Assembly (NCBI GenBank): GCA_902591025.1 | Contig: CACIZB010000002.1 | Location: 62,001-126,000, forward strand | DNA length: 64,000 nucleotides | Origin: an uncultured Pelagibacteraceae bacterium | GTDB taxonomy: Bacteria > Pseudomonadota > Alphaproteobacteria > Pelagibacterales > Pelagibacteraceae | Direction of reading: 5' to 3' | Part shown: positions 1 to 64,000 of the stretch, in pieces | Layout of the letters: every line of letters starts with the position of its first letter | How positions within the stretch are numbered: the stretch's first letter is position 1 | Notes under the pieces: generated by a model | What the model saw: the letters and a program-made list of their open reading frames with translations, nothing else | The model's database searches: none | What the model was told of the DNA's origin: nothing | Made by a program: the position numbers and the translations under genes

Positions 1-1777
1 AATCAATAGACAGTGAATTATTTCCAAAAAAATTAATAAATTTATTAAATTGCGAGTTGGAAAGTATCGGACTATTTAAAACGTATATATTTTCCTTTGT
101 TAAAGTATCAAAGTCAAGAATGTTGCCTAAATTTCCAAATCTTGTTTTTAGACTCATGACTTTATTTTCACGTAGAGAGTCTATCGGTGGATTTGTTACT
201 TGACTAAAGTTTTGTCTAAAGAAATGATAAAGTGGTCTATATTTATCAGATAAAACTGCTAGAGGTGTATCATCTCCCATAGAACCGGTTGCTTCTTTTG
301 CATCTTCTGCCATTGGGTGTAAGATTAATTCTAAATCTTCTAAACTTACCCCAAACGCATGTTGTCTTCTTCTTAACTCATCTCCACTAAATTGATTTTT
401 TTCATTAGCGATCGTTAACTTTTCATCAAGGTCAATTATTTGCGAGTTAAAATGTTTAAATTCTTTAGCTAAGTAATCTTTAATTTGATCATTTGAAAAA
501 ATTTTTCCTTTTTCAATTTTTATACCTATAATTTCACCTGGGCCTAATCTACCTTTAGAAAGAATTTTTTTTTCATTAAGTTGGATCATGCCTGTTTCAG
601 ATCCAGCAAAAAGTAGTTTGTCTTTAGTGATTGCATATCTTAATGGTCTTAAACCGTTTCTATCATTAGCAGCAATTACCCATTCATTATCTGTAGCAGC
701 TATTGCTGCAGGTCCATCCCACGGTTCCATTGTGCTATTTAAAAAGTTAAATAATTGTTGATGACTTTTTGGTAAAGTTTTATTCTTTTTTGACCAAGCA
801 TCGGGCACTAACATTAATTTAGCTAAAGGTGCAGGCTGTCCTGATTTATTTAATAGCTCAAAGACATTATCTAATGCAGCAGAGTCAGATACTCCTTTTC
901 GAATTACAGGCTTTAAATTATTTATATCCTCAAAAAGTGGGCTCTTCATCTCTTGTTCATGAACCTTCATCCAGTTTTTATTTCCCCTGTACGTATTAAT
1001 TTCTCCATTATGAGCAACAGCTCTAAAAGGCTGAGCTAAACTCCAACTTGGAGCGGTATTGGTTGAAAATCTTTGGTGAAAGATTGCAAATCTGGAGACA
1101 AATCTTTTGTCTTTCAAATCTAAATAGAAATCAGAGATAGCCTCAGCTAAAAACATTCCTTTATAGATTATAGATTTTGAACTGAAAGAGCATATGTAAA
1201 AATTGTTTAAAGATTGCTCAAAAGCTTTATTCTCAATTTTTTTTCGAGTTTCGTAAATTTTTCTCTCTAGTTCTTTGTCAACTAAGTTTATGTCGTTGGA
1301 TTTAAATAAAACTTGAATTATTTCAGGCATTGTTTGTAAAGCCTTTTCACCCAGGACTTTTGGGTCAACTGGAACTTGTCTCCATCCGTAGATACTAAAA
1401 TGATTTTTGGTCAACTCACTTTCTACAATAGTTTTGCAACTTTCTTGTGAGGAATAGTCATTCCTTGGTAAAAAAATCATACCAACACATATATCTGCAT
1501 TATCATAGTCATGACCTGTAACTTCAATTTTTTCTATAAAAAAATCTTTTGGTATCTCCAAATGTATTCCGGCTCCATCACCTGTTTTACCATCAGCGTC
1601 CACAGCTCCTCTATGCCAAACCGCTTTTAGCGCTTCAATTCCATAATCAACAACAGTTCTTGATTTTTTTCCCTCCGTAGAGGCAATAAGTCCTACTCCA
1701 CAGGCATCATGCTCCATTTCTTTGGAATAGATATTATTCTTACTTAATAGTTCTAAGTTTTTTTTATATATTTCCAT
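1..1777 (-). CDS. gltB: Glutamate synthase large subunit (N-terminal part, cut by window edge)
   Basis: The reading frame is open from its ATG to the first base of the window, so only about the first 590 residues are present; this is why the ORF track misses it. The protein transfers the amide nitrogen of glutamine to 2-oxoglutarate with GltD. A short propeptide of about 25 residues precedes Cys26 in the motif MEHDACGVGL, the expected N-terminal nucleophile of the class II glutaminase domain. The downstream motifs VWHRGAVDADGKTGDGAG and the glutaminase fold sequence are typical of GltB. The ATG overlaps the gltD stop codon by one base (TAATG), so the two are translationally coupled and gltD lies upstream. 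Identity is firm; the FMN and synthase domains lie outside the window. Confidence 0.96.
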   Translation of the reverse strand, partial: MEIYKKNLELLSKNNIYSKEMEHDACGVGLIASTEGKKSRTVVDYGIEALKAVWHRGAVDADGKTGDGAGIHLEIPKDFFIEKIEVTGHDYDNADICVGMIFLPRNDYSSQESCKTIVESELTKNHFSIYGWRQVPVDPKVLGEKALQTMPEIIQVLFKSNDINLVDKELERKIYETRKKIENKAFEQSLNNFYICSFSSKSIIYKGMFLAEAISDFYLDLKDKRFVSRFAIFHQRFSTNTAPSWSLAQPFRAVAHNGEINTYRGNKNWMKVHEQEMKSPLFEDINNLKPVIRKGVSDSAALDNVFELLNKSGQPAPLAKLMLVPDAWSKKNKTLPKSHQQLFNFLNSTMEPWDGPAAIAATDNEWVIAANDRNGLRPLRYAITKDKLLFAGSETGMIQLNEKKILSKGRLGPGEIIGIKIEKGKIFSNDQIKDYLAKEFKHFNSQIIDLDEKLTIANEKNQFSGDELRRRQHAFGVSLEDLELILHPMAEDAKEATGSMGDDTPLAVLSDKYRPLYHFFRQNFSQVTNPPIDSLRENKVMSLKTRFGNLGNILDFDTLTKENIYVLNSPILSNSQFNKFINFFGNNSLSID

Positions 1778-3216
1778 TATGCTACTCTTGTTTTTTTCAA
1801 TTCGATATCTTTAAGATAGTTTTTCATTGCTTGTGCCGCATCCCGTCCATCTTTGATAGCCCATACTACTAATGAGGCTCCTCTAACAATATCTCCAGCT
1901 GCAAAAACACCATCTAGATTTGTTTGCATTGTATCAAAATCTGTCTTGATAGTTCCCCATTTAGTAACTTGTAATTCTTTTGCATCAAATAAATGGGGTA
2001 AATTCTCTGGATCAAAACCTAACGCTTTAATTACCATATCGGCTTTTATCTCAAAATCAGATCCCTCTTTTATTACTGGTTTTCTTCTTCCAGACTCATC
2101 AGGTTCACCAAGTTTTATTTGGTCAATTAATAAACTTTCAATTTTATTTTTCCCCTTAAATTCTTTAGGACTCGATAACCATACGAACTCAACACCTTCC
2201 TCTTCAGCATTTGCTACTTCTCTGGCAGATCCAGGCATATTTTCTTTATCTCTTCTGTAGAGACATTTAACTGATTTAGCTTTTTGTCTAATTGATGTTC
2301 TTACGCAATCCATTGCTGTGTCTCCTCCTCCTATTACCACAACATCTTTGCCTTCAGCATTTAAAACACCTTTGTCAAATAATTCTACTTTATCTCCTAA
2401 ACCTTTTTTATTGGAAGCTGTTAAAAAATCCATTGCTGGAAAAATATTTTCTAAATCATTGCCAGGTAGATCAATTTCCCTAGGTTTATAAACACCAGTT
2501 GCAATTAAAATTACATCATGTTTTTTTCTTAATTGTTCTAAAGTAGCATCTTTCCCAACTTCAAAATTTTGGACAAATTTTATACCTCCATCTTTTAGAA
2601 GCTTAGTCCTTCTCTCAACTACATGTTTTTCCAGTTTAAAGTTTGGAATTCCATAAATTAACAAACCACCTGCGCGATCGTATCTATCATAAACTGTAAT
2701 TTGATAACCATCTTTTCTTAATTGTTCAGCTGCAGCTAATCCAGCTGGTCCAGCACCAATTACACCTACACTTTGATTTTTTTCAAACTTCACTTCAATT
2801 GGTTTGATCCATCCTTGTTCCCAGGCATTATCAGTAATATATTTTTCCATAGAGCCAATTGTTACTGTTCCATGGCCAGATTGTTCTATTACGCAGTTGC
2901 CCTCACATAACCTATCTTGGGGACAAATTCTTCCACATACCTCGGGCATATTATTTGTACTTTGGGATAGTTCATAGGCTTCCTTTAGTCTTCCTTCAGC
3001 TGTTAATTTTAACCAATCAGGAATATTATTGCTTAATGGACAATGAACTTGACAAAAAGGGACTCCACACTGTGAGCATCTGCTAGATTGCTCTTGGGCT
3101 TTTTGATTAATAAATTCGTCATATATCTCCTTAAAATCGTCTTTCCTAGTATCAATATCCCTTTTAGGTGGAGTTTGTTGACCTATTTCCACAAACTTAA
3201 GCATTTTATCAGTCAT
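1777..3216 (-). CDS. gltD: Glutamate synthase small subunit (NADPH, FAD, Fe-S)
   Basis: The 479-residue protein supplies electrons from NADPH to GltB. The N-terminal third carries the cysteine clusters CSQCGVPFCQVHCP and CGRICPQDRLCEGNC that bind 4Fe-4S centres. A GAGPAGLAAAEQLR motif near residue 155 binds FAD, and IGGGDTAMDC near residue 297 binds NADPH. The length matches the family. It is the first gene of the gltD-gltB pair, reading away from uppP, so its promoter should lie in the 166-bp divergent gap that contains a large inverted repeat. This is the main ammonia assimilation enzyme together with glutamine synthetase, which is not in the window. Confidence 0.96.
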   Translation of the reverse strand: MTDKMLKFVEIGQQTPPKRDIDTRKDDFKEIYDEFINQKAQEQSSRCSQCGVPFCQVHCPLSNNIPDWLKLTAEGRLKEAYELSQSTNNMPEVCGRICPQDRLCEGNCVIEQSGHGTVTIGSMEKYITDNAWEQGWIKPIEVKFEKNQSVGVIGAGPAGLAAAEQLRKDGYQITVYDRYDRAGGLLIYGIPNFKLEKHVVERRTKLLKDGGIKFVQNFEVGKDATLEQLRKKHDVILIATGVYKPREIDLPGNDLENIFPAMDFLTASNKKGLGDKVELFDKGVLNAEGKDVVVIGGGDTAMDCVRTSIRQKAKSVKCLYRRDKENMPGSAREVANAEEEGVEFVWLSSPKEFKGKNKIESLLIDQIKLGEPDESGRRKPVIKEGSDFEIKADMVIKALGFDPENLPHLFDAKELQVTKWGTIKTDFDTMQTNLDGVFAAGDIVRGASLVVWAIKDGRDAAQAMKNYLKDIELKKTRVA

Positions 3217-3270
3217 AATTTTTAAAAATTTATAGCAGAATATACTTTGTTTTTATTAGTAAAAGAACTT

Positions 3271-3305
3271 TTTAGGTCAATATATATGACTTATATTTGA
3301 CTAAA
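3271..3305. repeat. Imperfect inverted repeat in the gltD/uppP divergent gap
   Basis: TTTAGGTCAATATA and TATATTTGACTAAA form 14-bp arms that are near-perfect reverse complements apart from a one-base shift, around a short centre. It lies 55-90 bp upstream of gltD. It could be an operator or promoter element for gltDB. The motif TTGACC on the minus strand could also serve as a -35 box. No protein is known to bind it from the sequence alone. Confidence 0.4.
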
Positions 3306-3399
3306 ATTAGCTTTAATTAAAGATATTTTAGTTTTTGCATATCTATTATGTAAAAATCGAATTGTTTAAAATGAAGTTTTTTTGAGCTACGACATTATT

Positions 3400-4164
3400 A
3401 TGTTCCAAGAATTTATAGAAATTTTTATTCTCTCTGCTATTCAAGGAATATCAGAATTCCTTCCAATTAGCTCATCAGCACACTTAATTTTGGTCTCAAA
3501 ATTTTATGAATTAAAAACAGCTTCACTAATAATTGATATAAGTCTTCATTTAGGATCGTTGTTAGCAATAATCTTTTATTTCAGGAAAGACTTGATAAGT
3601 ATAAAAAATGATAAAAAAATTTTAAATTTAATTTTATTTGGATCAATACCACTTATTTTTTTTGGATATATTATCTATGCTTCAGAAATAATTTACCATT
3701 TAAGAAATATTAAAGTAATCACCTTTACAACTTTTCTTTTTGGTTTAATTCTCTTTTATTCTGATCAAAAAAAAGTTAATAAAAATATTTCAGTCAATTT
3801 AAACTTAAGATCAATACTTTTTATAGGTTTTTTTCAAATTTTAGCGTTAATACCCGGTGTAAGCAGAGCTGGTATTACATTGACTGCAGCGAGATTTTTA
3901 GGTTTTAGTAGAGTTGAGTCTAGCAAAATTGCTTTTTTTTTATCAATACCAGCTTTAGCCGGTGCAAGTTTTCTAAATCTTAAAGATATGTTCCAAAAAT
4001 CATTTGAAATTAACTTTTTAGTAATTTCAGCAGTTTTTTTGTCTTTTGTATTTTCATATATGACTATAAAGTATTTTTTAATATTTATTAATAAATTTTC
4101 ATTAAATGTTTTTGTAATATATAGACTACTAATATCACTTATTTTGTTTTTTATAATTTACTAG
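3400..4164 (+). CDS. uppP: Undecaprenyl-diphosphate phosphatase
   Basis: This integral membrane enzyme recycles undecaprenyl pyrophosphate to the monophosphate lipid carrier used for peptidoglycan. The BacA/UppP signature is clear: Glu19 with FLPISSSAH near the N-terminus and PGVSRAGIT in the second half. About eight hydrophobic segments are visible. The ORF track starts at a TTG at 3382; I prefer the ATG at 3400 because it places the first motif at the usual distance from the N-terminus, though neither has a strong ribosome binding site. The 3' end overlaps the convergent permease gene by 14 bp. Confidence 0.93.
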   Translation: MFQEFIEIFILSAIQGISEFLPISSSAHLILVSKFYELKTASLIIDISLHLGSLLAIIFYFRKDLISIKNDKKILNLILFGSIPLIFFGYIIYASEIIYHLRNIKVITFTTFLFGLILFYSDQKKVNKNISVNLNLRSILFIGFFQILALIPGVSRAGITLTAARFLGFSRVESSKIAFFLSIPALAGASFLNLKDMFQKSFEINFLVISAVFLSFVFSYMTIKYFLIFINKFSLNVFVIYRLLISLILFFIIY

Positions 4165-5050
4165 GTTGGTTTTTTAAAACGGGGAGTAGTTGCGATAATA
4201 AAACTCCTATCAAAATTAAAAGACATCCAACTAGATTATTGACATCTAAGATTTGGTTAAGTAAAAACCAAGCTGAAACTGTTGCAAAAACACCCTCTAA
4301 TGAAAAAATTATTGCTGCGGGTGCGGGTGTAATATTTTTTTGAGCATATATTTGTAATACAAAAGCTAAGCCACCGGATAAAACACCAGCGTACAAAATA
4401 GAGTCTATTTCTTTGTATATATTCTCAAAAACAAATTCTTCATAAATTATCCCAACTATGAATGAAAAAAAAGCTACTAAAAAAGTTTGGATTGCTCCAA
4501 TTGTAAGCGGAATATTAAATTTAGCGATCATAATTCCTACAAAAATTATGTGTGTGCTCCAAAAAAGGGCTCCAAGTAACACCAAACTATCACCTAATCT
4601 TACTGTTGCATCATGAAAATTTGTTAACAAATATCCACCAATTAAACATAAAACTACTGATGGCCATACACTCCAATGGATAGAGTCCTTTCTAAATAAA
4701 AAAATTATAATTGGAACCATAGGAACATAAAAGATTGTAAAAAAAGCTGCATTTGCTACATCAGTGTAAAGTAATGATACTTGTTGCAAAGCTGAAGCCA
4801 AAAAAAGAGAAAATCCAATAAAAAAAGATAATCTAAAAAAATATTTGATATTTAATTTCAATTCTTCTTTTAATTTCTTAAGCTCAAATAAAAATACTAA
4901 AGGAAGTATTGCCAAAAAACCTACGAAAAATCTTACTGCATTAAAGGTAAATGGACCAATATCATCCATACCTGTATCTTGAGCAACAAATGTAGTTCCC
5001 CAAATAAATGTGCACAATAGTGCACTAAACAAAGAAATAGTTTTAGACAT
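4151..5050 (-). CDS. DMT superfamily (EamA) permease
   Basis: The 299-residue protein has about ten transmembrane segments and two EamA repeats. The start MSKTISLFSALLCTFIWGTTF and the WGTTFVAQ and GALFWSTHIIFVG segments are typical of drug/metabolite transporters. Substrate cannot be read from sequence; members export or import amino acids, nucleotides or metabolites. It follows aceF by seven bases on the same strand, so it may be read through from the pyruvate dehydrogenase unit, but no functional link follows from that. Confidence 0.85.
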   Translation of the reverse strand: MSKTISLFSALLCTFIWGTTFVAQDTGMDDIGPFTFNAVRFFVGFLAILPLVFLFELKKLKEELKLNIKYFFRLSFFIGFSLFLASALQQVSLLYTDVANAAFFTIFYVPMVPIIIFLFRKDSIHWSVWPSVVLCLIGGYLLTNFHDATVRLGDSLVLLGALFWSTHIIFVGIMIAKFNIPLTIGAIQTFLVAFFSFIVGIIYEEFVFENIYKEIDSILYAGVLSGGLAFVLQIYAQKNITPAPAAIIFSLEGVFATVSAWFLLNQILDVNNLVGCLLILIGVLLSQLLPVLKNQPSKL

Positions 5051-5057
5051 TAATTAT

Positions 5058-6317
5058 TTAAACAGCCAATTTGTAAGCAAAGTTTTTACCCAAATTTTCT
5101 CTTAATTCGTTATTAAATCTTGCAGCCTCAGCGCCATCAATTATTCGGTGATCATAAGATAAAGATAATGGAAGCATTGTTCTTACTACAAATTTACCAT
5201 TTATATAAACTTGCTTTTTTTGTGATTTTCCAATTCCCAAAATTGCTACCTCAGGAAAATTAATGATTGGAGTAAAAAAAGATCCTCCAATACCCCCTAA
5301 GCTTGTAATTGTCATCGATCCGCCAAAAAGATCTTTTTTATCTATCCTCAAATTTCTACATTCATCACTAATTTTTTTTAACTCTGTGGCGATTGAATTG
5401 ATATCTTTTTTATCAGTATTCCTTAGCTTGGGCACCATTAGTCCATGGGGAGTGTCTACAGCTATGCCAATATGAAAATACTTTTTTAAAGTCATTTTAC
5501 CTAGATCAATTTGGTCAATCGAGGAATTAAAACTTGGAAATTTTTTTAATGTTTTTGTCAAAGCTTTTACAATAAATGCCAAAGGAGTGATCTTTTTCTT
5601 TTGACCAGTATAAATATCTGTTAATGAATTTCTAAATTCTTCCATTTCTGTTATATCTGCTTCATCGTGGTTAGTTACGTGAGGAATATTTGTCCAAGAG
5701 TTCATCAAGTATTTTGATGATAATTTTTTAACTCTGGGTATATCTTTAATTTCTACTTCTCCAAATTCTGAATGAAGATATTCTTGTTTTATTTTTTTAT
5801 TATCTTTATTTTCGTAATTTACTAAATTATTTGATTTCGAAGCTACAAATAATTTTACATCATTCTCAATAACTCTTCCTCCTCTCTCACTACCACTAAC
5901 TTGATTTATATCTACTCCTAGCTCTCTAGCAAATTTTCGAACCTTAGGACTTGCAGATGAAATACCTATAAATTTATTTTGGTTTGATAATATTTGCTTA
6001 GCCTCGGGTTTCACGACCTGAATTTTTTCAGATTCTTTTTTAATTATTGGTTTTTCATAACCCTTTTCTTTTTTTTGATTTGAGATTTCTAAAATTAATA
6101 TTAAATCACCTTCTGAAACTTTATCTCCAACTTTTAATTTTAAAGATTTGATTTTGCCTTCAAAGTTTGATGGAATTTCAACACTAGATTTATCACTTTC
6201 TATTGTTATTAGAGGATCACTTTTTTTTAATGTTTGACCCTCAGATACCAAAACTTCTATAACTTCAACATCTTTAAAATCTCCAATATTAGGAACTTTA
6301 ATCTCTATAGTTGACAT
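5058..6317 (-). CDS. aceF: Pyruvate dehydrogenase E2, dihydrolipoyl acetyltransferase
   Basis: E2 moves the acetyl group from lipoate to CoA. The 419-residue chain has one lipoyl domain (about residues 1-75, lipoylated lysine in ESDKSSVEIP), a linker, a peripheral subunit-binding domain near residues 118-155 (SPKVRKFARELGVD) and a catalytic domain with the active-site motif YDHRIIDGAEAARF near the C-terminus. E. coli E2 has three lipoyl domains; here there is only one, but the upstream E1 carries another of nearly the same sequence. The start overlaps the aceE stop by one base. No lpd (E3) gene is nearby. Confidence 0.95.
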   Translation of the reverse strand: MSTIEIKVPNIGDFKDVEVIEVLVSEGQTLKKSDPLITIESDKSSVEIPSNFEGKIKSLKLKVGDKVSEGDLILILEISNQKKEKGYEKPIIKKESEKIQVVKPEAKQILSNQNKFIGISSASPKVRKFARELGVDINQVSGSERGGRVIENDVKLFVASKSNNLVNYENKDNKKIKQEYLHSEFGEVEIKDIPRVKKLSSKYLMNSWTNIPHVTNHDEADITEMEEFRNSLTDIYTGQKKKITPLAFIVKALTKTLKKFPSFNSSIDQIDLGKMTLKKYFHIGIAVDTPHGLMVPKLRNTDKKDINSIATELKKISDECRNLRIDKKDLFGGSMTITSLGGIGGSFFTPIINFPEVAILGIGKSQKKQVYINGKFVVRTMLPLSLSYDHRIIDGAEAARFNNELRENLGKNFAYKLAV

Positions 6318-9300
6318 TATAGTTTAGTTGGCATCGGTTTAGTTATGTCTATTTTATATTTCTTAATAGCTTCTTTTGCATATTTAGAGGCAATTAATTG
6401 TTCTTTGGCTAGCACACTTAAGCCAAAAGTAACAACATGCTCTTTATCTACTTCAAAAAATTTCCTTAAATTTTTTCTTGTATCACTTCTTCCAAATCCA
6501 TCTGTCCCTAATGAATAAAAACTTTTGTTAACATATGGTCTTATTTGATCAGAGTTCATTCTCATATAATCAGAAGCAGCCAAAATAGGCCCTTCCACTT
6601 TGCCTAAACATTTCTCAACATAAGATTTTTTAGGTTCTTTGTCTGGATTCAAAAGATTATATCTTTCAACTTCTAATCCATTTCTTCTTAGCTCATTGAA
6701 ACTTGTTACACTCCAAACCTCACTATCTATTTGATATTCCTCTTGAAGTATTTCAGCCCCTGCTATCATTTCTCTTAGAATTGTCCCAGATCCCAAAAAT
6801 TGAATTTTTGTTTTTTTATACTTATTAAATTCTTTTACTTTATACATACCTTTTAAAATTCCCTCTTCACAAGACTTGTCTTTCGGCATAGAGGGGTGAT
6901 GGTAATTTTCATTCATGGTAGTAATGTAATAAAAAACATTCTCTTTTTTTTCATGCATTCTTTTCAATCCTTCTCTAAAAATGACTGCAAGTTCATAATG
7001 AAATGTAGGATCATAGGATACACAATTTGGTATTGTGGATGCCATAAGATGACTGTGCCCATCTTGATGTTGTAGTCCTTCACCAGCTAAGGTTGTTCTT
7101 CCAGCTGTTGCTCCAATTAAAAATCCTCTAGACTGACTATCTGCACCCGCCCAAGCAAAATCCCCAATTCTTTGAAAACCAAACATTGAATAAAAGAGAT
7201 AAATAGGTATCATTTCAATATCATGATTCGTGTATGAAGTGCCTGCAGCGATCCAAGAAGACATCGCACCAGCCTCGTTAATTCCTTCCTCCAAAACTTG
7301 TCCACTTTTCTCCTCTCTGTATGAACTCAATTGAGCAGAATCTTCAGGCTCATATTTCTGTCCTTCATGAGCATAAATACCAATTTTTTGAAAGAAACCT
7401 TCCATTCCAAAAGTTCTAGCTTCATCAGGAATAATCGGTACCAATCTAGGAGCAACATTTTTATCTCTTAAAAGATTTGTAAGCATTCGAACTAAAGCCA
7501 TCGTTGTAGACATCTCTTTTTTTCCTGTAGACTCTTTCATGTTGTCAAAAATATCTTTTGGTGGGGCTTTAATTGGTTTTGCATAAGTAGTTCGCTCTGG
7601 AATGAATCCACCTAATTGAAGTCTTTTTTCTTTAAGGTACTTTATCTCTGGGGAATTTTGACCTGGTTTATAATACTCAATATTTTTAACCTGCTGATCT
7701 GTAAGAGGCACATCAAATCTATCTCTGTAGTACATCAAATCATCGATATCCAGCTTTTTAGTTTGGTGAGTTGTGTTAACACTTTCTCCACTTTTGCCCA
7801 TGCCATAACCCTTTATAGTTTTTGCAATTACGACAGTTGGGCTTCCAATATTTTTTGATGCTTTATCATATGCAGCAAAAACTTTGTGAGGGTCATGTCC
7901 ACCTCTATTCAATCTCCAGATATCTTTATCTGAAAGACTAGAGACCAATTCAGAGGTTTCTTTGTATTTACCAAAAAATTTTTCTCTCACGTAAGCACCA
8001 TCTCTTGCTTTCATGGCTTGATATTCACCATCAACAGTCTCGTTCATAGTTTTTATTAGATGGCCTGTTTTGTCATTAGCTATTAGTGGGTCCCAATATG
8101 ATCCCCATATCACTTTAATCACATTCCATCCTGCACCTCTAAAAATCCCCTCCAATTCCTGTATAATCTTTCCATTACCTCGGACCGGTCCATCTAATCT
8201 TTGTAAATTACAATTCACCACAAATATTAAATTATCTAAATTCTCTCTTGCCGCTAAACCGATAGCACCTAAAGACTCAGGCTCATCCATCTCTCCATCT
8301 CCTAAAAAAGCCCAAACTTTTCTTCCTTCATCTTTAATAAGTCCTCTATTTATTAAATATTTCATATATCTAGCTTGATAGATTGCCAACATTGGGCCTA
8401 GACCCATAGACACAGTTGGAAATTGCCAAAAATTCGGCATTAACCAAGGATGTGGATATGAAGATAATCCACCAGGATTTACTTCTTGTCTAAAACTGTC
8501 TAATTGTTTTTCATTTAATCGACCTTCAAGAAAAGCTCGTGCATACATACCTGGTGCACTATGACCTTGAAAATAAACTAAATCACCTCCAAATTTATTA
8601 TTTTTAGCTCTCCAAAAATGATTCATTCCCACATCGTAAAGAGTTGCAGCAGAGGCGAATGTTCCTATATGACCACCAAGTTCAGGAAATTTTTTATTTG
8701 CTCTTACTACCATCGCAGCCGCATTCCATCTTATTAATGATCTTATCCTTCTTTCTATATTTTGATCACCATTAGATTTTTTTTCCTCATTCGCTGGAAT
8801 AGTATTTATATATGGTGTGTTTTGAGTATACGGAATATTAGCACCTTCCATGTAAGCTTTATTAATTAATTCTTTTATCAAATAATGAGCTCTTTGATTG
8901 CCATCTTTTTCAATAACAGCAGACAGCGACTCTAACCACTCATTTGTCTCTAATGGATCAATATCTTCCTTATTTACAACTTGAATAATTTTTTGTTTTT
9001 CTTTTTGTATATTTTGAATAATTTTTTTTGGTTCTGGATTTTTTTTTAAAGAATTTTCAGCCTCTTGAATTAAATTTTCAGTATTTTTAGGTACTTCATT
9101 AGTTGATTGAGATGTATCGTTAAAGTTAGTAATATTCAAAAGCAAGTCACCTTTAGAAACTTTATCTCCAACTTTTACTTTAATAGATTGGATTTTGCCC
9201 GATAAAGTAGATGGTATTTCCACGCTAGATTTATCACTCTCTATGGTAACCACTGGGTCATTCTTGCTAATTTCTTGTCCTTCTTTAACAAGCAGTTCTA

Positions 9301-9355
9301 TGACCTCTACATTTTCAAATTCACCAATATCAGGAACTAATAATTTTTCTGTCAT
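6317..9355 (-). CDS. aceE: Pyruvate dehydrogenase E1 (homodimeric type) with N-terminal lipoyl domain
   Basis: At 1012 residues this is longer than the usual ~890-residue AceE. Residues 1 to about 78 form a complete lipoyl domain with the lysine motif ESDKSSVEIP, followed by a Lys/Asn/Glu-rich linker to about residue 130. The rest is a standard homodimeric E1: the segment GDGEMDEPES followed by NCNLQRLDGPVRGN is the thiamine diphosphate/Mg site, and SYPHPWLMPNFWQFPTVSMG is characteristic. It decarboxylates pyruvate and passes the acetyl group to lipoate. It heads an aceE-aceF unit with a TAATG junction. The gap upstream holds no other convincing gene. Confidence 0.96.
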   Translation of the reverse strand: MTEKLLVPDIGEFENVEVIELLVKEGQEISKNDPVVTIESDKSSVEIPSTLSGKIQSIKVKVGDKVSKGDLLLNITNFNDTSQSTNEVPKNTENLIQEAENSLKKNPEPKKIIQNIQKEKQKIIQVVNKEDIDPLETNEWLESLSAVIEKDGNQRAHYLIKELINKAYMEGANIPYTQNTPYINTIPANEEKKSNGDQNIERRIRSLIRWNAAAMVVRANKKFPELGGHIGTFASAATLYDVGMNHFWRAKNNKFGGDLVYFQGHSAPGMYARAFLEGRLNEKQLDSFRQEVNPGGLSSYPHPWLMPNFWQFPTVSMGLGPMLAIYQARYMKYLINRGLIKDEGRKVWAFLGDGEMDEPESLGAIGLAARENLDNLIFVVNCNLQRLDGPVRGNGKIIQELEGIFRGAGWNVIKVIWGSYWDPLIANDKTGHLIKTMNETVDGEYQAMKARDGAYVREKFFGKYKETSELVSSLSDKDIWRLNRGGHDPHKVFAAYDKASKNIGSPTVVIAKTIKGYGMGKSGESVNTTHQTKKLDIDDLMYYRDRFDVPLTDQQVKNIEYYKPGQNSPEIKYLKEKRLQLGGFIPERTTYAKPIKAPPKDIFDNMKESTGKKEMSTTMALVRMLTNLLRDKNVAPRLVPIIPDEARTFGMEGFFQKIGIYAHEGQKYEPEDSAQLSSYREEKSGQVLEEGINEAGAMSSWIAAGTSYTNHDIEMIPIYLFYSMFGFQRIGDFAWAGADSQSRGFLIGATAGRTTLAGEGLQHQDGHSHLMASTIPNCVSYDPTFHYELAVIFREGLKRMHEKKENVFYYITTMNENYHHPSMPKDKSCEEGILKGMYKVKEFNKYKKTKIQFLGSGTILREMIAGAEILQEEYQIDSEVWSVTSFNELRRNGLEVERYNLLNPDKEPKKSYVEKCLGKVEGPILAASDYMRMNSDQIRPYVNKSFYSLGTDGFGRSDTRKNLRKFFEVDKEHVVTFGLSVLAKEQLIASKYAKEAIKKYKIDITKPMPTKL

Positions 9356-9451
9356 ATTTTTATGTTTTATACACTATTAAAATAGAGTTAATTGCAAATT
9401 TTACCACATTCTGCTCAATTTTTTGACACTCTTTGTAAGTATGCTTCAAAT

Positions 9452-9568
9452 ATGATTAAAAAATTATTAAAAATACTTATTCAACCAAAAATTAGTGCTT
9501 ATAAAGACACCAAAATTTGGATACAAAAAATTTTATTGGAACAAAAATACGGTAAGATTAATTCCTAA
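9452..9568 (+). CDS. Possible 38-residue ORF, doubtful
   Basis: A short frame starting MIKKLLKILIQPK runs antisense to and overlaps the thiolase stop by four bases. It lies in the 209-bp gap between aceE and the thiolase gene. A TTGACA hexamer stands 23 bp upstream, but there is no good -10 and no ribosome binding site. The peptide is basic, with no recognisable family. It may be noise in AT-rich DNA. Confidence 0.2.
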   Translation: MIKKLLKILIQPKISAYKDTKIWIQKILLEQKYGKINS

Positions 9569-10746
9569 ATTCTTTCGACACACAGAGCTATGCCCATGCC
9601 TCCACCTATGCAAAGTGTTGCGCAGCCCTTATCTTTTTTTTGTCTTTTCATTTCATGTATTAAAGTTACAAGTATTCTTGCTCCTGATGCACCAATAGGA
9701 TGGCCGAGAGCAATAGCTCCTCCATTAACATTCACTTTATTTTGATCAATACCTAATTCACGAATCACTGCAATACTTTGGGCTGCAAAAGCTTCATTAA
9801 TTTCAAATAAATCAATCTCATCTATGCACCATTTTGCTTTTTTTATGGCTTCACGGACTGCCTCTATTGGCCCTAGACCCATTAAACTAGGATCAACTCC
9901 AACTGAAGCCCAAGACACTATTTTTACTAAAGGCTTTAAAGATCTTTTTTTCGCATGTTCTAAAGATGTCAATAATAAAGCTGCAGCGCCATCATTTATC
10001 CCTGAAGAATTACCTGGTGTAACAGTTCCATTATTTTGAAAAACTGATTTTAACTTTTCTAAGTCAGAAATTTTTAAATTAAATCTAGGATGTTCATCTC
10101 TATCTAAAAAATTACCATCATGATTAACTTTAATTATTTCATTATCAAATTTATTGCTATTGAAAGCTTGCTCTGTTTTTTTTTGAGAATTTAAAGCAAA
10201 TTCATCTTGATCTTGTCTTGATATACCAAATTTTTTTGCAACATTTTCTGCTGTTACACCCATGTGATAATTATTGAATGCATCTAATAAACCATCATGA
10301 ATCATTGTATCCAACAGTTTGTCTTCTATTATTTTTTTTTCTTCTCTATAAAAAATTGAATGAGGAGTAATTGACATGTTTTCTTGACCACCAGCAATAA
10401 CACTTTTTGCATCTCCTAATTTAATTGAATTAAAACCAGATACAACAGCCCGTAAACCAGATCCACATACTTGATTTACTATGTGAGCAGGTTTTGAAAT
10501 CGATATACCTGCATTAATTGCAGCTTGCCTGGCAGGATTTTGTCCTCCTCCTGTAGTTAAAACTTGACCCATAATTACTTCATCTATCTCATTTTTATCA
10601 AATTTTGATTTTTTTAAAATTTCACTTATAACTATCGAACCAAGTTGATCTGCTCTCATTTTTCTTAGTGAGCCTTTAAACGTGCCAATAACTGTTCTGA
10701 CGGCACCAACAATAACAACTTCCTTTTCATTTAATTTATTAGTCAT
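9565..10746 (-). CDS. Acetyl-CoA acetyltransferase (thiolase)
   Basis: The 393-residue protein is a type II thiolase condensing two acetyl-CoA to acetoacetyl-CoA, or the reverse. The acylated nucleophile is Cys94 in NQVCGSGLRA. The C-terminal base motifs GGAIALGHPIGASG and CIGGGMG are intact. Length and motifs match PhaA/AtoB-type biosynthetic thiolases, and a degradative role is equally possible. No phaB or phaC is adjacent. Its start faces the tRNA-Arg unit, with a divergent gap of about 70 bp. Confidence 0.93.
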   Translation of the reverse strand: MTNKLNEKEVVIVGAVRTVIGTFKGSLRKMRADQLGSIVISEILKKSKFDKNEIDEVIMGQVLTTGGGQNPARQAAINAGISISKPAHIVNQVCGSGLRAVVSGFNSIKLGDAKSVIAGGQENMSITPHSIFYREEKKIIEDKLLDTMIHDGLLDAFNNYHMGVTAENVAKKFGISRQDQDEFALNSQKKTEQAFNSNKFDNEIIKVNHDGNFLDRDEHPRFNLKISDLEKLKSVFQNNGTVTPGNSSGINDGAAALLLTSLEHAKKRSLKPLVKIVSWASVGVDPSLMGLGPIEAVREAIKKAKWCIDEIDLFEINEAFAAQSIAVIRELGIDQNKVNVNGGAIALGHPIGASGARILVTLIHEMKRQKKDKGCATLCIGGGMGIALCVERI

Positions 10747-10816
10747 AAAATTTTAAAATTGTTTTATCATAAAAATACATTAAAAATTAATATACTTTAA
10801 AAATTATACTAAAGAT

Positions 10817-10893
10817 GCGCCTGTAGCTCAATTGGATAGAGCGCTTGGCTACGGACCAGGAGGTTCTGGGTTCAACTCCTAGCAGGCGCACCA
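10817..10893 (+). tRNA. tRNA-Arg(ACG)
   Basis: The 77-nt sequence folds as a cloverleaf: acceptor GCGCCTG pairs with CAGGCGC, anticodon stem CTTGG/CCAGG (one G-U pair) encloses loop CTACGGA with anticodon ACG, and the T arm contains GGTTCAA. CCA is encoded. ACG becomes ICG after deamination and reads CGN codons. A ribosome binding site and small ORF begin only 8 and 17 nt after the CCA, suggesting a shared transcript. Confidence 0.96.
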
Positions 10894-10910
10894 CAAAAAA
10901 AGGAGTAAAT

Positions 10911-11009
10911 ATGTTTAAATGGTTACTTGATGCCTCCCTTCAATTATCTGTGATTTACTTTTTTATAATTATTTTTATCATTTTATTAATATTAACTTTT
11001 ATATTATAA
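10911..11009 (+). CDS. Small single-pass membrane protein, 32 residues
   Basis: This frame is too short for the ORF track but has a textbook Shine-Dalgarno (AGGAG, five bases before the ATG), which is uncommon among genes of this window. The peptide starts MFKWLLDASLQLS and is followed by about 18 hydrophobic residues, consistent with one membrane helix. It lies immediately after tRNA-Arg and six bases before the thioesterase gene, so all three are probably cotranscribed. I do not recognise a family and assign no function. The RBS makes translation likely. Confidence 0.65.
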   Translation: MFKWLLDASLQLSVIYFFIIIFIILLILTFIL

Positions 11010-11015
11010 AAAAAT

Positions 11016-11417
11016 ATGTCCGAAGAATTTAAACAAATTAGTTTAAAGCCAGGTTTTATGAAGCATAACGGTGGGGTCATGTTTAAAACTATTTCCGATA
11101 CTGAATATGAGTTTAAATCAACTATAAAAGAAAATCATTTAAATGCTGCAGGCATTACACATGGGGGATATCTGTCAGCATTAATCGATGCAGGTGCTGG
11201 AACAGCAGCACACAGATCTGCTGAAAATGCTCCTTGTGTTACTATTTCTTTAGACTTAAAATTTATAGGAGCATCAAGAATTGGTGATGAAATAATTGGC
11301 AATGTAAAAATTTTAAAAAAAACAAAAACTTTAATCTTTTTATTTTGTGAGTTAAAATGTAATAATAAAACAATAACATCAGCTTCAGGAGTTTGGAAAA
11401 TTTTAAAAGTAAAATAG
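11016..11417 (+). CDS. PaaI-like hotdog-fold thioesterase
   Basis: The 133-residue protein is a small hotdog-fold acyl-CoA thioesterase. The segment NAAGITHGGYLSALIDAGAGTAA holds the HGG motif and the acidic residue used for thioester hydrolysis in the PaaI/4HBT group. It is a single domain of normal family length. The substrate is not predictable. It follows the small membrane ORF by six bases and may be part of the transcript beginning with tRNA-Arg. Confidence 0.85.
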   Translation: MSEEFKQISLKPGFMKHNGGVMFKTISDTEYEFKSTIKENHLNAAGITHGGYLSALIDAGAGTAAHRSAENAPCVTISLDLKFIGASRIGDEIIGNVKILKKTKTLIFLFCELKCNNKTITSASGVWKILKVK

Positions 11418-11525
11418 TGAAATGAGAACTTTTATTTGGTCGATTCGGTCATGTTTTAGTCTATTTTTGTTCTTTAAGACTAACTACATCTGGTAGAAAT
11501 AAAAAAATATATACCAAAGATTGAA

Positions 11526-14006
11526 ATGAGAAAAAACAAAATTACTGCTGTTTTAGGTCCAACGAATACTGGTAAAACTCATTTGGCAATAGAGACGATG
11601 CTGTCTTTTGAAAGTGGAATGATCGGATTTCCTTTGAGATTACTTGCTAGAGAAGTTTATGACAAAGTAGTTAAAAAAACTGGTTTGAACAATGTTGCTT
11701 TAATAACTGGTGAAGAAAAAATAATACCAGACAATGCAAAATACTTTTTATGCACAGTCGAGTCTATGCCTATCGATAAACAGTTAGATTTTGTTGGTGT
11801 AGATGAAATTCAGATGTGTGCAGACCATGAAAGAGGTCATATTTTCACTGACCGATTATTGAACATGAGGGGTGAAAAATTAACTATGCTCATGGGATCT
11901 AATACTATAAGAAAAATTATTTCAAAATTGGATGATGATGTAGAGTTTGTTAATAGAAACAGGTTATCAAAACTTAGTTATTCAGGTCACAAAAAGATCT
12001 CAAGAATAAATAGGAAAACAGCTATTATCGCTTTTTCTGCGGAAGAGGTTTATGCGATCGCTGAGTTAATAAGAAGGCAAAAAGGAGGTGCTGCCATTGT
12101 GATGGGATCCTTAAGTCCAAAAACCAGGAATGCTCAAGTGAATTTATATCAGTCAGGCGATGTTGATTTTTTGGTTGCGACGGATGCTATCGGTATGGGA
12201 ATTAATATGGATATTGATCATGTTTACTTTTCTAACTTAAAAAAGTTTGATGGAAAAAAATTAAGAAAACTTAATTTATCAGAAATAGGACAAATTGCAG
12301 GAAGAGCAGGAAGATACTTAAACGATGGAAATTTTGGGGTAACTGGAATTTGTAAAGAAATGAATGATGAAGAAGTAGATCTACTAGAAAATCATAAATT
12401 TGATGATATACAAACTTTGTTTTGGAGAAACTCAAATTTAAATTTTAATAATCCTTTAGCGTTAATTAAATCCTTAGATGAAAGACCCCAGAAAAGTTGG
12501 TTGAGAAAAATACATGAGTGTGTTGATGAGAAAGCACTCAAATATTTTTTAAGAGACAAAAACTTAGAAAATGTTGAATTACATAATAATAATTTAAGCC
12601 TTTTATGGGAATGTTGTCAAATACCAGATTTTGTAAAAAAGACTTATGGCCACCACTATGAGGTAATAGGTAGTGTATTTGGATATTTGAATAGTAATAA
12701 AGGTAAAATTACAGATGATTATATGAGACTAAAGCTGATCAAATTGGACAAATTAGAAGGAAATGTCGATTCTTTATCAAATAGAATTGCAAATGTCAGG
12801 ACTTGGTCATATGTTTCGAATAAAAATAATTGGGTAGAAAATCAAAATTATTGGATAGAAAAAACAAAACTATTAGAAGATAAACTCTCAGATAGACTTC
12901 ATGAAGAACTTTCAAAAACTTTTATTGACAAGAGAGCTAGTGTTCTTGCAAGGGGGTTAAAGCAAGATATGGAATTAGATACTAAAATTTTAGAAAATAA
13001 TGAAGTGATGATTGAAGAGCAGTTTATCGGTAGAATTAAAGGTTTGAAATTAGAATTAGATTTAAAAAAAGGTGCTTTAGAGACTGATATAAAGTCTCTT
13101 AAAAAAGCAGCAAGACAGACTGTCGGTCCTGAATTAGAAAAAAGGGTTCAAAAAATAATCGATACTGGTTTAGTAGAGTTAGCCGATGATTTTAAAATTT
13201 ATTGGGACAAATCTTCAATAGGAAGATTAATACCTGGCAAAGATTATCTGAATCCTGGCTTAGAATTAATTGTTGATGATATTTTAGATTATGATCAAAA
13301 ACAAAAATTAATTACATTTTTAAAAAAATGGCTTAAAAGTAAAATTAATAATATTTTAAAAAGTCTTGTAGATATTAAAAATCTAGACGAAAAAAATACA
13401 TCAATTAAAGCTCTAGCATACCAACTTTATGAAAATAATGGAGTTCTTAGAAGAGATCAAGTTTCTGAATATCTAATAAATCTTAAACAAGAAGATAGAA
13501 AGATATTAAGGGATCTTGGAGTAAAATTTGGAAGATATCATATTTTTTTACACAAACTTATTAAACCAGAGGCTGTCTCTTTAAGAACTATGCTATGGAA
13601 AAATTTTCATCAAAAATATTTTAATCTTAAACCTCCTGCCTTTGGCTTGAATTTTTTAGAAGATAGGAGCAAAAATAATAAATATTTTATGCTATTGTGT
13701 GGATTTGAGCAGTTTGATAATTTTTTTGTAAGAATAGATATTTTAGAAAGGTTATTTATGAAGATTATAAATTCAAGTGAAGAAAAAAATAAAAATACGA
13801 AAATTACTCCAGAGATGCTCAATCTGTTAGGATGTAACAAGGAAAATTTTAAAAAACTGTTAAAAAAAATGGGATATAAGATTAAAGATATAGAAAATGA
13901 AACTTTTTTTAGATATTACCCACCAAAAATTTTAAAAAAAACGTTTGATAAAAAAACTTTGAAAGAGAGTCCATTTGGCATCCTAAAAGACCTTAATTTA
14001 AGTTAA
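11526..14006 (+). CDS. SUV3-like superfamily 2 helicase
   Basis: The 826-residue protein resembles the mitochondrial degradosome RNA helicase SUV3 and its alphaproteobacterial homologues. Walker A is GPTNTGKTH near residue 10, the Walker B box is DEIQMC near residue 97, and motif VI is QIAGRAGRY near residue 258. The SUV3 C-terminal helical region follows, then a long, less conserved tail. It is the first of four tightly packed genes (terB-like, fdxA, carD), an order common in Alphaproteobacteria. It probably acts on structured RNA. The gene named for S4-domain proteins that often sits next in this cluster is absent here. Confidence 0.88.
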   Translation: MRKNKITAVLGPTNTGKTHLAIETMLSFESGMIGFPLRLLAREVYDKVVKKTGLNNVALITGEEKIIPDNAKYFLCTVESMPIDKQLDFVGVDEIQMCADHERGHIFTDRLLNMRGEKLTMLMGSNTIRKIISKLDDDVEFVNRNRLSKLSYSGHKKISRINRKTAIIAFSAEEVYAIAELIRRQKGGAAIVMGSLSPKTRNAQVNLYQSGDVDFLVATDAIGMGINMDIDHVYFSNLKKFDGKKLRKLNLSEIGQIAGRAGRYLNDGNFGVTGICKEMNDEEVDLLENHKFDDIQTLFWRNSNLNFNNPLALIKSLDERPQKSWLRKIHECVDEKALKYFLRDKNLENVELHNNNLSLLWECCQIPDFVKKTYGHHYEVIGSVFGYLNSNKGKITDDYMRLKLIKLDKLEGNVDSLSNRIANVRTWSYVSNKNNWVENQNYWIEKTKLLEDKLSDRLHEELSKTFIDKRASVLARGLKQDMELDTKILENNEVMIEEQFIGRIKGLKLELDLKKGALETDIKSLKKAARQTVGPELEKRVQKIIDTGLVELADDFKIYWDKSSIGRLIPGKDYLNPGLELIVDDILDYDQKQKLITFLKKWLKSKINNILKSLVDIKNLDEKNTSIKALAYQLYENNGVLRRDQVSEYLINLKQEDRKILRDLGVKFGRYHIFLHKLIKPEAVSLRTMLWKNFHQKYFNLKPPAFGLNFLEDRSKNNKYFMLLCGFEQFDNFFVRIDILERLFMKIINSSEEKNKNTKITPEMLNLLGCNKENFKKLLKKMGYKIKDIENETFFRYYPPKILKKTFDKKTLKESPFGILKDLNLS

Positions 14007-14007
14007 A

Positions 14008-14421
14008 ATGATATTTTTCAAAAAAAAAGAAAATATTGATGACAATCAATTAGTAAAAATTGGAGCATTATTAATACATGCAGCTAGAATAGATGAGGAT
14101 TTCACTCAAGAAGAAGAAAATATTATTAAACAAACACTAATAAACTTAGATGCAAGAAATGAAAATATAGATGAAGTCATTGAAAAAGCAAAAAAGATGG
14201 AAGAAAGTTCTAATCAAATTTTAGATTTCACAAAAGAAGTTAAAAATATGGAGGAAAATAAAAAAATAAAGATTGTTAAAACTTTATGGAAAATTATTTT
14301 CTCTAATAAAAAAGCTGATGTATTCGAGGCTAATCTCATGAGACGACTTGCTGGATTGCTATACATTGACAGTAAAATTATGGGGGATATAAAAGAACAA
14401 ATAAAAAAAGAAAATTCTTAA
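14008..14421 (+). CDS. TerB-like (tellurite resistance TerB family) protein
   Basis: The 137-residue, mostly helical acidic protein has a TerB-like pattern: [23 protein letters not shown], then a second half with [14 protein letters not shown]. Conserved acidic residues in the first helix pair probably bind metal. The name is historical and does not show tellurite resistance. It starts one base after the helicase stop region and its own stop overlaps the fdxA ATG. Confidence 0.75.
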
Positions 14422-14747
14422 TGACATACATTGTTAATGATAAATGCATCAAATGCAAACTAATGGATTGTGTTGAGGTTTGCCCAGTAGATTGTTTTTA
14501 TGAGGGTAAAAATATGCTTGTAATTAAACCTGATGAGTGTATAGATTGTGGCGTTTGTGAGCCTGAGTGTCCCGTTGATGCTATTAAAGCAGATACAGAA
14601 CTAGGTTCTGAAAAATGGCTTGAAATAAATGAGAAATACTCAAACATCTGGCCCAATATAAATACAAAAAAGGATCCACCTTCGGATCATGAGAAGTATA
14701 AAGATGAAGAAAATAAGTTTGAAAAATATTTTAAAGAAAACATTTAA
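14421..14747 (+). CDS. fdxA: Seven-iron ferredoxin FdxA
   Basis: The 108-residue ferredoxin has two cluster motifs, [17 protein letters not shown] and [15 protein letters not shown], in the arrangement of 3Fe-4S/4Fe-4S ferredoxins, followed by the short C-terminal extension typical of FdxA. It is a soluble electron carrier, and its partner is unknown. The carD reading frame starts inside its 3' end, so the two genes are overlapped by up to 59 bp. Confidence 0.93.
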
Positions 14748-15573
14748 AAAAAAATCAAAAAAAATCATCAAAAAAAACTTAAAAAAGTCATCCAAAAAAA
14801 ATATTTTAAAATCAAAAAAAAAAATATCCAAAAAACTTTTAAAGCCTAAACTTAGAAAAGACCTTGAAAAAAAACAAAATATTAAAAATAATAAGGTATC
14901 TGAGTCAAATAAAGAAAACCTAAGAATTTCAAAAACAAATGAGTTAAAGCCTGAAATTAAAAAAGTTAAGAAACAAGAAACTGAAAAAAGAAACTATAAA
15001 ATTAAAGATTATATTGTTTATCCTAAACATGGAGTAGGTCAAATAACAGAGTTTAAAAAAATTAACATAGGTGGTATCGATGTGGAAACTTATGTCATAA
15101 AATTCGAAAAAGATAAGGCAAATGGAATGGTGCCCGTTAATAAACAATCGCATCTTCGCCCCCTAGCGACTATTAATCAAGTTAACAAATGTATTTCGAT
15201 TTTAAAAAGTAAACCAAAAATTAAAAGATCAATGTGGAGTAGGAGAGCTCAAGAATATGAGGCGAAAATCTCATCTGGAAAAATTTATGAATTGGCAGAG
15301 GTAGTTAGAGATTTAAATAAAGGTGATGACCTTATGGTTGATCAGTCCTATAGCGAAAGACAGCTTTTTGAAAAAGCATATGAAAGAATTTTATCTGAAT
15401 TTAAGATAATATTAAACTTTTCTATGGAAGAAACACAAAAAAAATTGGATAAAGCATTGAAAAGGAATTCAGAAAATTCTCAAAATGTAAAGCCAGATCC
15501 TATAAAAACTGTTTCAACAGACCTTTCGGATGATGAGCCTGTCACTGAAACTGAGGAAAATTTAGAGCAATAA
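14689..15573 (+). CDS. carD: CarD-family RNA polymerase-binding regulator with polylysine N-terminal extension
   Basis: CarD proteins bind the RNA polymerase beta subunit and stabilise promoter open complexes. The CarD domain begins near residue 103 ([20 protein letters not shown]) and runs with its helical C-terminal part to about residue 260. A short acidic tail follows. Unusually, residues 5 to about 100 are almost purely Lys, Ser, Asn and Ile, so the protein is about 290 residues against roughly 170 in many Alphaproteobacteria. The start could be 14689 or the ATG at 14704; both lie inside fdxA, and no later Met precedes the domain. A bidirectional hairpin terminator follows the stop. Confidence 0.88.
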
Positions 15574-15574
15574 A

Positions 15575-15614
15575 AAAACGCTTCTCACACGTAAATCGTT
15601 ATGAGAAGCGTTTT
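15575..15614. terminator. Bidirectional rho-independent terminator (carD / polybasic ORF)
   Basis: AAAACGCTTCTCA and TGAGAAGCGTTTT form a perfect 13-bp stem with a 14-nt loop. Arms carry A-runs on one side and T-runs on the other, so it can end transcription from both sides. It begins two bases after the carD stop and ends 20 bp beyond the stop of the convergent small basic ORF. Confidence 0.85.
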
Positions 15615-15634
15615 AATTTAAGAATACTAAGTTT

Positions 15635-15712
15635 TTATCTTCTTCTTCTTTTTTTAGCTTTTTTCTTAGCTTTTTTCTTAGCCTTCTTCGCTTTTTTTCT
15701 TCTCTTAGGCAT
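15635..15712 (-). CDS. Polybasic micropeptide, 25 residues
   Basis: The frame encodes MPKRRKKAKK, then repeats of KKAK, ending KKRRRR: every residue except Met, Pro and the alanines is Lys or Arg. A good ribosome binding site (AGGGAG) lies 7 bases before the ATG. Upstream are a hairpin and a promoter with a perfect TTGACA, and downstream is a strong terminator, so the gene appears as a complete unit of about 190 bp. The composition suggests nucleic acid or ribosome binding, as in small basic ribosomal proteins or histone-like tails; this is inference. It is too short for the ORF track. AT-rich codons AAA/AAG could arise by chance, but the surrounding signals argue for a real gene. Confidence 0.7.
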   Translation of the reverse strand: MPKRRKKAKKAKKKAKKKAKKRRRR

Positions 15713-15734
15713 CTTTAGCTCCCTTATTTAGTTA

Positions 15735-15755
15735 AACGAATCAAAATGATTCGTT
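15735..15755 (-). promoter_or_regulatory. 5'-UTR hairpin of the polybasic micropeptide gene
   Basis: AACGAATCA and TGATTCGTT form a perfect 9-bp stem around a 3-nt loop. It lies between the predicted transcription start (near 15758) and the ribosome binding site, so it would cap the 5' end of the short mRNA. It could stabilise the transcript or be a protein or operator site. Confidence 0.6.
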
Positions 15756-15764
15756 ATTAACTTA

Positions 15765-15793
15765 TTTTTATTTTTTTATACACGTTATGTCAA
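15765..15793 (-). promoter_or_regulatory. Promoter of the polybasic micropeptide gene
   Basis: On the minus strand a perfect -35 box TTGACA (15793-15788) is followed after 17 bp by TAAAAA (15770-15765). The predicted start lies just upstream of the 9-bp hairpin. The rest of the non-coding stretch up to 15910 is AT-rich and holds only a doubtful 25-codon frame. Confidence 0.5.
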
Positions 15794-15909
15794 TTATTTA
15801 ATTGAAGTAAAAATTTTAAAAAAAAATGTTAAATAAAAAAATTTTAAGAAAATTTTTAATGTGGAAAAAGTTAATGTTTATGCGCTTTATAATCTATTTT
15901 TAAGTTAAA

Positions 15910-17649
15910 TTAATAAAGTTTTTCTAAATCTTCTTTATATTTTTCTAAAATTTTTTTTCTTTTTATTTTTAAAGTTGGGGTTAACATTCCATTTTCAATT
16001 GTAAATTCGTCATAAATTAATTTAAATTTTTTAATTTTTTCAGTTATTGACAAGTTTTTATTTAAGTTTTCAATGTAAAGTTGGATTTCTTTATTATTTT
16101 TTTCACTTTCGGTCACAATTAGGGAGACTAAGTAAGTTTTTTTATCTCCATAAACGAAACTTTGTTTGATTTTCTCATTAAGGCATAACAAATTTTCAAT
16201 TTTTGATGGTGAGATGTTATCTCCACCGAGATTAACTATTATTTCTTTTTTTCTATCAGTAATTTTTAAATTTCCCTCTTTAGTTATCTCACCGATGTCG
16301 CCTGTATGCAACCAACCATCTTTTAAAACCTCGTCAGTTTCTTTTTTCATATTCCAGTAACCAAGCATTACATTTTCACCTTTTACTAAAATTTCTCCGT
16401 CTTCGGCAATTTTTACTTTATTTGTTTTAAAAGGCGGACCAACAGTCTCGATTTTTATTTTCCCTGGAATATTACAGCTCACTACAGGAGAAGTTTCTGT
16501 CAAGCCATACCCTTGTAAGGTTGGCAAACCTATAGAATTCAAAAATTCACCTATTTTTTGATCTAAGGCCCCACCACCAGAAACAAAGGCCTCTAGTTCT
16601 CCACCAAACTGATTTTTGATTTTTCTTCTCACTAAAATTTCACAAAAAAAATTCGTAATTTTTTCTCTAAGATTTAATTCCTGTTTATTTAAATTTTTAG
16701 TGCCTATTAAAATAGTATTTTCTATTAATTTTCTTTTTAATCCTTTTTGTTTTGAAAAATTGAGAAAAATTTTACTATATAAATTTTGATAAAATCTTGG
16801 TACAGCAGTCATAATGGTAGGTTTTGCAATAGCCATATTAGGTAACAGTTTTTCTAAACTTTCAGCATAGTAAATTTTTGATCCAAATAAAATTTGGACA
16901 TATTGAACAGTATGTTCGTATGAATGGGACAATGGAAGCCATGTTAAAAAAACAGGTTTTTTATCTTTAACTAATAATTCTAGAATTTCTTTTGCACCTT
17001 CACAATTTGATAGAATACCTCCATGACTTAACATTACTCCTTTTGGATACCCAGTAGTCCCTGATGTGTAAATAATACAGGCTAAATCATTTCTTTTTAA
17101 ATCTTTATTATAAAGGTTAATATTCTTAAGAAAATCTTCAGAGTAAGGTTCTGCTATTGAAAAAATATCTTCAAAGAATTTTATTTTTTTATCAAATTTG
17201 TCGATTGAAATAACGATCGTGTTTTCCCTTATATGATTTTTAATTTTATCAAATTGAAAAGAATTCGAGACAATACAAACTTTTGGGGCACAATCATTAA
17301 TAATATATTCATAGTCATTTTCAGAATAGGTTGTAAAAAGTGGAACAGTTACCCCACCTGCATTCATTATTGCTATATCAGATATCAACCATTCAGGTCG
17401 ATTTTCTGATAATAGAACACACCTATCACCCTTAGAAATATTTTTTTTCAAATAGTTTGATAATATCTTTATTTTTAAATAAATATTTGCCCACGAATAT
17501 GAAAATGGTCCAGAATTAGTATCTGAAAAATCTTTATTTTTAAGTGAAACTAAAAAAGTTTCTTTATGAACATTAATTTTTTTAGAAAAATTTTCTTCGT
17601 ATTTAAGAAAAAAAAGCTCAACTAAACTATTTATCTCTTTTAATTCCAT
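15910..17649 (-). CDS. Long-chain acyl-CoA synthetase (AMP-forming)
   Basis: The 579-residue enzyme activates a carboxylic acid with ATP and CoA. The AMP-binding motifs are IIYTSGTTGYPKGVMLSHGG near residue 190, YGLTETSP near residue 375 and GWLHTGDIGEI near residue 440. Overall layout resembles FAA1/FadD15-type long-chain ligases, so fatty acids are the likely substrate. No acyl-CoA dehydrogenase is nearby. It starts just after the minus-strand tRNA-Leu and could be on the same transcript. Confidence 0.9.
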   Translation of the reverse strand: MELKEINSLVELFFLKYEENFSKKINVHKETFLVSLKNKDFSDTNSGPFSYSWANIYLKIKILSNYLKKNISKGDRCVLLSENRPEWLISDIAIMNAGGVTVPLFTTYSENDYEYIINDCAPKVCIVSNSFQFDKIKNHIRENTIVISIDKFDKKIKFFEDIFSIAEPYSEDFLKNINLYNKDLKRNDLACIIYTSGTTGYPKGVMLSHGGILSNCEGAKEILELLVKDKKPVFLTWLPLSHSYEHTVQYVQILFGSKIYYAESLEKLLPNMAIAKPTIMTAVPRFYQNLYSKIFLNFSKQKGLKRKLIENTILIGTKNLNKQELNLREKITNFFCEILVRRKIKNQFGGELEAFVSGGGALDQKIGEFLNSIGLPTLQGYGLTETSPVVSCNIPGKIKIETVGPPFKTNKVKIAEDGEILVKGENVMLGYWNMKKETDEVLKDGWLHTGDIGEITKEGNLKITDRKKEIIVNLGGDNISPSKIENLLCLNEKIKQSFVYGDKKTYLVSLIVTESEKNNKEIQLYIENLNKNLSITEKIKKFKLIYDEFTIENGMLTPTLKIKRKKILEKYKEDLEKLY

Positions 17650-17653
17650 AATT

Positions 17654-17738
17654 TGGTGGGCGAAGAGAGAATCGAACTCTCATTTCTTTCGAAACACGAT
17701 TTTGAGTCGTGCGCGTCTACCAATTCCGCCATTCGCCC
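17654..17738 (-). tRNA. tRNA-Leu(CAA)
   Basis: Read on the minus strand, acceptor GGGCGAA pairs with TTCGCCC, the D arm shows GGTAGACGC, and anticodon stem CACGA/TCGTG encloses loop CTCAAAA with anticodon CAA. A long variable arm and an encoded CCA fit a class II leucine tRNA that reads UUG. The acyl-CoA synthetase ATG lies five bases downstream. Confidence 0.95.
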
Positions 17739-17797
17739 CTAATTGTTTATTAATTTATTAAATAGTATAAGAACTAAAATTATATTAAAACCAAAAA

Positions 17798-18403
17798 ATG
17801 TTTAAAAGTCTTTACAAAAAATGTTTAGATTTAGCGGCCCATAAAAGTTCTAAATATTACTTGGCAATAGTATCATTTATTGAGAGCTCTTTTTTTCCTA
17901 TTCCTCCTGACGTAATGATAATTCCAATGGTGATTTCAAAGAAAAAAAATTTCATAAAAATTTTTCTCATCACAACAATTTTTTCAGTTTTAGGGGGAAT
18001 TTTAGGTTATTTAATTGGGGCATTTTTTTTTGATTTTGGATCAGAAATTATGAATTTTTATGGTTATGAAAATAAATTATCTGACATCAAAAATAATTTA
18101 GTAAATAGTGACGGTTTTTATGCCTGGTTAAGTATACTTTTTTTAGCAGGTTTCACTCCACTTCCTTATAAAGTTTTTACTATTGCAAGTGGTTTGATAG
18201 GTTTCAACTTTTTAATCTTTGTTTTAATAAGTCTTATTTCAAGAGGATTAAGATTTTTTATTGTATCATTTCTCTCCTATAAGTTTGGAAATTTATTTAA
18301 TGAATTTATGGATAAACATGGGTCAAAATGGTCTACAATAATTGGAATATTAATTGTTATTATTGGTTTTGTCATTTATCTAATTTTTAAATCTCATGTT
18401 TAA
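17798..18403 (+). CDS. DedA/YqaA-family membrane protein
   Basis: The 201-residue protein has four to five hydrophobic helices and the VTT/DedA pattern: ESSFFPIPPDVMIIPMV near the N-terminus and LFLAGFTPLPYKVFTIASG in the second half. DedA proteins are linked to lipid scrambling and membrane homeostasis, including undecaprenyl phosphate turnover. The YqaA subgroup has no settled substrate. It overlaps dsbB by eight bases, heading a dedA-dsbB-coq7 run. Confidence 0.87.
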   Translation: MFKSLYKKCLDLAAHKSSKYYLAIVSFIESSFFPIPPDVMIIPMVISKKKNFIKIFLITTIFSVLGGILGYLIGAFFFDFGSEIMNFYGYENKLSDIKNNLVNSDGFYAWLSILFLAGFTPLPYKVFTIASGLIGFNFLIFVLISLISRGLRFFIVSFLSYKFGNLFNEFMDKHGSKWSTIIGILIVIIGFVIYLIFKSHV

Positions 18404-18881
18404 CCTTAAAGCTGAAATTTACCTAAAAATAATTTTTTTATTTAGTTTAATTGCATTAATTTCTGCTTATTTTATAGAACATGTACTTGGCCACCAACCA
18501 TGTAATTTATGTTTGATACAAAGAATACCCTACGGGTTTAGTATAATTTTGATATCCATTTTATTTCTTATGAAGAAAAATGAGAAATTTTTTATTTTAC
18601 TAATAATACTTACTTTTATTTTTTCTTTTGCGATTTCATTGTATCATTTCGGCATAGAACAGGGTTTTTTTAAGGAATCAGCAGTTTGTGGTGTAGAAAA
18701 TTTTTTTGAAAATATTACCAAAGAAGAATTACTCAATAAATTGAGTAAAAAGACAATTAGCTGTAAAGATGTGACATTTAGGGTTTTTGGATTATCTCTG
18801 ACTACTATTAATATTGTAGTCAGCTTATTATTCATTATAACACTGGGTAAATTTTTTATAAATTATGAAAAAAACAAATAA
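18396..18881 (+). CDS. dsbB: Disulfide bond formation protein DsbB
   Basis: DsbB reoxidises the periplasmic thiol oxidase DsbA and passes electrons to ubiquinone. The 161-residue protein has four transmembrane helices. The first cysteine pair is CNLCLIQR after helix 1, and a second pair (CGVENFF and ISC) lies in the long periplasmic loop between helices 3 and 4, as expected. No dsbA is adjacent. It overlaps the next gene, the ubiquinone-synthesis hydroxylase coq7, by 17 bp, so an enzyme that uses ubiquinone is coupled to one that makes it. Confidence 0.9.
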   Translation: MFNLKAEIYLKIIFLFSLIALISAYFIEHVLGHQPCNLCLIQRIPYGFSIILISILFLMKKNEKFFILLIILTFIFSFAISLYHFGIEQGFFKESAVCGVENFFENITKEELLNKLSKKTISCKDVTFRVFGLSLTTINIVVSLLFIITLGKFFINYEKNK

Positions 18882-19395
18882 TAGAGTTGAGGAATTTATT
18901 CGAGTTGATCATGCAGGTGAAAGAGGCGCGGTTAAAATTTATGAAGGTCAGTTATTGGCATTAAACACAATTATAAAGAATGAAAACTTGAAAAAAACAA
19001 TAGAGGATATGAAAGAACACGAGTTGGAGCATTGCCAATTTTTTGAAAACGAAATAAAAAAAAGAAATATTGAACCAACAAAATTTTTACCTTTGTGGGA
19101 TTTATTAGGAGTAGGTTTGGGGTTTGGTTCAACTTTATTAGGAAAGAAAGCAGCAATGTTATGTACAGCTTCAGTTGAGGAAGTAATCGATAAGCATTAT
19201 TTAGATCAAATTAATCAATTGGGTCCAGATGAAAAGGAGTTAAAAAAAAAAATAACTAAATTTAGACAGGATGAACTAGATCATAAAAACATTGCTTATG
19301 AGGAAGGAGCTTCAAAAAAAGGGCTCTACTCTATTATGGATAAAATGATTAAAACTGCCTCTAAAATTGCAATTCGTATTTCAGAAAAAGTCTAA
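18865..19395 (+). CDS. coq7: Demethoxyubiquinone hydroxylase (Coq7/UbiM-independent type)
   Basis: The 176-residue di-iron carboxylate protein hydroxylates the ubiquinone precursor at C6. Iron ligand motifs are visible: RVDHAGERGAVKIYEGQ, HELEHCQFFE, ASVEEVIDKHYLDQ and RQDELDHKNIAYEEGA. Length is normal for bacterial Coq7. It replaces the flavin enzyme UbiF found in many gammaproteobacteria. Two further ubiquinone genes, ubiE and ubiB, lie about 10 kb away. Confidence 0.93.
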   Translation: MKKTNNRVEEFIRVDHAGERGAVKIYEGQLLALNTIIKNENLKKTIEDMKEHELEHCQFFENEIKKRNIEPTKFLPLWDLLGVGLGFGSTLLGKKAAMLCTASVEEVIDKHYLDQINQLGPDEKELKKKITKFRQDELDHKNIAYEEGASKKGLYSIMDKMIKTASKIAIRISEKV

Positions 19396-19397
19396 TC

Positions 19398-19967
19398 TTA
19401 AGCTTCTAATTCAACATCCCAGTATAAATAGTCCATCCAGCTTTTATGTAAAAAATTTGGAGGAAAATTTTTACCATTTTTATGTAAGTCTTCGGTGGTT
19501 GGTTGGAAAGGATATTGGGACAATTTCATTCCAGAAAGTTTTAATAATTTGCCTCCTTTTTTTACATTGCAAGTTGAGCAAGCAGTGACTACGTTATCCC
19601 AGTTGGTTTCACCACCTTTTGATCTTGGAAGTAAATGATCAAATGTTAACTCTTCACCACTTCCACAATATTGACATGAAAATTTATCTCTTAGAAATAC
19701 ATTAAACCTTGTAAAACTAGGTTTTGATTGAGGAACAATATAATCTTTTAATGCTATGACGCTGGGTAATTGCATATTAAATGATGGGCTTCGTACAATT
19801 CTGTCGTAAGTGCTTACTATTGTTACTCGATCTAAGAAAACCGACTTTACAGTATCTTGCCAAGACCATAAAGATAGAGGATAGTAACTCAATGGTCGAT
19901 AATCAGCATTTAAAACTAATGCTGGACATTTTTCTAAAGATACTTCTTGTTCAAGAAAACTATTCAT
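19398..19967 (-). CDS. HNH endonuclease family protein
   Basis: The 189-residue protein has a C-terminal HNH nuclease fold with two zinc-binding pairs: CQYCGSGEELTFDHLLPRS and a later CSTCN. The N-terminal half (LNADYRPLSYYPLSLWSWQ) is conserved in alphaproteobacterial homologues. The biological target is unknown; these stand-alone HNH proteins are widespread and not linked to a mobile element here. It is convergent with coq7, two bases apart. Confidence 0.87.
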   Translation of the reverse strand: MNSFLEQEVSLEKCPALVLNADYRPLSYYPLSLWSWQDTVKSVFLDRVTIVSTYDRIVRSPSFNMQLPSVIALKDYIVPQSKPSFTRFNVFLRDKFSCQYCGSGEELTFDHLLPRSKGGETNWDNVVTACSTCNVKKGGKLLKLSGMKLSQYPFQPTTEDLHKNGKNFPPNFLHKSWMDYLYWDVELEA

Positions 19968-20015
19968 AGGATATTTTTAACTTAAAAAAAAAGTTATTTC
20001 AATAATAAGAGATAA

Positions 20016-20666
20016 TTAAATTTTTTTTAAGATATAATTTAATGCTATACTTGATGCTTCAATAGGAATATGATGGTCGCAGTTTTTAATTAAATGAGTG
20101 TCTATTTCTATATTATTTCTTATAAAAAAATCTTTTGCTTCTAGTAAAAAATTAGGTGAAACAATTTGATCTGAATCACCGTGAACAAGTAAGGTACTAG
20201 TTGAAACTTTTTTTCTATTTTTTAAATCCTCTTGGTTAATTATTTTTCCTGAAAAACCAACTATACAATTGTATTTTTCCTCTGATACAAGTCCAATATT
20301 TATTGACATCATACATCCTTGGCTAAAGCCGGAAAGACAAATTTTATTTTTTTCTAAATTGAATTCTTTTTTGATTTCATTAATAAATAAATTAAGTTTT
20401 TTTTCAGCTTTTAAGGATTCTTGTAAAATATAATCTGTGTCATCTTTTGTTAAATCAAACCATTGAAAACCATTAGGATTAATTTCACATTTTTCTGGAG
20501 CATTTGGACATATAAAAACTGTATTCGGTAGATGTCTTTTCCAATTTAATGTCAGGATACTTATATCCTTTCCGTCTCCACCATACCCATGAAGTAGTAC
20601 AACTGCATTTAGTATTTTAGCATTATTTAATGGTTTAACGATGATTGTATCTAGACAAAATGTCAT
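20016..20666 (-). CDS. Phospholipase/carboxylesterase family alpha/beta hydrolase
   Basis: The 216-residue protein is a serine hydrolase of the carboxylesterase/acyl-protein thioesterase (YpfH) group. VLLHGYGGDG forms the oxyanion region, LSGFSQGCMM carries the nucleophile serine near residue 116, and VHGDSDQIVS and KNCDHHIP supply the Asp and His. There is no signal peptide, so it is cytosolic. Substrate is unknown. Confidence 0.88.
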   Translation of the reverse strand: MTFCLDTIIVKPLNNAKILNAVVLLHGYGGDGKDISILTLNWKRHLPNTVFICPNAPEKCEINPNGFQWFDLTKDDTDYILQESLKAEKKLNLFINEIKKEFNLEKNKICLSGFSQGCMMSINIGLVSEEKYNCIVGFSGKIINQEDLKNRKKVSTSTLLVHGDSDQIVSPNFLLEAKDFFIRNNIEIDTHLIKNCDHHIPIEASSIALNYILKKI

Positions 20667-20715
20667 ATAAAATTATTTATGTTTTTTTATTTGAAAAACA
20701 TTCTACAATACAAAT

Positions 20716-20919
20716 ATGATTTCTGGAATATTTGTTAAATTACTTTCAATCGTTTTGTTATGTGCCGTAGGAGTAGTTTTAATACTTGGTATTGGTACTT
20801 TGTTCAAAGGTGGAGAAACAAGTAAAAAATATTCAAATAAGTTAATGCAGTTAAGAGTTCTACTTCAATTTATTGCAATCATAGCTTTAGTGGGTTTTGC
20901 TTATTTTTTTAAAAATTAG
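20716..20919 (+). CDS. HIG1-domain (twin transmembrane) protein
   Basis: The 67-residue protein has two hydrophobic helices separated by a basic loop with KLMQLRVLLQFIAI, the HIG1 pattern. In mitochondria HIG1 proteins (Rcf1/Rcf2) support cytochrome oxidase assembly, and in Alphaproteobacteria they are common but poorly characterised. Its start is 49 bp from the divergent esterase gene and its stop overlaps the convergent TlpA gene by four bases. Confidence 0.85.
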   Translation: MISGIFVKLLSIVLLCAVGVVLILGIGTLFKGGETSKKYSNKLMQLRVLLQFIAIIALVGFAYFFKN

Positions 20920-21425
20920 TTGTATCTACTAAGCCAATCTATAAATTTTTCATCATTAAAATCTATTGATCCAATAATTCTTGCAAATTCGAATCCATTT
21001 TTATTAAATAAAATTGTTGTAGGTATCCCTCTTAATCCAAATTTTTTAGCTAAAGTAATTTTAGAATCAAAATAAAATTCTAAGTTTTTAATTTCCAATT
21101 TTTTAAAAAAAGCCTTTGCTTTTTGATGATTTTCTTGTCCCACGTTAATTGGAAATATCTTTAAATTATCTAGATTTTTATTATTTTTTAATTTGTCTAA
21201 AGATGGCATTTCTTCTTTGCAAGGTAAACACCACGTTGCCCAGAAATTCAATAAAATCAAATTTCCATCATAATCCTTTAAATTTATAATATCATTTTTA
21301 ATGTCTAAAAACGTTAAACTATCATATCTTTTAGGTTCTTTATTAATTACAAGATTTTTGATGTCCATTGCTTCATTGGCAAAAGAGTTAGACATTAACA
21401 AAATAAATACTATTAATAATCTCAT
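20916..21425 (-). CDS. TlpA-like periplasmic thiol:disulfide oxidoreductase
   Basis: The 169-residue protein has an N-terminal signal sequence (cleavage probably after the SNSFA region near residue 16) and a thioredoxin fold. The active site is WATWCLPCKEEMP and the cis-proline loop is RGIPTTILFN. It probably reduces or oxidises cysteines in the periplasm, for example in cytochrome c maturation, although no ccm gene is adjacent. TlpA and argH divergent arrangement is seen in other Alphaproteobacteria. Confidence 0.88.
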   Translation of the reverse strand: MRLLIVFILLMSNSFANEAMDIKNLVINKEPKRYDSLTFLDIKNDIINLKDYDGNLILLNFWATWCLPCKEEMPSLDKLKNNKNLDNLKIFPINVGQENHQKAKAFFKKLEIKNLEFYFDSKITLAKKFGLRGIPTTILFNKNGFEFARIIGSIDFNDEKFIDWLSRYN

Positions 21426-21449
21426 ATTAAACAGTTATAACTAATTATC

Positions 21450-22841
21450 ATGTCAAAAAATAAAAACAACGAGACAATATGGGGGTCAAGAATAAAAAAA
21501 AATACTTCCACCCTTTTTAGAAAAGTAGGAAATTCTATTGATATAGATAAAAGACTTTATAAAGAGGACATTGCAGGATCTATAGCGCACGTAGAAATGT
21601 TGTTTAAACAGAAAATAATTTCTTTCAAAATAAAAAATAAGATCATTTATGGCCTCAATAAAATAGAAAAAGAAATCAAGAATAAAAAATTTGAATTTCA
21701 AAAAAAATATGAGGATATTCACATAAATATAGAAAAAAGACTTTTTCAAATTATTGGAGAAGAGGCAGGTTATATTCACACTGCTAGATCAAGGAATGAT
21801 CAAGTAATAACTGATTTTAAAATGTGGATTAAATCAGCAACTAAAGAAATAAATAATAATTTAGATAGGTTGATTAAAAGTATAATTAAACTAGCTGAAA
21901 AAAATATTTATACTATTATGCCTGGTTTTACTCATCTCAAAAATGCTCAGGCTATTTCATTTGCACATTATTTAATGGCACATGTTGAAATGTTTAATAG
22001 AGATAAAAAAAAGTTTAATAGTAATCTAGATAATCTAAATGAAAATCCATTAGGAGTAGCAGCTTTAACTGGAACTTCTTTTAATATAGATAGAAATTAT
22101 ACCTCAAAAAAACTTGGTTTTAAAAAACCAACAAATAATTCTATAGATACAGTTTCTGATAGAGACTTTGTTTTGGATTTTTTATACGCTGTATCAGTTT
22201 GTTCAATGCATATTTCTAGAATTGCAGAGGACTTTATCATTTGGAATTCAGATGCTTTTAATTTGATAAATTTATCAGATAAAGTAGTGACAGGTTCATC
22301 AATAATGCCTCAAAAAAAAAATCCAGATTTATTAGAGTACTTAAGAGGAAAGTCTGGAAACAGTTATGGAAATTTACTTTCTATGCTCACAATTTTAAAA
22401 GGATTGCCTCTCTCATATTTTAAAGACCTTCAAGATGACAAGGAAATTGTTTTTAAATCAAATGACACTCTAATAGACTCTATAAAAATATTAGATGAAA
22501 TATTAAAAAATTTGAGTCCAAATAAGAAAAGAATGTTAGAACTTGCAAAATCTGGCTACATAACTGCTACTGATTTAGCAGATTATCTTGTAAAAAATCA
22601 TTCAATGTCTTTTAGAGAAGCTTATCAAAAGACAGCTGTTATTGTTAATTTTGCAGAAAATAAAAAAAAGAAACTCAATGAATTAAGCTTAGACGAATTA
22701 AAAAAAATTGAACCAAAGTTAAATAACAATGTTTTAAAAGTATTTAATTTAGAGAATTCTGTGAATTCAAAAAAATCTTACGGAGGAACATCTTTTGATA
22801 ATATAAAAAAGATGATAATGAAATATAAAAAACAAAAATGA
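21450..22841 (+). CDS. argH: Argininosuccinate lyase
   Basis: The enzyme splits argininosuccinate into arginine and fumarate. The 463-residue chain has HTARSRNDQ near residue 110 and the fumarase/aspartase signature GSSIMPQKKNPD near residue 280. Length is typical. Its stop overlaps the ATG of the small lipoprotein gene (ATGA), which in turn overlaps lysA, giving an argH-lptM-lysA-plsC run. Confidence 0.96.
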   Translation: MSKNKNNETIWGSRIKKNTSTLFRKVGNSIDIDKRLYKEDIAGSIAHVEMLFKQKIISFKIKNKIIYGLNKIEKEIKNKKFEFQKKYEDIHINIEKRLFQIIGEEAGYIHTARSRNDQVITDFKMWIKSATKEINNNLDRLIKSIIKLAEKNIYTIMPGFTHLKNAQAISFAHYLMAHVEMFNRDKKKFNSNLDNLNENPLGVAALTGTSFNIDRNYTSKKLGFKKPTNNSIDTVSDRDFVLDFLYAVSVCSMHISRIAEDFIIWNSDAFNLINLSDKVVTGSSIMPQKKNPDLLEYLRGKSGNSYGNLLSMLTILKGLPLSYFKDLQDDKEIVFKSNDTLIDSIKILDEILKNLSPNKKRMLELAKSGYITATDLADYLVKNHSMSFREAYQKTAVIVNFAENKKKKLNELSLDELKKIEPKLNNNVLKVFNLENSVNSKKSYGGTSFDNIKKMIMKYKKQK

Positions 22842-22966
22842 TTAAAAAAATATTTTTAATTTTATTTATACTTTGTGCTGCAGTTTCTTGTGGAAAAAAA
22901 GGGGATCCCCAATATAAAGAACCAGAGAAAAAGACTAAACTTCCAAATATCATCTTTAAAATTTAA
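22838..22966 (+). CDS. lptM: Small lipoprotein, LptM (YifL) family
   Basis: The 42-residue protein is missed by the ORF track. It has a basic start, a hydrophobic stretch (FLILFILCAAVS) and a lipobox ending at Cys18, followed by CGKKGDPQYKEP. The pattern CGxKGxP after the lipid-attached cysteine is the LptM signature; E. coli LptM helps mature the LptD/LptE lipopolysaccharide translocon. The position just before lysA is also shared with yifL in E. coli and argH-lysA clusters in Alphaproteobacteria. It overlaps argH by four bases and lysA by one. Confidence 0.88.
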   Translation: MIKKIFLILFILCAAVSCGKKGDPQYKEPEKKTKLPNIIFKI

Positions 22967-24180
22967 TGAAATACATCGATAAAAAATTAACAATTGAAAA
23001 TACAAAAATACAAAATATTGCATATAAATTTGGTACACCTGTATATTGCTACTCTTTTAGTCAACTAAAACAAAATATAATTAATTTCAAAAGAAGCTTT
23101 CAGTCTTTTTCACCGATAATATGTTTTTCGATAAAATCAAATAGTAATTTAAATTTACTGAGAGAAATAGGAAAATTAGGTTTAGGTGCAGATGTAGTAT
23201 CAATGGGTGAATTAATGCTTGCTGTCAAAGCTGGTATTAAGCCAAAAAAAATTGTTTTTTCTGGAGTAGGAAAAACCTCAAATGAAATAAGTTATGCTAT
23301 AGATCGAAAAATCTTATTAATTAATGCCGAATCAATTAGTGAAATAAAAGAAATTGAAAGAATTGCTAAATCTAAAAAAAGAAAAGTGAAAATTGGTATA
23401 AGGTTAAATCCCAATACTGATGCTAATACTTTAAACCAAATTTCAACAGGAAAGAAAGATGATAAATTTGGAGTAAATAAAAAATCTTTTATAAAAGTTA
23501 TTGAATATTGTAAAGATTCTAAAAATCTTGAACTTGAGTGTTTGAGTGTTCATATAGGAAGTCAAATTTTAGATTATAGGCCTTACGAAAAAATGTTAAA
23601 GGTAGTTGATAATATTATAAAAAAAATAGATTTTAAATTTAAATATATTGATCTTGGTGGTGGCATGGGAATCCCTTACAATAAAAATAGTAAAAAACTT
23701 AATTACACAAAATATAATTCTATCATTAAAAAATTTTTAAAAAAAAATAAATCAAAAATCATATTTGAGCCTGGAAGGTCAATAATAGGTAATGCTGGTA
23801 TATTAATTTCTAAAGTTATTTATATCAAAAATAGCGAAAGAAAGTGTTTTATCATTTTAGATGCTGGAATGAATGATTTAATGAGACCAGCTCTATATGG
23901 AGCAAATCATAGAATATTACCATCAATTAAAAATTCAAAAATGTCAAAAAAAATTTACGAATTTGTTGGACCAATATGTGAAAGCACAGATAAATTTTCA
24001 ACTTTAACAAAATTTCAAGAACTTAAAGAAAAAGATTTTATTGCTATATGTGATACTGGTGCATATGGAATGTCACTAAGCTCAAATTATAATATAAGAC
24101 CTAAAGTAACAGAATTATTAATAAAAAAATCAAAAATTAAAGTAATTAGAAAAAGGCAAAAGTACAAAGACTTAATTTAA
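22966..24180 (+). CDS. lysA: Diaminopimelate decarboxylase
   Basis: The enzyme makes lysine from meso-diaminopimelate using PLP. The 404-residue chain has the PLP lysine in ICFSIKSNSN near residue 58, the phosphate-binding loop GGGMGIP near residue 227 and EPGRSI near residue 267, and the C-terminal CESTDKF substrate motif. All match LysA. Its TAATG start couples it to the lipoprotein gene. Confidence 0.95.
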   Translation: MKYIDKKLTIENTKIQNIAYKFGTPVYCYSFSQLKQNIINFKRSFQSFSPIICFSIKSNSNLNLLREIGKLGLGADVVSMGELMLAVKAGIKPKKIVFSGVGKTSNEISYAIDRKILLINAESISEIKEIERIAKSKKRKVKIGIRLNPNTDANTLNQISTGKKDDKFGVNKKSFIKVIEYCKDSKNLELECLSVHIGSQILDYRPYEKMLKVVDNIIKKIDFKFKYIDLGGGMGIPYNKNSKKLNYTKYNSIIKKFLKKNKSKIIFEPGRSIIGNAGILISKVIYIKNSERKCFIILDAGMNDLMRPALYGANHRILPSIKNSKMSKKIYEFVGPICESTDKFSTLTKFQELKEKDFIAICDTGAYGMSLSSNYNIRPKVTELLIKKSKIKVIRKRQKYKDLI

Positions 24181-24192
24181 CTTTTGATTGAA

Positions 24193-24894
24193 ATGATTAG
24201 AAATTTAGTATTTTCAATTTTCTTTTTTACAGGAGTTATAATTATTTCTTTGATATTTCTACCTACTCTTTTTTTTCCTCAAAAAATCGTTTTAATAGGA
24301 GGAAAACTAATGGGTAGTTGGGCTAGTTTTTGCTTAAAGTTTTTCTTATCAACAAAAATTATCATTAAAGGAAAAGAAAACATTATTCATAATGAAAAAT
24401 TTTTTATAGCATCGTCACATCAATCTATGTTTGAAACATTTTTCCTACAAACTATTTTCAATTCACCAGTTTTCATTCTCAAAAAAGAGCTTCTTTTAAT
24501 ACCAATCTTTGGTTGGTATCTTAAAAAGATTGGATCCATATCAGTTAAAAGAGATCAAATTTCAAAAGATAATTTAGGTTTCTTTGAAAATATAACAAAG
24601 ATTATTTCACAATCTGAAAGGCCTATAATTATTTTTCCACAAGGTACTAGAGTGCTACCGAATGAGAGACCCCAATTTAAAAAAGGAGCTTCGAGAATCT
24701 ACGAAGAATTAAAGATAAAATGCCAACCAATTGCTATTAACTCAGGTTATGTTTGGCCCAAGAAAGGTTTTAAACAAAGTGGAAGAACAATAACAGTATC
24801 AATTTTAAAGCCAATAAAAGTTGGTTATTCTAAAGAGGAATTTTTAAAACTTTTACAAAAAAATATTTATGCAGAATTAAGCTCTTTAAATTAG
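24193..24894 (+). CDS. plsC: 1-acyl-sn-glycerol-3-phosphate acyltransferase
   Basis: The enzyme adds the second acyl chain to lysophosphatidic acid at the inner membrane. An N-terminal hydrophobic helix is followed by the acyltransferase box SSHQSMFETFF (HX4E form common in Alphaproteobacteria), SISVKRD and FPQGTR. The ORF track starts at a TTG at 24184; I choose the ATG three codons later. The 3' end overlaps dnaN by four bases in convergent orientation. Confidence 0.9.
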   Translation: MIRNLVFSIFFFTGVIIISLIFLPTLFFPQKIVLIGGKLMGSWASFCLKFFLSTKIIIKGKENIIHNEKFFIASSHQSMFETFFLQTIFNSPVFILKKELLLIPIFGWYLKKIGSISVKRDQISKDNLGFFENITKIISQSERPIIIFPQGTRVLPNERPQFKKGASRIYEELKIKCQPIAINSGYVWPKKGFKQSGRTITVSILKPIKVGYSKEEFLKLLQKNIYAELSSLN

Positions 24895-26003
24895 CCTTTC
24901 ATCGGCATCACAACAAAAATACTATCGAAATCGCCTGGATCTTTAATTAAAGCAGGTGAACCTGTGTCATTCAAAAATAATTCTATTTTTTCTCCATCAA
25001 GTTGTGAGGCTATATCTATTAAATATTTTGAATTAAAACTTATTTCTAAATCATGCTCAAATTTAACTGAAATAGTTTCTTTTCCATCTCCACTATTAGC
25101 GTTATTTACTGATAATTTTAAAGAATCTTTAGTGAGACTAAATTTAACTCCATCTTTTTTGTCTAAAGACACAGAAGCAACTCTGTCAACAGAACTTAAA
25201 AATAATTTTAAGTTTATCTCTAATTTTTTTTGATTATTCTTTGGTATTACTTGTATATAATTTGGAAACTTTCCATCTATTAATTTCGAAATTAAAATAC
25301 TTTTATTTAGTTCAAATTTTATTTTGGATTTAATATTTGATATTTTTACATCTCCATCATAATTTTCTAATAAAGAACATAGTTGAAAAATAGTTTTTTT
25401 TGGTAATATAATTGGTTCAAAATCAATTTTTTTTTCTAATCTTATTTTTGAGATAGACATTCGATGACTATCTGTAGCGACCGCAGTAAGATAATTTTTA
25501 TCTTCGTATTCTGTTTGGTGTAAGTATATTCCACTTAAATAATGTCTTGTTTCATCATTAGATATAGAAAATTTACACTTATTTAACAACTTCAAAAGAT
25601 GCTTAGATTTTATTAAAAATTCATTTTGATCAAAATTTTCATCTGTCAAAGGAAATTCTGTGGCACTGATACAATTAAGATTAAAAATAGACTTTTCAGA
25701 CTCTAAATGAAGTTTACTTACCTCAGTAAGAGTTAAATTAATTTTTTTTCCTGAGGAAAATTTTCTAATAATATCATACATAATAGATGAGGTTGTCGTC
25801 GTTTTTCCCTCTTCAAAAACTTCTATATCACTTAATCGATGTATAAAAATCAAGTCTAAGTCAGTCGCTGTAATTGTAAGACTAGAATTTTTTACATCTA
25901 ATAAAATATTTGATAAGATTGGTAACGTGCTTCTTTTTTCAATAACACCCTGACAATAATTGAGTGCTTGTTGTAAATCCTGTTGATTAGCGTTAAATTT
26001 CAT
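24891..26003 (-). CDS. dnaN: DNA polymerase III beta subunit (sliding clamp)
   Basis: The 370-residue protein has the three-domain clamp layout. It opens with MKFNANQQDLQQALNYCQGVIEKRSTLPILSNILLDV-type sequence, has TDSHRMS in the middle and ends with the conserved IFVVMPMKG-type tail (VMPMKG). It confers processivity on the replicase. Its start overlaps the dnaA 3' end by 11 bp, the classic dnaA-dnaN pair. Confidence 0.96.
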   Translation of the reverse strand: MKFNANQQDLQQALNYCQGVIEKRSTLPILSNILLDVKNSSLTITATDLDLIFIHRLSDIEVFEEGKTTTTSSIMYDIIRKFSSGKKINLTLTEVSKLHLESEKSIFNLNCISATEFPLTDENFDQNEFLIKSKHLLKLLNKCKFSISNDETRHYLSGIYLHQTEYEDKNYLTAVATDSHRMSISKIRLEKKIDFEPIILPKKTIFQLCSLLENYDGDVKISNIKSKIKFELNKSILISKLIDGKFPNYIQVIPKNNQKKLEINLKLFLSSVDRVASVSLDKKDGVKFSLTKDSLKLSVNNANSGDGKETISVKFEHDLEISFNSKYLIDIASQLDGEKIELFLNDTGSPALIKDPGDFDSIFVVMPMKG

Positions 26004-27411
26004 TATGTTTATTATTATACAATATTTGGTTTTTTAATTTATTTATATTGTCGACCATATCTGGATCCTTTTCTTTCAATTTTTCGATGGTCCTCACTGA
26101 ATGTATTATTGTTGTATGATCTCTATTTGAAAATTCTCTTCCAATTTCAGGTAATGATTTAGAGGTTAATATTTTTGTTAAATAAATAGCTGTTTGTCTT
26201 GGTCTTACTAAATATCTTGATCTTCTAGAAGAAAGCATTTCATTTTTACTAATTTTAAAAAACTTGCAAACTATAGTTTGTATTAAATCTATTGTTACCT
26301 TGTTTTCAAACAAGTTTAACAAATCTTTTAAAATTATTTTTGTTTCAGATAGGTTTGGGTTCTTATTATAAATTCTTGAGAACGATACAACTCTATTTAG
26401 GGCACCAACTAACTCTCTGACACTATTGACTATTTCTCTGCTGATAAATTCCTGTATTTCCTCTGAAATTTTTACCTGACCAGAATATAAAACATTTAGC
26501 TCTTCAATTTTTTTTTTGATAATTTTTTTTCTTAATTCAGTATCTGGTTTTTGTATATCTACAACTAAACCACCAGAAAACCTGGACTTTATTCGTTCTT
26601 GAATTCTTGAAAGTTTATTTGGAGCCCTATCAGCTGTAACAATTATTTGGGAGCCTTTGTCTAATAATGCATTAAAAGTATGAAAAAACTCTTCCTGCAT
26701 TGCCTCCTTGCCATTCATAAACTGGATATCATCAATTAATAAAACATCTGTATTTCTGAAATATTCTTTAAACTTAACCATATCATTTGTCTTTATTGAT
26801 TTTACAAATTGATACATGAATCGTTCTGCTGAAATAAACATAACTTTATTTTCTTTTTTAAGCTCAAATCCAATAGAGTTAAGTAAGTGTGTTTTACCTA
26901 ATCCTACACCTCCATAAATATAAAGAGGGTTATAATGTGAAATATTTTCTGAAACTTTAAGTGAGGCTTCATAAGCAAGCTTATTGCTTGAGCTTGTTAT
27001 GAAATTATCAAATCTTCTATTAGGATCTATACGATTATACTGAAGATAAGAGTCTTTTATAAATGATACATTTTTACCCGTATCTCGGACTTTACTAGTT
27101 GTTTGGGCATCTATGTTTTTGATTTCTTGCTCTATGATTTTAAATTCAATTCTAATTATTTCTTTTTTATAACTTTTTACTGTTTGTAAAATTTGATCTA
27201 AATATCTTGAAGTTATCCAGTCACGAATAAATCTTGTTGGTACTGACAGTAAAATATAATTGTTAAATTCATCTATAAAACTAATTTTTCTTAACCAACT
27301 TTCATAAACTTCTAAACCCAACTTATTCTTCATTTCAATCTGAATTAAATTCCAATCGAACTTTTGAGGTTTTAAGTTATTAAATTTGTTATTTTTATTA
27401 GTATTGCTCAT
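25993..27411 (-). CDS. dnaA: Chromosomal replication initiator DnaA
   Basis: DnaA binds 9-bp boxes and melts the origin. The 472-residue protein has an N-terminal domain I (LGLEVYESWLRKISF), Walker A GGVGLGKTHLL near residue 168, Walker B LLIDDIQF near residue 230 and the C-terminal DNA-binding signature RDHTTIIHSVRTIEK. The upstream gap of 270 bp to rpsT carries direct repeats and one near-match DnaA box that may form an origin or autoregulatory promoter. Confidence 0.97.
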   Translation of the reverse strand: MSNTNKNNKFNNLKPQKFDWNLIQIEMKNKLGLEVYESWLRKISFIDEFNNYILLSVPTRFIRDWITSRYLDQILQTVKSYKKEIIRIEFKIIEQEIKNIDAQTTSKVRDTGKNVSFIKDSYLQYNRIDPNRRFDNFITSSSNKLAYEASLKVSENISHYNPLYIYGGVGLGKTHLLNSIGFELKKENKVMFISAERFMYQFVKSIKTNDMVKFKEYFRNTDVLLIDDIQFMNGKEAMQEEFFHTFNALLDKGSQIIVTADRAPNKLSRIQERIKSRFSGGLVVDIQKPDTELRKKIIKKKIEELNVLYSGQVKISEEIQEFISREIVNSVRELVGALNRVVSFSRIYNKNPNLSETKIILKDLLNLFENKVTIDLIQTIVCKFFKISKNEMLSSRRSRYLVRPRQTAIYLTKILTSKSLPEIGREFSNRDHTTIIHSVRTIEKLKEKDPDMVDNINKLKNQILYNNKHNEI

Positions 27412-27476
27412 ATTTGTGGGGAACTTCAGTTAAAACCTCTTAACAAAGTTTTTGCAACAAATAATTTTGAGAATTA

Positions 27477-27500
27477 AAAAAAAAATAAAATCTACGATTG
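27477..27500 (+). repeat. 24-bp direct repeat, copy 1 (upstream of dnaA)
   Basis: A run of A residues, then TAAAATCTACGATTG. It matches copy 2 (27547-27570) in 22 of 24 positions, with copies spaced exactly 70 bp start to start. Seen directly in the sequence. Confidence 0.7.
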
Positions 27501-27546
27501 TGTCAAAACTTTTATTTGAAACTGTGCTTTTATAAAAAAATTATTT

Positions 27547-27570
27547 AAAAAAAAATGAAATTTACGATTG
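27547..27570 (+). repeat. 24-bp direct repeat, copy 2 (upstream of dnaA)
   Basis: A run of A residues, then TGAAATTTACGATTG. It is the partner of the copy at 27477-27500. Part of the identity is poly-A, but the shared TACGATTG core is not low-complexity. Confidence 0.7.
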
Positions 27571-27681
27571 AAAACGATCTGGAAAAATAATTTACTAAGT
27601 CTAAATATTGTAAATTGAAAATTACAATTCATATATAAAGCGTATGCTTTGAGTTGAATCAACTGCAGCAGGTATAAACAA

Positions 27682-27942
27682 TTATATAGAGGATATTTTT
27701 TTAGTAATTCGCGAAATGTTTCTTGCAGCGTTCTGTTTTTTTATGATGCCAGTTTTAGCAATCTTCATAAGTTCAGAATTCAACTTAGGTAAGAATTTTA
27801 ATGCTTCAGATTTCTTTTTTTCAACTAATAATAAGTTCATCTTTTTTAAAGCGTTCTTATACCTGCTTTTCCTCGCCTTATTAACAATTGTTTGTTTTGA
27901 TATTCTTCTAATTCTTTTGATTGCAGATTTAGTATTAGCCAT
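27682..27942 (-). CDS. rpsT: 30S ribosomal protein S20
   Basis: The 86-residue basic protein binds 16S rRNA in the body of the small subunit. It starts MANTKSAIKRIRRISKQ and contains GIIKKQNAARNISRITKKI, the standard S20 pattern at its usual length. It lies between mutM and dnaA on the same strand, as in many Alphaproteobacteria. Confidence 0.95.
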   Translation of the reverse strand: MANTKSAIKRIRRISKQTIVNKARKSRYKNALKKMNLLLVEKKKSEALKFLPKLNSELMKIAKTGIIKKQNAARNISRITKKISSI

Positions 27943-27992
27943 ATGCGCAGGGGTATAACTTGAGAATTAATATTGGTCAATCAAATAATCAT

Positions 27993-28856
27993 CTATTTTT
28001 GACAGTTGCTACAATAAAAAGTGGATCTATTGGAGATAACTTTTTTTTTAATTATCCCTTGGCATCTTAATCTTTTACAATTCAAACCATTTCTTCCATA
28101 AACATTAAATTTTTTTTGAAAATTACCTTTTTTACCTAATGTATTCTTAAAATCTCTTATACTGGATCCTCCTTTCTCAATTGCATCTCTAAGAACTTTT
28201 TGAGAATTTTTAATAATTTTTTTACAATCTTTTTCATTTAATGTTGCTCCCTTTTGCGTAGGTCTAATCTTACTTAGAAATAAAATTTCATTTGCATATA
28301 TATTTCCAATCCCCGAAACAAAATTTTGATCAAGTAAAAAGTTTTTAATATTTTTTTCTTTATTTCTTAATGATGAAGAGATATATTTTTTGTTAAATTT
28401 TCGATCAAAAGGCTCTGGGCCTAAGTTTAAAAATCTTTTTCTCAAAGAATTTTCATCCTTAAGTATCTGAAAAAAACCAAATCTTCTTGGATCATTATAA
28501 ACTAGTCTTAAATTCTTAAAGATAATTTCTACGTGATTATGTTTTTTTGGTAATGTAGGGGAGTTATAAAAACTTGTATTTGTCACTAAATTCTTTTTTC
28601 TTGAGTATAATAAATGGATAGTTCCCGACATTCCCAGATGAAGTAAACAAAAACTTTTATTAGATAATTTAAAAATAAGATATTTAGAAAATCTACTTAC
28701 CTCTAATATTTTTTGATACCTTAAAAAATTTTCAAAATTTAAGGGAATTTTAAACCTTAACCTCCTGTTTCTTACTATTACATTTTCAACCTTTTTTTGT
28801 CTAATTTTTTTATTTAGTGACTCTCGTACAATTTCTACTTCTGGTAATTCTGGCAT
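27993..28856 (-). CDS. mutM: Formamidopyrimidine-DNA glycosylase
   Basis: The enzyme excises 8-oxoguanine. The catalytic N-terminus MPELPEVEIV supplies the proline nucleophile and glutamate. A helix-two-turn-helix with SGIGNIYANEILF lies near residue 165, and the C-terminal zinc finger has the four cysteines of GLNCKRLRCQG and YCSNCQ. The 287 residues match the family. It is divergent from ubiE with a 29-bp gap. Confidence 0.95.
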   Translation of the reverse strand: MPELPEVEIVRESLNKKIRQKKVENVIVRNRRLRFKIPLNFENFLRYQKILEVSRFSKYLIFKLSNKSFCLLHLGMSGTIHLLYSRKKNLVTNTSFYNSPTLPKKHNHVEIIFKNLRLVYNDPRRFGFFQILKDENSLRKRFLNLGPEPFDRKFNKKYISSSLRNKEKNIKNFLLDQNFVSGIGNIYANEILFLSKIRPTQKGATLNEKDCKKIIKNSQKVLRDAIEKGGSSIRDFKNTLGKKGNFQKKFNVYGRNGLNCKRLRCQGIIKKKVISNRSTFYCSNCQK

Positions 28857-28885
28857 TTAATACTATATTCAATATATAATTTAAT

Positions 28886-29590
28886 ATGCAACAATATCTT
28901 CAAAATAAAAAAGGGCTGGTACAAAATGTCTTTGATAAAGTCTATAGTCAATATGATTTGATGAATGATTTTATGTCCTTAGGAATTCATAGGATTTGGA
29001 AAAAAAATCTTTTAAACATGATGAACCCTCATCATAATCAAAATTTAATTGATGTAGCTTGTGGAACAGGAGATATAGCAAAACTTTTTTTAAATCTCGT
29101 TAATAAATCTTCACATATAACTTGTGTAGATCCAAACAAAGGCATGATACAGAAAGGTAAAGAGAAATTAAAAGACTTTAGAAATTTAAAATGGCTTAAT
29201 GCATCAGCTGAAAATCTTCCAATAATAGACGATTGTTTTGATTTTTATACAATTAGTTTTGGGTTGAGAAATACAAAAAATTTAAATCGTGCTTTAAAAG
29301 AAGCTTACAGAGTGTTGAAACCAGGTGGACGTTATTTCTGTCTTGAGTTTTCGAAAATACAAAATTCAAGTCTTAATTTTCTTTATAAAAACTATTCAAA
29401 AATTATTCCCTCAATTGGTAAAATTATTGTCGGGGACTCAGAACCATATGATTATCTTATAAAAAGCATTGAAGAGTTTGTGAGTCAGGAGGAATTACTC
29501 GATTTATTAAAAAAGAATAATTTTAAAAAATGTTCTTATAGAAACTTATCTGGGGGAATAGTTTCAATACATAGTGGGTGGAAAATTTAA
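28886..29590 (+). CDS. ubiE: Demethylmenaquinone/2-methoxy-benzoquinol methyltransferase
   Basis: The C-methyltransferase of ubiquinone synthesis. The SAM-binding motif is DVACGTGDIAKLF near residue 52, and NDFMSLGIHRIWK plus SFGLRNTKNLNRAL and LKPGGRYFCLEFSK are the two UbiE signatures. The 234-residue length is typical. Its stop overlaps the ubiB ATG (TAATG). Confidence 0.95.
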   Translation: MQQYLQNKKGLVQNVFDKVYSQYDLMNDFMSLGIHRIWKKNLLNMMNPHHNQNLIDVACGTGDIAKLFLNLVNKSSHITCVDPNKGMIQKGKEKLKDFRNLKWLNASAENLPIIDDCFDFYTISFGLRNTKNLNRALKEAYRVLKPGGRYFCLEFSKIQNSSLNFLYKNYSKIIPSIGKIIVGDSEPYDYLIKSIEEFVSQEELLDLLKKNNFKKCSYRNLSGGIVSIHSGWKI

Positions 29591-31158
29591 TGATTAAGAA
29601 AATAATTACTCTATTCAAACTTGGTAGAAAAATTGCAAAATCAGATATACTTAATATAGTTTCAAAATTTCAAGAACCTCCTTTTATAATTAAAATATTG
29701 TTTAAAATATTGTCGTTTTCAATAATTTCTCAAAAAAAAGTAGAAGTTGCTCAAGATGAGGGTGAAAGACTTTCAAATTCACTAGAGTCTATGGGAACCA
29801 CTTTTATTAAACTTGGACAATTTCTCGCTACGCGACCAGACATTATTGGGGAAGAGCTTTCAAAAAAATTGGAAAATCTCCAAGATAAACTTCCCGCATT
29901 TTCGCTAAGCCAAGCACAAGAGATTATAAAAAATGATTTAGGAGAGGGCACTTATAATTCTATTATTAATTTAAGTGAGCCTGTTGCTGCAGCTTCTATA
30001 GCACAAGTACATAAAGCACAGATAAACGATAATAAAACAATTAAAGATGTTGCAATTAAAATTCTTCGTCCAGATATAAAAAGAATTTTTAATGAAGAGA
30101 TTGATGCGATGATGCTTTTTGCTTTTTTAATAGAGTCTTTTATTAAAAAAACAAAAAGACTCAAATTAGTTGAAGTAGTTTTTTTGTTAAAAGAAATTAC
30201 AAATCTAGAAATGGATCTTAGATTTGAGGCTGCAGCTGCGAATGAGTATGCTGAAAATACAAAAAATGATGTTGGTTTTAGAGTTCCAAAAATTTATTGG
30301 AATTTTACAAGCGAAAATGTAATGACACTCGATTGGATAGATGGTATCTCAATTAGAGAAACTGATGAACTAAAAAAAAGAAATCTAAATACTAAAAAAA
30401 TTGCAGAAGATATAATTCAAAACTTTTTGAGACATGCTGTTAGAGATGGTTTTTTTCACGCAGATATGCACCAGGGAAATGTCTTTATAGACAATAATGG
30501 TTTTATAGTCCCAATCGATTTTGGAATAATGGGAAGACTAGATAAAATGAGTAAAAGATTTTTGGCTGAAATTTTATTTGGTTTTATTCAAAGAGATTAC
30601 CGTAAAGTAGCAGAGGTTCATCTGGTAGCTGGACTAGTTCCAAAACAAGTTCCAATTGATGATCTGGCACAAGCATTAAGATCTATAGGAGAGCCTATTT
30701 TTGGACAAGCAGTCAAAGATATTTCAGGGGGAAAATTATTAAAACAATTATTTGATGTGACCGAAAAATTTAATATGCAAACTCAACCTCAACTTCTTAT
30801 GTTGCAAAAAACAATGGTAGTGGTTGAAGGAGTGGCAAGAAAATTGAATCCTGATACAAATATTTGGACAACCTCCAAACCTGTACTTGAGAATTGGTTA
30901 AAAGAGACAAAAAATCCAATGACAGCACTAAATGAAACACTGCAAAACACATCTGAAGTAATTAAAAGATTACCAGAATTTCCTGAGATAATGGATAAAG
31001 CTAATCAAGCACTTACTTATTTGGCTAGTGGGCAAATTCCTCAAAATTCAAATTCTTTTACAGCTTTAAATACTAAAAAATCTGAAATGATGGCCTTTAG
31101 AAATCAATCTATAATGGGAATATTAATACTTGTAATTTTTGGACTATTGGTATTTTAA
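29590..31158 (+). CDS. ubiB: UbiB, atypical kinase of ubiquinone biosynthesis
   Basis: UbiB belongs to the ABC1/ADCK kinase-like family and supports the ubiquinone complex with ATPase activity. The KxGQ motif (FIKLGQFLATRPDIIG), AAASIAQVHKA, HADMHQGN and PIDFGIMGR motifs are present, and a C-terminal hydrophobic tail (IMGILILVIFGLLVF) anchors it in the membrane. The ORF track starts four codons earlier; I choose the ATG that overlaps the ubiE stop. About 522 residues. Confidence 0.94.
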   Translation: MIKKIITLFKLGRKIAKSDILNIVSKFQEPPFIIKILFKILSFSIISQKKVEVAQDEGERLSNSLESMGTTFIKLGQFLATRPDIIGEELSKKLENLQDKLPAFSLSQAQEIIKNDLGEGTYNSIINLSEPVAAASIAQVHKAQINDNKTIKDVAIKILRPDIKRIFNEEIDAMMLFAFLIESFIKKTKRLKLVEVVFLLKEITNLEMDLRFEAAAANEYAENTKNDVGFRVPKIYWNFTSENVMTLDWIDGISIRETDELKKRNLNTKKIAEDIIQNFLRHAVRDGFFHADMHQGNVFIDNNGFIVPIDFGIMGRLDKMSKRFLAEILFGFIQRDYRKVAEVHLVAGLVPKQVPIDDLAQALRSIGEPIFGQAVKDISGGKLLKQLFDVTEKFNMQTQPQLLMLQKTMVVVEGVARKLNPDTNIWTTSKPVLENWLKETKNPMTALNETLQNTSEVIKRLPEFPEIMDKANQALTYLASGQIPQNSNSFTALNTKKSEMMAFRNQSIMGILILVIFGLLVF

Positions 31159-31166
31159 TTTGATTG

Positions 31167-32372
31167 ATGAAAAATATATTAAGCAAAAAAATTCTATTTA
31201 TCATTTGCGGAGGAGTCTCGGCTTATAAAAGTCTTGAAACAATAAGATTATTTAGGAAAAATGGTTTTGAAATTAAAACGATTTTAACAAAAGCGGCTAA
31301 AGAATTTGTTACTCCTTTATCTGTTGCCTCTTTGTCACAAGGAAAAGTTTATGAAGATCTTTTTAGCTTAGAAAATGAAACTGAGATGGACCATATTTCT
31401 TTATCAAGATGGGCCGATGTAGTAGTTGTTGCTCCCGCAACTGCTAACACTCTTTCAAAGTTAAGTATGGGTTCGTCTGAAGACTTGGCTGCAGCAGTAA
31501 TTCTTGCATCTAACAAACAAATATTTTTAGTTCCAGCAATGAATGTGAGAATGTGGGAACACCAATCAACAAAGAATAATTTTAAAATTTTAAAAGATTA
31601 CGGATACAAGTTTATCGGTCCAGAAATAGGAGATATGGCTTGTGGTGAGTATGGTGAAGGCAAAATGTCTGAACCGTTAAATATTTTTAATGAAATTTCG
31701 AATTATCTTAATCTGAAGAAAAAAAATAATAAGATAAAAGCTCTTGTCACTGCTGGACCAACCAATGAATATATTGATCCTGTAAGATTTATTACAAATA
31801 AATCAAGTGGTAAACAAGGTTACCAATTAGCAAAATCTTTGTCTAAAAGAGGATTTGATACTACACTAATTTCTGGTCCTACCAATTTAGATATCGAAGA
31901 TAATATTAAATTAATTAAAGTTCAAACAGCTAAAGAAATGTTTGAAGCTACGCAAAAAAATCTACCAACTGATATTGCAGTATTTACTGCAGCTGTAGCT
32001 GATTTTAAAATAGTTAATCAGAAAAAAAATAAAATTAAAAAAAATGAGGATTTTTTTCTTAAATTTGAAAAAAATATTGACATACTAAATTATGTTTCAA
32101 AACATAACTCTATGAGACCTAAATTAGTTATAGGTTTTGCTGCAGAAACTGATGAACTAGAAAAAAACGCAACTACTAAATTATCTGATAAAAATTGTGA
32201 TTGGATTATAGCTAATGATGTTTCAAAAAAAGACGCTGGTTTTAATTCAGATCATAATGAAGTAACTATTTACTATAAAGACAAAAAAATTCAAAAAGAA
32301 AATCTTTCACTTAAGAAAAAATCAGAAATAGCAGAGGAAATTGTAGATAGGATAGTGGCTCAAATAAATTAA
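31167..32372 (+). CDS. coaBC: Bifunctional phosphopantothenoylcysteine decarboxylase/synthetase
   Basis: The protein performs two steps of coenzyme A synthesis. The N-terminal flavoprotein CoaC domain has the PAMNVRMW motif and the active cysteine in GDMACGEYGEGKM. The C-terminal CoaB domain has TAGPTNEYIDPVRFITNKSSGKQG and the NDV loop. The ORF track begins at a TTG; the ATG one codon later is the better start. Its stop overlaps the dut ATG. Confidence 0.95.
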   Translation: MKNILSKKILFIICGGVSAYKSLETIRLFRKNGFEIKTILTKAAKEFVTPLSVASLSQGKVYEDLFSLENETEMDHISLSRWADVVVVAPATANTLSKLSMGSSEDLAAAVILASNKQIFLVPAMNVRMWEHQSTKNNFKILKDYGYKFIGPEIGDMACGEYGEGKMSEPLNIFNEISNYLNLKKKNNKIKALVTAGPTNEYIDPVRFITNKSSGKQGYQLAKSLSKRGFDTTLISGPTNLDIEDNIKLIKVQTAKEMFEATQKNLPTDIAVFTAAVADFKIVNQKKNKIKKNEDFFLKFEKNIDILNYVSKHNSMRPKLVIGFAAETDELEKNATTKLSDKNCDWIIANDVSKKDAGFNSDHNEVTIYYKDKKIQKENLSLKKKSEIAEEIVDRIVAQIN

Positions 32373-32809
32373 TGGTTAAAGTGTTAATAAAAAAGTTAGA
32401 TCCTTCTGTAAAATTGCCTGAATACAAAACCATTGGTGCTTCTGGAATGGATCTTATTGCATTTATAAGAGAACCACTAGAATTAAAACCACAGATGTCT
32501 TGTATAGTCCCGACAGGTCTTGCTGTAGCTTTTCCAGAAAATTACGAAATTCAAGTAAGACCTAGGTCTGGTTTGGCCTCAAAAAACAACATAAGTATTT
32601 TAAACACTCCTGGAACGATTGATAGTGACTACAGAGGAGAAATTAAAGTTATTATGTATAATCATGGGAATAGAAATTTTGTTATAAATAATGGTGACCG
32701 CATAGCTCAAATGATATTGTGTCCAATTGTTAAGATGAGATTGGAAGAGGCAATTGATTTACCCAAAACAATTAGAGGACAGAGCGGATTTGGATCTACG
32801 GGTAAATGA
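32372..32809 (+). CDS. dut: dUTP diphosphatase
   Basis: The 145-residue trimeric enzyme removes dUTP and makes dUMP. All five motifs are present: GASGMDL, RPRSGLASKN, NTPGTIDSDYRGE, RIAQM and the C-terminal GQSGFGSTG. It follows coaBC with a one-base overlap, the order seen in E. coli and Alphaproteobacteria. It overlaps the ThiF-family gene by four bases. Confidence 0.96.
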   Translation: MVKVLIKKLDPSVKLPEYKTIGASGMDLIAFIREPLELKPQMSCIVPTGLAVAFPENYEIQVRPRSGLASKNNISILNTPGTIDSDYRGEIKVIMYNHGNRNFVINNGDRIAQMILCPIVKMRLEEAIDLPKTIRGQSGFGSTGK

Positions 32810-33552
32810 ATTTGAAATTAAACAAAAATCAAATTGAACGTTTTTCAAGACAGATCATTATGAGAGATATTGGAGCTATAGGACAAAAAAAAATTATAGA
32901 GTCCAAAGTTTTAATTATTGGTATGGGGGGTCTTGGGTGTCCAGTTGCAGAATTTTTAATAAGGGCAGGGATTGGTACTTTAGGGATTGTTGACTCAGAT
33001 AGTGTTAACTTATCAAATATACACCGACAAAGTCTATATAATATTAAAGATTTAAAAAAATTAAAAGTCTTTGTTGCTCGAGAGAAACTAAAAAAAATAA
33101 ATTCAAAAGCAAAAGTTAATTGTTATAAAATACGACTCAACTCTAAAAATTATCAAAAAGTAATAAATAATTATGATTATATAGTTGATGGAACAGATAA
33201 TTTTAAAACAAAATTTTTGATCAACGATATTTGTAAAATCTCAAAAAAATTTCTCGTAGCAGGCGCCATAAATAAGTTTGATGGACATATTTTTACTTTT
33301 GATTTTAAAAATAAGAAAACCCCTTGTATTAGAAGCTTTTTTCAAGAAAAAGAGATTTCAGATGAAATATTAAATTGTGAATATGAGGGAATTTTAGGAA
33401 CAGTAGCAGGTATTATTGGCACCTTACAAGCAAATGAAATATTAAAAAAAATTTTAGATATAGGTAAAAGTCTTAATGGTAATATTTTAATTTTAGATTT
33501 ATTGAATTTAAATTTTAGAAAAGTAAAATTAAGTAAACTAAAAAATGTTTAA
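32806..33552 (+). CDS. MoeB/ThiF-family adenylyltransferase
   Basis: The 248-residue E1-like enzyme adenylates the C-terminus of a ubiquitin-like sulfur carrier (MoaD or ThiS type). The nucleotide loop GMGGLGCPVAEFLIRAG is near residue 39, with DSVNLSNIHRQ and GTDNFKTK following. The CxxC zinc pairs of MoeB are missing (CIRSFF replaces the first), while NCEYEGILGTVAG keeps the likely active cysteine. MoeB and ThiF cannot be told apart here, and no moaD or thiS is adjacent. Confidence 0.82.
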   Translation: MNLKLNKNQIERFSRQIIMRDIGAIGQKKIIESKVLIIGMGGLGCPVAEFLIRAGIGTLGIVDSDSVNLSNIHRQSLYNIKDLKKLKVFVAREKLKKINSKAKVNCYKIRLNSKNYQKVINNYDYIVDGTDNFKTKFLINDICKISKKFLVAGAINKFDGHIFTFDFKNKKTPCIRSFFQEKEISDEILNCEYEGILGTVAGIIGTLQANEILKKILDIGKSLNGNILILDLLNLNFRKVKLSKLKNV

Positions 33553-34003
33553 AAAAATATTTTTGAGAAATATTTTTATAATTTATTTTGCTTTGTTTTC
33601 TTTTTCTCTCTCAAGTGCAGAAGATATTTTTTTATCTTTAAAGAAAAGTAAAGTTAATGTTAGATATGGACCGGGTTTTGACTCACCAATAAAGTACATT
33701 TACAAAAAAATTAATCTTCCAGTAAAACAAATTGATAAAAAAGAGAATTTTCGAAGAATAATTGATTTTAAAAATAATAGTGGTTGGATACATATTTCAC
33801 AATTAAAAGATGTAAGTTCAGTAATTCCTAGATCTGACGTAGTACTTTTTAAAAAACCATCTAATTTCTCGGAACCACTGGTCAATATAAAAAGAGGAAG
33901 AGTCCTTGTGATTATTAAATGTAGTGAAAACTGGTGCAAAGTTAAAACAGATAAATACGATGGATGGATAAATAGTAAGAATCTTTGGGGAAAGATCAAT
34001 TAA
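33545..34003 (+). CDS. Secreted SH3-domain protein
   Basis: The 152-residue protein has a signal peptide (to about residue 25, ending SLSSA) and two bacterial SH3-like segments: KVNVRYGPGFDSPIKYIY and the GWIHISQL repeat, then a second copy ending KTDKYDGWINSKNLWG. Such domains bind peptidoglycan or ligands in the envelope. Function is not defined. It is the last gene of the ubiE-to-SH3 series and overlaps its upstream neighbour by eight bases. Confidence 0.85.
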   Translation: MFKKIFLRNIFIIYFALFSFSLSSAEDIFLSLKKSKVNVRYGPGFDSPIKYIYKKINLPVKQIDKKENFRRIIDFKNNSGWIHISQLKDVSSVIPRSDVVLFKKPSNFSEPLVNIKRGRVLVIIKCSENWCKVKTDKYDGWINSKNLWGKIN

Positions 34004-34021
34004 TATTTAAACTCTATAAAA

Positions 34022-34201
34022 TTATTTTTGCTGTAAACAAACGTCCTTAATAACAGGCACGTTTGCACAATCTCCACATTTAGTAAGCTGCACAATACAC
34101 CCATCATCTAAAACTTTTACATCTACAGTCCTATCACATTTAGAGCAAGTAGATGCAATTGTAAGTCCGCACTTTTTACAATTAAAATTTTCTAATCTCA
34201 T
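34022..34201 (-). CDS. Small zinc-ribbon-like protein, 59 residues
   Basis: This frame is below the ORF-track cut-off. It encodes CKKCGLTIASTCSKCDRT, then VLDDGCIVQLTKCGDC, giving eight cysteines at positions 8, 11, 19, 22, 35, 42, 45 and 55. The three CxxC pairs suggest one or two zinc sites. The even, non-lysine-biased composition differs from random AT-rich frames and supports a real gene. No function is known to me. It fills most of the 318-bp gap after the SH3 gene; the remainder holds two hairpins. Confidence 0.72.
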   Translation of the reverse strand: MRLENFNCKKCGLTIASTCSKCDRTVDVKVLDDGCIVQLTKCGDCANVPVIKDVCLQQK

Positions 34202-34237
34202 ATTAAAAAAAATAATTACAAAAAGATAAACTTCAAG

Positions 34238-34267
34238 AAAAAAACATGCAAATGATAATTGTTTGCA
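34238..34267 (-). terminator. Possible weak terminator after the katG gene series
   Basis: On the minus strand TGCAAA and TTTGCA pair around a 9-nt loop and are followed by GTTTTTTT. It lies between the DUF2061 gene stop and the zinc-ribbon gene start. The stem is only six pairs and AT-rich, so this is tentative. Confidence 0.35.
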
Positions 34268-34303
34268 AAAAAAAAATTTTTTATGGGATTATTTGCTTTT
34301 AAT

Positions 34304-34326
34304 AATAATCATTATCAATGATTATT
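34304..34326 (+). terminator. Hairpin with T-run overlapping the DUF2061 stop codon
   Basis: AATAATCATT and AATGATTATT form a perfect 10-bp stem with a 3-nt loop, followed on the plus strand by TTTT. It could end plus-strand transcription from the ubiE-SH3 series. The sequence also resembles AT-rich Fur-type palindromes. Either role is uncertain. Confidence 0.35.
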
Positions 34327-34564
34327 TTTTAGATTTACTTGCCCACCATTTATCTAAAATAAAATACCAAACTGAATTTGCAATAGGTTCAACTATAGCG
34401 TCAGTAAGAGCAATAATAAAAGATACATCTGCAACTAACATTAAAACTGTAATTGCTATCGCAAAATGACCAATAGTATAAACAATTGTTCTTAATATTG
34501 AGCCTCTATTATTAGTGTATATTTCTTTACTTGCTTCAAATATACCCTTTGTAACTTCGACCAT
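34322..34564 (-). CDS. DUF2061 membrane protein
   Basis: The 80-residue protein has two hydrophobic segments and the DUF2061 pattern: RGSILRTIVYTIGHFAIAITVLM and a C-terminal NSVWYFILDKWW. The family has no known function. It is the last gene behind irr, katG and the oxygenase, with no spacing after the oxygenase stop. Confidence 0.85.
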   Translation of the reverse strand: MVEVTKGIFEASKEIYTNNRGSILRTIVYTIGHFAIAITVLMLVADVSFIIALTDAIVEPIANSVWYFILDKWWASKSKK

Positions 34565-35176
34565 TTACCCAAAAGGACTATCTAAAACACATGCCACTAA
34601 ATGTATTCTAGACTGTTCTCCTCCGTTAAAGAAATTGTGATATTTAGTATTATTTGTAATCCACACTTTACCATCTGCTGGTAAGTGTTTAGCAACATTT
34701 TCAATTACCATTGAGCAACCTTGATTTGTAATAATTGGAACGTGCAATCTACATTCAGGATCTTTATGCCAGCTAAGAGTTGATCTTGGTTCTTTTAGCA
34801 AAAGTCTTACTCTTCCGAGCTTAAATTTTTTACGTAACGTTTCATAAACTTCTTTAAAATAAGTTTTTTCAAACTCAGGTAAAAGTTGTGTATATTTCGA
34901 CTCATCTATATCAACATCTCTAGAAACTTCTTTTCCACTTTCATCAGCAATAGTCCAGTATCTACCTCTTATATTATTTCCATTAATTGAATTTACGTCG
35001 TTTGGAATCTGATTCAGTGGAATTGCACCGAAATGCGTAACTCCTGGTGTGTTAAATTTTTTTTCTTTTAAGATTAATTCTAAATCTTTTCTAAGTCTAC
35101 TTATATCAAATTTAAGATTAGGAACTTCATAAAAGTCTTCAAAAGATACTTTGGGATTGTTTAATGCAGTTTCCAT
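34565..35176 (-). CDS. Aspartyl/asparaginyl beta-hydroxylase-like 2OG-Fe(II) oxygenase
   Basis: The 203-residue protein has the beta-hydroxylase jelly-roll signature: LSWHKDPECRLHVPIITN provides the first iron ligand, and KYHNFFNGGEQSRIHLVACV provides the distal His and the 2-oxoglutarate arginine. The target (amino acid, peptide or other) is unknown. It follows katG by six bases, so it is probably expressed with the catalase-peroxidase under the same iron/heme-responsive control. Confidence 0.82.
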   Translation of the reverse strand: METALNNPKVSFEDFYEVPNLKFDISRLRKDLELILKEKKFNTPGVTHFGAIPLNQIPNDVNSINGNNIRGRYWTIADESGKEVSRDVDIDESKYTQLLPEFEKTYFKEVYETLRKKFKLGRVRLLLKEPRSTLSWHKDPECRLHVPIITNQGCSMVIENVAKHLPADGKVWITNNTKYHNFFNGGEQSRIHLVACVLDSPFG

Positions 35177-35182
35177 ATTTTG

Positions 35183-37432
<2,250 letters not shown>

Positions 37433-37453
37433 TTAGAAATGGATGTTTATTTT

Positions 37454-37482
37454 AGTTTATAATGATTCTAAAAAGGTGTCAA
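37454..37482 (-). promoter_or_regulatory. katG promoter
   Basis: On the minus strand a perfect -35 box TTGACA (37482-37477) is followed after 17 bp by TAAACT (37459-37454); TATAAA two bases earlier is an alternative -10 with a 15-bp spacer. The start site would lie about 25 bp before the katG ATG. The spacer is occupied by the palindrome described separately. Confidence 0.5.
37456..37472. promoter_or_regulatory. Irr (ICE)-like palindrome in the katG promoter
   Basis: TTTATAATGATTCTAAA (plus strand) matches the published alphaproteobacterial iron control element TTTAGAA-N3-TTCTAAA at 13 of 14 fixed positions. It sits between the -35 and -10 boxes, as expected for a repressor site. The same bases also match the PerR consensus TTATAATNATTATAA with one mismatch, but the adjacent regulator looks like Irr. 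Confidence 0.55.
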
Positions 37483-37516
37483 TTGTATAAAAATGACGCT
37501 AATTATTTTAGAACAA

Positions 37517-37915
37517 TTAATCTTCAAGCTTTACAAGGACTTCAACAGATTTAATTTTTTTTCCGTTAATTTTTTTAAGAATATTTATGGGTCCTACATC
37601 TGAGTTTTTTAAATCAATTAATTTCTCTTCTTTTAGATCATAAAAGTGATGATGATCAGTAACATTAGTATCAAAATAAGCTTGACCAGAATTTATTGGA
37701 ATTTGCTTTAAATATCCTTTTTTTTCAAAGGCATGAACTGTATTGTAAAGCGTTGCTAAAGAAATTTTTTTACTTGTCTGTTTTTTGATTTTTTCTGATA
37801 AATCATTTATTGTGAAATGAAAGGTTTTATTGGTATTGAATAGAACCTCACATATCTGAAGTCTTTGTTTTGTTGGTCTTAATCCAGAATTTCTTAATTT
37901 TTCTAAATATTTCAC
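37517..37915 (-). CDS. irr: Fur-family iron response regulator Irr
   Basis: The 132-residue regulator has a winged-helix domain (GLRPTKQRLQICEVLF, ISLATLYNTVHAFEKKGYL) and the Irr hallmark YFDTNVTDHHHFYD, with three consecutive histidines for metal or heme sensing. It lacks the CxxC pairs of Fur/PerR. The start is a GTG (37915). In Alphaproteobacteria Irr senses heme status and represses iron-using genes when iron is scarce. It is divergent from fabA, a conserved irr-fabA-fabB-fabI order, and directly upstream of katG. Confidence 0.87.
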   Translation of the reverse strand: MKYLEKLRNSGLRPTKQRLQICEVLFNTNKTFHFTINDLSEKIKKQTSKKISLATLYNTVHAFEKKGYLKQIPINSGQAYFDTNVTDHHHFYDLKEEKLIDLKNSDVGPINILKKINGKKIKSVEVLVKLED

Positions 37916-38009
37916 AGTTTAAACATATTGTTAGTTAAAATTGTTTTAAACTAGTATTATAACTATATTATATCATTTTAAAATCAAGTAAATATGATTA
38001 CTTATTTTT

Positions 38010-38510
38010 ATGAAAAAAAATTCATACTCATACAACGAGTTAATTAATTGTGCTAATGGTGAATTGTTCGGCAAAGGTAATGCAAAGCTACCACTTCCAC
38101 CAATGTTGATGTTTGACAGAATAACCGAAATTAATGATAATAAAGGAAGCTTTAATAAAGGTTCTCTTGAAGCTGAGCTAGATATTAAGAAAGACCTTTG
38201 GTTTTTTGACTGTCATTTCAAAGAAGATCCTGTTATGCCTGGTTGTTTAGGTCTTGATGCTATGTGGCAATTAGTTGGTTTTTATTTGGGTTGGATTGGA
38301 AATCCAGGGAAAGGAAGAGCTTTAGGTGTCGGCACTGTAAAATTCACAGGAGAAGTTTTACAAAATATTAAATTAGTAAAATATGAAATTGAAATGAAAA
38401 AAATTATGTCACCAGGAGGTACAACTGTAGGATTAGCTAACGGGTTGGTGCTAGCTGATGGAAAAAAAATTTACTCAGCTGAAAATTTAAAAGTAGGATT
38501 GTTTAAATAA
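38010..38510 (+). CDS. fabA: Beta-hydroxydecanoyl-ACP dehydratase/isomerase
   Basis: FabA makes the double bond of unsaturated fatty acids. The 166-residue hotdog protein has the active-site His in [23 protein letters not shown] (quoted in part: [12 protein letters not shown]) and the helix with the catalytic Asp ([10 protein letters not shown]). Its stop overlaps the fabB ATG (TAATG), so the two are coupled. The promoter is shared with divergent irr in a 94-bp gap. Confidence 0.96.
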
Positions 38511-39721
38511 TGAGAAGAGTAGTAATTACTGGATTGGGAATAGTATCTTGCTTAGGTAATAATCAAGAAGAAGTTTATCAATCTCTATTAAATTCAAAAT
38601 CAGGAATTTCATATTCTGACGAATATAAAGAACATAACTTAAAAAGTCATGTCCATGGAAAACCAAAAATAAAACTTGAGGATCATGTAGATCGAAAAAC
38701 TATAAGATTTATGGGTTCTGGTTCTGCATACAACTATATAGCAATGAAAGAAGCTATTAAAGACTCGGGGTTAGAAGAAAAAGAAGTAAGTAATTTTAAA
38801 ACTGGTATAGTTATGGGTTCTGGAGGACCTTCAATAGAAAATGTTATATTAGCTGCTGATAAAACTAGAGCAAAAACTCCTAAATTAATGGGACCTTTTA
38901 TTGTTCCAAGAACAATGGCAAGTACAGCTTCAGCAACACTCGCTGTCCCTTTTAAAATAAAAGGAACCAATTATACAATGAGTTCAGCTTGTGCAACAAG
39001 CGGACATTGCATAGGAAATTCTATGGAATTAATTCAAATGGGCAAACAAGATATTGTCTTCGCGGGTGGAAGCGAGGAAATACACTGGGCGATGACCGCA
39101 ATGTTTGACGCAATGACTGCTTTATCATCAAAATATAATGATACTCCAGAAAAAGCTTCAAGAGCATACGACAAAACAAGAGATGGTTTTGTTATTGCTG
39201 GTGGAGGGGGAGTACTTGTTCTTGAAGAGTATGAGCACGCTAAAGCCAGAGGAGCGAAAATATATGCAGAATTAACTGGCTACGGAGCTACGTCAGATGG
39301 GTACGATATGGTGGCACCCTCAGGTGAAGGAGCTGTAAGGTGTATGCAAATGGCAATGACCACAGCTAAAAACAAAATTGATTATATTAATACTCATGGG
39401 ACTTCTACTCCCGTTGGAGATATCACTGAACTAAATGCTGTTAAAAGTACATTTGGAGATAATATTCCTAAAATAAGTTCAACCAAATCTTTATCGGGTC
39501 ATCCTTTGGGAGCTGCATCGGTGCACGAAGCTATCTATTGTTTAATTATGATGAAAAAAAATTTTATTGCAGGATCAGCGAATATAAATGAAATTGACGA
39601 GGACGCCAAAAAATTTCCAATTATTGAAAAAACTGAAACTGGTGTAACCTTAAACACTGTTATGTCTAACAGTTTTGGTTTTGGCGGAACTAATGCCGCT
39701 TTAATTTTTGAGAAAGTATAA
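38510..39721 (+). CDS. fabB: 3-oxoacyl-ACP synthase I
   Basis: FabB elongates unsaturated intermediates produced by FabA. The Cys-His-His triad is visible: [12 protein letters not shown] near residue 163, [11 protein letters not shown] near residue 297 and [13 protein letters not shown] near residue 332. The 403 residues match the family. It lies in the fabA-fabB-fabI set and needs FabA upstream for unsaturated lipid production. Confidence 0.95.
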
Positions 39722-39724
39722 ATT

Positions 39725-40510
39725 ATGAGTCTAATGAAAGGAAAAAAAGGGTTGATCATGGGTGTTGCCAATGAAAGATCTATTGCATGGGGTATTTCCC
39801 AAAAACTAGCTGAAGCTGGAGCAGAGCTTGCATTTACTTACCTAGGAGATGCATTAAAAAAAAGAGTAATACCTTTGGCTGAAAAATTAAATTCAAAGAA
39901 AACTTTCAGTTGCGATGTTGAAAAAAAAGAAGAAGTAATCAAATTATTTGAAGATATTAAATCTCAGTGGGGAGAAATTGATTTTGTAGTTCATGCCGTG
40001 GCATTTTCAGATAAATCAGAATTGTCTGGTGAATATTTAAATACAACAAGAGAAAATTTTCTAAGAAGCATGTTGATTTCATGCTTCTCATTTACTGAAG
40101 TCGCTAAAGAAGCTTCAAAAATAATGAAAAGTGGTTGCAGTATGTTAACTTTGACTTATGAATCAACCAAAGCTATTCCAAATTATAATGTAATGGGTGT
40201 TTGTAAATCTGCTCTTGAGGCAAGTGTAAAATATCTTGCAAGGGATTTGGGCTCAAAAGGTATAAGAGTAAATGCAATTAGTGCTGGACCTATTAAAACA
40301 TTGGCAGCATCTGCAATCGGAGATGCAAAATTTTTATATAAATGGAACGAAGATCACTCTTTTCTCAAAAGAAATGTAGACATAAATGATGTAGGAAATT
40401 CAGCATTATATTTGCTTAGTGAACTTGCAAATGGTGTAACTGGCGAAATTCATTATGTGGATGCTGGTTATAATAAAGTTGGAATGCCAGATCCAAAAAA
40501 CATAGTTTAG
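39725..40510 (+). CDS. fabI: Enoyl-ACP reductase (NADH)
   Basis: FabI completes each elongation cycle. The 261-residue short-chain dehydrogenase has the altered nucleotide motif GVANERSIAWGI and the catalytic Tyr-x6-Lys (YNVMGVCKSAL near residue 157). SAGPIKTLAASAI is the FabI substrate loop. It starts four bases after fabB. Confidence 0.95.
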   Translation: MSLMKGKKGLIMGVANERSIAWGISQKLAEAGAELAFTYLGDALKKRVIPLAEKLNSKKTFSCDVEKKEEVIKLFEDIKSQWGEIDFVVHAVAFSDKSELSGEYLNTTRENFLRSMLISCFSFTEVAKEASKIMKSGCSMLTLTYESTKAIPNYNVMGVCKSALEASVKYLARDLGSKGIRVNAISAGPIKTLAASAIGDAKFLYKWNEDHSFLKRNVDINDVGNSALYLLSELANGVTGEIHYVDAGYNKVGMPDPKNIV

Positions 40511-40518
40511 AAAATATT

Positions 40519-40641
40519 TTAAAAACCCATATTTGACCAATTATCTTTGTCATTATATCTATCGAGTTCTTTTTTTGTAATTGGCCTAAAAAGAACCCAT
40601 AATACAACTACTGCCAATAATAATATTATCCAAGTCTCCAT
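40519..40641 (-). CDS. Small membrane protein, 40 residues
   Basis: This frame is missed by the ORF track. It starts METWIILLLAVVVLWVLF, a single membrane helix, followed by RPITKKELDRYNDKDNW, a soluble polar tail. The balanced tail composition, lack of alternative genes in the 172-bp gap and clean stop convergent with fabI suggest a real gene. There is no clear ribosome binding site. I do not recognise the family. Confidence 0.6.
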   Translation of the reverse strand: METWIILLLAVVVLWVLFRPITKKELDRYNDKDNWSNMGF

Positions 40642-40682
40642 TACCAAAAATTTAACTTGAATTATTTTTTTTAAAATGCGAC

Positions 40683-42755
40683 TTAATCTATCGCTTGTTT
40701 CATGGAAAGCTTTACTTTACCTCTATCAAAACCAATTACTTTTACTCTAACTTCATCACCTTCATTGACAATGTCAGTAACTTTTGCAACCCTTTTTTCT
40801 GCAAGTTCTGAAATATGAACAAGTCCATCTTGTTTTCCTAAAAAATTAACGAATGCACCAAATTCCATTATCTTCATAACTTTACCTGAATAAATTTTAT
40901 TTAGCTCTGCTTTTGCAGTGATATCTTTAATCATTTGCATTGCTTTATTTCTAGACTCCTCATCTGGTGCAGCAACTGTGACAACACCTTCATCGTTGAC
41001 ATCTACTTTGGCGCCTGATTTTTCGACAATCTCTCTAATAGTTGCCCCACCTTTTCCAATAACAGCAGCTATATCTTTTTTATCAACATTAATTTTTACC
41101 ATCTTTGGAGTATGTTTTCCAACTTCTGCTCTTGAAGCCGAGAGTGCTTTGTTCATTTCTCCTAAAATATGAACTCTTCCATCTTTAGCTTGACTTAATG
41201 CCTGCTCCATAATTTCAAACGTGATACCGGTAATTTTGATATCCATTTGTAACGAGGTAATTCCATTTTTAGTGCCAGCAACTTTAAAGTCCATATCACC
41301 TAAATGATCTTCATCACCTAAAATATCAGAAAGAACACTAAATTCATCACCCTCCTTAATTAGTCCCATTGCAATACCTGCAACTGGCTCCTTGATTGGC
41401 ACTCCGGCATCCATCAGTGCTAATGATGTTCCACAAACAGTAGCCATAGAGGAAGACCCATTAGATTCAGTGATTTCAGAGACAACTCTAAAAGTATATG
41501 GAAATGACTCTTTTGAGGGTAATGAGGAGTGAATAGCTCTCCACGCTAACTTACCATGACCTATTTCTCTTCTTCCTGTTCCAATTCTTCCAGTTTCCCC
41601 TACAGAGAATGGAGGAAAGTTATAATGAAGCATAAATCTTTCTTTTTGTAATCCATCTAAACTTTCTATTCTTTGCTCGTCATCAGATGTTCCTAAAGTG
41701 GCTGTTACAATTGCTTGAGTTTCTCCTCTAGTAAATAAAGCTGAGCCATGAGTTCTTGGTAAAATACCAACTTCACATGAGATTGGCCTGACGTCAGACA
41801 AACCTCTACCATCAATTCTATTCTTATTCTTCAATATATCTGTTCTAACAATTGACTTTTCTAAGTTTTTCAACTGGGTATTTACATCTAGGTCTGTGTA
41901 GTTTTCATTTTCTTCATAAAGCTTCTTGGCTTTATCGCTGACCTCTGAAATTTGATTTGATCTATCTTGTTTATTTTTAGTTGCAAAAGCTTTTTTAAGA
42001 TCTTCGGTAAATTCTTTTTCAAGCTTGGTCTTTACCTCTGATAAATCCTTTTTTTCAACTATCCACTCAGGTTTTCTACAATCTTTTGCAAGCTTTTCAA
42101 TCATTGTAATTACTGGTAGAAATCCCTCATGACCAAATTTGACCGCATTTAACATTTCTTCCTCTGTTAAACCATTTGCCTCAGACTCAACCATAAGCAC
42201 AGCGTCTTTCGTACCTGCAACGACCAAATCTAATTTGGATTTTTCTAACTCAACTTTCGATGGATTTAAAACATATTTACCATCTATAAAACCAACTCTT
42301 GAAGCTCCTACAGGTCCCTTAAACGGCATACCTGATATAGCTAAAGCAGCTGATGAGGCAATAATTGACAAAACATCAGCTTCATTTTCTTTATCATATG
42401 AAATTACTGTAGGCAATAATTGAACTTCATTTTTAAATTCGTCAGGAAACAATGGTCTGATTGGTCTATCAATTAACCTTGAAATTAAAGTTTCACTTTC
42501 AGTTGGTCTTGCCTCTCTCTTAAAATATCCACCTGGAATTTTTCCAGCTGCATAATATTTTTCTTGGTAATTAACAGACAGTGGGAAATAATCCACATCT
42601 GGATTTACTTTTTTCGCTCCTACAACCGTTGCCAAAACAACTGTTTCACCACATCTTGCTATAATTGCTCCGTCTGCTTGTCTTGCTATTTTTCCTGTCT
42701 CTAAACTTAGTTTTTTTCCTGCTACTTCAATTTCCTTTTTATATATTTTAAACAT
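40683..42755 (-). CDS. pnp: Polyribonucleotide nucleotidyltransferase (PNPase)
   Basis: PNPase degrades RNA 3' to 5' with phosphate. The 690-residue chain has two RNase PH-like domains ([29 protein letters not shown] in the first; [16 protein letters not shown] in the second), a KH domain ([12 protein letters not shown] near residue 560) and a C-terminal S1 domain ending in KVKLSMKQ. Its leader, 57 bp between rpsO and pnp, contains an unusual tandem repeat. Confidence 0.97.
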
Positions 42756-42760
42756 TTCAT

Positions 42761-42797
42761 TTCCATTTCGTTTCGTTCGTTTCGTTCCATTCCGTTC
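42761..42797 (-). repeat. Tandem ACGAA-type repeat in the pnp leader
   Basis: The transcript strand reads GGAACGAAACGAACGAAACG and continues with AAATGGAAATG. ACGAA/ACGA units are repeated four times directly before the pnp start. Simple repeats like this are rare elsewhere in the window. Confidence 0.6.
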
Positions 42798-42812
42798 TAT
42801 CTAACTTGATCT

Positions 42813-43061
42813 TTACTTTCTTAAATTCAACTTCGACAAGACGTTTTTGTAAGAATCCATTTTATTCTTTTTTAAATATTCTAACAATTTTTTTCTTCTA
42901 TTTACCGCTCTAAGTAATCCAACAGAAGAATGTTTATCTTTTTTAAACTTTTTAATATGGTTTGAGAGAGTTTCAATTTTATCAGTCAACAATGCAATCT
43001 GGATTTCTGAAGATCCAGTATCTTTATCGTGTGTTGCTAACTCTTGTGCTTTTTTAATCAT
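42813..43061 (-). CDS. rpsO: 30S ribosomal protein S15
   Basis: S15 binds 16S rRNA early in assembly. The 82-residue chain contains HDKDTGSSEIQIALLTDKI and HSSVGLLRAVNRRKKLLEYLKK, diagnostic for the family. It lacks about seven residues at the N-terminus compared with E. coli S15. The chosen ATG has the ribosome binding site AGGAAAG. It lies between rbfA and pnp. Confidence 0.96.
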   Translation of the reverse strand: MIKKAQELATHDKDTGSSEIQIALLTDKIETLSNHIKKFKKDKHSSVGLLRAVNRRKKLLEYLKKNKMDSYKNVLSKLNLRK

Positions 43062-43073
43062 ACTTTATCTTTC

Positions 43074-43442
43074 CTATTTATTTCTTTGTTTAATTAAATT
43101 TTCAATTTTTTCAGCATATTCAAATGACTCATCTTTCTTAAAAAGAATTTTGGGTAAAAATTTCATATCCACTTTTTTTGACAAAATTTTTCTAATTAGG
43201 AAAGAGTATTCTTTCAAAATATTAATTATTTCTTCTGCATTTTTTCCACCCAATGGAAGCACATAAGCTTTAGCAATTTTCAAATCTTGACTCATTCTAA
43301 CTTCTGTTACTGTTATCGTATTAGTTTCTAAATTTGGCACCTTAGCTTCATTTCTTATAAAAATCATGCTTAAAGATTGTTTAATCATTTCTCCAACTCT
43401 TAACTGTCTTTGTGACACCGTTTTTCCTATTCTGTCAGCCAT
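43074..43442 (-). CDS. rbfA: Ribosome-binding factor A
   Basis: RbfA binds the 30S subunit during maturation. The 122-residue KH-like protein starts [22 protein letters not shown] and contains VTVTEVRMSQDLKIAKAYVLP, the conserved core. It is directly coupled to infB (ATG overlaps the stop). truB, which commonly follows rbfA in Proteobacteria, is absent here. Confidence 0.93.
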   Translation of the reverse strand: MADRIGKTVSQRQLRVGEMIKQSLSMIFIRNEAKVPNLETNTITVTEVRMSQDLKIAKAYVLPLGGKNAEEIINILKEYSFLIRKILSKKVDMKFLPKILFKKDESFEYAEKIENLIKQRNK

Positions 43443-45655
43443 TAGATTGACCTCGCAGTGGATGTAACATTAAAAGCCTCTATTGTATCATTTTTTTGAA
43501 AATCAATATAATCTTTAACCGTTATACCACATTCTTGGCCATTACTTACCTGTTTTACCTGGTTTTTTTCCCTAAAAAGAGTTCCAACTTTACCCGTATA
43601 AATAATAGCACCATCTCTAATAATTCTTACCTCTGATACGCTTGTGATTTCTCCCTCCGTCACTTTTGATCCGGCAACTTTTCCTGCTCCAGAGACTTTA
43701 AAAATTTCTAATATTTGAGCAGTTCCTGTTACAGTTTCTTTGAGATCGGGTGTTAGTAAACCTGACATCCTCTGCTTTATAAAATCAAGAACTTCATAAA
43801 TAATATTAAATGATGAAATTTTAATTTTTTCATTTTCAGCAAGTTTTTTTGCCTCTTTGCTTGGTTTAACATTGAAAGCAATTAAAACTGCGTTAGATGC
43901 TTTTGCTAAGGTAACATCAGTCTCTGTAACCATTCCGATGTCAGCTAAAATTATTTTTGGTTTTACCTCTAAATGTTTGATTTGACTAATAGCATTTTTT
44001 ATAGCTTCAGATGAACCATGAACATCAGATTTCAATATCAAATTTAGTTCCTCTACAGACTTATCTGAAAAAGCAGATTCTTGTGTTGCGAATGTTAAAG
44101 GATTTTTGTTTTCTTTTTTTTCCTGTGCTCTATTTTCACTTAAATTCTTTACTTCTTTTTCATTATCAAGAACAATAAAATCATCTCCTGATTTTGCAGC
44201 ACCATTAATCCCTAGAATTTCTATTGGTGTTGAAGGCGAAGCTTGATCTATATTTTTTCCTTTATCGTTTATAATTGCCCTTATTTTGCCCCATCTTAAA
44301 CCACTGACAAAAAAGTCTCCTTTCTTCAAAGTGCCAGAGGTAACAATTATCGTGGCTACGGGACCTCTTCCAACATCAATTTTTGACTCTAAAACAGTTC
44401 CTGTAGCTTTAGACTCAAAGTCTGTTTTTAAATCTAAGATCTCAGCTTGTAGTATTATTGCTTCAATTAACTTATCCAAGTTTAATTTCGTTTTTGCTGA
44501 AATTTCAACCATCAAAGTATCTCCTGATAACTCTTCAGCGATTAGCTCATGTTCTAATAATTGATTTTTTATTTTTTGCGGATCTGCCTCTGGTAGGTCA
44601 CATTTATTTATAGCTACCACAATTGGAACTTTTGCCGCTTTAGCATGTTTAATAGACTCTATTGTCTGCGGCTTAACTCCATCATCAGCAGCAACAACCA
44701 AAACTACAATATCGGTTAACTTTGAACCTCTCGCTCTCATTTCTGTAAAAGCAGCATGGCCAGGAGTATCTATAAATGTTATTTTATCGGATTTATTTTG
44801 TACTTGGTAAGCTCCAATATGTTGTGTAATCCCACCAAATTCACCTGACACAACATTTGCACTTCTTAAAACATCTAAGACTGAGGTTTTGCCATGATCA
44901 ACATGTCCCATAACAGTTACTATGGGTGGTCTATTTTTTAAATTTTCAGATCTTGATTCTTTAATCTTTTTAATTATTTCCTCAGCTTTTTCTTCTCTTA
45001 TTGGATTATGTCCAAATTCTTTAACCAGATATTCGGCTGTGTCTGCAGCTAAAGTTTGATTGATTGTCACTGTAACGCCCATATCAAATAAAAATTTGAT
45101 TACATTACTTGATTGTTCAGCCATTCGATTTGCAAGTTCTCGAACAGTAATTGCCTCTGGAATATTTATATTTCTTTTTACAGGTTTTAGATTTTCTTTG
45201 TTTTCTTCTTTTGCGGAATTCTTCAACTCTTTTTGCCTAGCTCTTTTGACAGACGCAAGACTTCTTTCTCTTATCTCTATTTCATCACTAAGAGCCCTGG
45301 AAACAGTAAGTTTAAGTTCTCTTTTTTTTGATCCAAGCTTTGATTTTTTATCTTTTATTTCTTTGTCATCCTTTAATCTTTTGGTAGCTCTTTGCTCTGC
45401 CAACTTACGTTTTTCAAAATCGCTTGTAGCTGTAGAAATTTTAGGTTGTAAATTTGATTTAAAATTTATTCCTCTCTTAAAATTTGATGTAGATTTTGAT
45501 GCAAAAGATTTGCTAAAATTACTTTTATTGACAGGTTTGTTTATCTGCCTCTCTATAATCACAGTCTTTTTTGGTTGATTTTTCGATGCATCAAAATTTT
45601 TAAATGATTTTTTTGGATTTCCAGAAATTGTGAGTTTTGTTTTTTTTTTCTCCAT
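43442..45655 (-). CDS. infB: Translation initiation factor IF-2
   Basis: IF-2 is the GTPase that places initiator tRNA on the ribosome. The 737-residue protein has a Lys-rich N-terminal segment (about residues 1-165), an IF2_N region ([22 protein letters not shown]), the G1 motif [12 protein letters not shown] near residue 246, DTPGHAAF and NKCD, then the C-terminal beta-barrel and C2 domains. It is shorter at the N-terminus than in E. coli (890). It follows nusA by ten bases. Confidence 0.97.
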
Positions 45656-45665
45656 TTATCATCTC

Positions 45666-47219
45666 TCAATCTTTATAAATTATTTTTCTAGCTGACATTA
45701 TTAATTCATCAGCCTCATTTTTAGATAAGGCAAAATCTTCAAGATATCCCTGGATTTTGACTCTTTCGCCTTTTACCGTATCAAAACCTCCAGTCAACTC
45801 ATCAGAAGCCAAATCTGAGAAATCTTGCAGTGTTAATATTTTTTGTTCCCCGAGTGTGACTAGCATACCGGGTGTCAATCCTTTAAGATTTATTAAATCA
45901 TCTGCTAACCCTAAATCTTTAATTCTTTGAGATATATCTTCTTGATCCTTCTCATAGAATTCTTTTGATCTTTCAATCAAAGCCCTTGCAGTGTCTTGCT
46001 CTATACCTTCTATCTTAGTCAAACTTTCAATGGTACTATCTTTAATATCATCGATTGTTGAAAATCCCTCTGCAACCAAAAGCTGACCAAGAGTTTCATC
46101 AAGTTCTAAATTCTTCACAAAGTTATCTGTCTTTTCTTTGAAATCTAATTGTCTTCTCTCTGAGTCTTCTTGATCAGTCATTATATTAATTTCAAAGTTT
46201 AATAATTTAGTAGCGAGCCTTACATTTTGACCTCTTCTCCCTATCGCCTTACTTAAATTCTCTTCAGTAAGAATTACATCAAGTTTTTTTCTTTCGTTGT
46301 CAACATTAACTCTTTGCACTTCTGCTGGTGACAATGCATTTGAAACTAGAATTGCAGGATCTTCAGACCAATTAACGATATCGATTTTTTCACCTTGCAA
46401 CTCATTTACAACGGCCTGAACACGCGATCCTCTCATACCCACACAAGCACCAACTGGATCCAAAGAAGTATCGACTGCTTTAACACAAATCTTTGCTCTA
46501 CTACCAGGATCTCGTGATGAGGACTTTATCTCAATTAATCCATCATAAATTTCTGGAACCTCTTGAACAAAGAGTTTTTCCATGAACTTATTATGAGCTC
46601 TCGATAAAAAAATCTGTTGTCCTCTTGACTCTCTCCTTACATCCTGACAGTAAGCTTTTATTCTATCTCCAGGTTTTATATTTTCTCTGGGGATAAGCTC
46701 ATTTTTCTGAATTATTGCTTCTGTTCTACCAAGATCTACAATTACATTTCCAAATTCTAGCCTTTTAACAATACCACTTAAAATTGTATCTTTTTTATCT
46801 ATAAAATCACTGTACTGTTTTTCACGCTCAGCTTCTCTTACATTTGTATTAATCACTTGTTTGGCTGTTTGTGCAGCTATTCTACCGAAATCAAATGAAG
46901 GTAATGGTTGCAATATTTCATCCCCAATCTTTTTGTCTTTATAAGTCTGATTAAGATTAATTGCATCCTCTAACTTAATTTCTATGTTGGCATTTTCAGG
47001 ATTTTCTGAAATCACTAGTTTTCTAAATATTTCGATATCACCATTCTCTCTATTTATTAAAACCTTAATTTCATTATCGTGACCAAATTTTGATTTTGCT
47101 GCTTTAGCAATCCCAGTTTCCATTGATGTAATAATTAATTCTTTATCAATAGATTTTTCTAAAGCTACAGCTTCAGCAATTCTTAGTAATTCTAATTTGT
47201 CTGCTCTTTTATTAAGCAT
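45666..47219 (-). CDS. nusA: Transcription termination/antitermination factor NusA
   Basis: NusA binds RNA polymerase and controls pausing and termination. The protein has an N-terminal domain (MLNKRADKLELLRIAEAVALE), an S1 domain near residue 125, two KH domains (VGACVGMRGSRVQ and IGRRGQNVRLATKL) and C-terminal helix-hairpin-helix repeats with acidic composition. I choose the start 18 codons inside the ORF-track frame, because the extra codons lie in a terminator hairpin and the GGAG site fits this ATG. About 517 residues. Confidence 0.95.
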   Translation of the reverse strand: MLNKRADKLELLRIAEAVALEKSIDKELIITSMETGIAKAAKSKFGHDNEIKVLINRENGDIEIFRKLVISENPENANIEIKLEDAINLNQTYKDKKIGDEILQPLPSFDFGRIAAQTAKQVINTNVREAEREKQYSDFIDKKDTILSGIVKRLEFGNVIVDLGRTEAIIQKNELIPRENIKPGDRIKAYCQDVRRESRGQQIFLSRAHNKFMEKLFVQEVPEIYDGLIEIKSSSRDPGSRAKICVKAVDTSLDPVGACVGMRGSRVQAVVNELQGEKIDIVNWSEDPAILVSNALSPAEVQRVNVDNERKKLDVILTEENLSKAIGRRGQNVRLATKLLNFEINIMTDQEDSERRQLDFKEKTDNFVKNLELDETLGQLLVAEGFSTIDDIKDSTIESLTKIEGIEQDTARALIERSKEFYEKDQEDISQRIKDLGLADDLINLKGLTPGMLVTLGEQKILTLQDFSDLASDELTGGFDTVKGERVKIQGYLEDFALSKNEADELIMSARKIIYKD

Positions 47220-47234
47220 ATTTTTGTTTGCTCC

Positions 47235-47260
47235 AAAAAAAAATGGGCAAAAGCCCATTT
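47235..47260 (-). terminator. Rho-independent terminator inside the nusA leader
   Basis: On the minus strand AAATGGGC, loop TTTT, GCCCATTT form a perfect 8-bp stem followed by at least nine T residues. The T-run ends about 15 bp before the nusA ATG, and the ribosome binding site GGAG is immediately downstream. A candidate promoter lies upstream of the hairpin, so nusA mRNA must pass through it. Confidence 0.8.
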
Positions 47261-47283
47261 TGTAATTTAACAATTTTTATTGA

Positions 47284-47311
47284 AATATAATAAAGTTTTT
47301 TTTTAATTCAA
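47284..47311 (-). promoter_or_regulatory. Candidate nusA promoter
   Basis: On the minus strand TTGAAT (47311-47306), a 16-bp spacer, then TATATT (47289-47284). The predicted start near 47277 would give a leader of about 58 nt that contains the terminator hairpin. Inferred from sequence only. Confidence 0.45.
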
Positions 47312-47320
47312 CATAAACTA

Positions 47321-48487
47321 TTAAGAAAAATAGCTTATTTTATCAGTTTTTTCCCATGAAAAAGAGCCATCATCTTCAGGGTTTCTACCAAAATGGCCGT
47401 AGGCAGCTGTTTTTTCATAAATTGGCTTATTTAAATTTAACATTTTTCTAATACCCCTTGGGCTTAAATCAAAATTACTTTTTATTTTTTCCACTACAAA
47501 TTTATTTTTCTCTAAGTTACTATCAAATAAGTCAACATAAATTGACAATGGTTTAGATACACCAATTGCATAAGATAACTGTATTAAACATTTGTCTGCT
47601 ATCTTAGAAGCAACAACATTTTTTGCAATATATCTTGCTGCATAAGCTGCTGATCTATCAACTTTTGTTGGGTCTTTTCCTGAAAAAGCACCGCCACCAT
47701 GAGGAGCTGCACCGCCGTATGTGTCAACAATTATTTTTCTTCCCGTTAATCCACAATCTCCATCAGGCCCACCGATGACAAAATTTCCAGTGGGATTTAC
47801 ATAAAACTCATCCTCATTAAAACTTTCAAGAAAACTTTCTGGAACAGCTTTTAAAATATAAGGTCTTAGCAACTCTCTAACTTGGGACTGATTAACATTG
47901 GGAGAATGTTGAGATGATATAACCACAGATTTAATTTTGGTGGGCTTTCCGTCTATATACTCAAATGTTACTTGACTTTTTGAATCTGGCTCAATATCTT
48001 TTAATTTCCCTAATTTTCTATCCTCTGCCATTAATCTTAGAATTTTATGAGAATAATGAATTGGCGCAGGCATTAATTCCTCGGTTTCGCTACACGCATA
48101 TCCAAACATAATTCCTTGGTCTCCTGCTCCCTCATCTTTATTTCCAGATGAGTCTACTCCTATTGCTATATCCGCTGATTGAGAATGTAAGTGACTTTCT
48201 ATTTTAGTTGCTTCTTTCCAAGTAAATCCTTCCTGATCATAACCAATATCCCTAATACAATCTCTAACTTTTTCTATCAATTCTTTATCTCCAATTTTTG
48301 GACCTCTAACCTCACCAGCTAAAACGACTTTATTTGTAGTTGTAAGTGTTTCACATGCAACTCTTGAAAAAGGATCCTTTGAAAGATAAGTATCAACGAC
48401 CATATCTGAAATTCTATCTGAAACTTTATCAGGGTGACCCTCAGAAACAGACTCACTTGTGAAAAGATAATTTTTCAGATTACTCAT
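47321..48487 (-). CDS. metK: S-adenosylmethionine synthetase
   Basis: MetK makes SAM from methionine and ATP. The 388-residue protein has [16 protein letters not shown] at the N-terminus, [12 protein letters not shown] near residue 115 and the P-loop [19 protein letters not shown] near residue 260. The ORF track begins at a TTG two codons earlier; the ATG at 48487 is preferred. It overlaps lnt, giving lnt-metK coupling. There is no SAM riboswitch signature in the upstream coding region. Confidence 0.96.
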
Positions 48488-50024
48488 TTTCAATTTTATT
48501 AAATGAAAAAATTAATAAAATATACAAAAAAATTAATAATCCAAAAATTTTATTTTTAAATTTTGAAAATATTGTTGGTTGTATTTTATTGATTTCATTA
48601 AGGTCTAAATAACCAGATTGACCAGAATCTACAATTTGTTCACTAACTCCAAGTGGGTTAATTATTGATGCAATTCCATTATTAGATGACCTAATCACGT
48701 ATTTTCCACTCTCAATCGCTCTCAATATACTATGAGAAAAATGTTGTTTCGGACCAATTGATCCACCGAACCAACCATCCTCTGAAATGTTAACAATAAA
48801 GTCAAAATCGGCTTTTTCAAATAATTTACCAGAATATATTATTTCATAACAAATAAGAGGTAAAATTTTTAACGAAAAATTTTTTTTCTCAATATTAATA
48901 ATTTTTCTTTCCTCTCCTCTTGAAAAGGATTGATAATTATTTGTCAATGATTTTAAACCTAATCTTTTAAGCACTTTTTCAAAAGGTAAAAATTCTCCAA
49001 AAGGAACAAGTTTTACTTTATTGTAGGAGGATAATAAATTTAATTTGTTATCGTATACAGATAGTGAGTTGAAAAATTTCTTAGATCCTTTATCTCTAAT
49101 TTCTGTGTTTGATCCTATTATAAACAAATGATTTCGACTAAAATTCTCTTCAATAATTTTGCCAAAACTACTAATTTGATCTTGAGAAAAAGTGGGTAAA
49201 ATTCCCTCAGGCCAAACAAAAATCGTTTTTTCCTCAGAAACGGGATTACTTATTTTGATTAACTCTTCTAAAATTGAGCTTGGATCCACATTCAGATAAA
49301 ATCTATCTAGACTAATATTAGACCCTATTAATCTTATCTTATAGTCAAAAAATTTTTTTTCCAAAGAAATAAATTTTTTTTCATAGTAAAATCCATAAAT
49401 ATAGAAAAGTATAAAACCAATTAAAAAAGTAAAACAAACAATTAAACCCTTTTTTGAGTCTCTTAATATAATTAATGCTGGGCTAGTAAATAAAGATATG
49501 CATAACAAATTAAATCCATAAGTTCCAATAATTGAAATTATGCTTAAAATTCTAAGTTGATCTGAAAAACTATATGCAATTAAATTCCACGGAAAACCTG
49601 TTAAAATTGATCCTCTTAAAAATTCTAGAATACTAAATAATAATGAAAAAATTAAAAAAGAGCTAATAAGTTTCTTTGATTTAAAGATTATGAATAACAA
49701 AAAAATTAAACCAAAAAATATACTTAAGAAGGCAGGTATCAAAAGTAAAGTAAGTGGAATTAAAAATTTAAAATTTTCATCAAATGTTAAAGAAAAAGAG
49801 ATCCAGTAAAGGTTTGTCATAAAAAAACCAAATCCAAATATCCAACCATAGAAAAAAAATAAATTTTTCTTTTTATGGATTTTTGCTTTTTTAATTAGAA
49901 AAATAAAAATCGATGTAAAAGTAAAAAAGTTAACAAAAAAATAATTATAAGGAGGTAAACTTAAAGAGGTAATACAGCCAATTAGAAATAAAAAAACACA
50001 ATCAATAATTAACTTTTTTTTCAA
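48480..50024 (-). CDS. lnt: Apolipoprotein N-acyltransferase
   Basis: Lnt adds the third acyl chain to lipoproteins. The 514-residue protein has a membrane N-terminal half with about seven helices, then a nitrilase-type periplasmic domain with the Glu-Lys-Cys triad in [24 protein letters not shown] and [11 protein letters not shown], and a final C-terminal helix. The start codon is TTG. It serves lipoproteins such as the LptM-like and BON proteins in this window. Confidence 0.94.
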
Positions 50025-50025
50025 C

Positions 50026-50487
50026 TTAATTTATTTTTGATATTACAGACTTAAATAAAATTTTTTCTCTTTTAAGCATTTTCTTATAATCATCATTTTT
50101 AATATGATCATATCCCAATAAGTGAAGAAAGCCGTGAATAAATGTTCTCACAAGTTTTTCTTTAAACACATTTAATCCTTGAGATTTAGGTTTATTCATG
50201 AAATCATAACTGATTATTATATCCCCTAAATATTTTTTTTTTGAAATTTTATTTTTTTTGTCAAATGGGAAAGATAAAACATCTGTAGATTTGTTTTTAT
50301 TTCTAAAACTTTTATTTAATTTTTTTATATTTTTGTTATTAGAAAGCATTAATGAAAGGCTTACTTTTTCATTTGGAAACTTATAGTTCTTTGGTAGAGA
50401 ATTACAAATTTTTTTAAAAAATAATTCCTTTTTTTTTAATTTTTTAGACCAAGCTTTCTCTTCAGAGAAAACATTTATATTAATCAT
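50026..50487 (-). CDS. ybeY: Endoribonuclease YbeY
   Basis: YbeY is a zinc-dependent RNase for 16S rRNA 3' maturation and quality control. The metal motif HGFLHLLGYDH with its three histidines lies near residue 117. The N-terminal part (KKLNKSFRNKNKSTDVLSFPF) is also conserved. The 153 residues are typical. It overlaps phoH by eight bases and follows the usual phoH-ybeY-lnt order. Confidence 0.93.
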   Translation of the reverse strand: MININVFSEEKAWSKKLKKKELFFKKICNSLPKNYKFPNEKVSLSLMLSNNKNIKKLNKSFRNKNKSTDVLSFPFDKKNKISKKKYLGDIIISYDFMNKPKSQGLNVFKEKLVRTFIHGFLHLLGYDHIKNDDYKKMLKREKILFKSVISKIN

Positions 50488-51475
50488 TTTTAGAATAAGC
50501 TTTAACTATTTTTGACACCAATGGGTGTCTAACAACATCTGAATGGTCAAAGTCTATAATTGAAATTTCATTCAAATGACCCAATAATTTCTTAGATTTT
50601 AAAAGACCTGACATACTTTTATTTTGCAAATCTATTTGGGATGGATCTCCGTTGACTACAATTTTTGAATTCTCTCCAATTCTTGTCAAAAACATTTTTA
50701 TTTGTATGTCAGTAGCATTTTGTGCTTCATCTAAAATTGCGAACGAATTTTTTAAAGTTCTACCTCTCATAAAAGCAAGTGGTGCTATTTCTATATCTCC
50801 AATTTCTATCATTCTTTGTATTTTCTCAAAATCAAATAAATCGTACAACGAGTCATATAAGGGTCTAAGATAAGGATCTACTTTTTCCTTCATATCACCA
50901 GGCAAAAAACCTAATCTCTCTCCAGCCTCAACAGCAGGCCTAGACAAAATAATTCTCTCAATCTTTTTTTCTAGCAACATTGTTAGACCTACAGCAACCG
51001 CAAGGAAAGTTTTCCCAGTTCCAGCTGGCCCAGCAGAAATTACAATATCACTTTGTCTTAGAGCTCTTACATAACTTTTTTGTTTTTCTGATCTAGGTAT
51101 AATAGATTTTTTTGGTGTTTTAATAACATCTGTCACATTATTTTTTTTTGCTTTTTCACTAATCATGAATTTATCTACTGAGGATACTATATCTTTATTT
51201 TCTATGCTTCCATTAATTATAAATTGATCAGCAAGAAATTGTATTGCATTTTTAATAATCTCATTTTTTTGTAAACTAGATTTAATAAGTATTGAATTTC
51301 CTCTTGAATAAAGATTTGATTGTGTAATTTTTTCTAATTCTTTTAAATTTTTGTTAAATTCTCCTACAACACCCATCAATAAATCATTGTTGTGGAAAAT
51401 AACACTTAATGTATTATTGTCAGAATAAACAAATTTAAGTGGGGAATTAATATTTTTTTTAATTATATTACTCAA
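50480..51475 (-). CDS. PhoH-like ATPase
   Basis: The 331-residue protein is a cytosolic ATPase of the PhoH (YbeZ) type that partners YbeY in RNA metabolism. Walker A is SAGPAGTGKTFLAVAVG near residue 150 and Walker B FAILDEAQNAT near residue 245. The only upstream start in frame is a TTG (51475), four bases after miaB; an internal ATG 33 codons in would remove part of the N-terminal domain. Confidence 0.92.
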   Translation of the reverse strand: MSNIIKKNINSPLKFVYSDNNTLSVIFHNNDLLMGVVGEFNKNLKELEKITQSNLYSRGNSILIKSSLQKNEIIKNAIQFLADQFIINGSIENKDIVSSVDKFMISEKAKKNNVTDVIKTPKKSIIPRSEKQKSYVRALRQSDIVISAGPAGTGKTFLAVAVGLTMLLEKKIERIILSRPAVEAGERLGFLPGDMKEKVDPYLRPLYDSLYDLFDFEKIQRMIEIGDIEIAPLAFMRGRTLKNSFAILDEAQNATDIQIKMFLTRIGENSKIVVNGDPSQIDLQNKSMSGLLKSKKLLGHLNEISIIDFDHSDVVRHPLVSKIVKAYSKND

Positions 51476-51478
51476 TAT

Positions 51479-52816
51479 TTATGCTACCCTTTTGTCCGAA
51501 TTTCTAATTTTTTCTCCGAATAAAGTACTCCTATTACTTGTCTTTATTTTGACTGGTAAGATTTTTCCTATATCCGTCTTTGTACCCTCGAATATTACTG
51601 GAGTCATAAATTCAGTTCTTCCGAAAACATATTTTTTATTCTTTGCTAAATTTTCTACTAGTATGTTTAAAGTTTTATTTTCTAAAGATTTGTTCTTATT
51701 TAATTGATTATCAAATAACAAACTTTGAATTATTTCTAATCTTTCTAAAGATATTTTCTTATCTATCAATTTACAGTTCGCTGCTTTAGTTCCCGGTCTA
51801 GGACTAAAAATGAAAGAATATGAGTTTATAAATTTTACCTTTTCAACTACTTCCAAAGTATCTTTAAAATCCTGATCACTCTCACCCGGATAACCAATTA
51901 TAAAATCACTAGAAAATTCTAAATTAGGATTTATTTTTTTTAATTTTTCACATATCTCTAAGTAATCATTAATAGTGTGTTTTCTATTCATAAGTTTTAG
52001 TATTTTATCTGATCCACTTTGGACAGGGAGATGAATTAAGGGCATTAATTTTTTTGAATATTTATAAATATCAATTAAATCCTCTGTCATATCTTTTGGA
52101 TGAGATGTTGTGTATCTAATTCTTTTAATTTCTGGAATTTTTTCTAATTCAATTATTAAATGTGACAATTTATTACTACCGTCTTGATAAGCATTTACAT
52201 TTTGACCTAGAAGTATTATTTCTTTTGAACCATTTTTAGCTAATAATTTAGCTTCCTCAACAACGATTTTCATCGACCTTGAATACTCTGGGCCTCTTGT
52301 AAAAGGCACAACACAAAAGTTACAAAATTTATCACAACCTTCCTGTATTGTTAAAAAAGATGAAACCTTACTATTATTATTTTTTATCTTATCAAAATAA
52401 ACAAATTTCTGAATTGTATCGAAATCTGTTTCCTCAATTTTTTCTTTTGGATTAAAATTAGTGAGTATTTTATTTATTTTGTGATAAGACTGTGGTCCTA
52501 TAACAATATCTATATAGGGTTCTCTTTTTAAAATTTCTTGGTTTTCAGCTTGAGCCACACATCCAGCAATAATAACTACGGGTTTCTTTTTATTAATATA
52601 TAATTTTTTAACTCTGCCAACTTCATGATAAACTTTTTGTTTTGCTTTATCTCTTATGTGACAAGTATTTAATATATAACAGTCAGCATCATCTTGATTT
52701 AAAGTTTTTTTGTAACCTATCTTGTTTAAAGTATCATAAAGCCTATTTGAATCATATTCATTCATTTGGCACCCAAAAGTTTTTATAAATATTTTTTTGC
52801 TTATATCTTTACTCAT
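51479..52816 (-). CDS. miaB: tRNA-2-methylthio-N6-dimethylallyladenosine synthase
   Basis: MiaB adds a methylthio group to the hypermodified A37 of tRNAs reading UNN codons. The N-terminal domain starts KIFIKTFGCQMNEYDS with three cluster cysteines in that region, the radical SAM triad is GCDKFCNFCVVP near residue 160, and a C-terminal TRAM domain follows. I choose the ATG nine codons inside the ORF-track start as closer to the family N-terminus; the longer form is possible. It follows the oxygenase gene without spacing. Confidence 0.94.
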   Translation of the reverse strand: MSKDISKKIFIKTFGCQMNEYDSNRLYDTLNKIGYKKTLNQDDADCYILNTCHIRDKAKQKVYHEVGRVKKLYINKKKPVVIIAGCVAQAENQEILKREPYIDIVIGPQSYHKINKILTNFNPKEKIEETDFDTIQKFVYFDKIKNNNSKVSSFLTIQEGCDKFCNFCVVPFTRGPEYSRSMKIVVEEAKLLAKNGSKEIILLGQNVNAYQDGSNKLSHLIIELEKIPEIKRIRYTTSHPKDMTEDLIDIYKYSKKLMPLIHLPVQSGSDKILKLMNRKHTINDYLEICEKLKKINPNLEFSSDFIIGYPGESDQDFKDTLEVVEKVKFINSYSFIFSPRPGTKAANCKLIDKKISLERLEIIQSLLFDNQLNKNKSLENKTLNILVENLAKNKKYVFGRTEFMTPVIFEGTKTDIGKILPVKIKTSNRSTLFGEKIRNSDKRVA

Positions 52817-52820
52817 TTTT

Positions 52821-53459
52821 TTAATACGTACTTGAGTTTTCATCTATTTTTGCATTAAAAGAAATTGATCGTCTTTCTTCATCAGTATCATAAAATGGAT
52901 AAACTGCATGCATCAAATAACTAGGGAACATATAGAACTCCCCTACTTTTGGTTTAATAATATAATTTGACTCTGAAAATAAATTTTTTGAGCCATGTAC
53001 TAAAACAAGCTTACCATTATTATTGGTTTTATTTTCTTGGTATGTATTCCCAAAACTATTAGGGACTTTTAAATATCCTACTCCAGAAATGTGTCCACTG
53101 TGCCAGTGTATTGGATTATATTCATGTTTAAATTGTCTCACAATCCAAGATTTTATAATTTGAAAACTTTGTAATTGTTTGTTTTGCTCATGCTTAAGCC
53201 ATTCTTTACAAGCTGATGCAAGAAATTCAGCCCACTTGATGCTTTTCATGTATTCTGTCTCTAAAAAAAATTCTTGATTTACATTTCCTGCTAAATCAGA
53301 ACCATGGTCAAGTTTTTTGATTTTATCATTATCTTTAATTATATCATCAACATATTTATTTAAACTTTGTAAAGTTTCATCTGGTATATTAAATTTAACC
53401 ACTGAAGGCCCGAAAGGTTTTATTATTTTCAATGATTGATTATTTTTTTTTGACTCCAT
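52821..53459 (-). CDS. Putative 2OG-Fe(II) oxygenase (TIGR02466-like)
   Basis: The 212-residue protein resembles the TIGR02466 oxygenase family. NPIHWHSGHISGVGYL provides the iron-binding His and partner residues, and FYMFPSYLMHAVYPF followed by RRSISFNAK provides the distal His and 2-oxoglutarate arginine. Substrate is unknown. It overlaps fur by 20 bp, so an Fe(II) enzyme is translated together with the iron regulator. Confidence 0.8.
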   Translation of the reverse strand: MESKKNNQSLKIIKPFGPSVVKFNIPDETLQSLNKYVDDIIKDNDKIKKLDHGSDLAGNVNQEFFLETEYMKSIKWAEFLASACKEWLKHEQNKQLQSFQIIKSWIVRQFKHEYNPIHWHSGHISGVGYLKVPNSFGNTYQENKTNNNGKLVLVHGSKNLFSESNYIIKPKVGEFYMFPSYLMHAVYPFYDTDEERRSISFNAKIDENSSTY

Positions 53460-53865
53460 ACAATTCTAATTTATGATCAACTAGTTTGTACCCATATTTT
53501 TCAGCTACTTTTTTTTTCAGCATTTCTATTTCTTCGTCTACAAATTCTATTATCTCTCCAGTTTTAACATTAATTAAATGATCATGATGCCCCTCTAAAA
53601 TTTGCTCATATCTTGCTTTGCCAGCTTTAAAATCATGTTTCATTAGTATTCCTGCCTCTTCAAGAATTTTTACAGTTCGATAAACTGTAGCTATACTAAT
53701 TTTAGTGTCTATTTTTGATACTCTATTATAGAGTTCATCTACATCAGGATGATCAGACTCACCATATCGCTCTTTTGATTCTGAGAGAACTTTTAAGATT
53801 ATTCTTCTTTGGTCGGTGAGTTTCACACCTTTTGATAAACATATTTGTTCAAGACTATCTGACAT
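53440..53865 (-). CDS. fur: Ferric uptake regulator family protein Fur
   Basis: The 141-residue regulator has the winged-helix motif GVKLTDQRRIILKVLSES and ISIATVYRTVKILEEAG, then the metal-binding segment GHHDHLINVKTGEIIEF. It lacks the two CxxC structural zinc pairs, as do many alphaproteobacterial Fur/Mur proteins that sense manganese or iron. The locus tsaB-fur-miaB is conserved in Alphaproteobacteria. It is a different protein from Irr at 37.5 kb. Confidence 0.88.
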   Translation of the reverse strand: MSDSLEQICLSKGVKLTDQRRIILKVLSESKERYGESDHPDVDELYNRVSKIDTKISIATVYRTVKILEEAGILMKHDFKAGKARYEQILEGHHDHLINVKTGEIIEFVDEEIEMLKKKVAEKYGYKLVDHKLELYGVKKK

Positions 53866-53873
53866 TTCTAATT

Positions 53874-54260
53874 TTAACTTATATAAATAGGATTAATCAA
53901 ATTCTTTTTGATTTTAAATTTGTCACATAAATCGGGTATATTCTCATACTTAATATTGCTAGGCTCTTCAAAATCCTCAAAACTAAAGCAATAATAATCA
54001 ATGTTATTGACGAAATGTATCGCCTGTATGGTGGAAAGCGAATTTCTTATTCCAGCAAAACTTCCAGGGCCTTTATTAACATAAAGCTTTGAAATATTCT
54101 TAATTTCTATATTTTTTGAGTTTAAAAACTCGTTTATCAAAATCATGATTTTTTCAAAATTTTTTTTAGTATTTTCATGAGTAATATAATAATTATTATG
54201 ATTATTAATGATCATAAAAAAAATTTTATCTTTAGTTGCGTCAATAATAAGTTTTATCAT
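53874..54260 (-). CDS. tsaB: TsaB-like tRNA threonylcarbamoyladenosine protein, short form
   Basis: TsaB partners TsaD in making t6A at tRNA position 37. From the ATG at 54260 the protein has about 128 residues. It opens MIKLIIDATKDKIFF and holds the conserved VNKGPGSFAGIRNSLSTIQAI. Normal TsaB has about 220 residues, so the C-terminal half is missing. The rimI gene that usually separates tsaB from fur is absent too. The ORF-track start (54311) is unlikely. Its 5' end overlaps the divergent deacetylase gene by 53 bp. Confidence 0.82.
   Translation of the reverse strand: MIKLIIDATKDKIFFMIINNHNNYYITHENTKKNFEKIMILINEFLNSKNIEIKNISKLYVNKGPGSFAGIRNSLSTIQAIHFVNNIDYYCFSFEDFEEPSNIKYENIPDLCDKFKIKKNLINPIYIS
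54196..54217. repeat. Palindrome at the overlapping 5' ends of tsaB and the deacetylase gene
   Basis: TTATGATTATTAATGATCAT plus AA is a 22-bp palindrome with one mismatched pair. It covers the deacetylase start codon and lies inside tsaB. It could be an operator for both genes, or only an accident of AT-rich DNA. Confidence 0.35.
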
Positions 54261-55263
54261 TTTACAGTTATTTTTTTTAGTCAATTCTAATTCAGAGTCG
54301 AGTAATAGCAAATATTTTTCTCACGATAATGGAATATTGTCTGTTATGTATCATAGATTTAATGAAAATAAATATCCTTCAACTAACGTACGGATGGAAA
54401 TGTTTGAAAAACAACTTCAAATGATAAAAGAGCTTAATTATGATTTTTATGATCCTAAGAAGCTTATTCCTGAATTTGAAAAACCAAAAGAAAGAAAGAA
54501 AATTTTAATAACTATAGATGATGGATTTAAATCATTCTACGACGAAGCATGGCCATATTTAAAGAAAAATAGAATTCCATTTATACTCTTTATATCTACG
54601 GAACCAGTTGGAAAAAGGGGTTATATGGATTGGAGAGAGATTAAGGAAATTGAAAAATTTGATTTTGCCACAATTGGTCATCATTCTCATACACATGAAT
54701 ATTTAATTGAAATGAGTGAATCTGAATTTATCAGGGATATTGAAACTGCAACAAAAATTTTTAAAGATAATCTTGGATATGTTCCAGAAATTTTTTCTTA
54801 TCCTTTTGGAGAATATTCTGAATATATGAAAAAATACATTTCTAAAAATTTTAAAATTGCATTTGGACAACACTCAGGTGTTATCGATGTCAATAAAAAT
54901 AAATTTGAATTACCTAGATTTCCGATAAATGAAAAATATGGTGATCTGAAGAGATTTAAATCATTAATAGATTACTTACCTTTAGAATATAAAAAATTAG
55001 AACCTATAGAAAAAAAAATAAAAGAAAAAAATAATCCTCCACAAATAATAGTTACATTCTTTCCAGAACAAAAAAATATCAAAAATATAAATTGTTATGC
55101 AAATGATGGTGGGGAGTGGAGTAAACCAAATTTAAAATTTGAAAATGAGATCTTAAAAATAAATTTTGATAAAAAATTTTTACCTCGTAGAGGTAGAATT
55201 AACTGTTCATTGAATGATAACGGTAAATGGAGATGGTTTGGTACACAGTTTACAATTCAATAG
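54208..55263 (+). CDS. Polysaccharide deacetylase family protein (secreted)
   Basis: The 351-residue protein has a basic N-terminus and hydrophobic signal sequence (to about residue 30) and a NodB-like deacetylase domain. LSVMYHRF, ITIDDGFKSFYDEAWPYL (catalytic Asp pair) and GHHSHTHEYL (metal His residues) are the main motifs. About 90 C-terminal residues form a separate beta-rich part. It probably removes acetyl groups from an envelope glycan. It is divergent from, and overlaps, tsaB. Confidence 0.87.
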   Translation: MIIKKILSLVASIISFIILQLFFLVNSNSESSNSKYFSHDNGILSVMYHRFNENKYPSTNVRMEMFEKQLQMIKELNYDFYDPKKLIPEFEKPKERKKILITIDDGFKSFYDEAWPYLKKNRIPFILFISTEPVGKRGYMDWREIKEIEKFDFATIGHHSHTHEYLIEMSESEFIRDIETATKIFKDNLGYVPEIFSYPFGEYSEYMKKYISKNFKIAFGQHSGVIDVNKNKFELPRFPINEKYGDLKRFKSLIDYLPLEYKKLEPIEKKIKEKNNPPQIIVTFFPEQKNIKNINCYANDGGEWSKPNLKFENEILKINFDKKFLPRRGRINCSLNDNGKWRWFGTQFTIQ

Positions 55264-55265
55264 AA

Positions 55266-56333
55266 TTAAATTAAGCTTTCTAACTTAATACTTGAAGGGA
55301 GCAATCTAGCATCATCAAAATCTTTGAGATTATTTTGTTTAATAATTTTTTGTAAAACATCCACGTATTTTTCACCAGTTTCAGCATATTGATTTAAAAA
55401 CTTTACCAAAAGTAAACTATCTAAAGCTAATCCTTTGTCTCTTAATTCTGCTCGAGCTTTTCTTAAGTTCTTATAAGAGGAATGAGTGTTTAAGTTACGT
55501 TGATAAGCTCGGACAGAAGCTTGCAATACATTAAATTTCATTACTTTATGGCCTTTGCTTTTATCCGCATCTTTTGGTTTCAAGCCCTCACCTGACCATG
55601 TCCACTGTCCAAACAATGCATTTCCCTCCTGAGCAAATCTTGATGTTCCCCAACCAGTTTCTTTGGCTGCTTGGGCGATTGCAAGTGAAACAGGTATTTC
55701 ATCCATTCTAATTTTTAAGATTGATAATTCTTTAGATGGTATTCCATATTGCTTATATTTTTTTTCAAGCCATTTTTTTTCTAATTTTGTATTATTGTTT
55801 TTGTTAATAATACTGAAAAGTCTCTTTCTATCTAACCTAATATTATTATTTTCCTTAAGAATTAATGGTAATACAATTTGAATAAAGAAATCTTTTCTTT
55901 GTTTAGTATCTTCTATCATTTTAATTTCTGCAGGAAGCAATGTTAGTGCGACTGGTTTGACTAATTTTTTTTCTCTTACATCTTTCAGAGAATATTTAGT
56001 ATCTTCAAAAAGCTGTTTGATTGTTGAGGCATTTAATCTTACTGTATCAGTCTCCAAATCATTTAGACTAAAAATATCTTTTAATAAATCATTTTCATCC
56101 AGATAAGCCCCATCATCAGTCTCTAAATTCTTCCCATCATTGTTTAATGTGTAAGCTAATATTTGCTTAGAGTTATTTTCAAATACAAAAGTTTTATTTT
56201 TTGAATAATTTATTGCTATTGGCATGAGATAAAAAAAAGAAATAATTAATAAAGAGCTTAAAAAGATTTTATAAAAAGGCTTTAAACTTCTCTGATCTAA
56301 GACTTTTAAAAATTTGATAAACGATTTATTCAT
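55266..56333 (-). CDS. Glucosaminidase-domain protein, Bax-like
   Basis: The 355-residue protein has one N-terminal membrane helix (FYKIFLSSLLIISFFYLMPIA) and a C-terminal glucosaminidase domain with VSLAIAQAAKETGWGTSRFAQEGNALFGQWTW, as in E. coli Bax. It should cut peptidoglycan in the periplasm. The ORF-track start is a TTG; the ATG one codon later is used. It is convergent with the deacetylase gene, two bases apart, forming a small envelope pair. Confidence 0.87.
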   Translation of the reverse strand: MNKSFIKFLKVLDQRSLKPFYKIFLSSLLIISFFYLMPIAINYSKNKTFVFENNSKQILAYTLNNDGKNLETDDGAYLDENDLLKDIFSLNDLETDTVRLNASTIKQLFEDTKYSLKDVREKKLVKPVALTLLPAEIKMIEDTKQRKDFFIQIVLPLILKENNNIRLDRKRLFSIINKNNNTKLEKKWLEKKYKQYGIPSKELSILKIRMDEIPVSLAIAQAAKETGWGTSRFAQEGNALFGQWTWSGEGLKPKDADKSKGHKVMKFNVLQASVRAYQRNLNTHSSYKNLRKARAELRDKGLALDSLLLVKFLNQYAETGEKYVDVLQKIIKQNNLKDFDDARLLPSSIKLESLI

Positions 56334-56346
56334 CAATCATTTTTCC

Positions 56347-56886
56347 CTATATTGCCTCAACTTCTTTAACTTCTGGAATATAATGACATAAAAGATTCTG
56401 AACACCTTGTTTAAGTGTCATAGTAGAACTTGGACAACCAGAACAGCTCCCTTGTAATTGAACTTTCACCGTGCCATTTTTAAATTCTTTAAATTTAATA
56501 TCTCCACCATCCTTAGCAACTGCAGGTCTAATTTTTTGGTCAAGTATTTTTATTATTTTTTTTTCTATTTCCTCAAAATTTTCTTTATCTTCCTTTGGAC
56601 TATTTTCTATAACGCAGCTTTTGCCATTTGAGTAAAAATCATTTATTAGAGATATAACAATATGTTTTATTTCATCCCAAGAAAAATCATTTTGTTTGTT
56701 TATTGATATAAAGTCTTCACCCAAAAAAATGCTCTCAACTCCTTTGACCAATAGCAGACTTTTAATTAGCTCATTTTGTACATCATCTTTTTTGGTTATC
56801 TCAAAAGACCCATTTTTTGAAACAATTTTACCGGGTAAAAACTTTAGTGAATTAGGATTTGGGGTATTTTCAGTCTGAACAAACAT
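56347..56886 (-). CDS. NifU-like Fe-S scaffold/carrier (Nfu)
   Basis: The 179-residue protein has an Nfu N-terminal domain (MFVQTENTPNPNSLKFLPGK) and a C-terminal NifU domain with the cluster cysteines in VQLQGSCSGCPSSTMTLKQG. It delivers 4Fe-4S clusters to target enzymes. Such N-plus-C architecture is normal in Alphaproteobacteria and mitochondria (NFU1). It lies between the glucosaminidase and trpS genes. Confidence 0.92.
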   Translation of the reverse strand: MFVQTENTPNPNSLKFLPGKIVSKNGSFEITKKDDVQNELIKSLLLVKGVESIFLGEDFISINKQNDFSWDEIKHIVISLINDFYSNGKSCVIENSPKEDKENFEEIEKKIIKILDQKIRPAVAKDGGDIKFKEFKNGTVKVQLQGSCSGCPSSTMTLKQGVQNLLCHYIPEVKEVEAI

Positions 56887-56940
56887 AACATATTATATAG
56901 TCAATAATTTCAAAAATGGTACTTGATAATAAAATTTTTT

Positions 56941-57942
56941 TCAAAAACCAATAATTTCATGAATTTTTTTCATCTTTTGGGATGCTATTTTATCTGCTTT
57001 TTCAGATCCATCTAAAAGAATTTTATCTAAGTAATTACTATCTTGTAATAATTTTTTAATCTCAACTGATATAGGAGTTATCTTATCAACTAAGACTTGA
57101 GATAAAGATTCTTTAAAATCAGAAAAATTTTTTCCAGAGAATTCTTTAATGACCTCATCAAAATTTAAATCTGTTAAACTTGAATAAATACCTATTAAAT
57201 TTTTTACTTCTGGTCTTTTTGATAATTCTTCACCACTAGACGGCATTGGTAAGGCATCAGTTTTAGCTTTTTTAATTTTGTTTATAATTTGATCTTTATC
57301 ATCTGTTAGATTTACTCGACTTTGATCTGATATCTCCGATTTACTCATTTTTTTTAAACCATCTTTTAGACTCATTATTCTTGAAAATTCTTTTTGGATT
57401 AGTGGTTCAGGGACTTTAAAAAAGTCATCTACATTGAAATCATTATTAAATTTCTGTGCAATATCCCTCGATAATTCTAAGTGTTGTTTTTGATCATCTC
57501 CAACTGGAACATGTGAAGTATCATAAAGTAATATATCTGCTGCCATTAAGACAGGATAAGAATAAAGACCTATACTTGCCTTTTCTTTATCTTTTCCAGC
57601 TTTTTCCTTAAATTGTGTCATTCTATTCAGCCATCCCATTCTAGCTATACAACTTAAAATCCAGGCTGCCTCTGAATGAGCACTTACTTTTGACTGACTA
57701 AAAATAATATTTTTTTCAGGATCAATGCCACTAGCGATGAATGTTGCTACTGTCTCTCTTATATTGTCTCTTAACTCTTTAGGATCTTGGCTCACTGTTA
57801 TTGCGTGAAGATCTACGACACAAAAAATACACTCGTTATTTTTATCTTTACTTAATTTAACAAAGTTCTTAATTGCACCCAAATAATTCCCTAAATGAAG
57901 ATTTCCTGTAGGCTGAACTCCTGAAAAAATTTTTTTTCCCAT
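56941..57942 (-). CDS. trpS: Tryptophanyl-tRNA synthetase
   Basis: The 333-residue class I synthetase has the HIGH-type motif [16 protein letters not shown] at the N-terminus and KKMSKSE (KMSKS) near residue 200. DLHAITV and [18 protein letters not shown] are further TrpS signatures. It starts three bases after murJ, as in other Alphaproteobacteria. Confidence 0.95.
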
Positions 57943-57945
57943 AGA

Positions 57946-59475
57946 TTAATACTTTAATTGAAGATCTTTATAATTAAAAGCTTTGATAATAAGTGATAAT
58001 AAAAAATAGAAAACAAAACCTAATAAAACAGTTAAAAGTAGATAAAAAGATTTAAAGGCATAATCGTAGTTCAATCTTATTTCAAAAATAAAGATTAAAT
58101 ATTTAAAAAAAATACCCATCATTAAAGATGCAAACAGAATTTTCAAAAAACTTTTTAAGAATATTTTACTAAACTCAAATAAATTTCTTTTTTTAAGAAA
58201 AATAAATAATAAAATTGAATTAATCCATGATGAAATACTAGTTGCAATAGGGATAATTATAAACCCAATGCTCTTAAAATAAAAAAGACTAATAAAAATA
58301 TTTAGTAACACAGAAAATAGTGAAATATAAAAGGGTGTTTTCGTGTCTTGATTTGCAAAAAAGAATGTTGAAAAAACTTTTATCATCCCGAAAGCTGGAA
58401 GTCCTATACCAAAATAAAATAATGCCTTAGCAGAGTTTTTTACTGCATCAATACCAAATGAACCATATCCAAATAAGGCAGAGATTATTTCTTCTGATCC
58501 AGCAATTAAAGCTATAGACGCTGGTAAACTTAGAAACATACTTAGTTCTAATGCTTTATTTTGAATATCTAAAATTTTTTTTTTTTTCTTTAACAAAATA
58601 TGTTTAGAAAGCTGAGGTAAAACAACCACACCTATAGCAATTCCTGCAATAGCTAAATTAATCTGATAAATTCTATCAGCATAATACAAATAAGATACCG
58701 CATTTGCTTGAAATGAGGCAATAATAGTTCCAACAAGAATATTGATTTGAGTCACTCCTGATGAAAAGATGCTTGGTAAAAGTTTTTTAAAAAAAAATTT
58801 TACTTTATTATTTACCTTAATTTTTAAATTTAATTCAATTACATAATATTTTTTTACGAATATATACAAAAAAACTAGCTGTAAAAGACCAGCTATGGAT
58901 ACTCCAAATGACATAATATAAATCAGTTGATCACCAAGATATTTTCCGAAAATTAATATTGATATTAAAACAATATTAAGAATTATGGGCGCAGCAGATG
59001 CTGCTGCGAACTTATTATGAGAGTTTAGTATAGCTGCAAAGAAAGATGATAAACTTACAAACATTAAAAATGGAAATGTTATTCTTGTTAAATCAATTGC
59101 TAAATTAATTTTTTTTTGATCCTCTATAAAACCTGGTGCTATTAAGCTTACAAAAACTGGCATAAAAATTTCAATTATAATTGTTAAAAATAGTAAGCTT
59201 AAAAATAAAAGATTGAATATATCGTTTGCAAATTTTTTTGATTTAGATTTTTTTTTAACAAGCTCTGATGCATAACTTGGAACAAAAGCTGCATTAAATG
59301 TTCCTTCCGCAAATAATCTTCTAAATGTATTAGGAATTCTAAAAGCGACAAAAAATGCATCAGCAACAAAGCTCGCACCCAGAAATATAGCAATCAATAC
59401 ATCTCTTAGATAACCGAGTAATCTACTTATAATGGTATAAAACCCAAAAGTCCCTGTTGACTTAATTAAATTCAT
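57946..59475 (-). CDS. murJ: Lipid II flippase MurJ
   Basis: MurJ flips the peptidoglycan precursor lipid II. The 509-residue protein has about 14 transmembrane helices and the MviN motifs: STGFYTIISRLLGYLRDVLIA and FRIPNTFRRLFAEGTFNAAFVPSY at the N-terminus, and ALFGYGSFG in the middle. It uses the carrier whose recycling enzyme UppP is encoded at 3.4 kb. Confidence 0.95.
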   Translation of the reverse strand: MNLIKSTGTFGFYTIISRLLGYLRDVLIAIFLGASFVADAFFVAFRIPNTFRRLFAEGTFNAAFVPSYASELVKKKSKSKKFANDIFNLLFLSLLFLTIIIEIFMPVFVSLIAPGFIEDQKKINLAIDLTRITFPFLMFVSLSSFFAAILNSHNKFAAASAAPIILNIVLISILIFGKYLGDQLIYIMSFGVSIAGLLQLVFLYIFVKKYYVIELNLKIKVNNKVKFFFKKLLPSIFSSGVTQINILVGTIIASFQANAVSYLYYADRIYQINLAIAGIAIGVVVLPQLSKHILLKKKKKILDIQNKALELSMFLSLPASIALIAGSEEIISALFGYGSFGIDAVKNSAKALFYFGIGLPAFGMIKVFSTFFFANQDTKTPFYISLFSVLLNIFISLFYFKSIGFIIIPIATSISSWINSILLFIFLKKRNLFEFSKIFLKSFLKILFASLMMGIFFKYLIFIFEIRLNYDYAFKSFYLLLTVLLGFVFYFLLSLIIKAFNYKDLQLKY

Positions 59476-59525
59476 AAATCATATTAGTCTTAATTTTACC
59501 CCATTTGTACAACTAATTAAGAAAA

Positions 59526-61811
59526 ATGAAAAAAACAAAAGTTGATCATTACACAGATAAGGAAGCTTTAGAATTTCACAGTCATGTCAAACCAGGCAAG
59601 ATTGAAATTTCCTCCTCGAAAAATATGACAACAAAAAGAGATTTGGCATTAGCATACTCACCAGGTGTAGCAGCTCCTGTAAGAGCTATAAGTGAAAATC
59701 CAGAGGCAGCTTTTGATTATACTAGCAAAGGTAATTTAGTTGCGGTTATAAGTAATGGTTCAGCTATTTTAGGTATGGGAAATCTTGGTGCCTTAGCTTC
59801 AAAGCCTGTAATGGAAGGTAAAGCAGTTTTATTCAAAAGGTTTGCTGATATTGACTCCATAGATCTCGAAATTGACTCTTCGGAGCCTACAGAAATTATT
59901 AATAGCATTAAAAACTTTGCTCCTAGTTTTGGTGGAATAAATCTTGAAGATATTGCTGCGCCCGATTGCTTCATAATAGAAGAGAAGCTTAAAGAAATAC
60001 TAGACATACCAGTTTTTCATGATGATCAACATGGAACTGCAATCATAACGACTGCCGCCCTCTTAAATGCTTTAGATATTAGTAAAAAATCTATTGATAA
60101 AGTTAAAATAGTTGTGAATGGTGCAGGAGCGTCTGCAATGGCTTGCACAAATTTATTCAAAAAAAGCGGGGTACCTCAAAAAAATATTACAATGGTTGAC
60201 AGAAAAGGAGTCATTTTTAGGAGTCGAGAAAATTTAAATCAATGGAAGTCAATCCATGCAATTGAGACTAATGATAGAACTTTAGATGATGCAATAAAAG
60301 ACGCTGATGTTTTTTTAGGTTTGTCAGCTAAAGGGGCCTTAACAAAAAACATGGTCAAAAAAATGGCAAAAAATCCAATTATATTTGCCTGTGCTAACCC
60401 AGATCCTGAAATCACTCCAGAGGAAATAGAGGAAGTAAGATCGGATGCTATAATTGCAACTGGAAGATCTGATTACCCAAACCAAGTTAATAACTTAATT
60501 GGTTTTCCATATATTTTTAGAGGGGCTTTAGATGTTAGATCAAAAACAATAAATGAAGAAATGAAGGTTGCTGCAGCTCATGCTATTGCAAATTTAGCCA
60601 AGGAAGATGTTCCAGATGAAGTTGTAGCTGCAATGGGCGGTGAAAGGCCACATTATGGTAAAGAATATATAATTCCATCCACTTTTGATCCAAGATTAAT
60701 AAGTGTTATACCAGCTGCAGTAGCAAAAGCTGCAATTGAAACTGGGGTGGCTAGAATTAAAATTGATAACTTTGAAACTTATAAGGAGCAATTAAAACAA
60801 AGGTTGGATCCTACTGTAACAATTATGCAAGGAATTAATAACTATATAAAGAAAAAACCGAAAAGAGTAGTTTTTGCAGACGGAGAAGATGAGAATATGC
60901 TTAAAGCCGCTATTGCGTTTAAGAACTCAAAATTAGGGACACCCATCTTGGTTGGAAAAGAGGAAAAAGTTAAGGAGCAAATTAAAAAAATTGGTTTTAA
61001 CGAAAATTTTGATATCGAAGTAATCAATTCTAAAAATACTGAAAAAAGAAAAAAATATGTTCAATACGTTTTTAAAAAACTACAAAGAGAACAGGGTATG
61101 CTTGAATGGGATTGTGATAGACTTGTTAGAAATGATAGAGTGGTTTGGTCAGCTTGTATGGTTGCTTGTGGTGATGCAGACGCTATGGTAACTGGGAATA
61201 CTAGAAGATATTCGTCCTCATTGGAGAAAGTTATTAAAGTTGTCGATCCAAGACCTGGTGAAATAATGTTTGGTTTAAATTTAATTGTTAACAGAGGTAA
61301 AACAATTTTTATATGTGATACATCTGTTATTGAATATCCTGAGGCTAATCAGTTGGCAGATATGGCAATTTCAGCAGCAAGAGTTGTAAGACTATTTGGT
61401 TTTGATCCCAAGGTGGCTTTTTTATCTCACTCAACTTTTGGTGAACCTGTAACAGACAGAACAAAAAGAATAAGTGATGCAGTTAAAATTTTAAAAAAAA
61501 GAAAAGTTGATTTTAAATTTGACGGTGAGATGCAGCCAGATGTTGCTTTAGAAGAATTATATAAAGAATTATATCCATTTTCTGAAATAGTTGGAAATTC
61601 TAATGTTCTAATAATGCCAAGTCAACATAGTGCCGCCATTTCATACAAAATGATAAAATCAATGAGTAGAGCCAAACTTATTGGTCCACTATTAATTGGC
61701 CTTGGACTTCCAATTGAAATTGCTCCTTTAAGATCTTCAACATCTGATATTATCAACCTAGCTTCAATAGCTGCTTATTCTGCTGACGTAATTAAATATA
61801 AAAAAAATTAA
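59526..61811 (+). CDS. maeB: NADP-dependent malic enzyme with phosphotransacetylase-like domain
   Basis: The 761-residue protein has a malic enzyme part (residues 1 to about 420; DLALAYSPGVAAP, FHDDQHGTAIIT and NGAGASAMAC) and a C-terminal domain related to phosphate acetyltransferase (from about residue 430; PKRVVFADGEDENMLKAA, then AMVTGNTRRYSS). It decarboxylates malate to pyruvate with NADP. The C-terminal domain is usually regulatory, sensing acetyl-CoA. The 3' end overlaps the convergent BON gene by four bases. Confidence 0.95.
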   Translation: MKKTKVDHYTDKEALEFHSHVKPGKIEISSSKNMTTKRDLALAYSPGVAAPVRAISENPEAAFDYTSKGNLVAVISNGSAILGMGNLGALASKPVMEGKAVLFKRFADIDSIDLEIDSSEPTEIINSIKNFAPSFGGINLEDIAAPDCFIIEEKLKEILDIPVFHDDQHGTAIITTAALLNALDISKKSIDKVKIVVNGAGASAMACTNLFKKSGVPQKNITMVDRKGVIFRSRENLNQWKSIHAIETNDRTLDDAIKDADVFLGLSAKGALTKNMVKKMAKNPIIFACANPDPEITPEEIEEVRSDAIIATGRSDYPNQVNNLIGFPYIFRGALDVRSKTINEEMKVAAAHAIANLAKEDVPDEVVAAMGGERPHYGKEYIIPSTFDPRLISVIPAAVAKAAIETGVARIKIDNFETYKEQLKQRLDPTVTIMQGINNYIKKKPKRVVFADGEDENMLKAAIAFKNSKLGTPILVGKEEKVKEQIKKIGFNENFDIEVINSKNTEKRKKYVQYVFKKLQREQGMLEWDCDRLVRNDRVVWSACMVACGDADAMVTGNTRRYSSSLEKVIKVVDPRPGEIMFGLNLIVNRGKTIFICDTSVIEYPEANQLADMAISAARVVRLFGFDPKVAFLSHSTFGEPVTDRTKRISDAVKILKKRKVDFKFDGEMQPDVALEELYKELYPFSEIVGNSNVLIMPSQHSAAISYKMIKSMSRAKLIGPLLIGLGLPIEIAPLRSSTSDIINLASIAAYSADVIKYKKN

Positions 61812-62401
61812 TTTTTTTGTATTCTTAAATTTTCCACTAACAAAATACTTGCTATTACATCTTTTACATCCAAGATTTCTTGAGCTTCTTTAATTACCTC
61901 ATCTTTTTCATCAGAAGTAAGTGCAATACCATAAATAAAAATTTTTTTTTTGTAAGTGTCGATTTGGTAATTGGTAGCTTTTATTTCATTATTTAATATT
62001 AAAGCGGTTCTTAACTGAGAAGTTATCAAAATATCTTTAGCTGATTGTCGAAAATTAAATTCTTCCTTAACCTTTATATCATTTCTAACAGAACGAACAC
62101 CATCAGTCTCCCAGGCTAATTTGGTCAATCTAAGTTTATCCTCTAAATCATCAATTTTTCCAGTAAGGAAAATTCTTCCATCTAGGACTTTAGTTTTAAC
62201 TGACACGATATATTTTTTATCTAAAAGAACTATTCTAGTAGTTAGATTTTTTTGCATTATTGAGTCATCAATTTGCGTGCCAACTGATCTTGGGTCAAAA
62301 GCTATACTCACACCTGTTCCAAAAATTCCTTTTGAAGATACTCCAGCACATGAAGTGAGTGAAATCGCAATTAGCATGATTAAAACAAATTTAATTTTCA
62401 T
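61808..62401 (-). CDS. BON-domain lipoprotein (DolP/OsmY-like)
   Basis: The 197-residue protein has a signal peptide with lipobox LTSC at Cys18 and two BON domains (IVLLDKKYIVSVKTKVLDGRIFLTGKID, then LRTALILNNEIKATNYQIDTYKKKIFIYG). E. coli DolP (YraP) has this layout and supports outer membrane integrity. The adjacent rsmI and LpoA-like gene match the E. coli rsmI-lpoA-yraN-diaA-dolP cluster, supporting this call. It overlaps rsmI by 11 bp. Confidence 0.87.
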   Translation of the reverse strand: MKIKFVLIMLIAISLTSCAGVSSKGIFGTGVSIAFDPRSVGTQIDDSIMQKNLTTRIVLLDKKYIVSVKTKVLDGRIFLTGKIDDLEDKLRLTKLAWETDGVRSVRNDIKVKEEFNFRQSAKDILITSQLRTALILNNEIKATNYQIDTYKKKIFIYGIALTSDEKDEVIKEAQEILDVKDVIASILLVENLRIQKN

Positions 62402-63242
62402 TTTTTAATTTGAGACAGTAATTATATATTTTTTTTTTAGAAACTTTATTATTTGAGTGAATTAGATTTGTGATTTCTTTAATACTAAATTTGCTTATCA
62501 TATTTTCAATAATTCTTTTATCTGATTCACTCAGTTCTTGGGAAGACTTTTTTCTTCCTTTTTTTTCAGAAATTACTATTGTTAATTCACCCTTTAGTTG
62601 TTGGTCAAAGACTTTTAGTTTATCTACTGAACATCTAATAAATTCCTCATAAAATTTACTCATTTCTCTACAAATTAAAATTTTTCTATCCAAAAAAAAA
62701 TTTTTAATTAAGGGAATAATTTTATTAAATTTTTTTGCTGAAATAAAAAAAACTAAAGAACTATCTAGATTAGATAATAATCTTAAATCTTCATCAATAG
62801 TTTTCAATTTTTCTGGAAAAAAACCGTAGAAAAAAAATTTTTCAGAAAATCCACTTACTGAAATCGCTGATGTTATAGCTGAAGCTCCTGGTAAAGGAAT
62901 TACATTGATATCATTTTTAAGACATTCGTTAATTAATATTGACCCAGGATCTGAAAGACATGGAGTTCCTGCATCTGATATTAAAGAAATAATGAATCCA
63001 GATTTTAAAAAATTAAGAATTTTTACCAAGTTTTTTTTTTCATTAAACTTATGATTAGAAATTAATTTTGAATTTATTTGGTATTTCTTTAAAAGGCTCT
63101 TTGAAGTGCGTGTGTCTTCACACAAAATAAAATCAGATTTTTTAAGTATTTCTATTGCTCTTAAAGTTATATCCCCTAAATTACCTATTGGTGTTGACAC
63201 GATATATAGACCTTTTTTTATGGATGTAGAATTTTCAAACAT
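62391..63242 (-). CDS. rsmI: 16S rRNA (cytidine-1402-2'-O)-methyltransferase
   Basis: RsmI methylates the ribose of C1402 in the decoding centre. The 283-residue tetrapyrrole-methylase-fold protein has LYIVSTPIGNLGDITLRAIEIL at the N-terminus and SDAGTPCLSDPGSIL near residue 85. EDTRTSKSLL and PGASAITSAIS also match. It is divergent from the LpoA-like gene, with a 31-bp gap. Confidence 0.94.
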   Translation of the reverse strand: MFENSTSIKKGLYIVSTPIGNLGDITLRAIEILKKSDFILCEDTRTSKSLLKKYQINSKLISNHKFNEKKNLVKILNFLKSGFIISLISDAGTPCLSDPGSILINECLKNDINVIPLPGASAITSAISVSGFSEKFFFYGFFPEKLKTIDEDLRLLSNLDSSLVFFISAKKFNKIIPLIKNFFLDRKILICREMSKFYEEFIRCSVDKLKVFDQQLKGELTIVISEKKGRKKSSQELSESDKRIIENMISKFSIKEITNLIHSNNKVSKKKIYNYCLKLKNEN

Positions 63243-63273
63243 AATTACAAATTAATAATATAGTATATTTTAA

Positions 63274-64000
63274 ATGAATAAAATTTTTAAAATAATCTTT
63301 ATACTTCATCTAAGTATTTTTTCCTTTCTTGAACTCGGTAATGCGGATGAGGAAAAAATTAAAATAGGTTTATTGGTACCAATCACAGGTGATAATAAAG
63401 ATTTGGGTCAACTAATAATTAAGTCAACAAGAATGGCTCTCAATGATATTAGAAGCAACAAAATTGAAATTTACCCAAAAGATACTAACTCAAATCCTAA
63501 TAAAACACTTCAGTCCGCACTTCAGCTTAAAGAGATGGGTATTAAAATTGTTATTGGTCCAATTTTTTATAAAAATTTAAAATCTTTAAACAATGTTGAA
63601 GGTATGACTTTTTTATCTTTAACAAATAAAACTGAAAATCTCCCAAACAACGTCGTTAGTAGTGGAGTAAACGCCACCTCCCAATTAAATGCTATTAAAA
63701 AATTTCTAGAATCAAATGGTTTTAAAAAAACAATTTTTTTGACTCCTCAGTTTGACTTTGAGACAGAAGTAAGAAAAAGTATCAAGGAATCAAAGATAAA
63801 AATTTCAAAACATTATATATATGATAAAGAACCAACCAAACTTACAGCGCAAATTGAAAAAATTACTAATTATAAAATAAGAAAACAAAATTTAGCTGAT
63901 GAAGTAAAAAGAGTAGAAAATTCAGAACTTGTAGATAAAGAGAAACAATTAAAAAAATTAGAAAAAAAATATACGATCGGTAGAGTCAATTTCGACTCAG
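63274..64000 (+). CDS. Penicillin-binding protein activator-like (LpoA-type) protein, N-terminal part
   Basis: The frame is open to the end of the window, so about 242 residues are seen. A signal peptide (to about residue 25, ending GNADE) is followed by a periplasmic-binding fold starting KIKIGLLVPITGDNKDLGQL, then ALQLKEMGIKIVIGPIFYKNL. This resembles LpoA and ABC-type substrate-binding proteins. The divergent rsmI neighbour, as in E. coli, favours a PBP activator over a transporter. There is no lipobox in view. The C-terminal half lies outside. Confidence 0.78.
   Translation, partial: MNKIFKIIFILHLSIFSFLELGNADEEKIKIGLLVPITGDNKDLGQLIIKSTRMALNDIRSNKIEIYPKDTNSNPNKTLQSALQLKEMGIKIVIGPIFYKNLKSLNNVEGMTFLSLTNKTENLPNNVVSSGVNATSQLNAIKKFLESNGFKKTIFLTPQFDFETEVRKSIKESKIKISKHYIYDKEPTKLTAQIEKITNYKIRKQNLADEVKRVENSELVDKEKQLKKLEKKYTIGRVNFDS

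Follow-up and report, generated by a model that had tools for sequence, protein, structure and literature searches.

A conserved gene for a very small H1-like basic peptide in SAR11 bacteria, with an extended CcrM/GcrA motif near its promoter

Results

The polybasic open reading frame (ORF) that converges on carD in an uncultured Pelagibacteraceae bacterium is a real and complete protein gene that is conserved in SAR11. We propose that it encodes a minimal H1-like protein that binds nucleic acid, and that its transcription would be tuned by GcrA and CcrM, and hence by replication; we give this reading a probability of about 0.5.

Locus and parts of the transcription unit

The analysed stretch of DNA, referred to as the window, comprises 64,000 nt (assembly GCA_902591025.1, contig CACIZB010000002.1, positions 62,001–126,000 of the forward strand). 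An earlier note, made from the letters of this DNA, had described a complete miniature transcription unit for a 25-residue polybasic peptide. All of its parts were found on the minus strand in the order described, with the ribosome-binding site, the peptide and the 13-bp bidirectional terminator as reported:

14752–15573, plus strand: carD/cdnL (CarD_TRCF_RID and CarD_C domains), convergent neighbour and conserved synteny anchor
15576–15614: bidirectional intrinsic terminator of 13 bp (arms 15614–15602 and 15588–15576), common to the small gene and carD
15635–15712, minus strand: ORF of 25 residues, MPKRRKKAKKAKKKAKKKAKKRRRR, with 19/25 Lys or Arg and a net charge of about +19
15719–15724, minus strand: ribosome-binding site AGGGAG (GGAG core), 6 nt 5' of the ATG
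15735–15755, minus strand: 5' leader hairpin AACGAATCA-TTT-TGATTCGTT of 9 bp (arms 15755–15747 and 15743–15735, 3-nt loop)
15737–15743, minus strand: TGATTCG, a second, inverted copy of the motif in the 3' arm of the hairpin
15747–15753, minus strand: CGAATCA on the gene strand (TGATTCG on the plus strand), an extended CcrM (GANTC)/GcrA motif, predicted near +5
15764–15775, minus strand: probable −10 region, weak (TAAAAA or AAAAAT, spacing 17–18), in an AT-rich block conserved in the genus
15788–15793, minus strand: −35 hexamer TTGACA, a perfect match
15910–17649, minus strand: AMP-binding acyl-CoA synthetase, the upstream neighbour within the family, replaced in the sister family

The perfect −35 hexamer that had been pointed out for the promoter is present, but the strength ascribed to it was overstated, the −10 region being weak. 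With AAAAAT at a spacing of 18, the two elements together reach 10 of 12 consensus matches. In this AT-rich window, the number of promoter-like matches does not exceed chance (13 seen versus 11.4 expected from shuffles); the promoter is credible because it is conserved across genomes and not because it matches the consensus. The terminator has a tail of seven T residues on the side of the small gene and a weaker one on the carD side, and it is also present in relatives. Our terminator scan missed it for the sole reason that a loop of 13 nt is longer than the scan allows. Folding of the full-length transcript gives a z-score of −5.6 relative to dinucleotide shuffles. At the gathering threshold, two tRNAs are the only Rfam matches in the window.

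Conservation and selection

Using carD as a synteny anchor, which was detected in 118 of 150 related genomes, we found a K/R/A-rich ORF convergent with it in every locus of the order with enough contig. Further loci came from named GTDB genomes, mostly single-cell genomes of Pelagibacteraceae. The two loci without a complete ORF (L029 and L147) are cut at contig ends. The convergence on carD that the earlier note had described thus holds in every such SAR11 locus, and relatives lacking the ORF, which would have spoken against the gene, did not turn up in the synteny search.

The peptide has a length of 21–35 residues in the genus of the window, for example MPKKRKKAAKKTKKKAKKKAKKKAKKRRRK or MATKKKAKKAKKKTKKKAKKAKKAKKRKR, and of 21–58 residues over nine genera of the same family. 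The sister family has versions of 40–99 residues (MEELKVIFAKARKKAKKKAAPKKKRKAAKRKPAKKK...) with Ala/Pro/Lys repeats resembling those of Hc2 and AlgP, and such a longer version is present in genus g14, too. Length differences correspond to steps of the AKK, AKKK or AAPKKKK type that leave the reading frame open. A codon comparison gave a pooled pN/pS of about 0.30, and among the 33 sites that vary in sets of genes encoding an identical peptide, 32 are third codon positions. The reading frame is therefore under purifying selection in the 148 distinct genes, which are related to each other and not independent events, and which come from nine genera in one family and four in another. Genes broken by stops or frame shifts with only the hairpins preserved were not seen; the sole frame shift, in locus L179 (genome G451, genus g19), lies in a run of eight A and affects the last few codons, leaving the basic core intact. 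It lengthens the C-terminus to 47 residues with a hydrophobic tail (L179:1997–2140, minus strand) and may be an assembly error or real.

Within the 64 kb, the gene is the only ATG-initiated ORF of 20–150 residues with a Lys plus Arg fraction of at least 0.5, and 60 order-2 Markov windows contained no ORF with a fraction of at least 0.6. A chance ORF is ruled out by the cross-genome conservation, the codon statistics and this Markov null. The gene has probably been overlooked in SAR11 until now. A 2009 survey of Pelagibacter intergenic regions moved unlisted coding sequences into its supplement (PMC2704228). Proteomics would miss the peptide because its tryptic fragments are too small for detection.

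Distribution and apparent absences

Twenty-four genomes negative for the palindrome or for the gene start were checked for carD. Nineteen of them also have no detectable carD. In the other five the carD contig stops about 30–260 bp from the match or inside carD, and in one of these (L205) the peptide gene is still visible at the contig end. No clear case of a true loss in relatives was found, and the negatives look like unassembled loci, although genomes without both carD and the peptide gene could be real deletions. In the five (L205–L209) the carD contig ends in or just past carD; these assembly breaks are perhaps due to the high conservation of the unit between co-occurring strains.

Outside Pelagibacterales, the exact pattern of the gene start (M-A/P-K-R...), which is blind to distant versions, had no match in a class sample of 289 genomes, and no comparable ORF lies beside carD in the non-SAR11 Alphaproteobacteria loci inspected (L153–L172). 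A phage origin was considered and rejected, as viral contigs gave no match to the leader plus start pattern, again an exact pattern that would not find distant versions.

The leader: an invariant motif within a hairpin

The 148 distinct genes have the same leader layout, TTGAC-(32–36 nt)-CGAATCA. CGAATC is found in 148/148 and CGAATCA in 147/148 of them; the lone exception (L027) reads CGAATCG and retains the GANTC. In all 147 genes with the motif, a −35 element of the form TTGAC(A/T/C) lies 32–36 nt 5' of it. L179 and L196, which filters placed outside the set of 148, also have CGAATCA. The distance from CGAATC to the ATG varies from 36 to 63 nt, in contrast to the nearly fixed distance to the −35 element. 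CGAATC is therefore an element of the promoter or of the 5' end rather than of the ribosome-binding site. The ribosome-binding region itself, AGGGAGCTAAAG-ATG, is near-invariant across the genus of the window.

A hairpin with ΔG < −3 is predicted in 148/148 leaders. Of the 147 genes, 77 have TGATTCG in the second arm, 50 have a different GANTC there and 20 have neither. The 3' arm is often changed yet still pairs, whereas the 5' arm is almost invariant. In genera g12–g14 and g18 the stem is shifted and CGA is unpaired in ten genes, but its bases are still invariant. We conclude that two layers are conserved here, one of shape, in the hairpin, and one of sequence, in CGAATC(A). The 9-bp 5' hairpin described earlier is thus present, but it is not only an RNA hairpin, since its 5' arm coincides with a CcrM/GcrA motif of the DNA that hardly varies.

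Genomes of the genus of the window contain about one copy of the palindrome, and the arrangement TTGACA-N28..40-CGAATC occurs once in the window's own genome. Both counts speak against a genome-wide palindrome regulon. Several genera and the sister family (L187–L195, L051–L067) have an upstream CUCC or CCUCU element that can pair with the GGAG of the ribosome-binding site. The Shine-Dalgarno sequence is predicted to be paired in 9 of 20 f1-other leaders, in 2 of 17 f2 leaders and in none from the genus of the window. Such pairing could possibly provide translational control or autoregulation.

GcrA, CcrM and GANTC methylation

GcrA is a sigma-70 cofactor that reads GANTC methylation. It is encoded (PF07750) in 26 of the 31 genomes examined, and 28 of the 31 encode a RAMA domain of the CcrM type. 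The window's own genome has both, and its methyltransferase shows the CcrM architecture (N6_N4_Mtase plus RAMA). GANTC is depleted in the window (117 versus 189 expected), as reported for genomes with CcrM (PMC3973325); TGATTCG is not (6 versus 3.9 expected). Four other TGATTCG sites are located at 7224, 9761, 23328 and 35264. In the cultured Pelagibacter NP1, 99.86% of GANTC sites are fully methylated, with a gradient from origin to terminus (PMC9516812). TGATTCG, or more broadly YGAKTCK, has been proposed as the extended methylation motif of GcrA-activated Caulobacter promoters; Brevundimonas GcrA shows no preference for an extended motif, and a published search for likely GcrA targets in Pelagibacter yielded very few (PMC7987155).

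The SAR11 promoter resembles those of Caulobacter mipZ and ctrA P1 in being sigma-70-like and in having GANTC in a TGATTCG context. The GcrA-dependent mipZ promoter contains two juxtaposed GANTC sites (PMC3667746), and the leader in the window likewise has two close ones. The position of the site is different. In Caulobacter, activating GANTC sites cluster between −35 and −10, and sites outside this region go along with lower expression when the others are activated (PMC4287350). The SAR11 site, in contrast, does not lie between −35 and −10; it is found 32–36 nt past the −35 element, at a predicted position near +5. Pelagibacter also differs in having no ctrA (PMC2877005). On the hemi-methylated ctrA P1 promoter, GcrA binds across the −35 region and, less tightly, from +5 onwards (PMC3667746), and a function of GcrA at the +5 site would be compatible with this footprint. 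The two encoded proteins, the GANTC in 148/148 leaders and its TGATTCG context in 147/148 agree with a GcrA/CcrM promoter; in view of the position of the site, we do not claim membership in this class.

The product and its known relatives

In 63 distinct peptides the composition is 52% Lys, 20% Arg and 18% Ala, and acidic or aromatic residues are absent. Small residues recur with a period of 3.6–4 (power 2.3–2.8 versus 1.06 for shuffled sequences). Composition and spacing would fit a helix with an alanine stripe that is formed on a polyanion. H1 tails are likewise thought to become helical on a polyanion. The very small ribosomal protein bTHX of Thermus, of about 26 residues and strongly basic, is similar in size and charge and has no other sequence resemblance. 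Unlike ribosomal proteins of this type, the SAR11 peptide has no conserved specific residues and no synteny with ribosomal genes.

Six representatives had no match above the cut-off in Pfam or NCBIfam, which is a weak test for sequences of low complexity. We call the peptide H1-like and not a member of Hc2 because no curated profile matches it. The term refers to the Lys/Ala-rich, basic composition of low complexity and to the length variation by lysine-rich repeat units. The first of these features, a Lys/Ala(/Pro)-rich tail, is common to chlamydial Hc2/HctB, Pseudomonas AlgP and the SAR11 peptide, and Hc2 also varies in length by short lysine-rich units (PMC2848022). The KKAAPKKKK repeats of the sister family are like those in Hc2 and AlgP tails, and it is through the longer versions that the mini form is linked with the composition class of H1-like proteins. 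AlgP, however, has an N-terminal domain of 124 residues (PMC9239181), whereas the 21–35 residues in the genus of the window leave the peptide without a second domain. The CcrM/GcrA motif in the promoter and the missing profile match are further differences from Hc2 and AlgP.

Proposed mechanism and alternatives

Based on the conserved sequences and on the biochemistry of the Caulobacter system, we propose the following course of events. RNA polymerase with sigma-70 would bind the promoter with its strong −35 and poor −10 elements. GcrA, held by sigma, would sense how the GANTC near +5 is methylated and change the formation of the open complex, either as activation or as repression. Passage of the replication fork would convert the site from full to hemi-methylation and thereby set the time of expression. 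The hairpin formed by the same bases probably protects the short mRNA, which would end at the shared terminator. The peptide, in essence a basic tail whose alanine stripe has a helical period, would attach to nucleic acid by electrostatic forces. As judged from its composition, the likeliest target is chromosomal DNA, with the peptide as a tiny nucleoid-associated protein coating newly replicated DNA. We infer DNA binding, the action of GcrA and a cell-cycle timing of this gene. We favour DNA over RNA in view of the longer homologues with their H1-like character, the repeat-type length variation and the methylation-marked promoter, although a charge of 19+ binds RNA as readily as DNA. No regulon backs the GcrA reading because the −35 to CGAATC arrangement occurs only once in the genome. 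In its most specific form, a "linker histone" of 21–35 residues made in step with replication through a CcrM/GcrA methylation switch at its promoter, the proposal is tentative.

Alternatively, the gene could be real and its palindrome act only as a 5'-terminal hairpin of the RNA, the GcrA match being incidental. Such a hairpin might stabilise the mRNA or bind a protein, perhaps the peptide itself in an autoregulatory manner. It is predicted in every leader, pairing persists with the different 3' arm of g12–g14 and g18, the base pair next to the core switches between A-U, G-U and G-C, and a 5'-terminal hairpin would likewise have its place fixed by the promoter; in some leaders, moreover, the Shine-Dalgarno sequence can be paired, as in the nine f1-other cases above. 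Pairing does not explain, however, why the unpaired CGA of ten genes is invariant or why the 5' arm stays constant when the 3' arm drifts, and the constant heptamer coincides letter for letter with the extended CcrM/GcrA motif, CcrM and GcrA both being encoded in the genome. We regard a pure RNA hairpin as a rather unlikely explanation. The suggestion that the RNA itself is the functional product and the ORF a by-product draws on the strong flanking hairpins and the short transcript. It is effectively refuted by the codon positions of the changes, that is by codon-level purifying selection, and the length differences that keep the frame open and the lack of an Rfam family match also speak against it; we give it next to no weight.

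With regard to the target of the peptide, its size, its charge and the lack of acidic and aromatic residues would suit any polyanion, and the strong ribosome-binding site and the terminator suggest abundance. An RNA- or ribosome-binding small basic protein, like bTHX in size and charge, is nevertheless an unlikely identity compared with a DNA-packing one. Ribosomal proteins need specific contacts, but no residues are fixed here beyond charge and small spacers; the repeat changes its length in a copy-number-like manner unlike in ribosomal proteins, the longer versions have AAPKKKK repeats resembling H1 tails, and a GANTC-marked promoter better suits a replication-linked product. Polyphosphate had been named as another possible target, and AlgP of Pseudomonas, an H1-like protein with KPAA repeats, indeed associates with polyphosphate granules (PMC9239181). 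The window's own genome has a polyphosphate kinase. This enzyme is found in only 8 of the 31 genomes, however, and is absent from the complete genome G012 (L027), which has the peptide, so that polyphosphate binding appears very improbable.

Implications and genomic neighbourhood

SAR11 bacteria are the most abundant bacteria of the ocean, few cell types on Earth are more numerous, and their regulatory repertoires are among the smallest of free-living organisms. A universally conserved candidate target with an almost invariant methylation site provides a concrete promoter for the study of their cell-cycle control. If the proposed H1-like function and GcrA control are true, the gene would be a bacterial analogue of histone expression in S phase, with the synthesis of a packing peptide coupled to the passage of the fork. 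It also illustrates how small an H1-like protein can get under genome streamlining.

The convergent neighbour has features of its own. In SAR11 CarD, the domain that interacts with RNA polymerase is preceded by a long N-terminal extension rich in Lys (window, L179, L187, L059). In the genus of the window the protein ends in an acidic C-terminal tail, and the CarD of the sister family is also extended and Lys-rich. A gene of the TerB family (PF05099) is located at 14008–14421 on the plus strand of the window, and most family loci inspected have a conserved run of a Suv3-type helicase, terB, a ferredoxin and carD.
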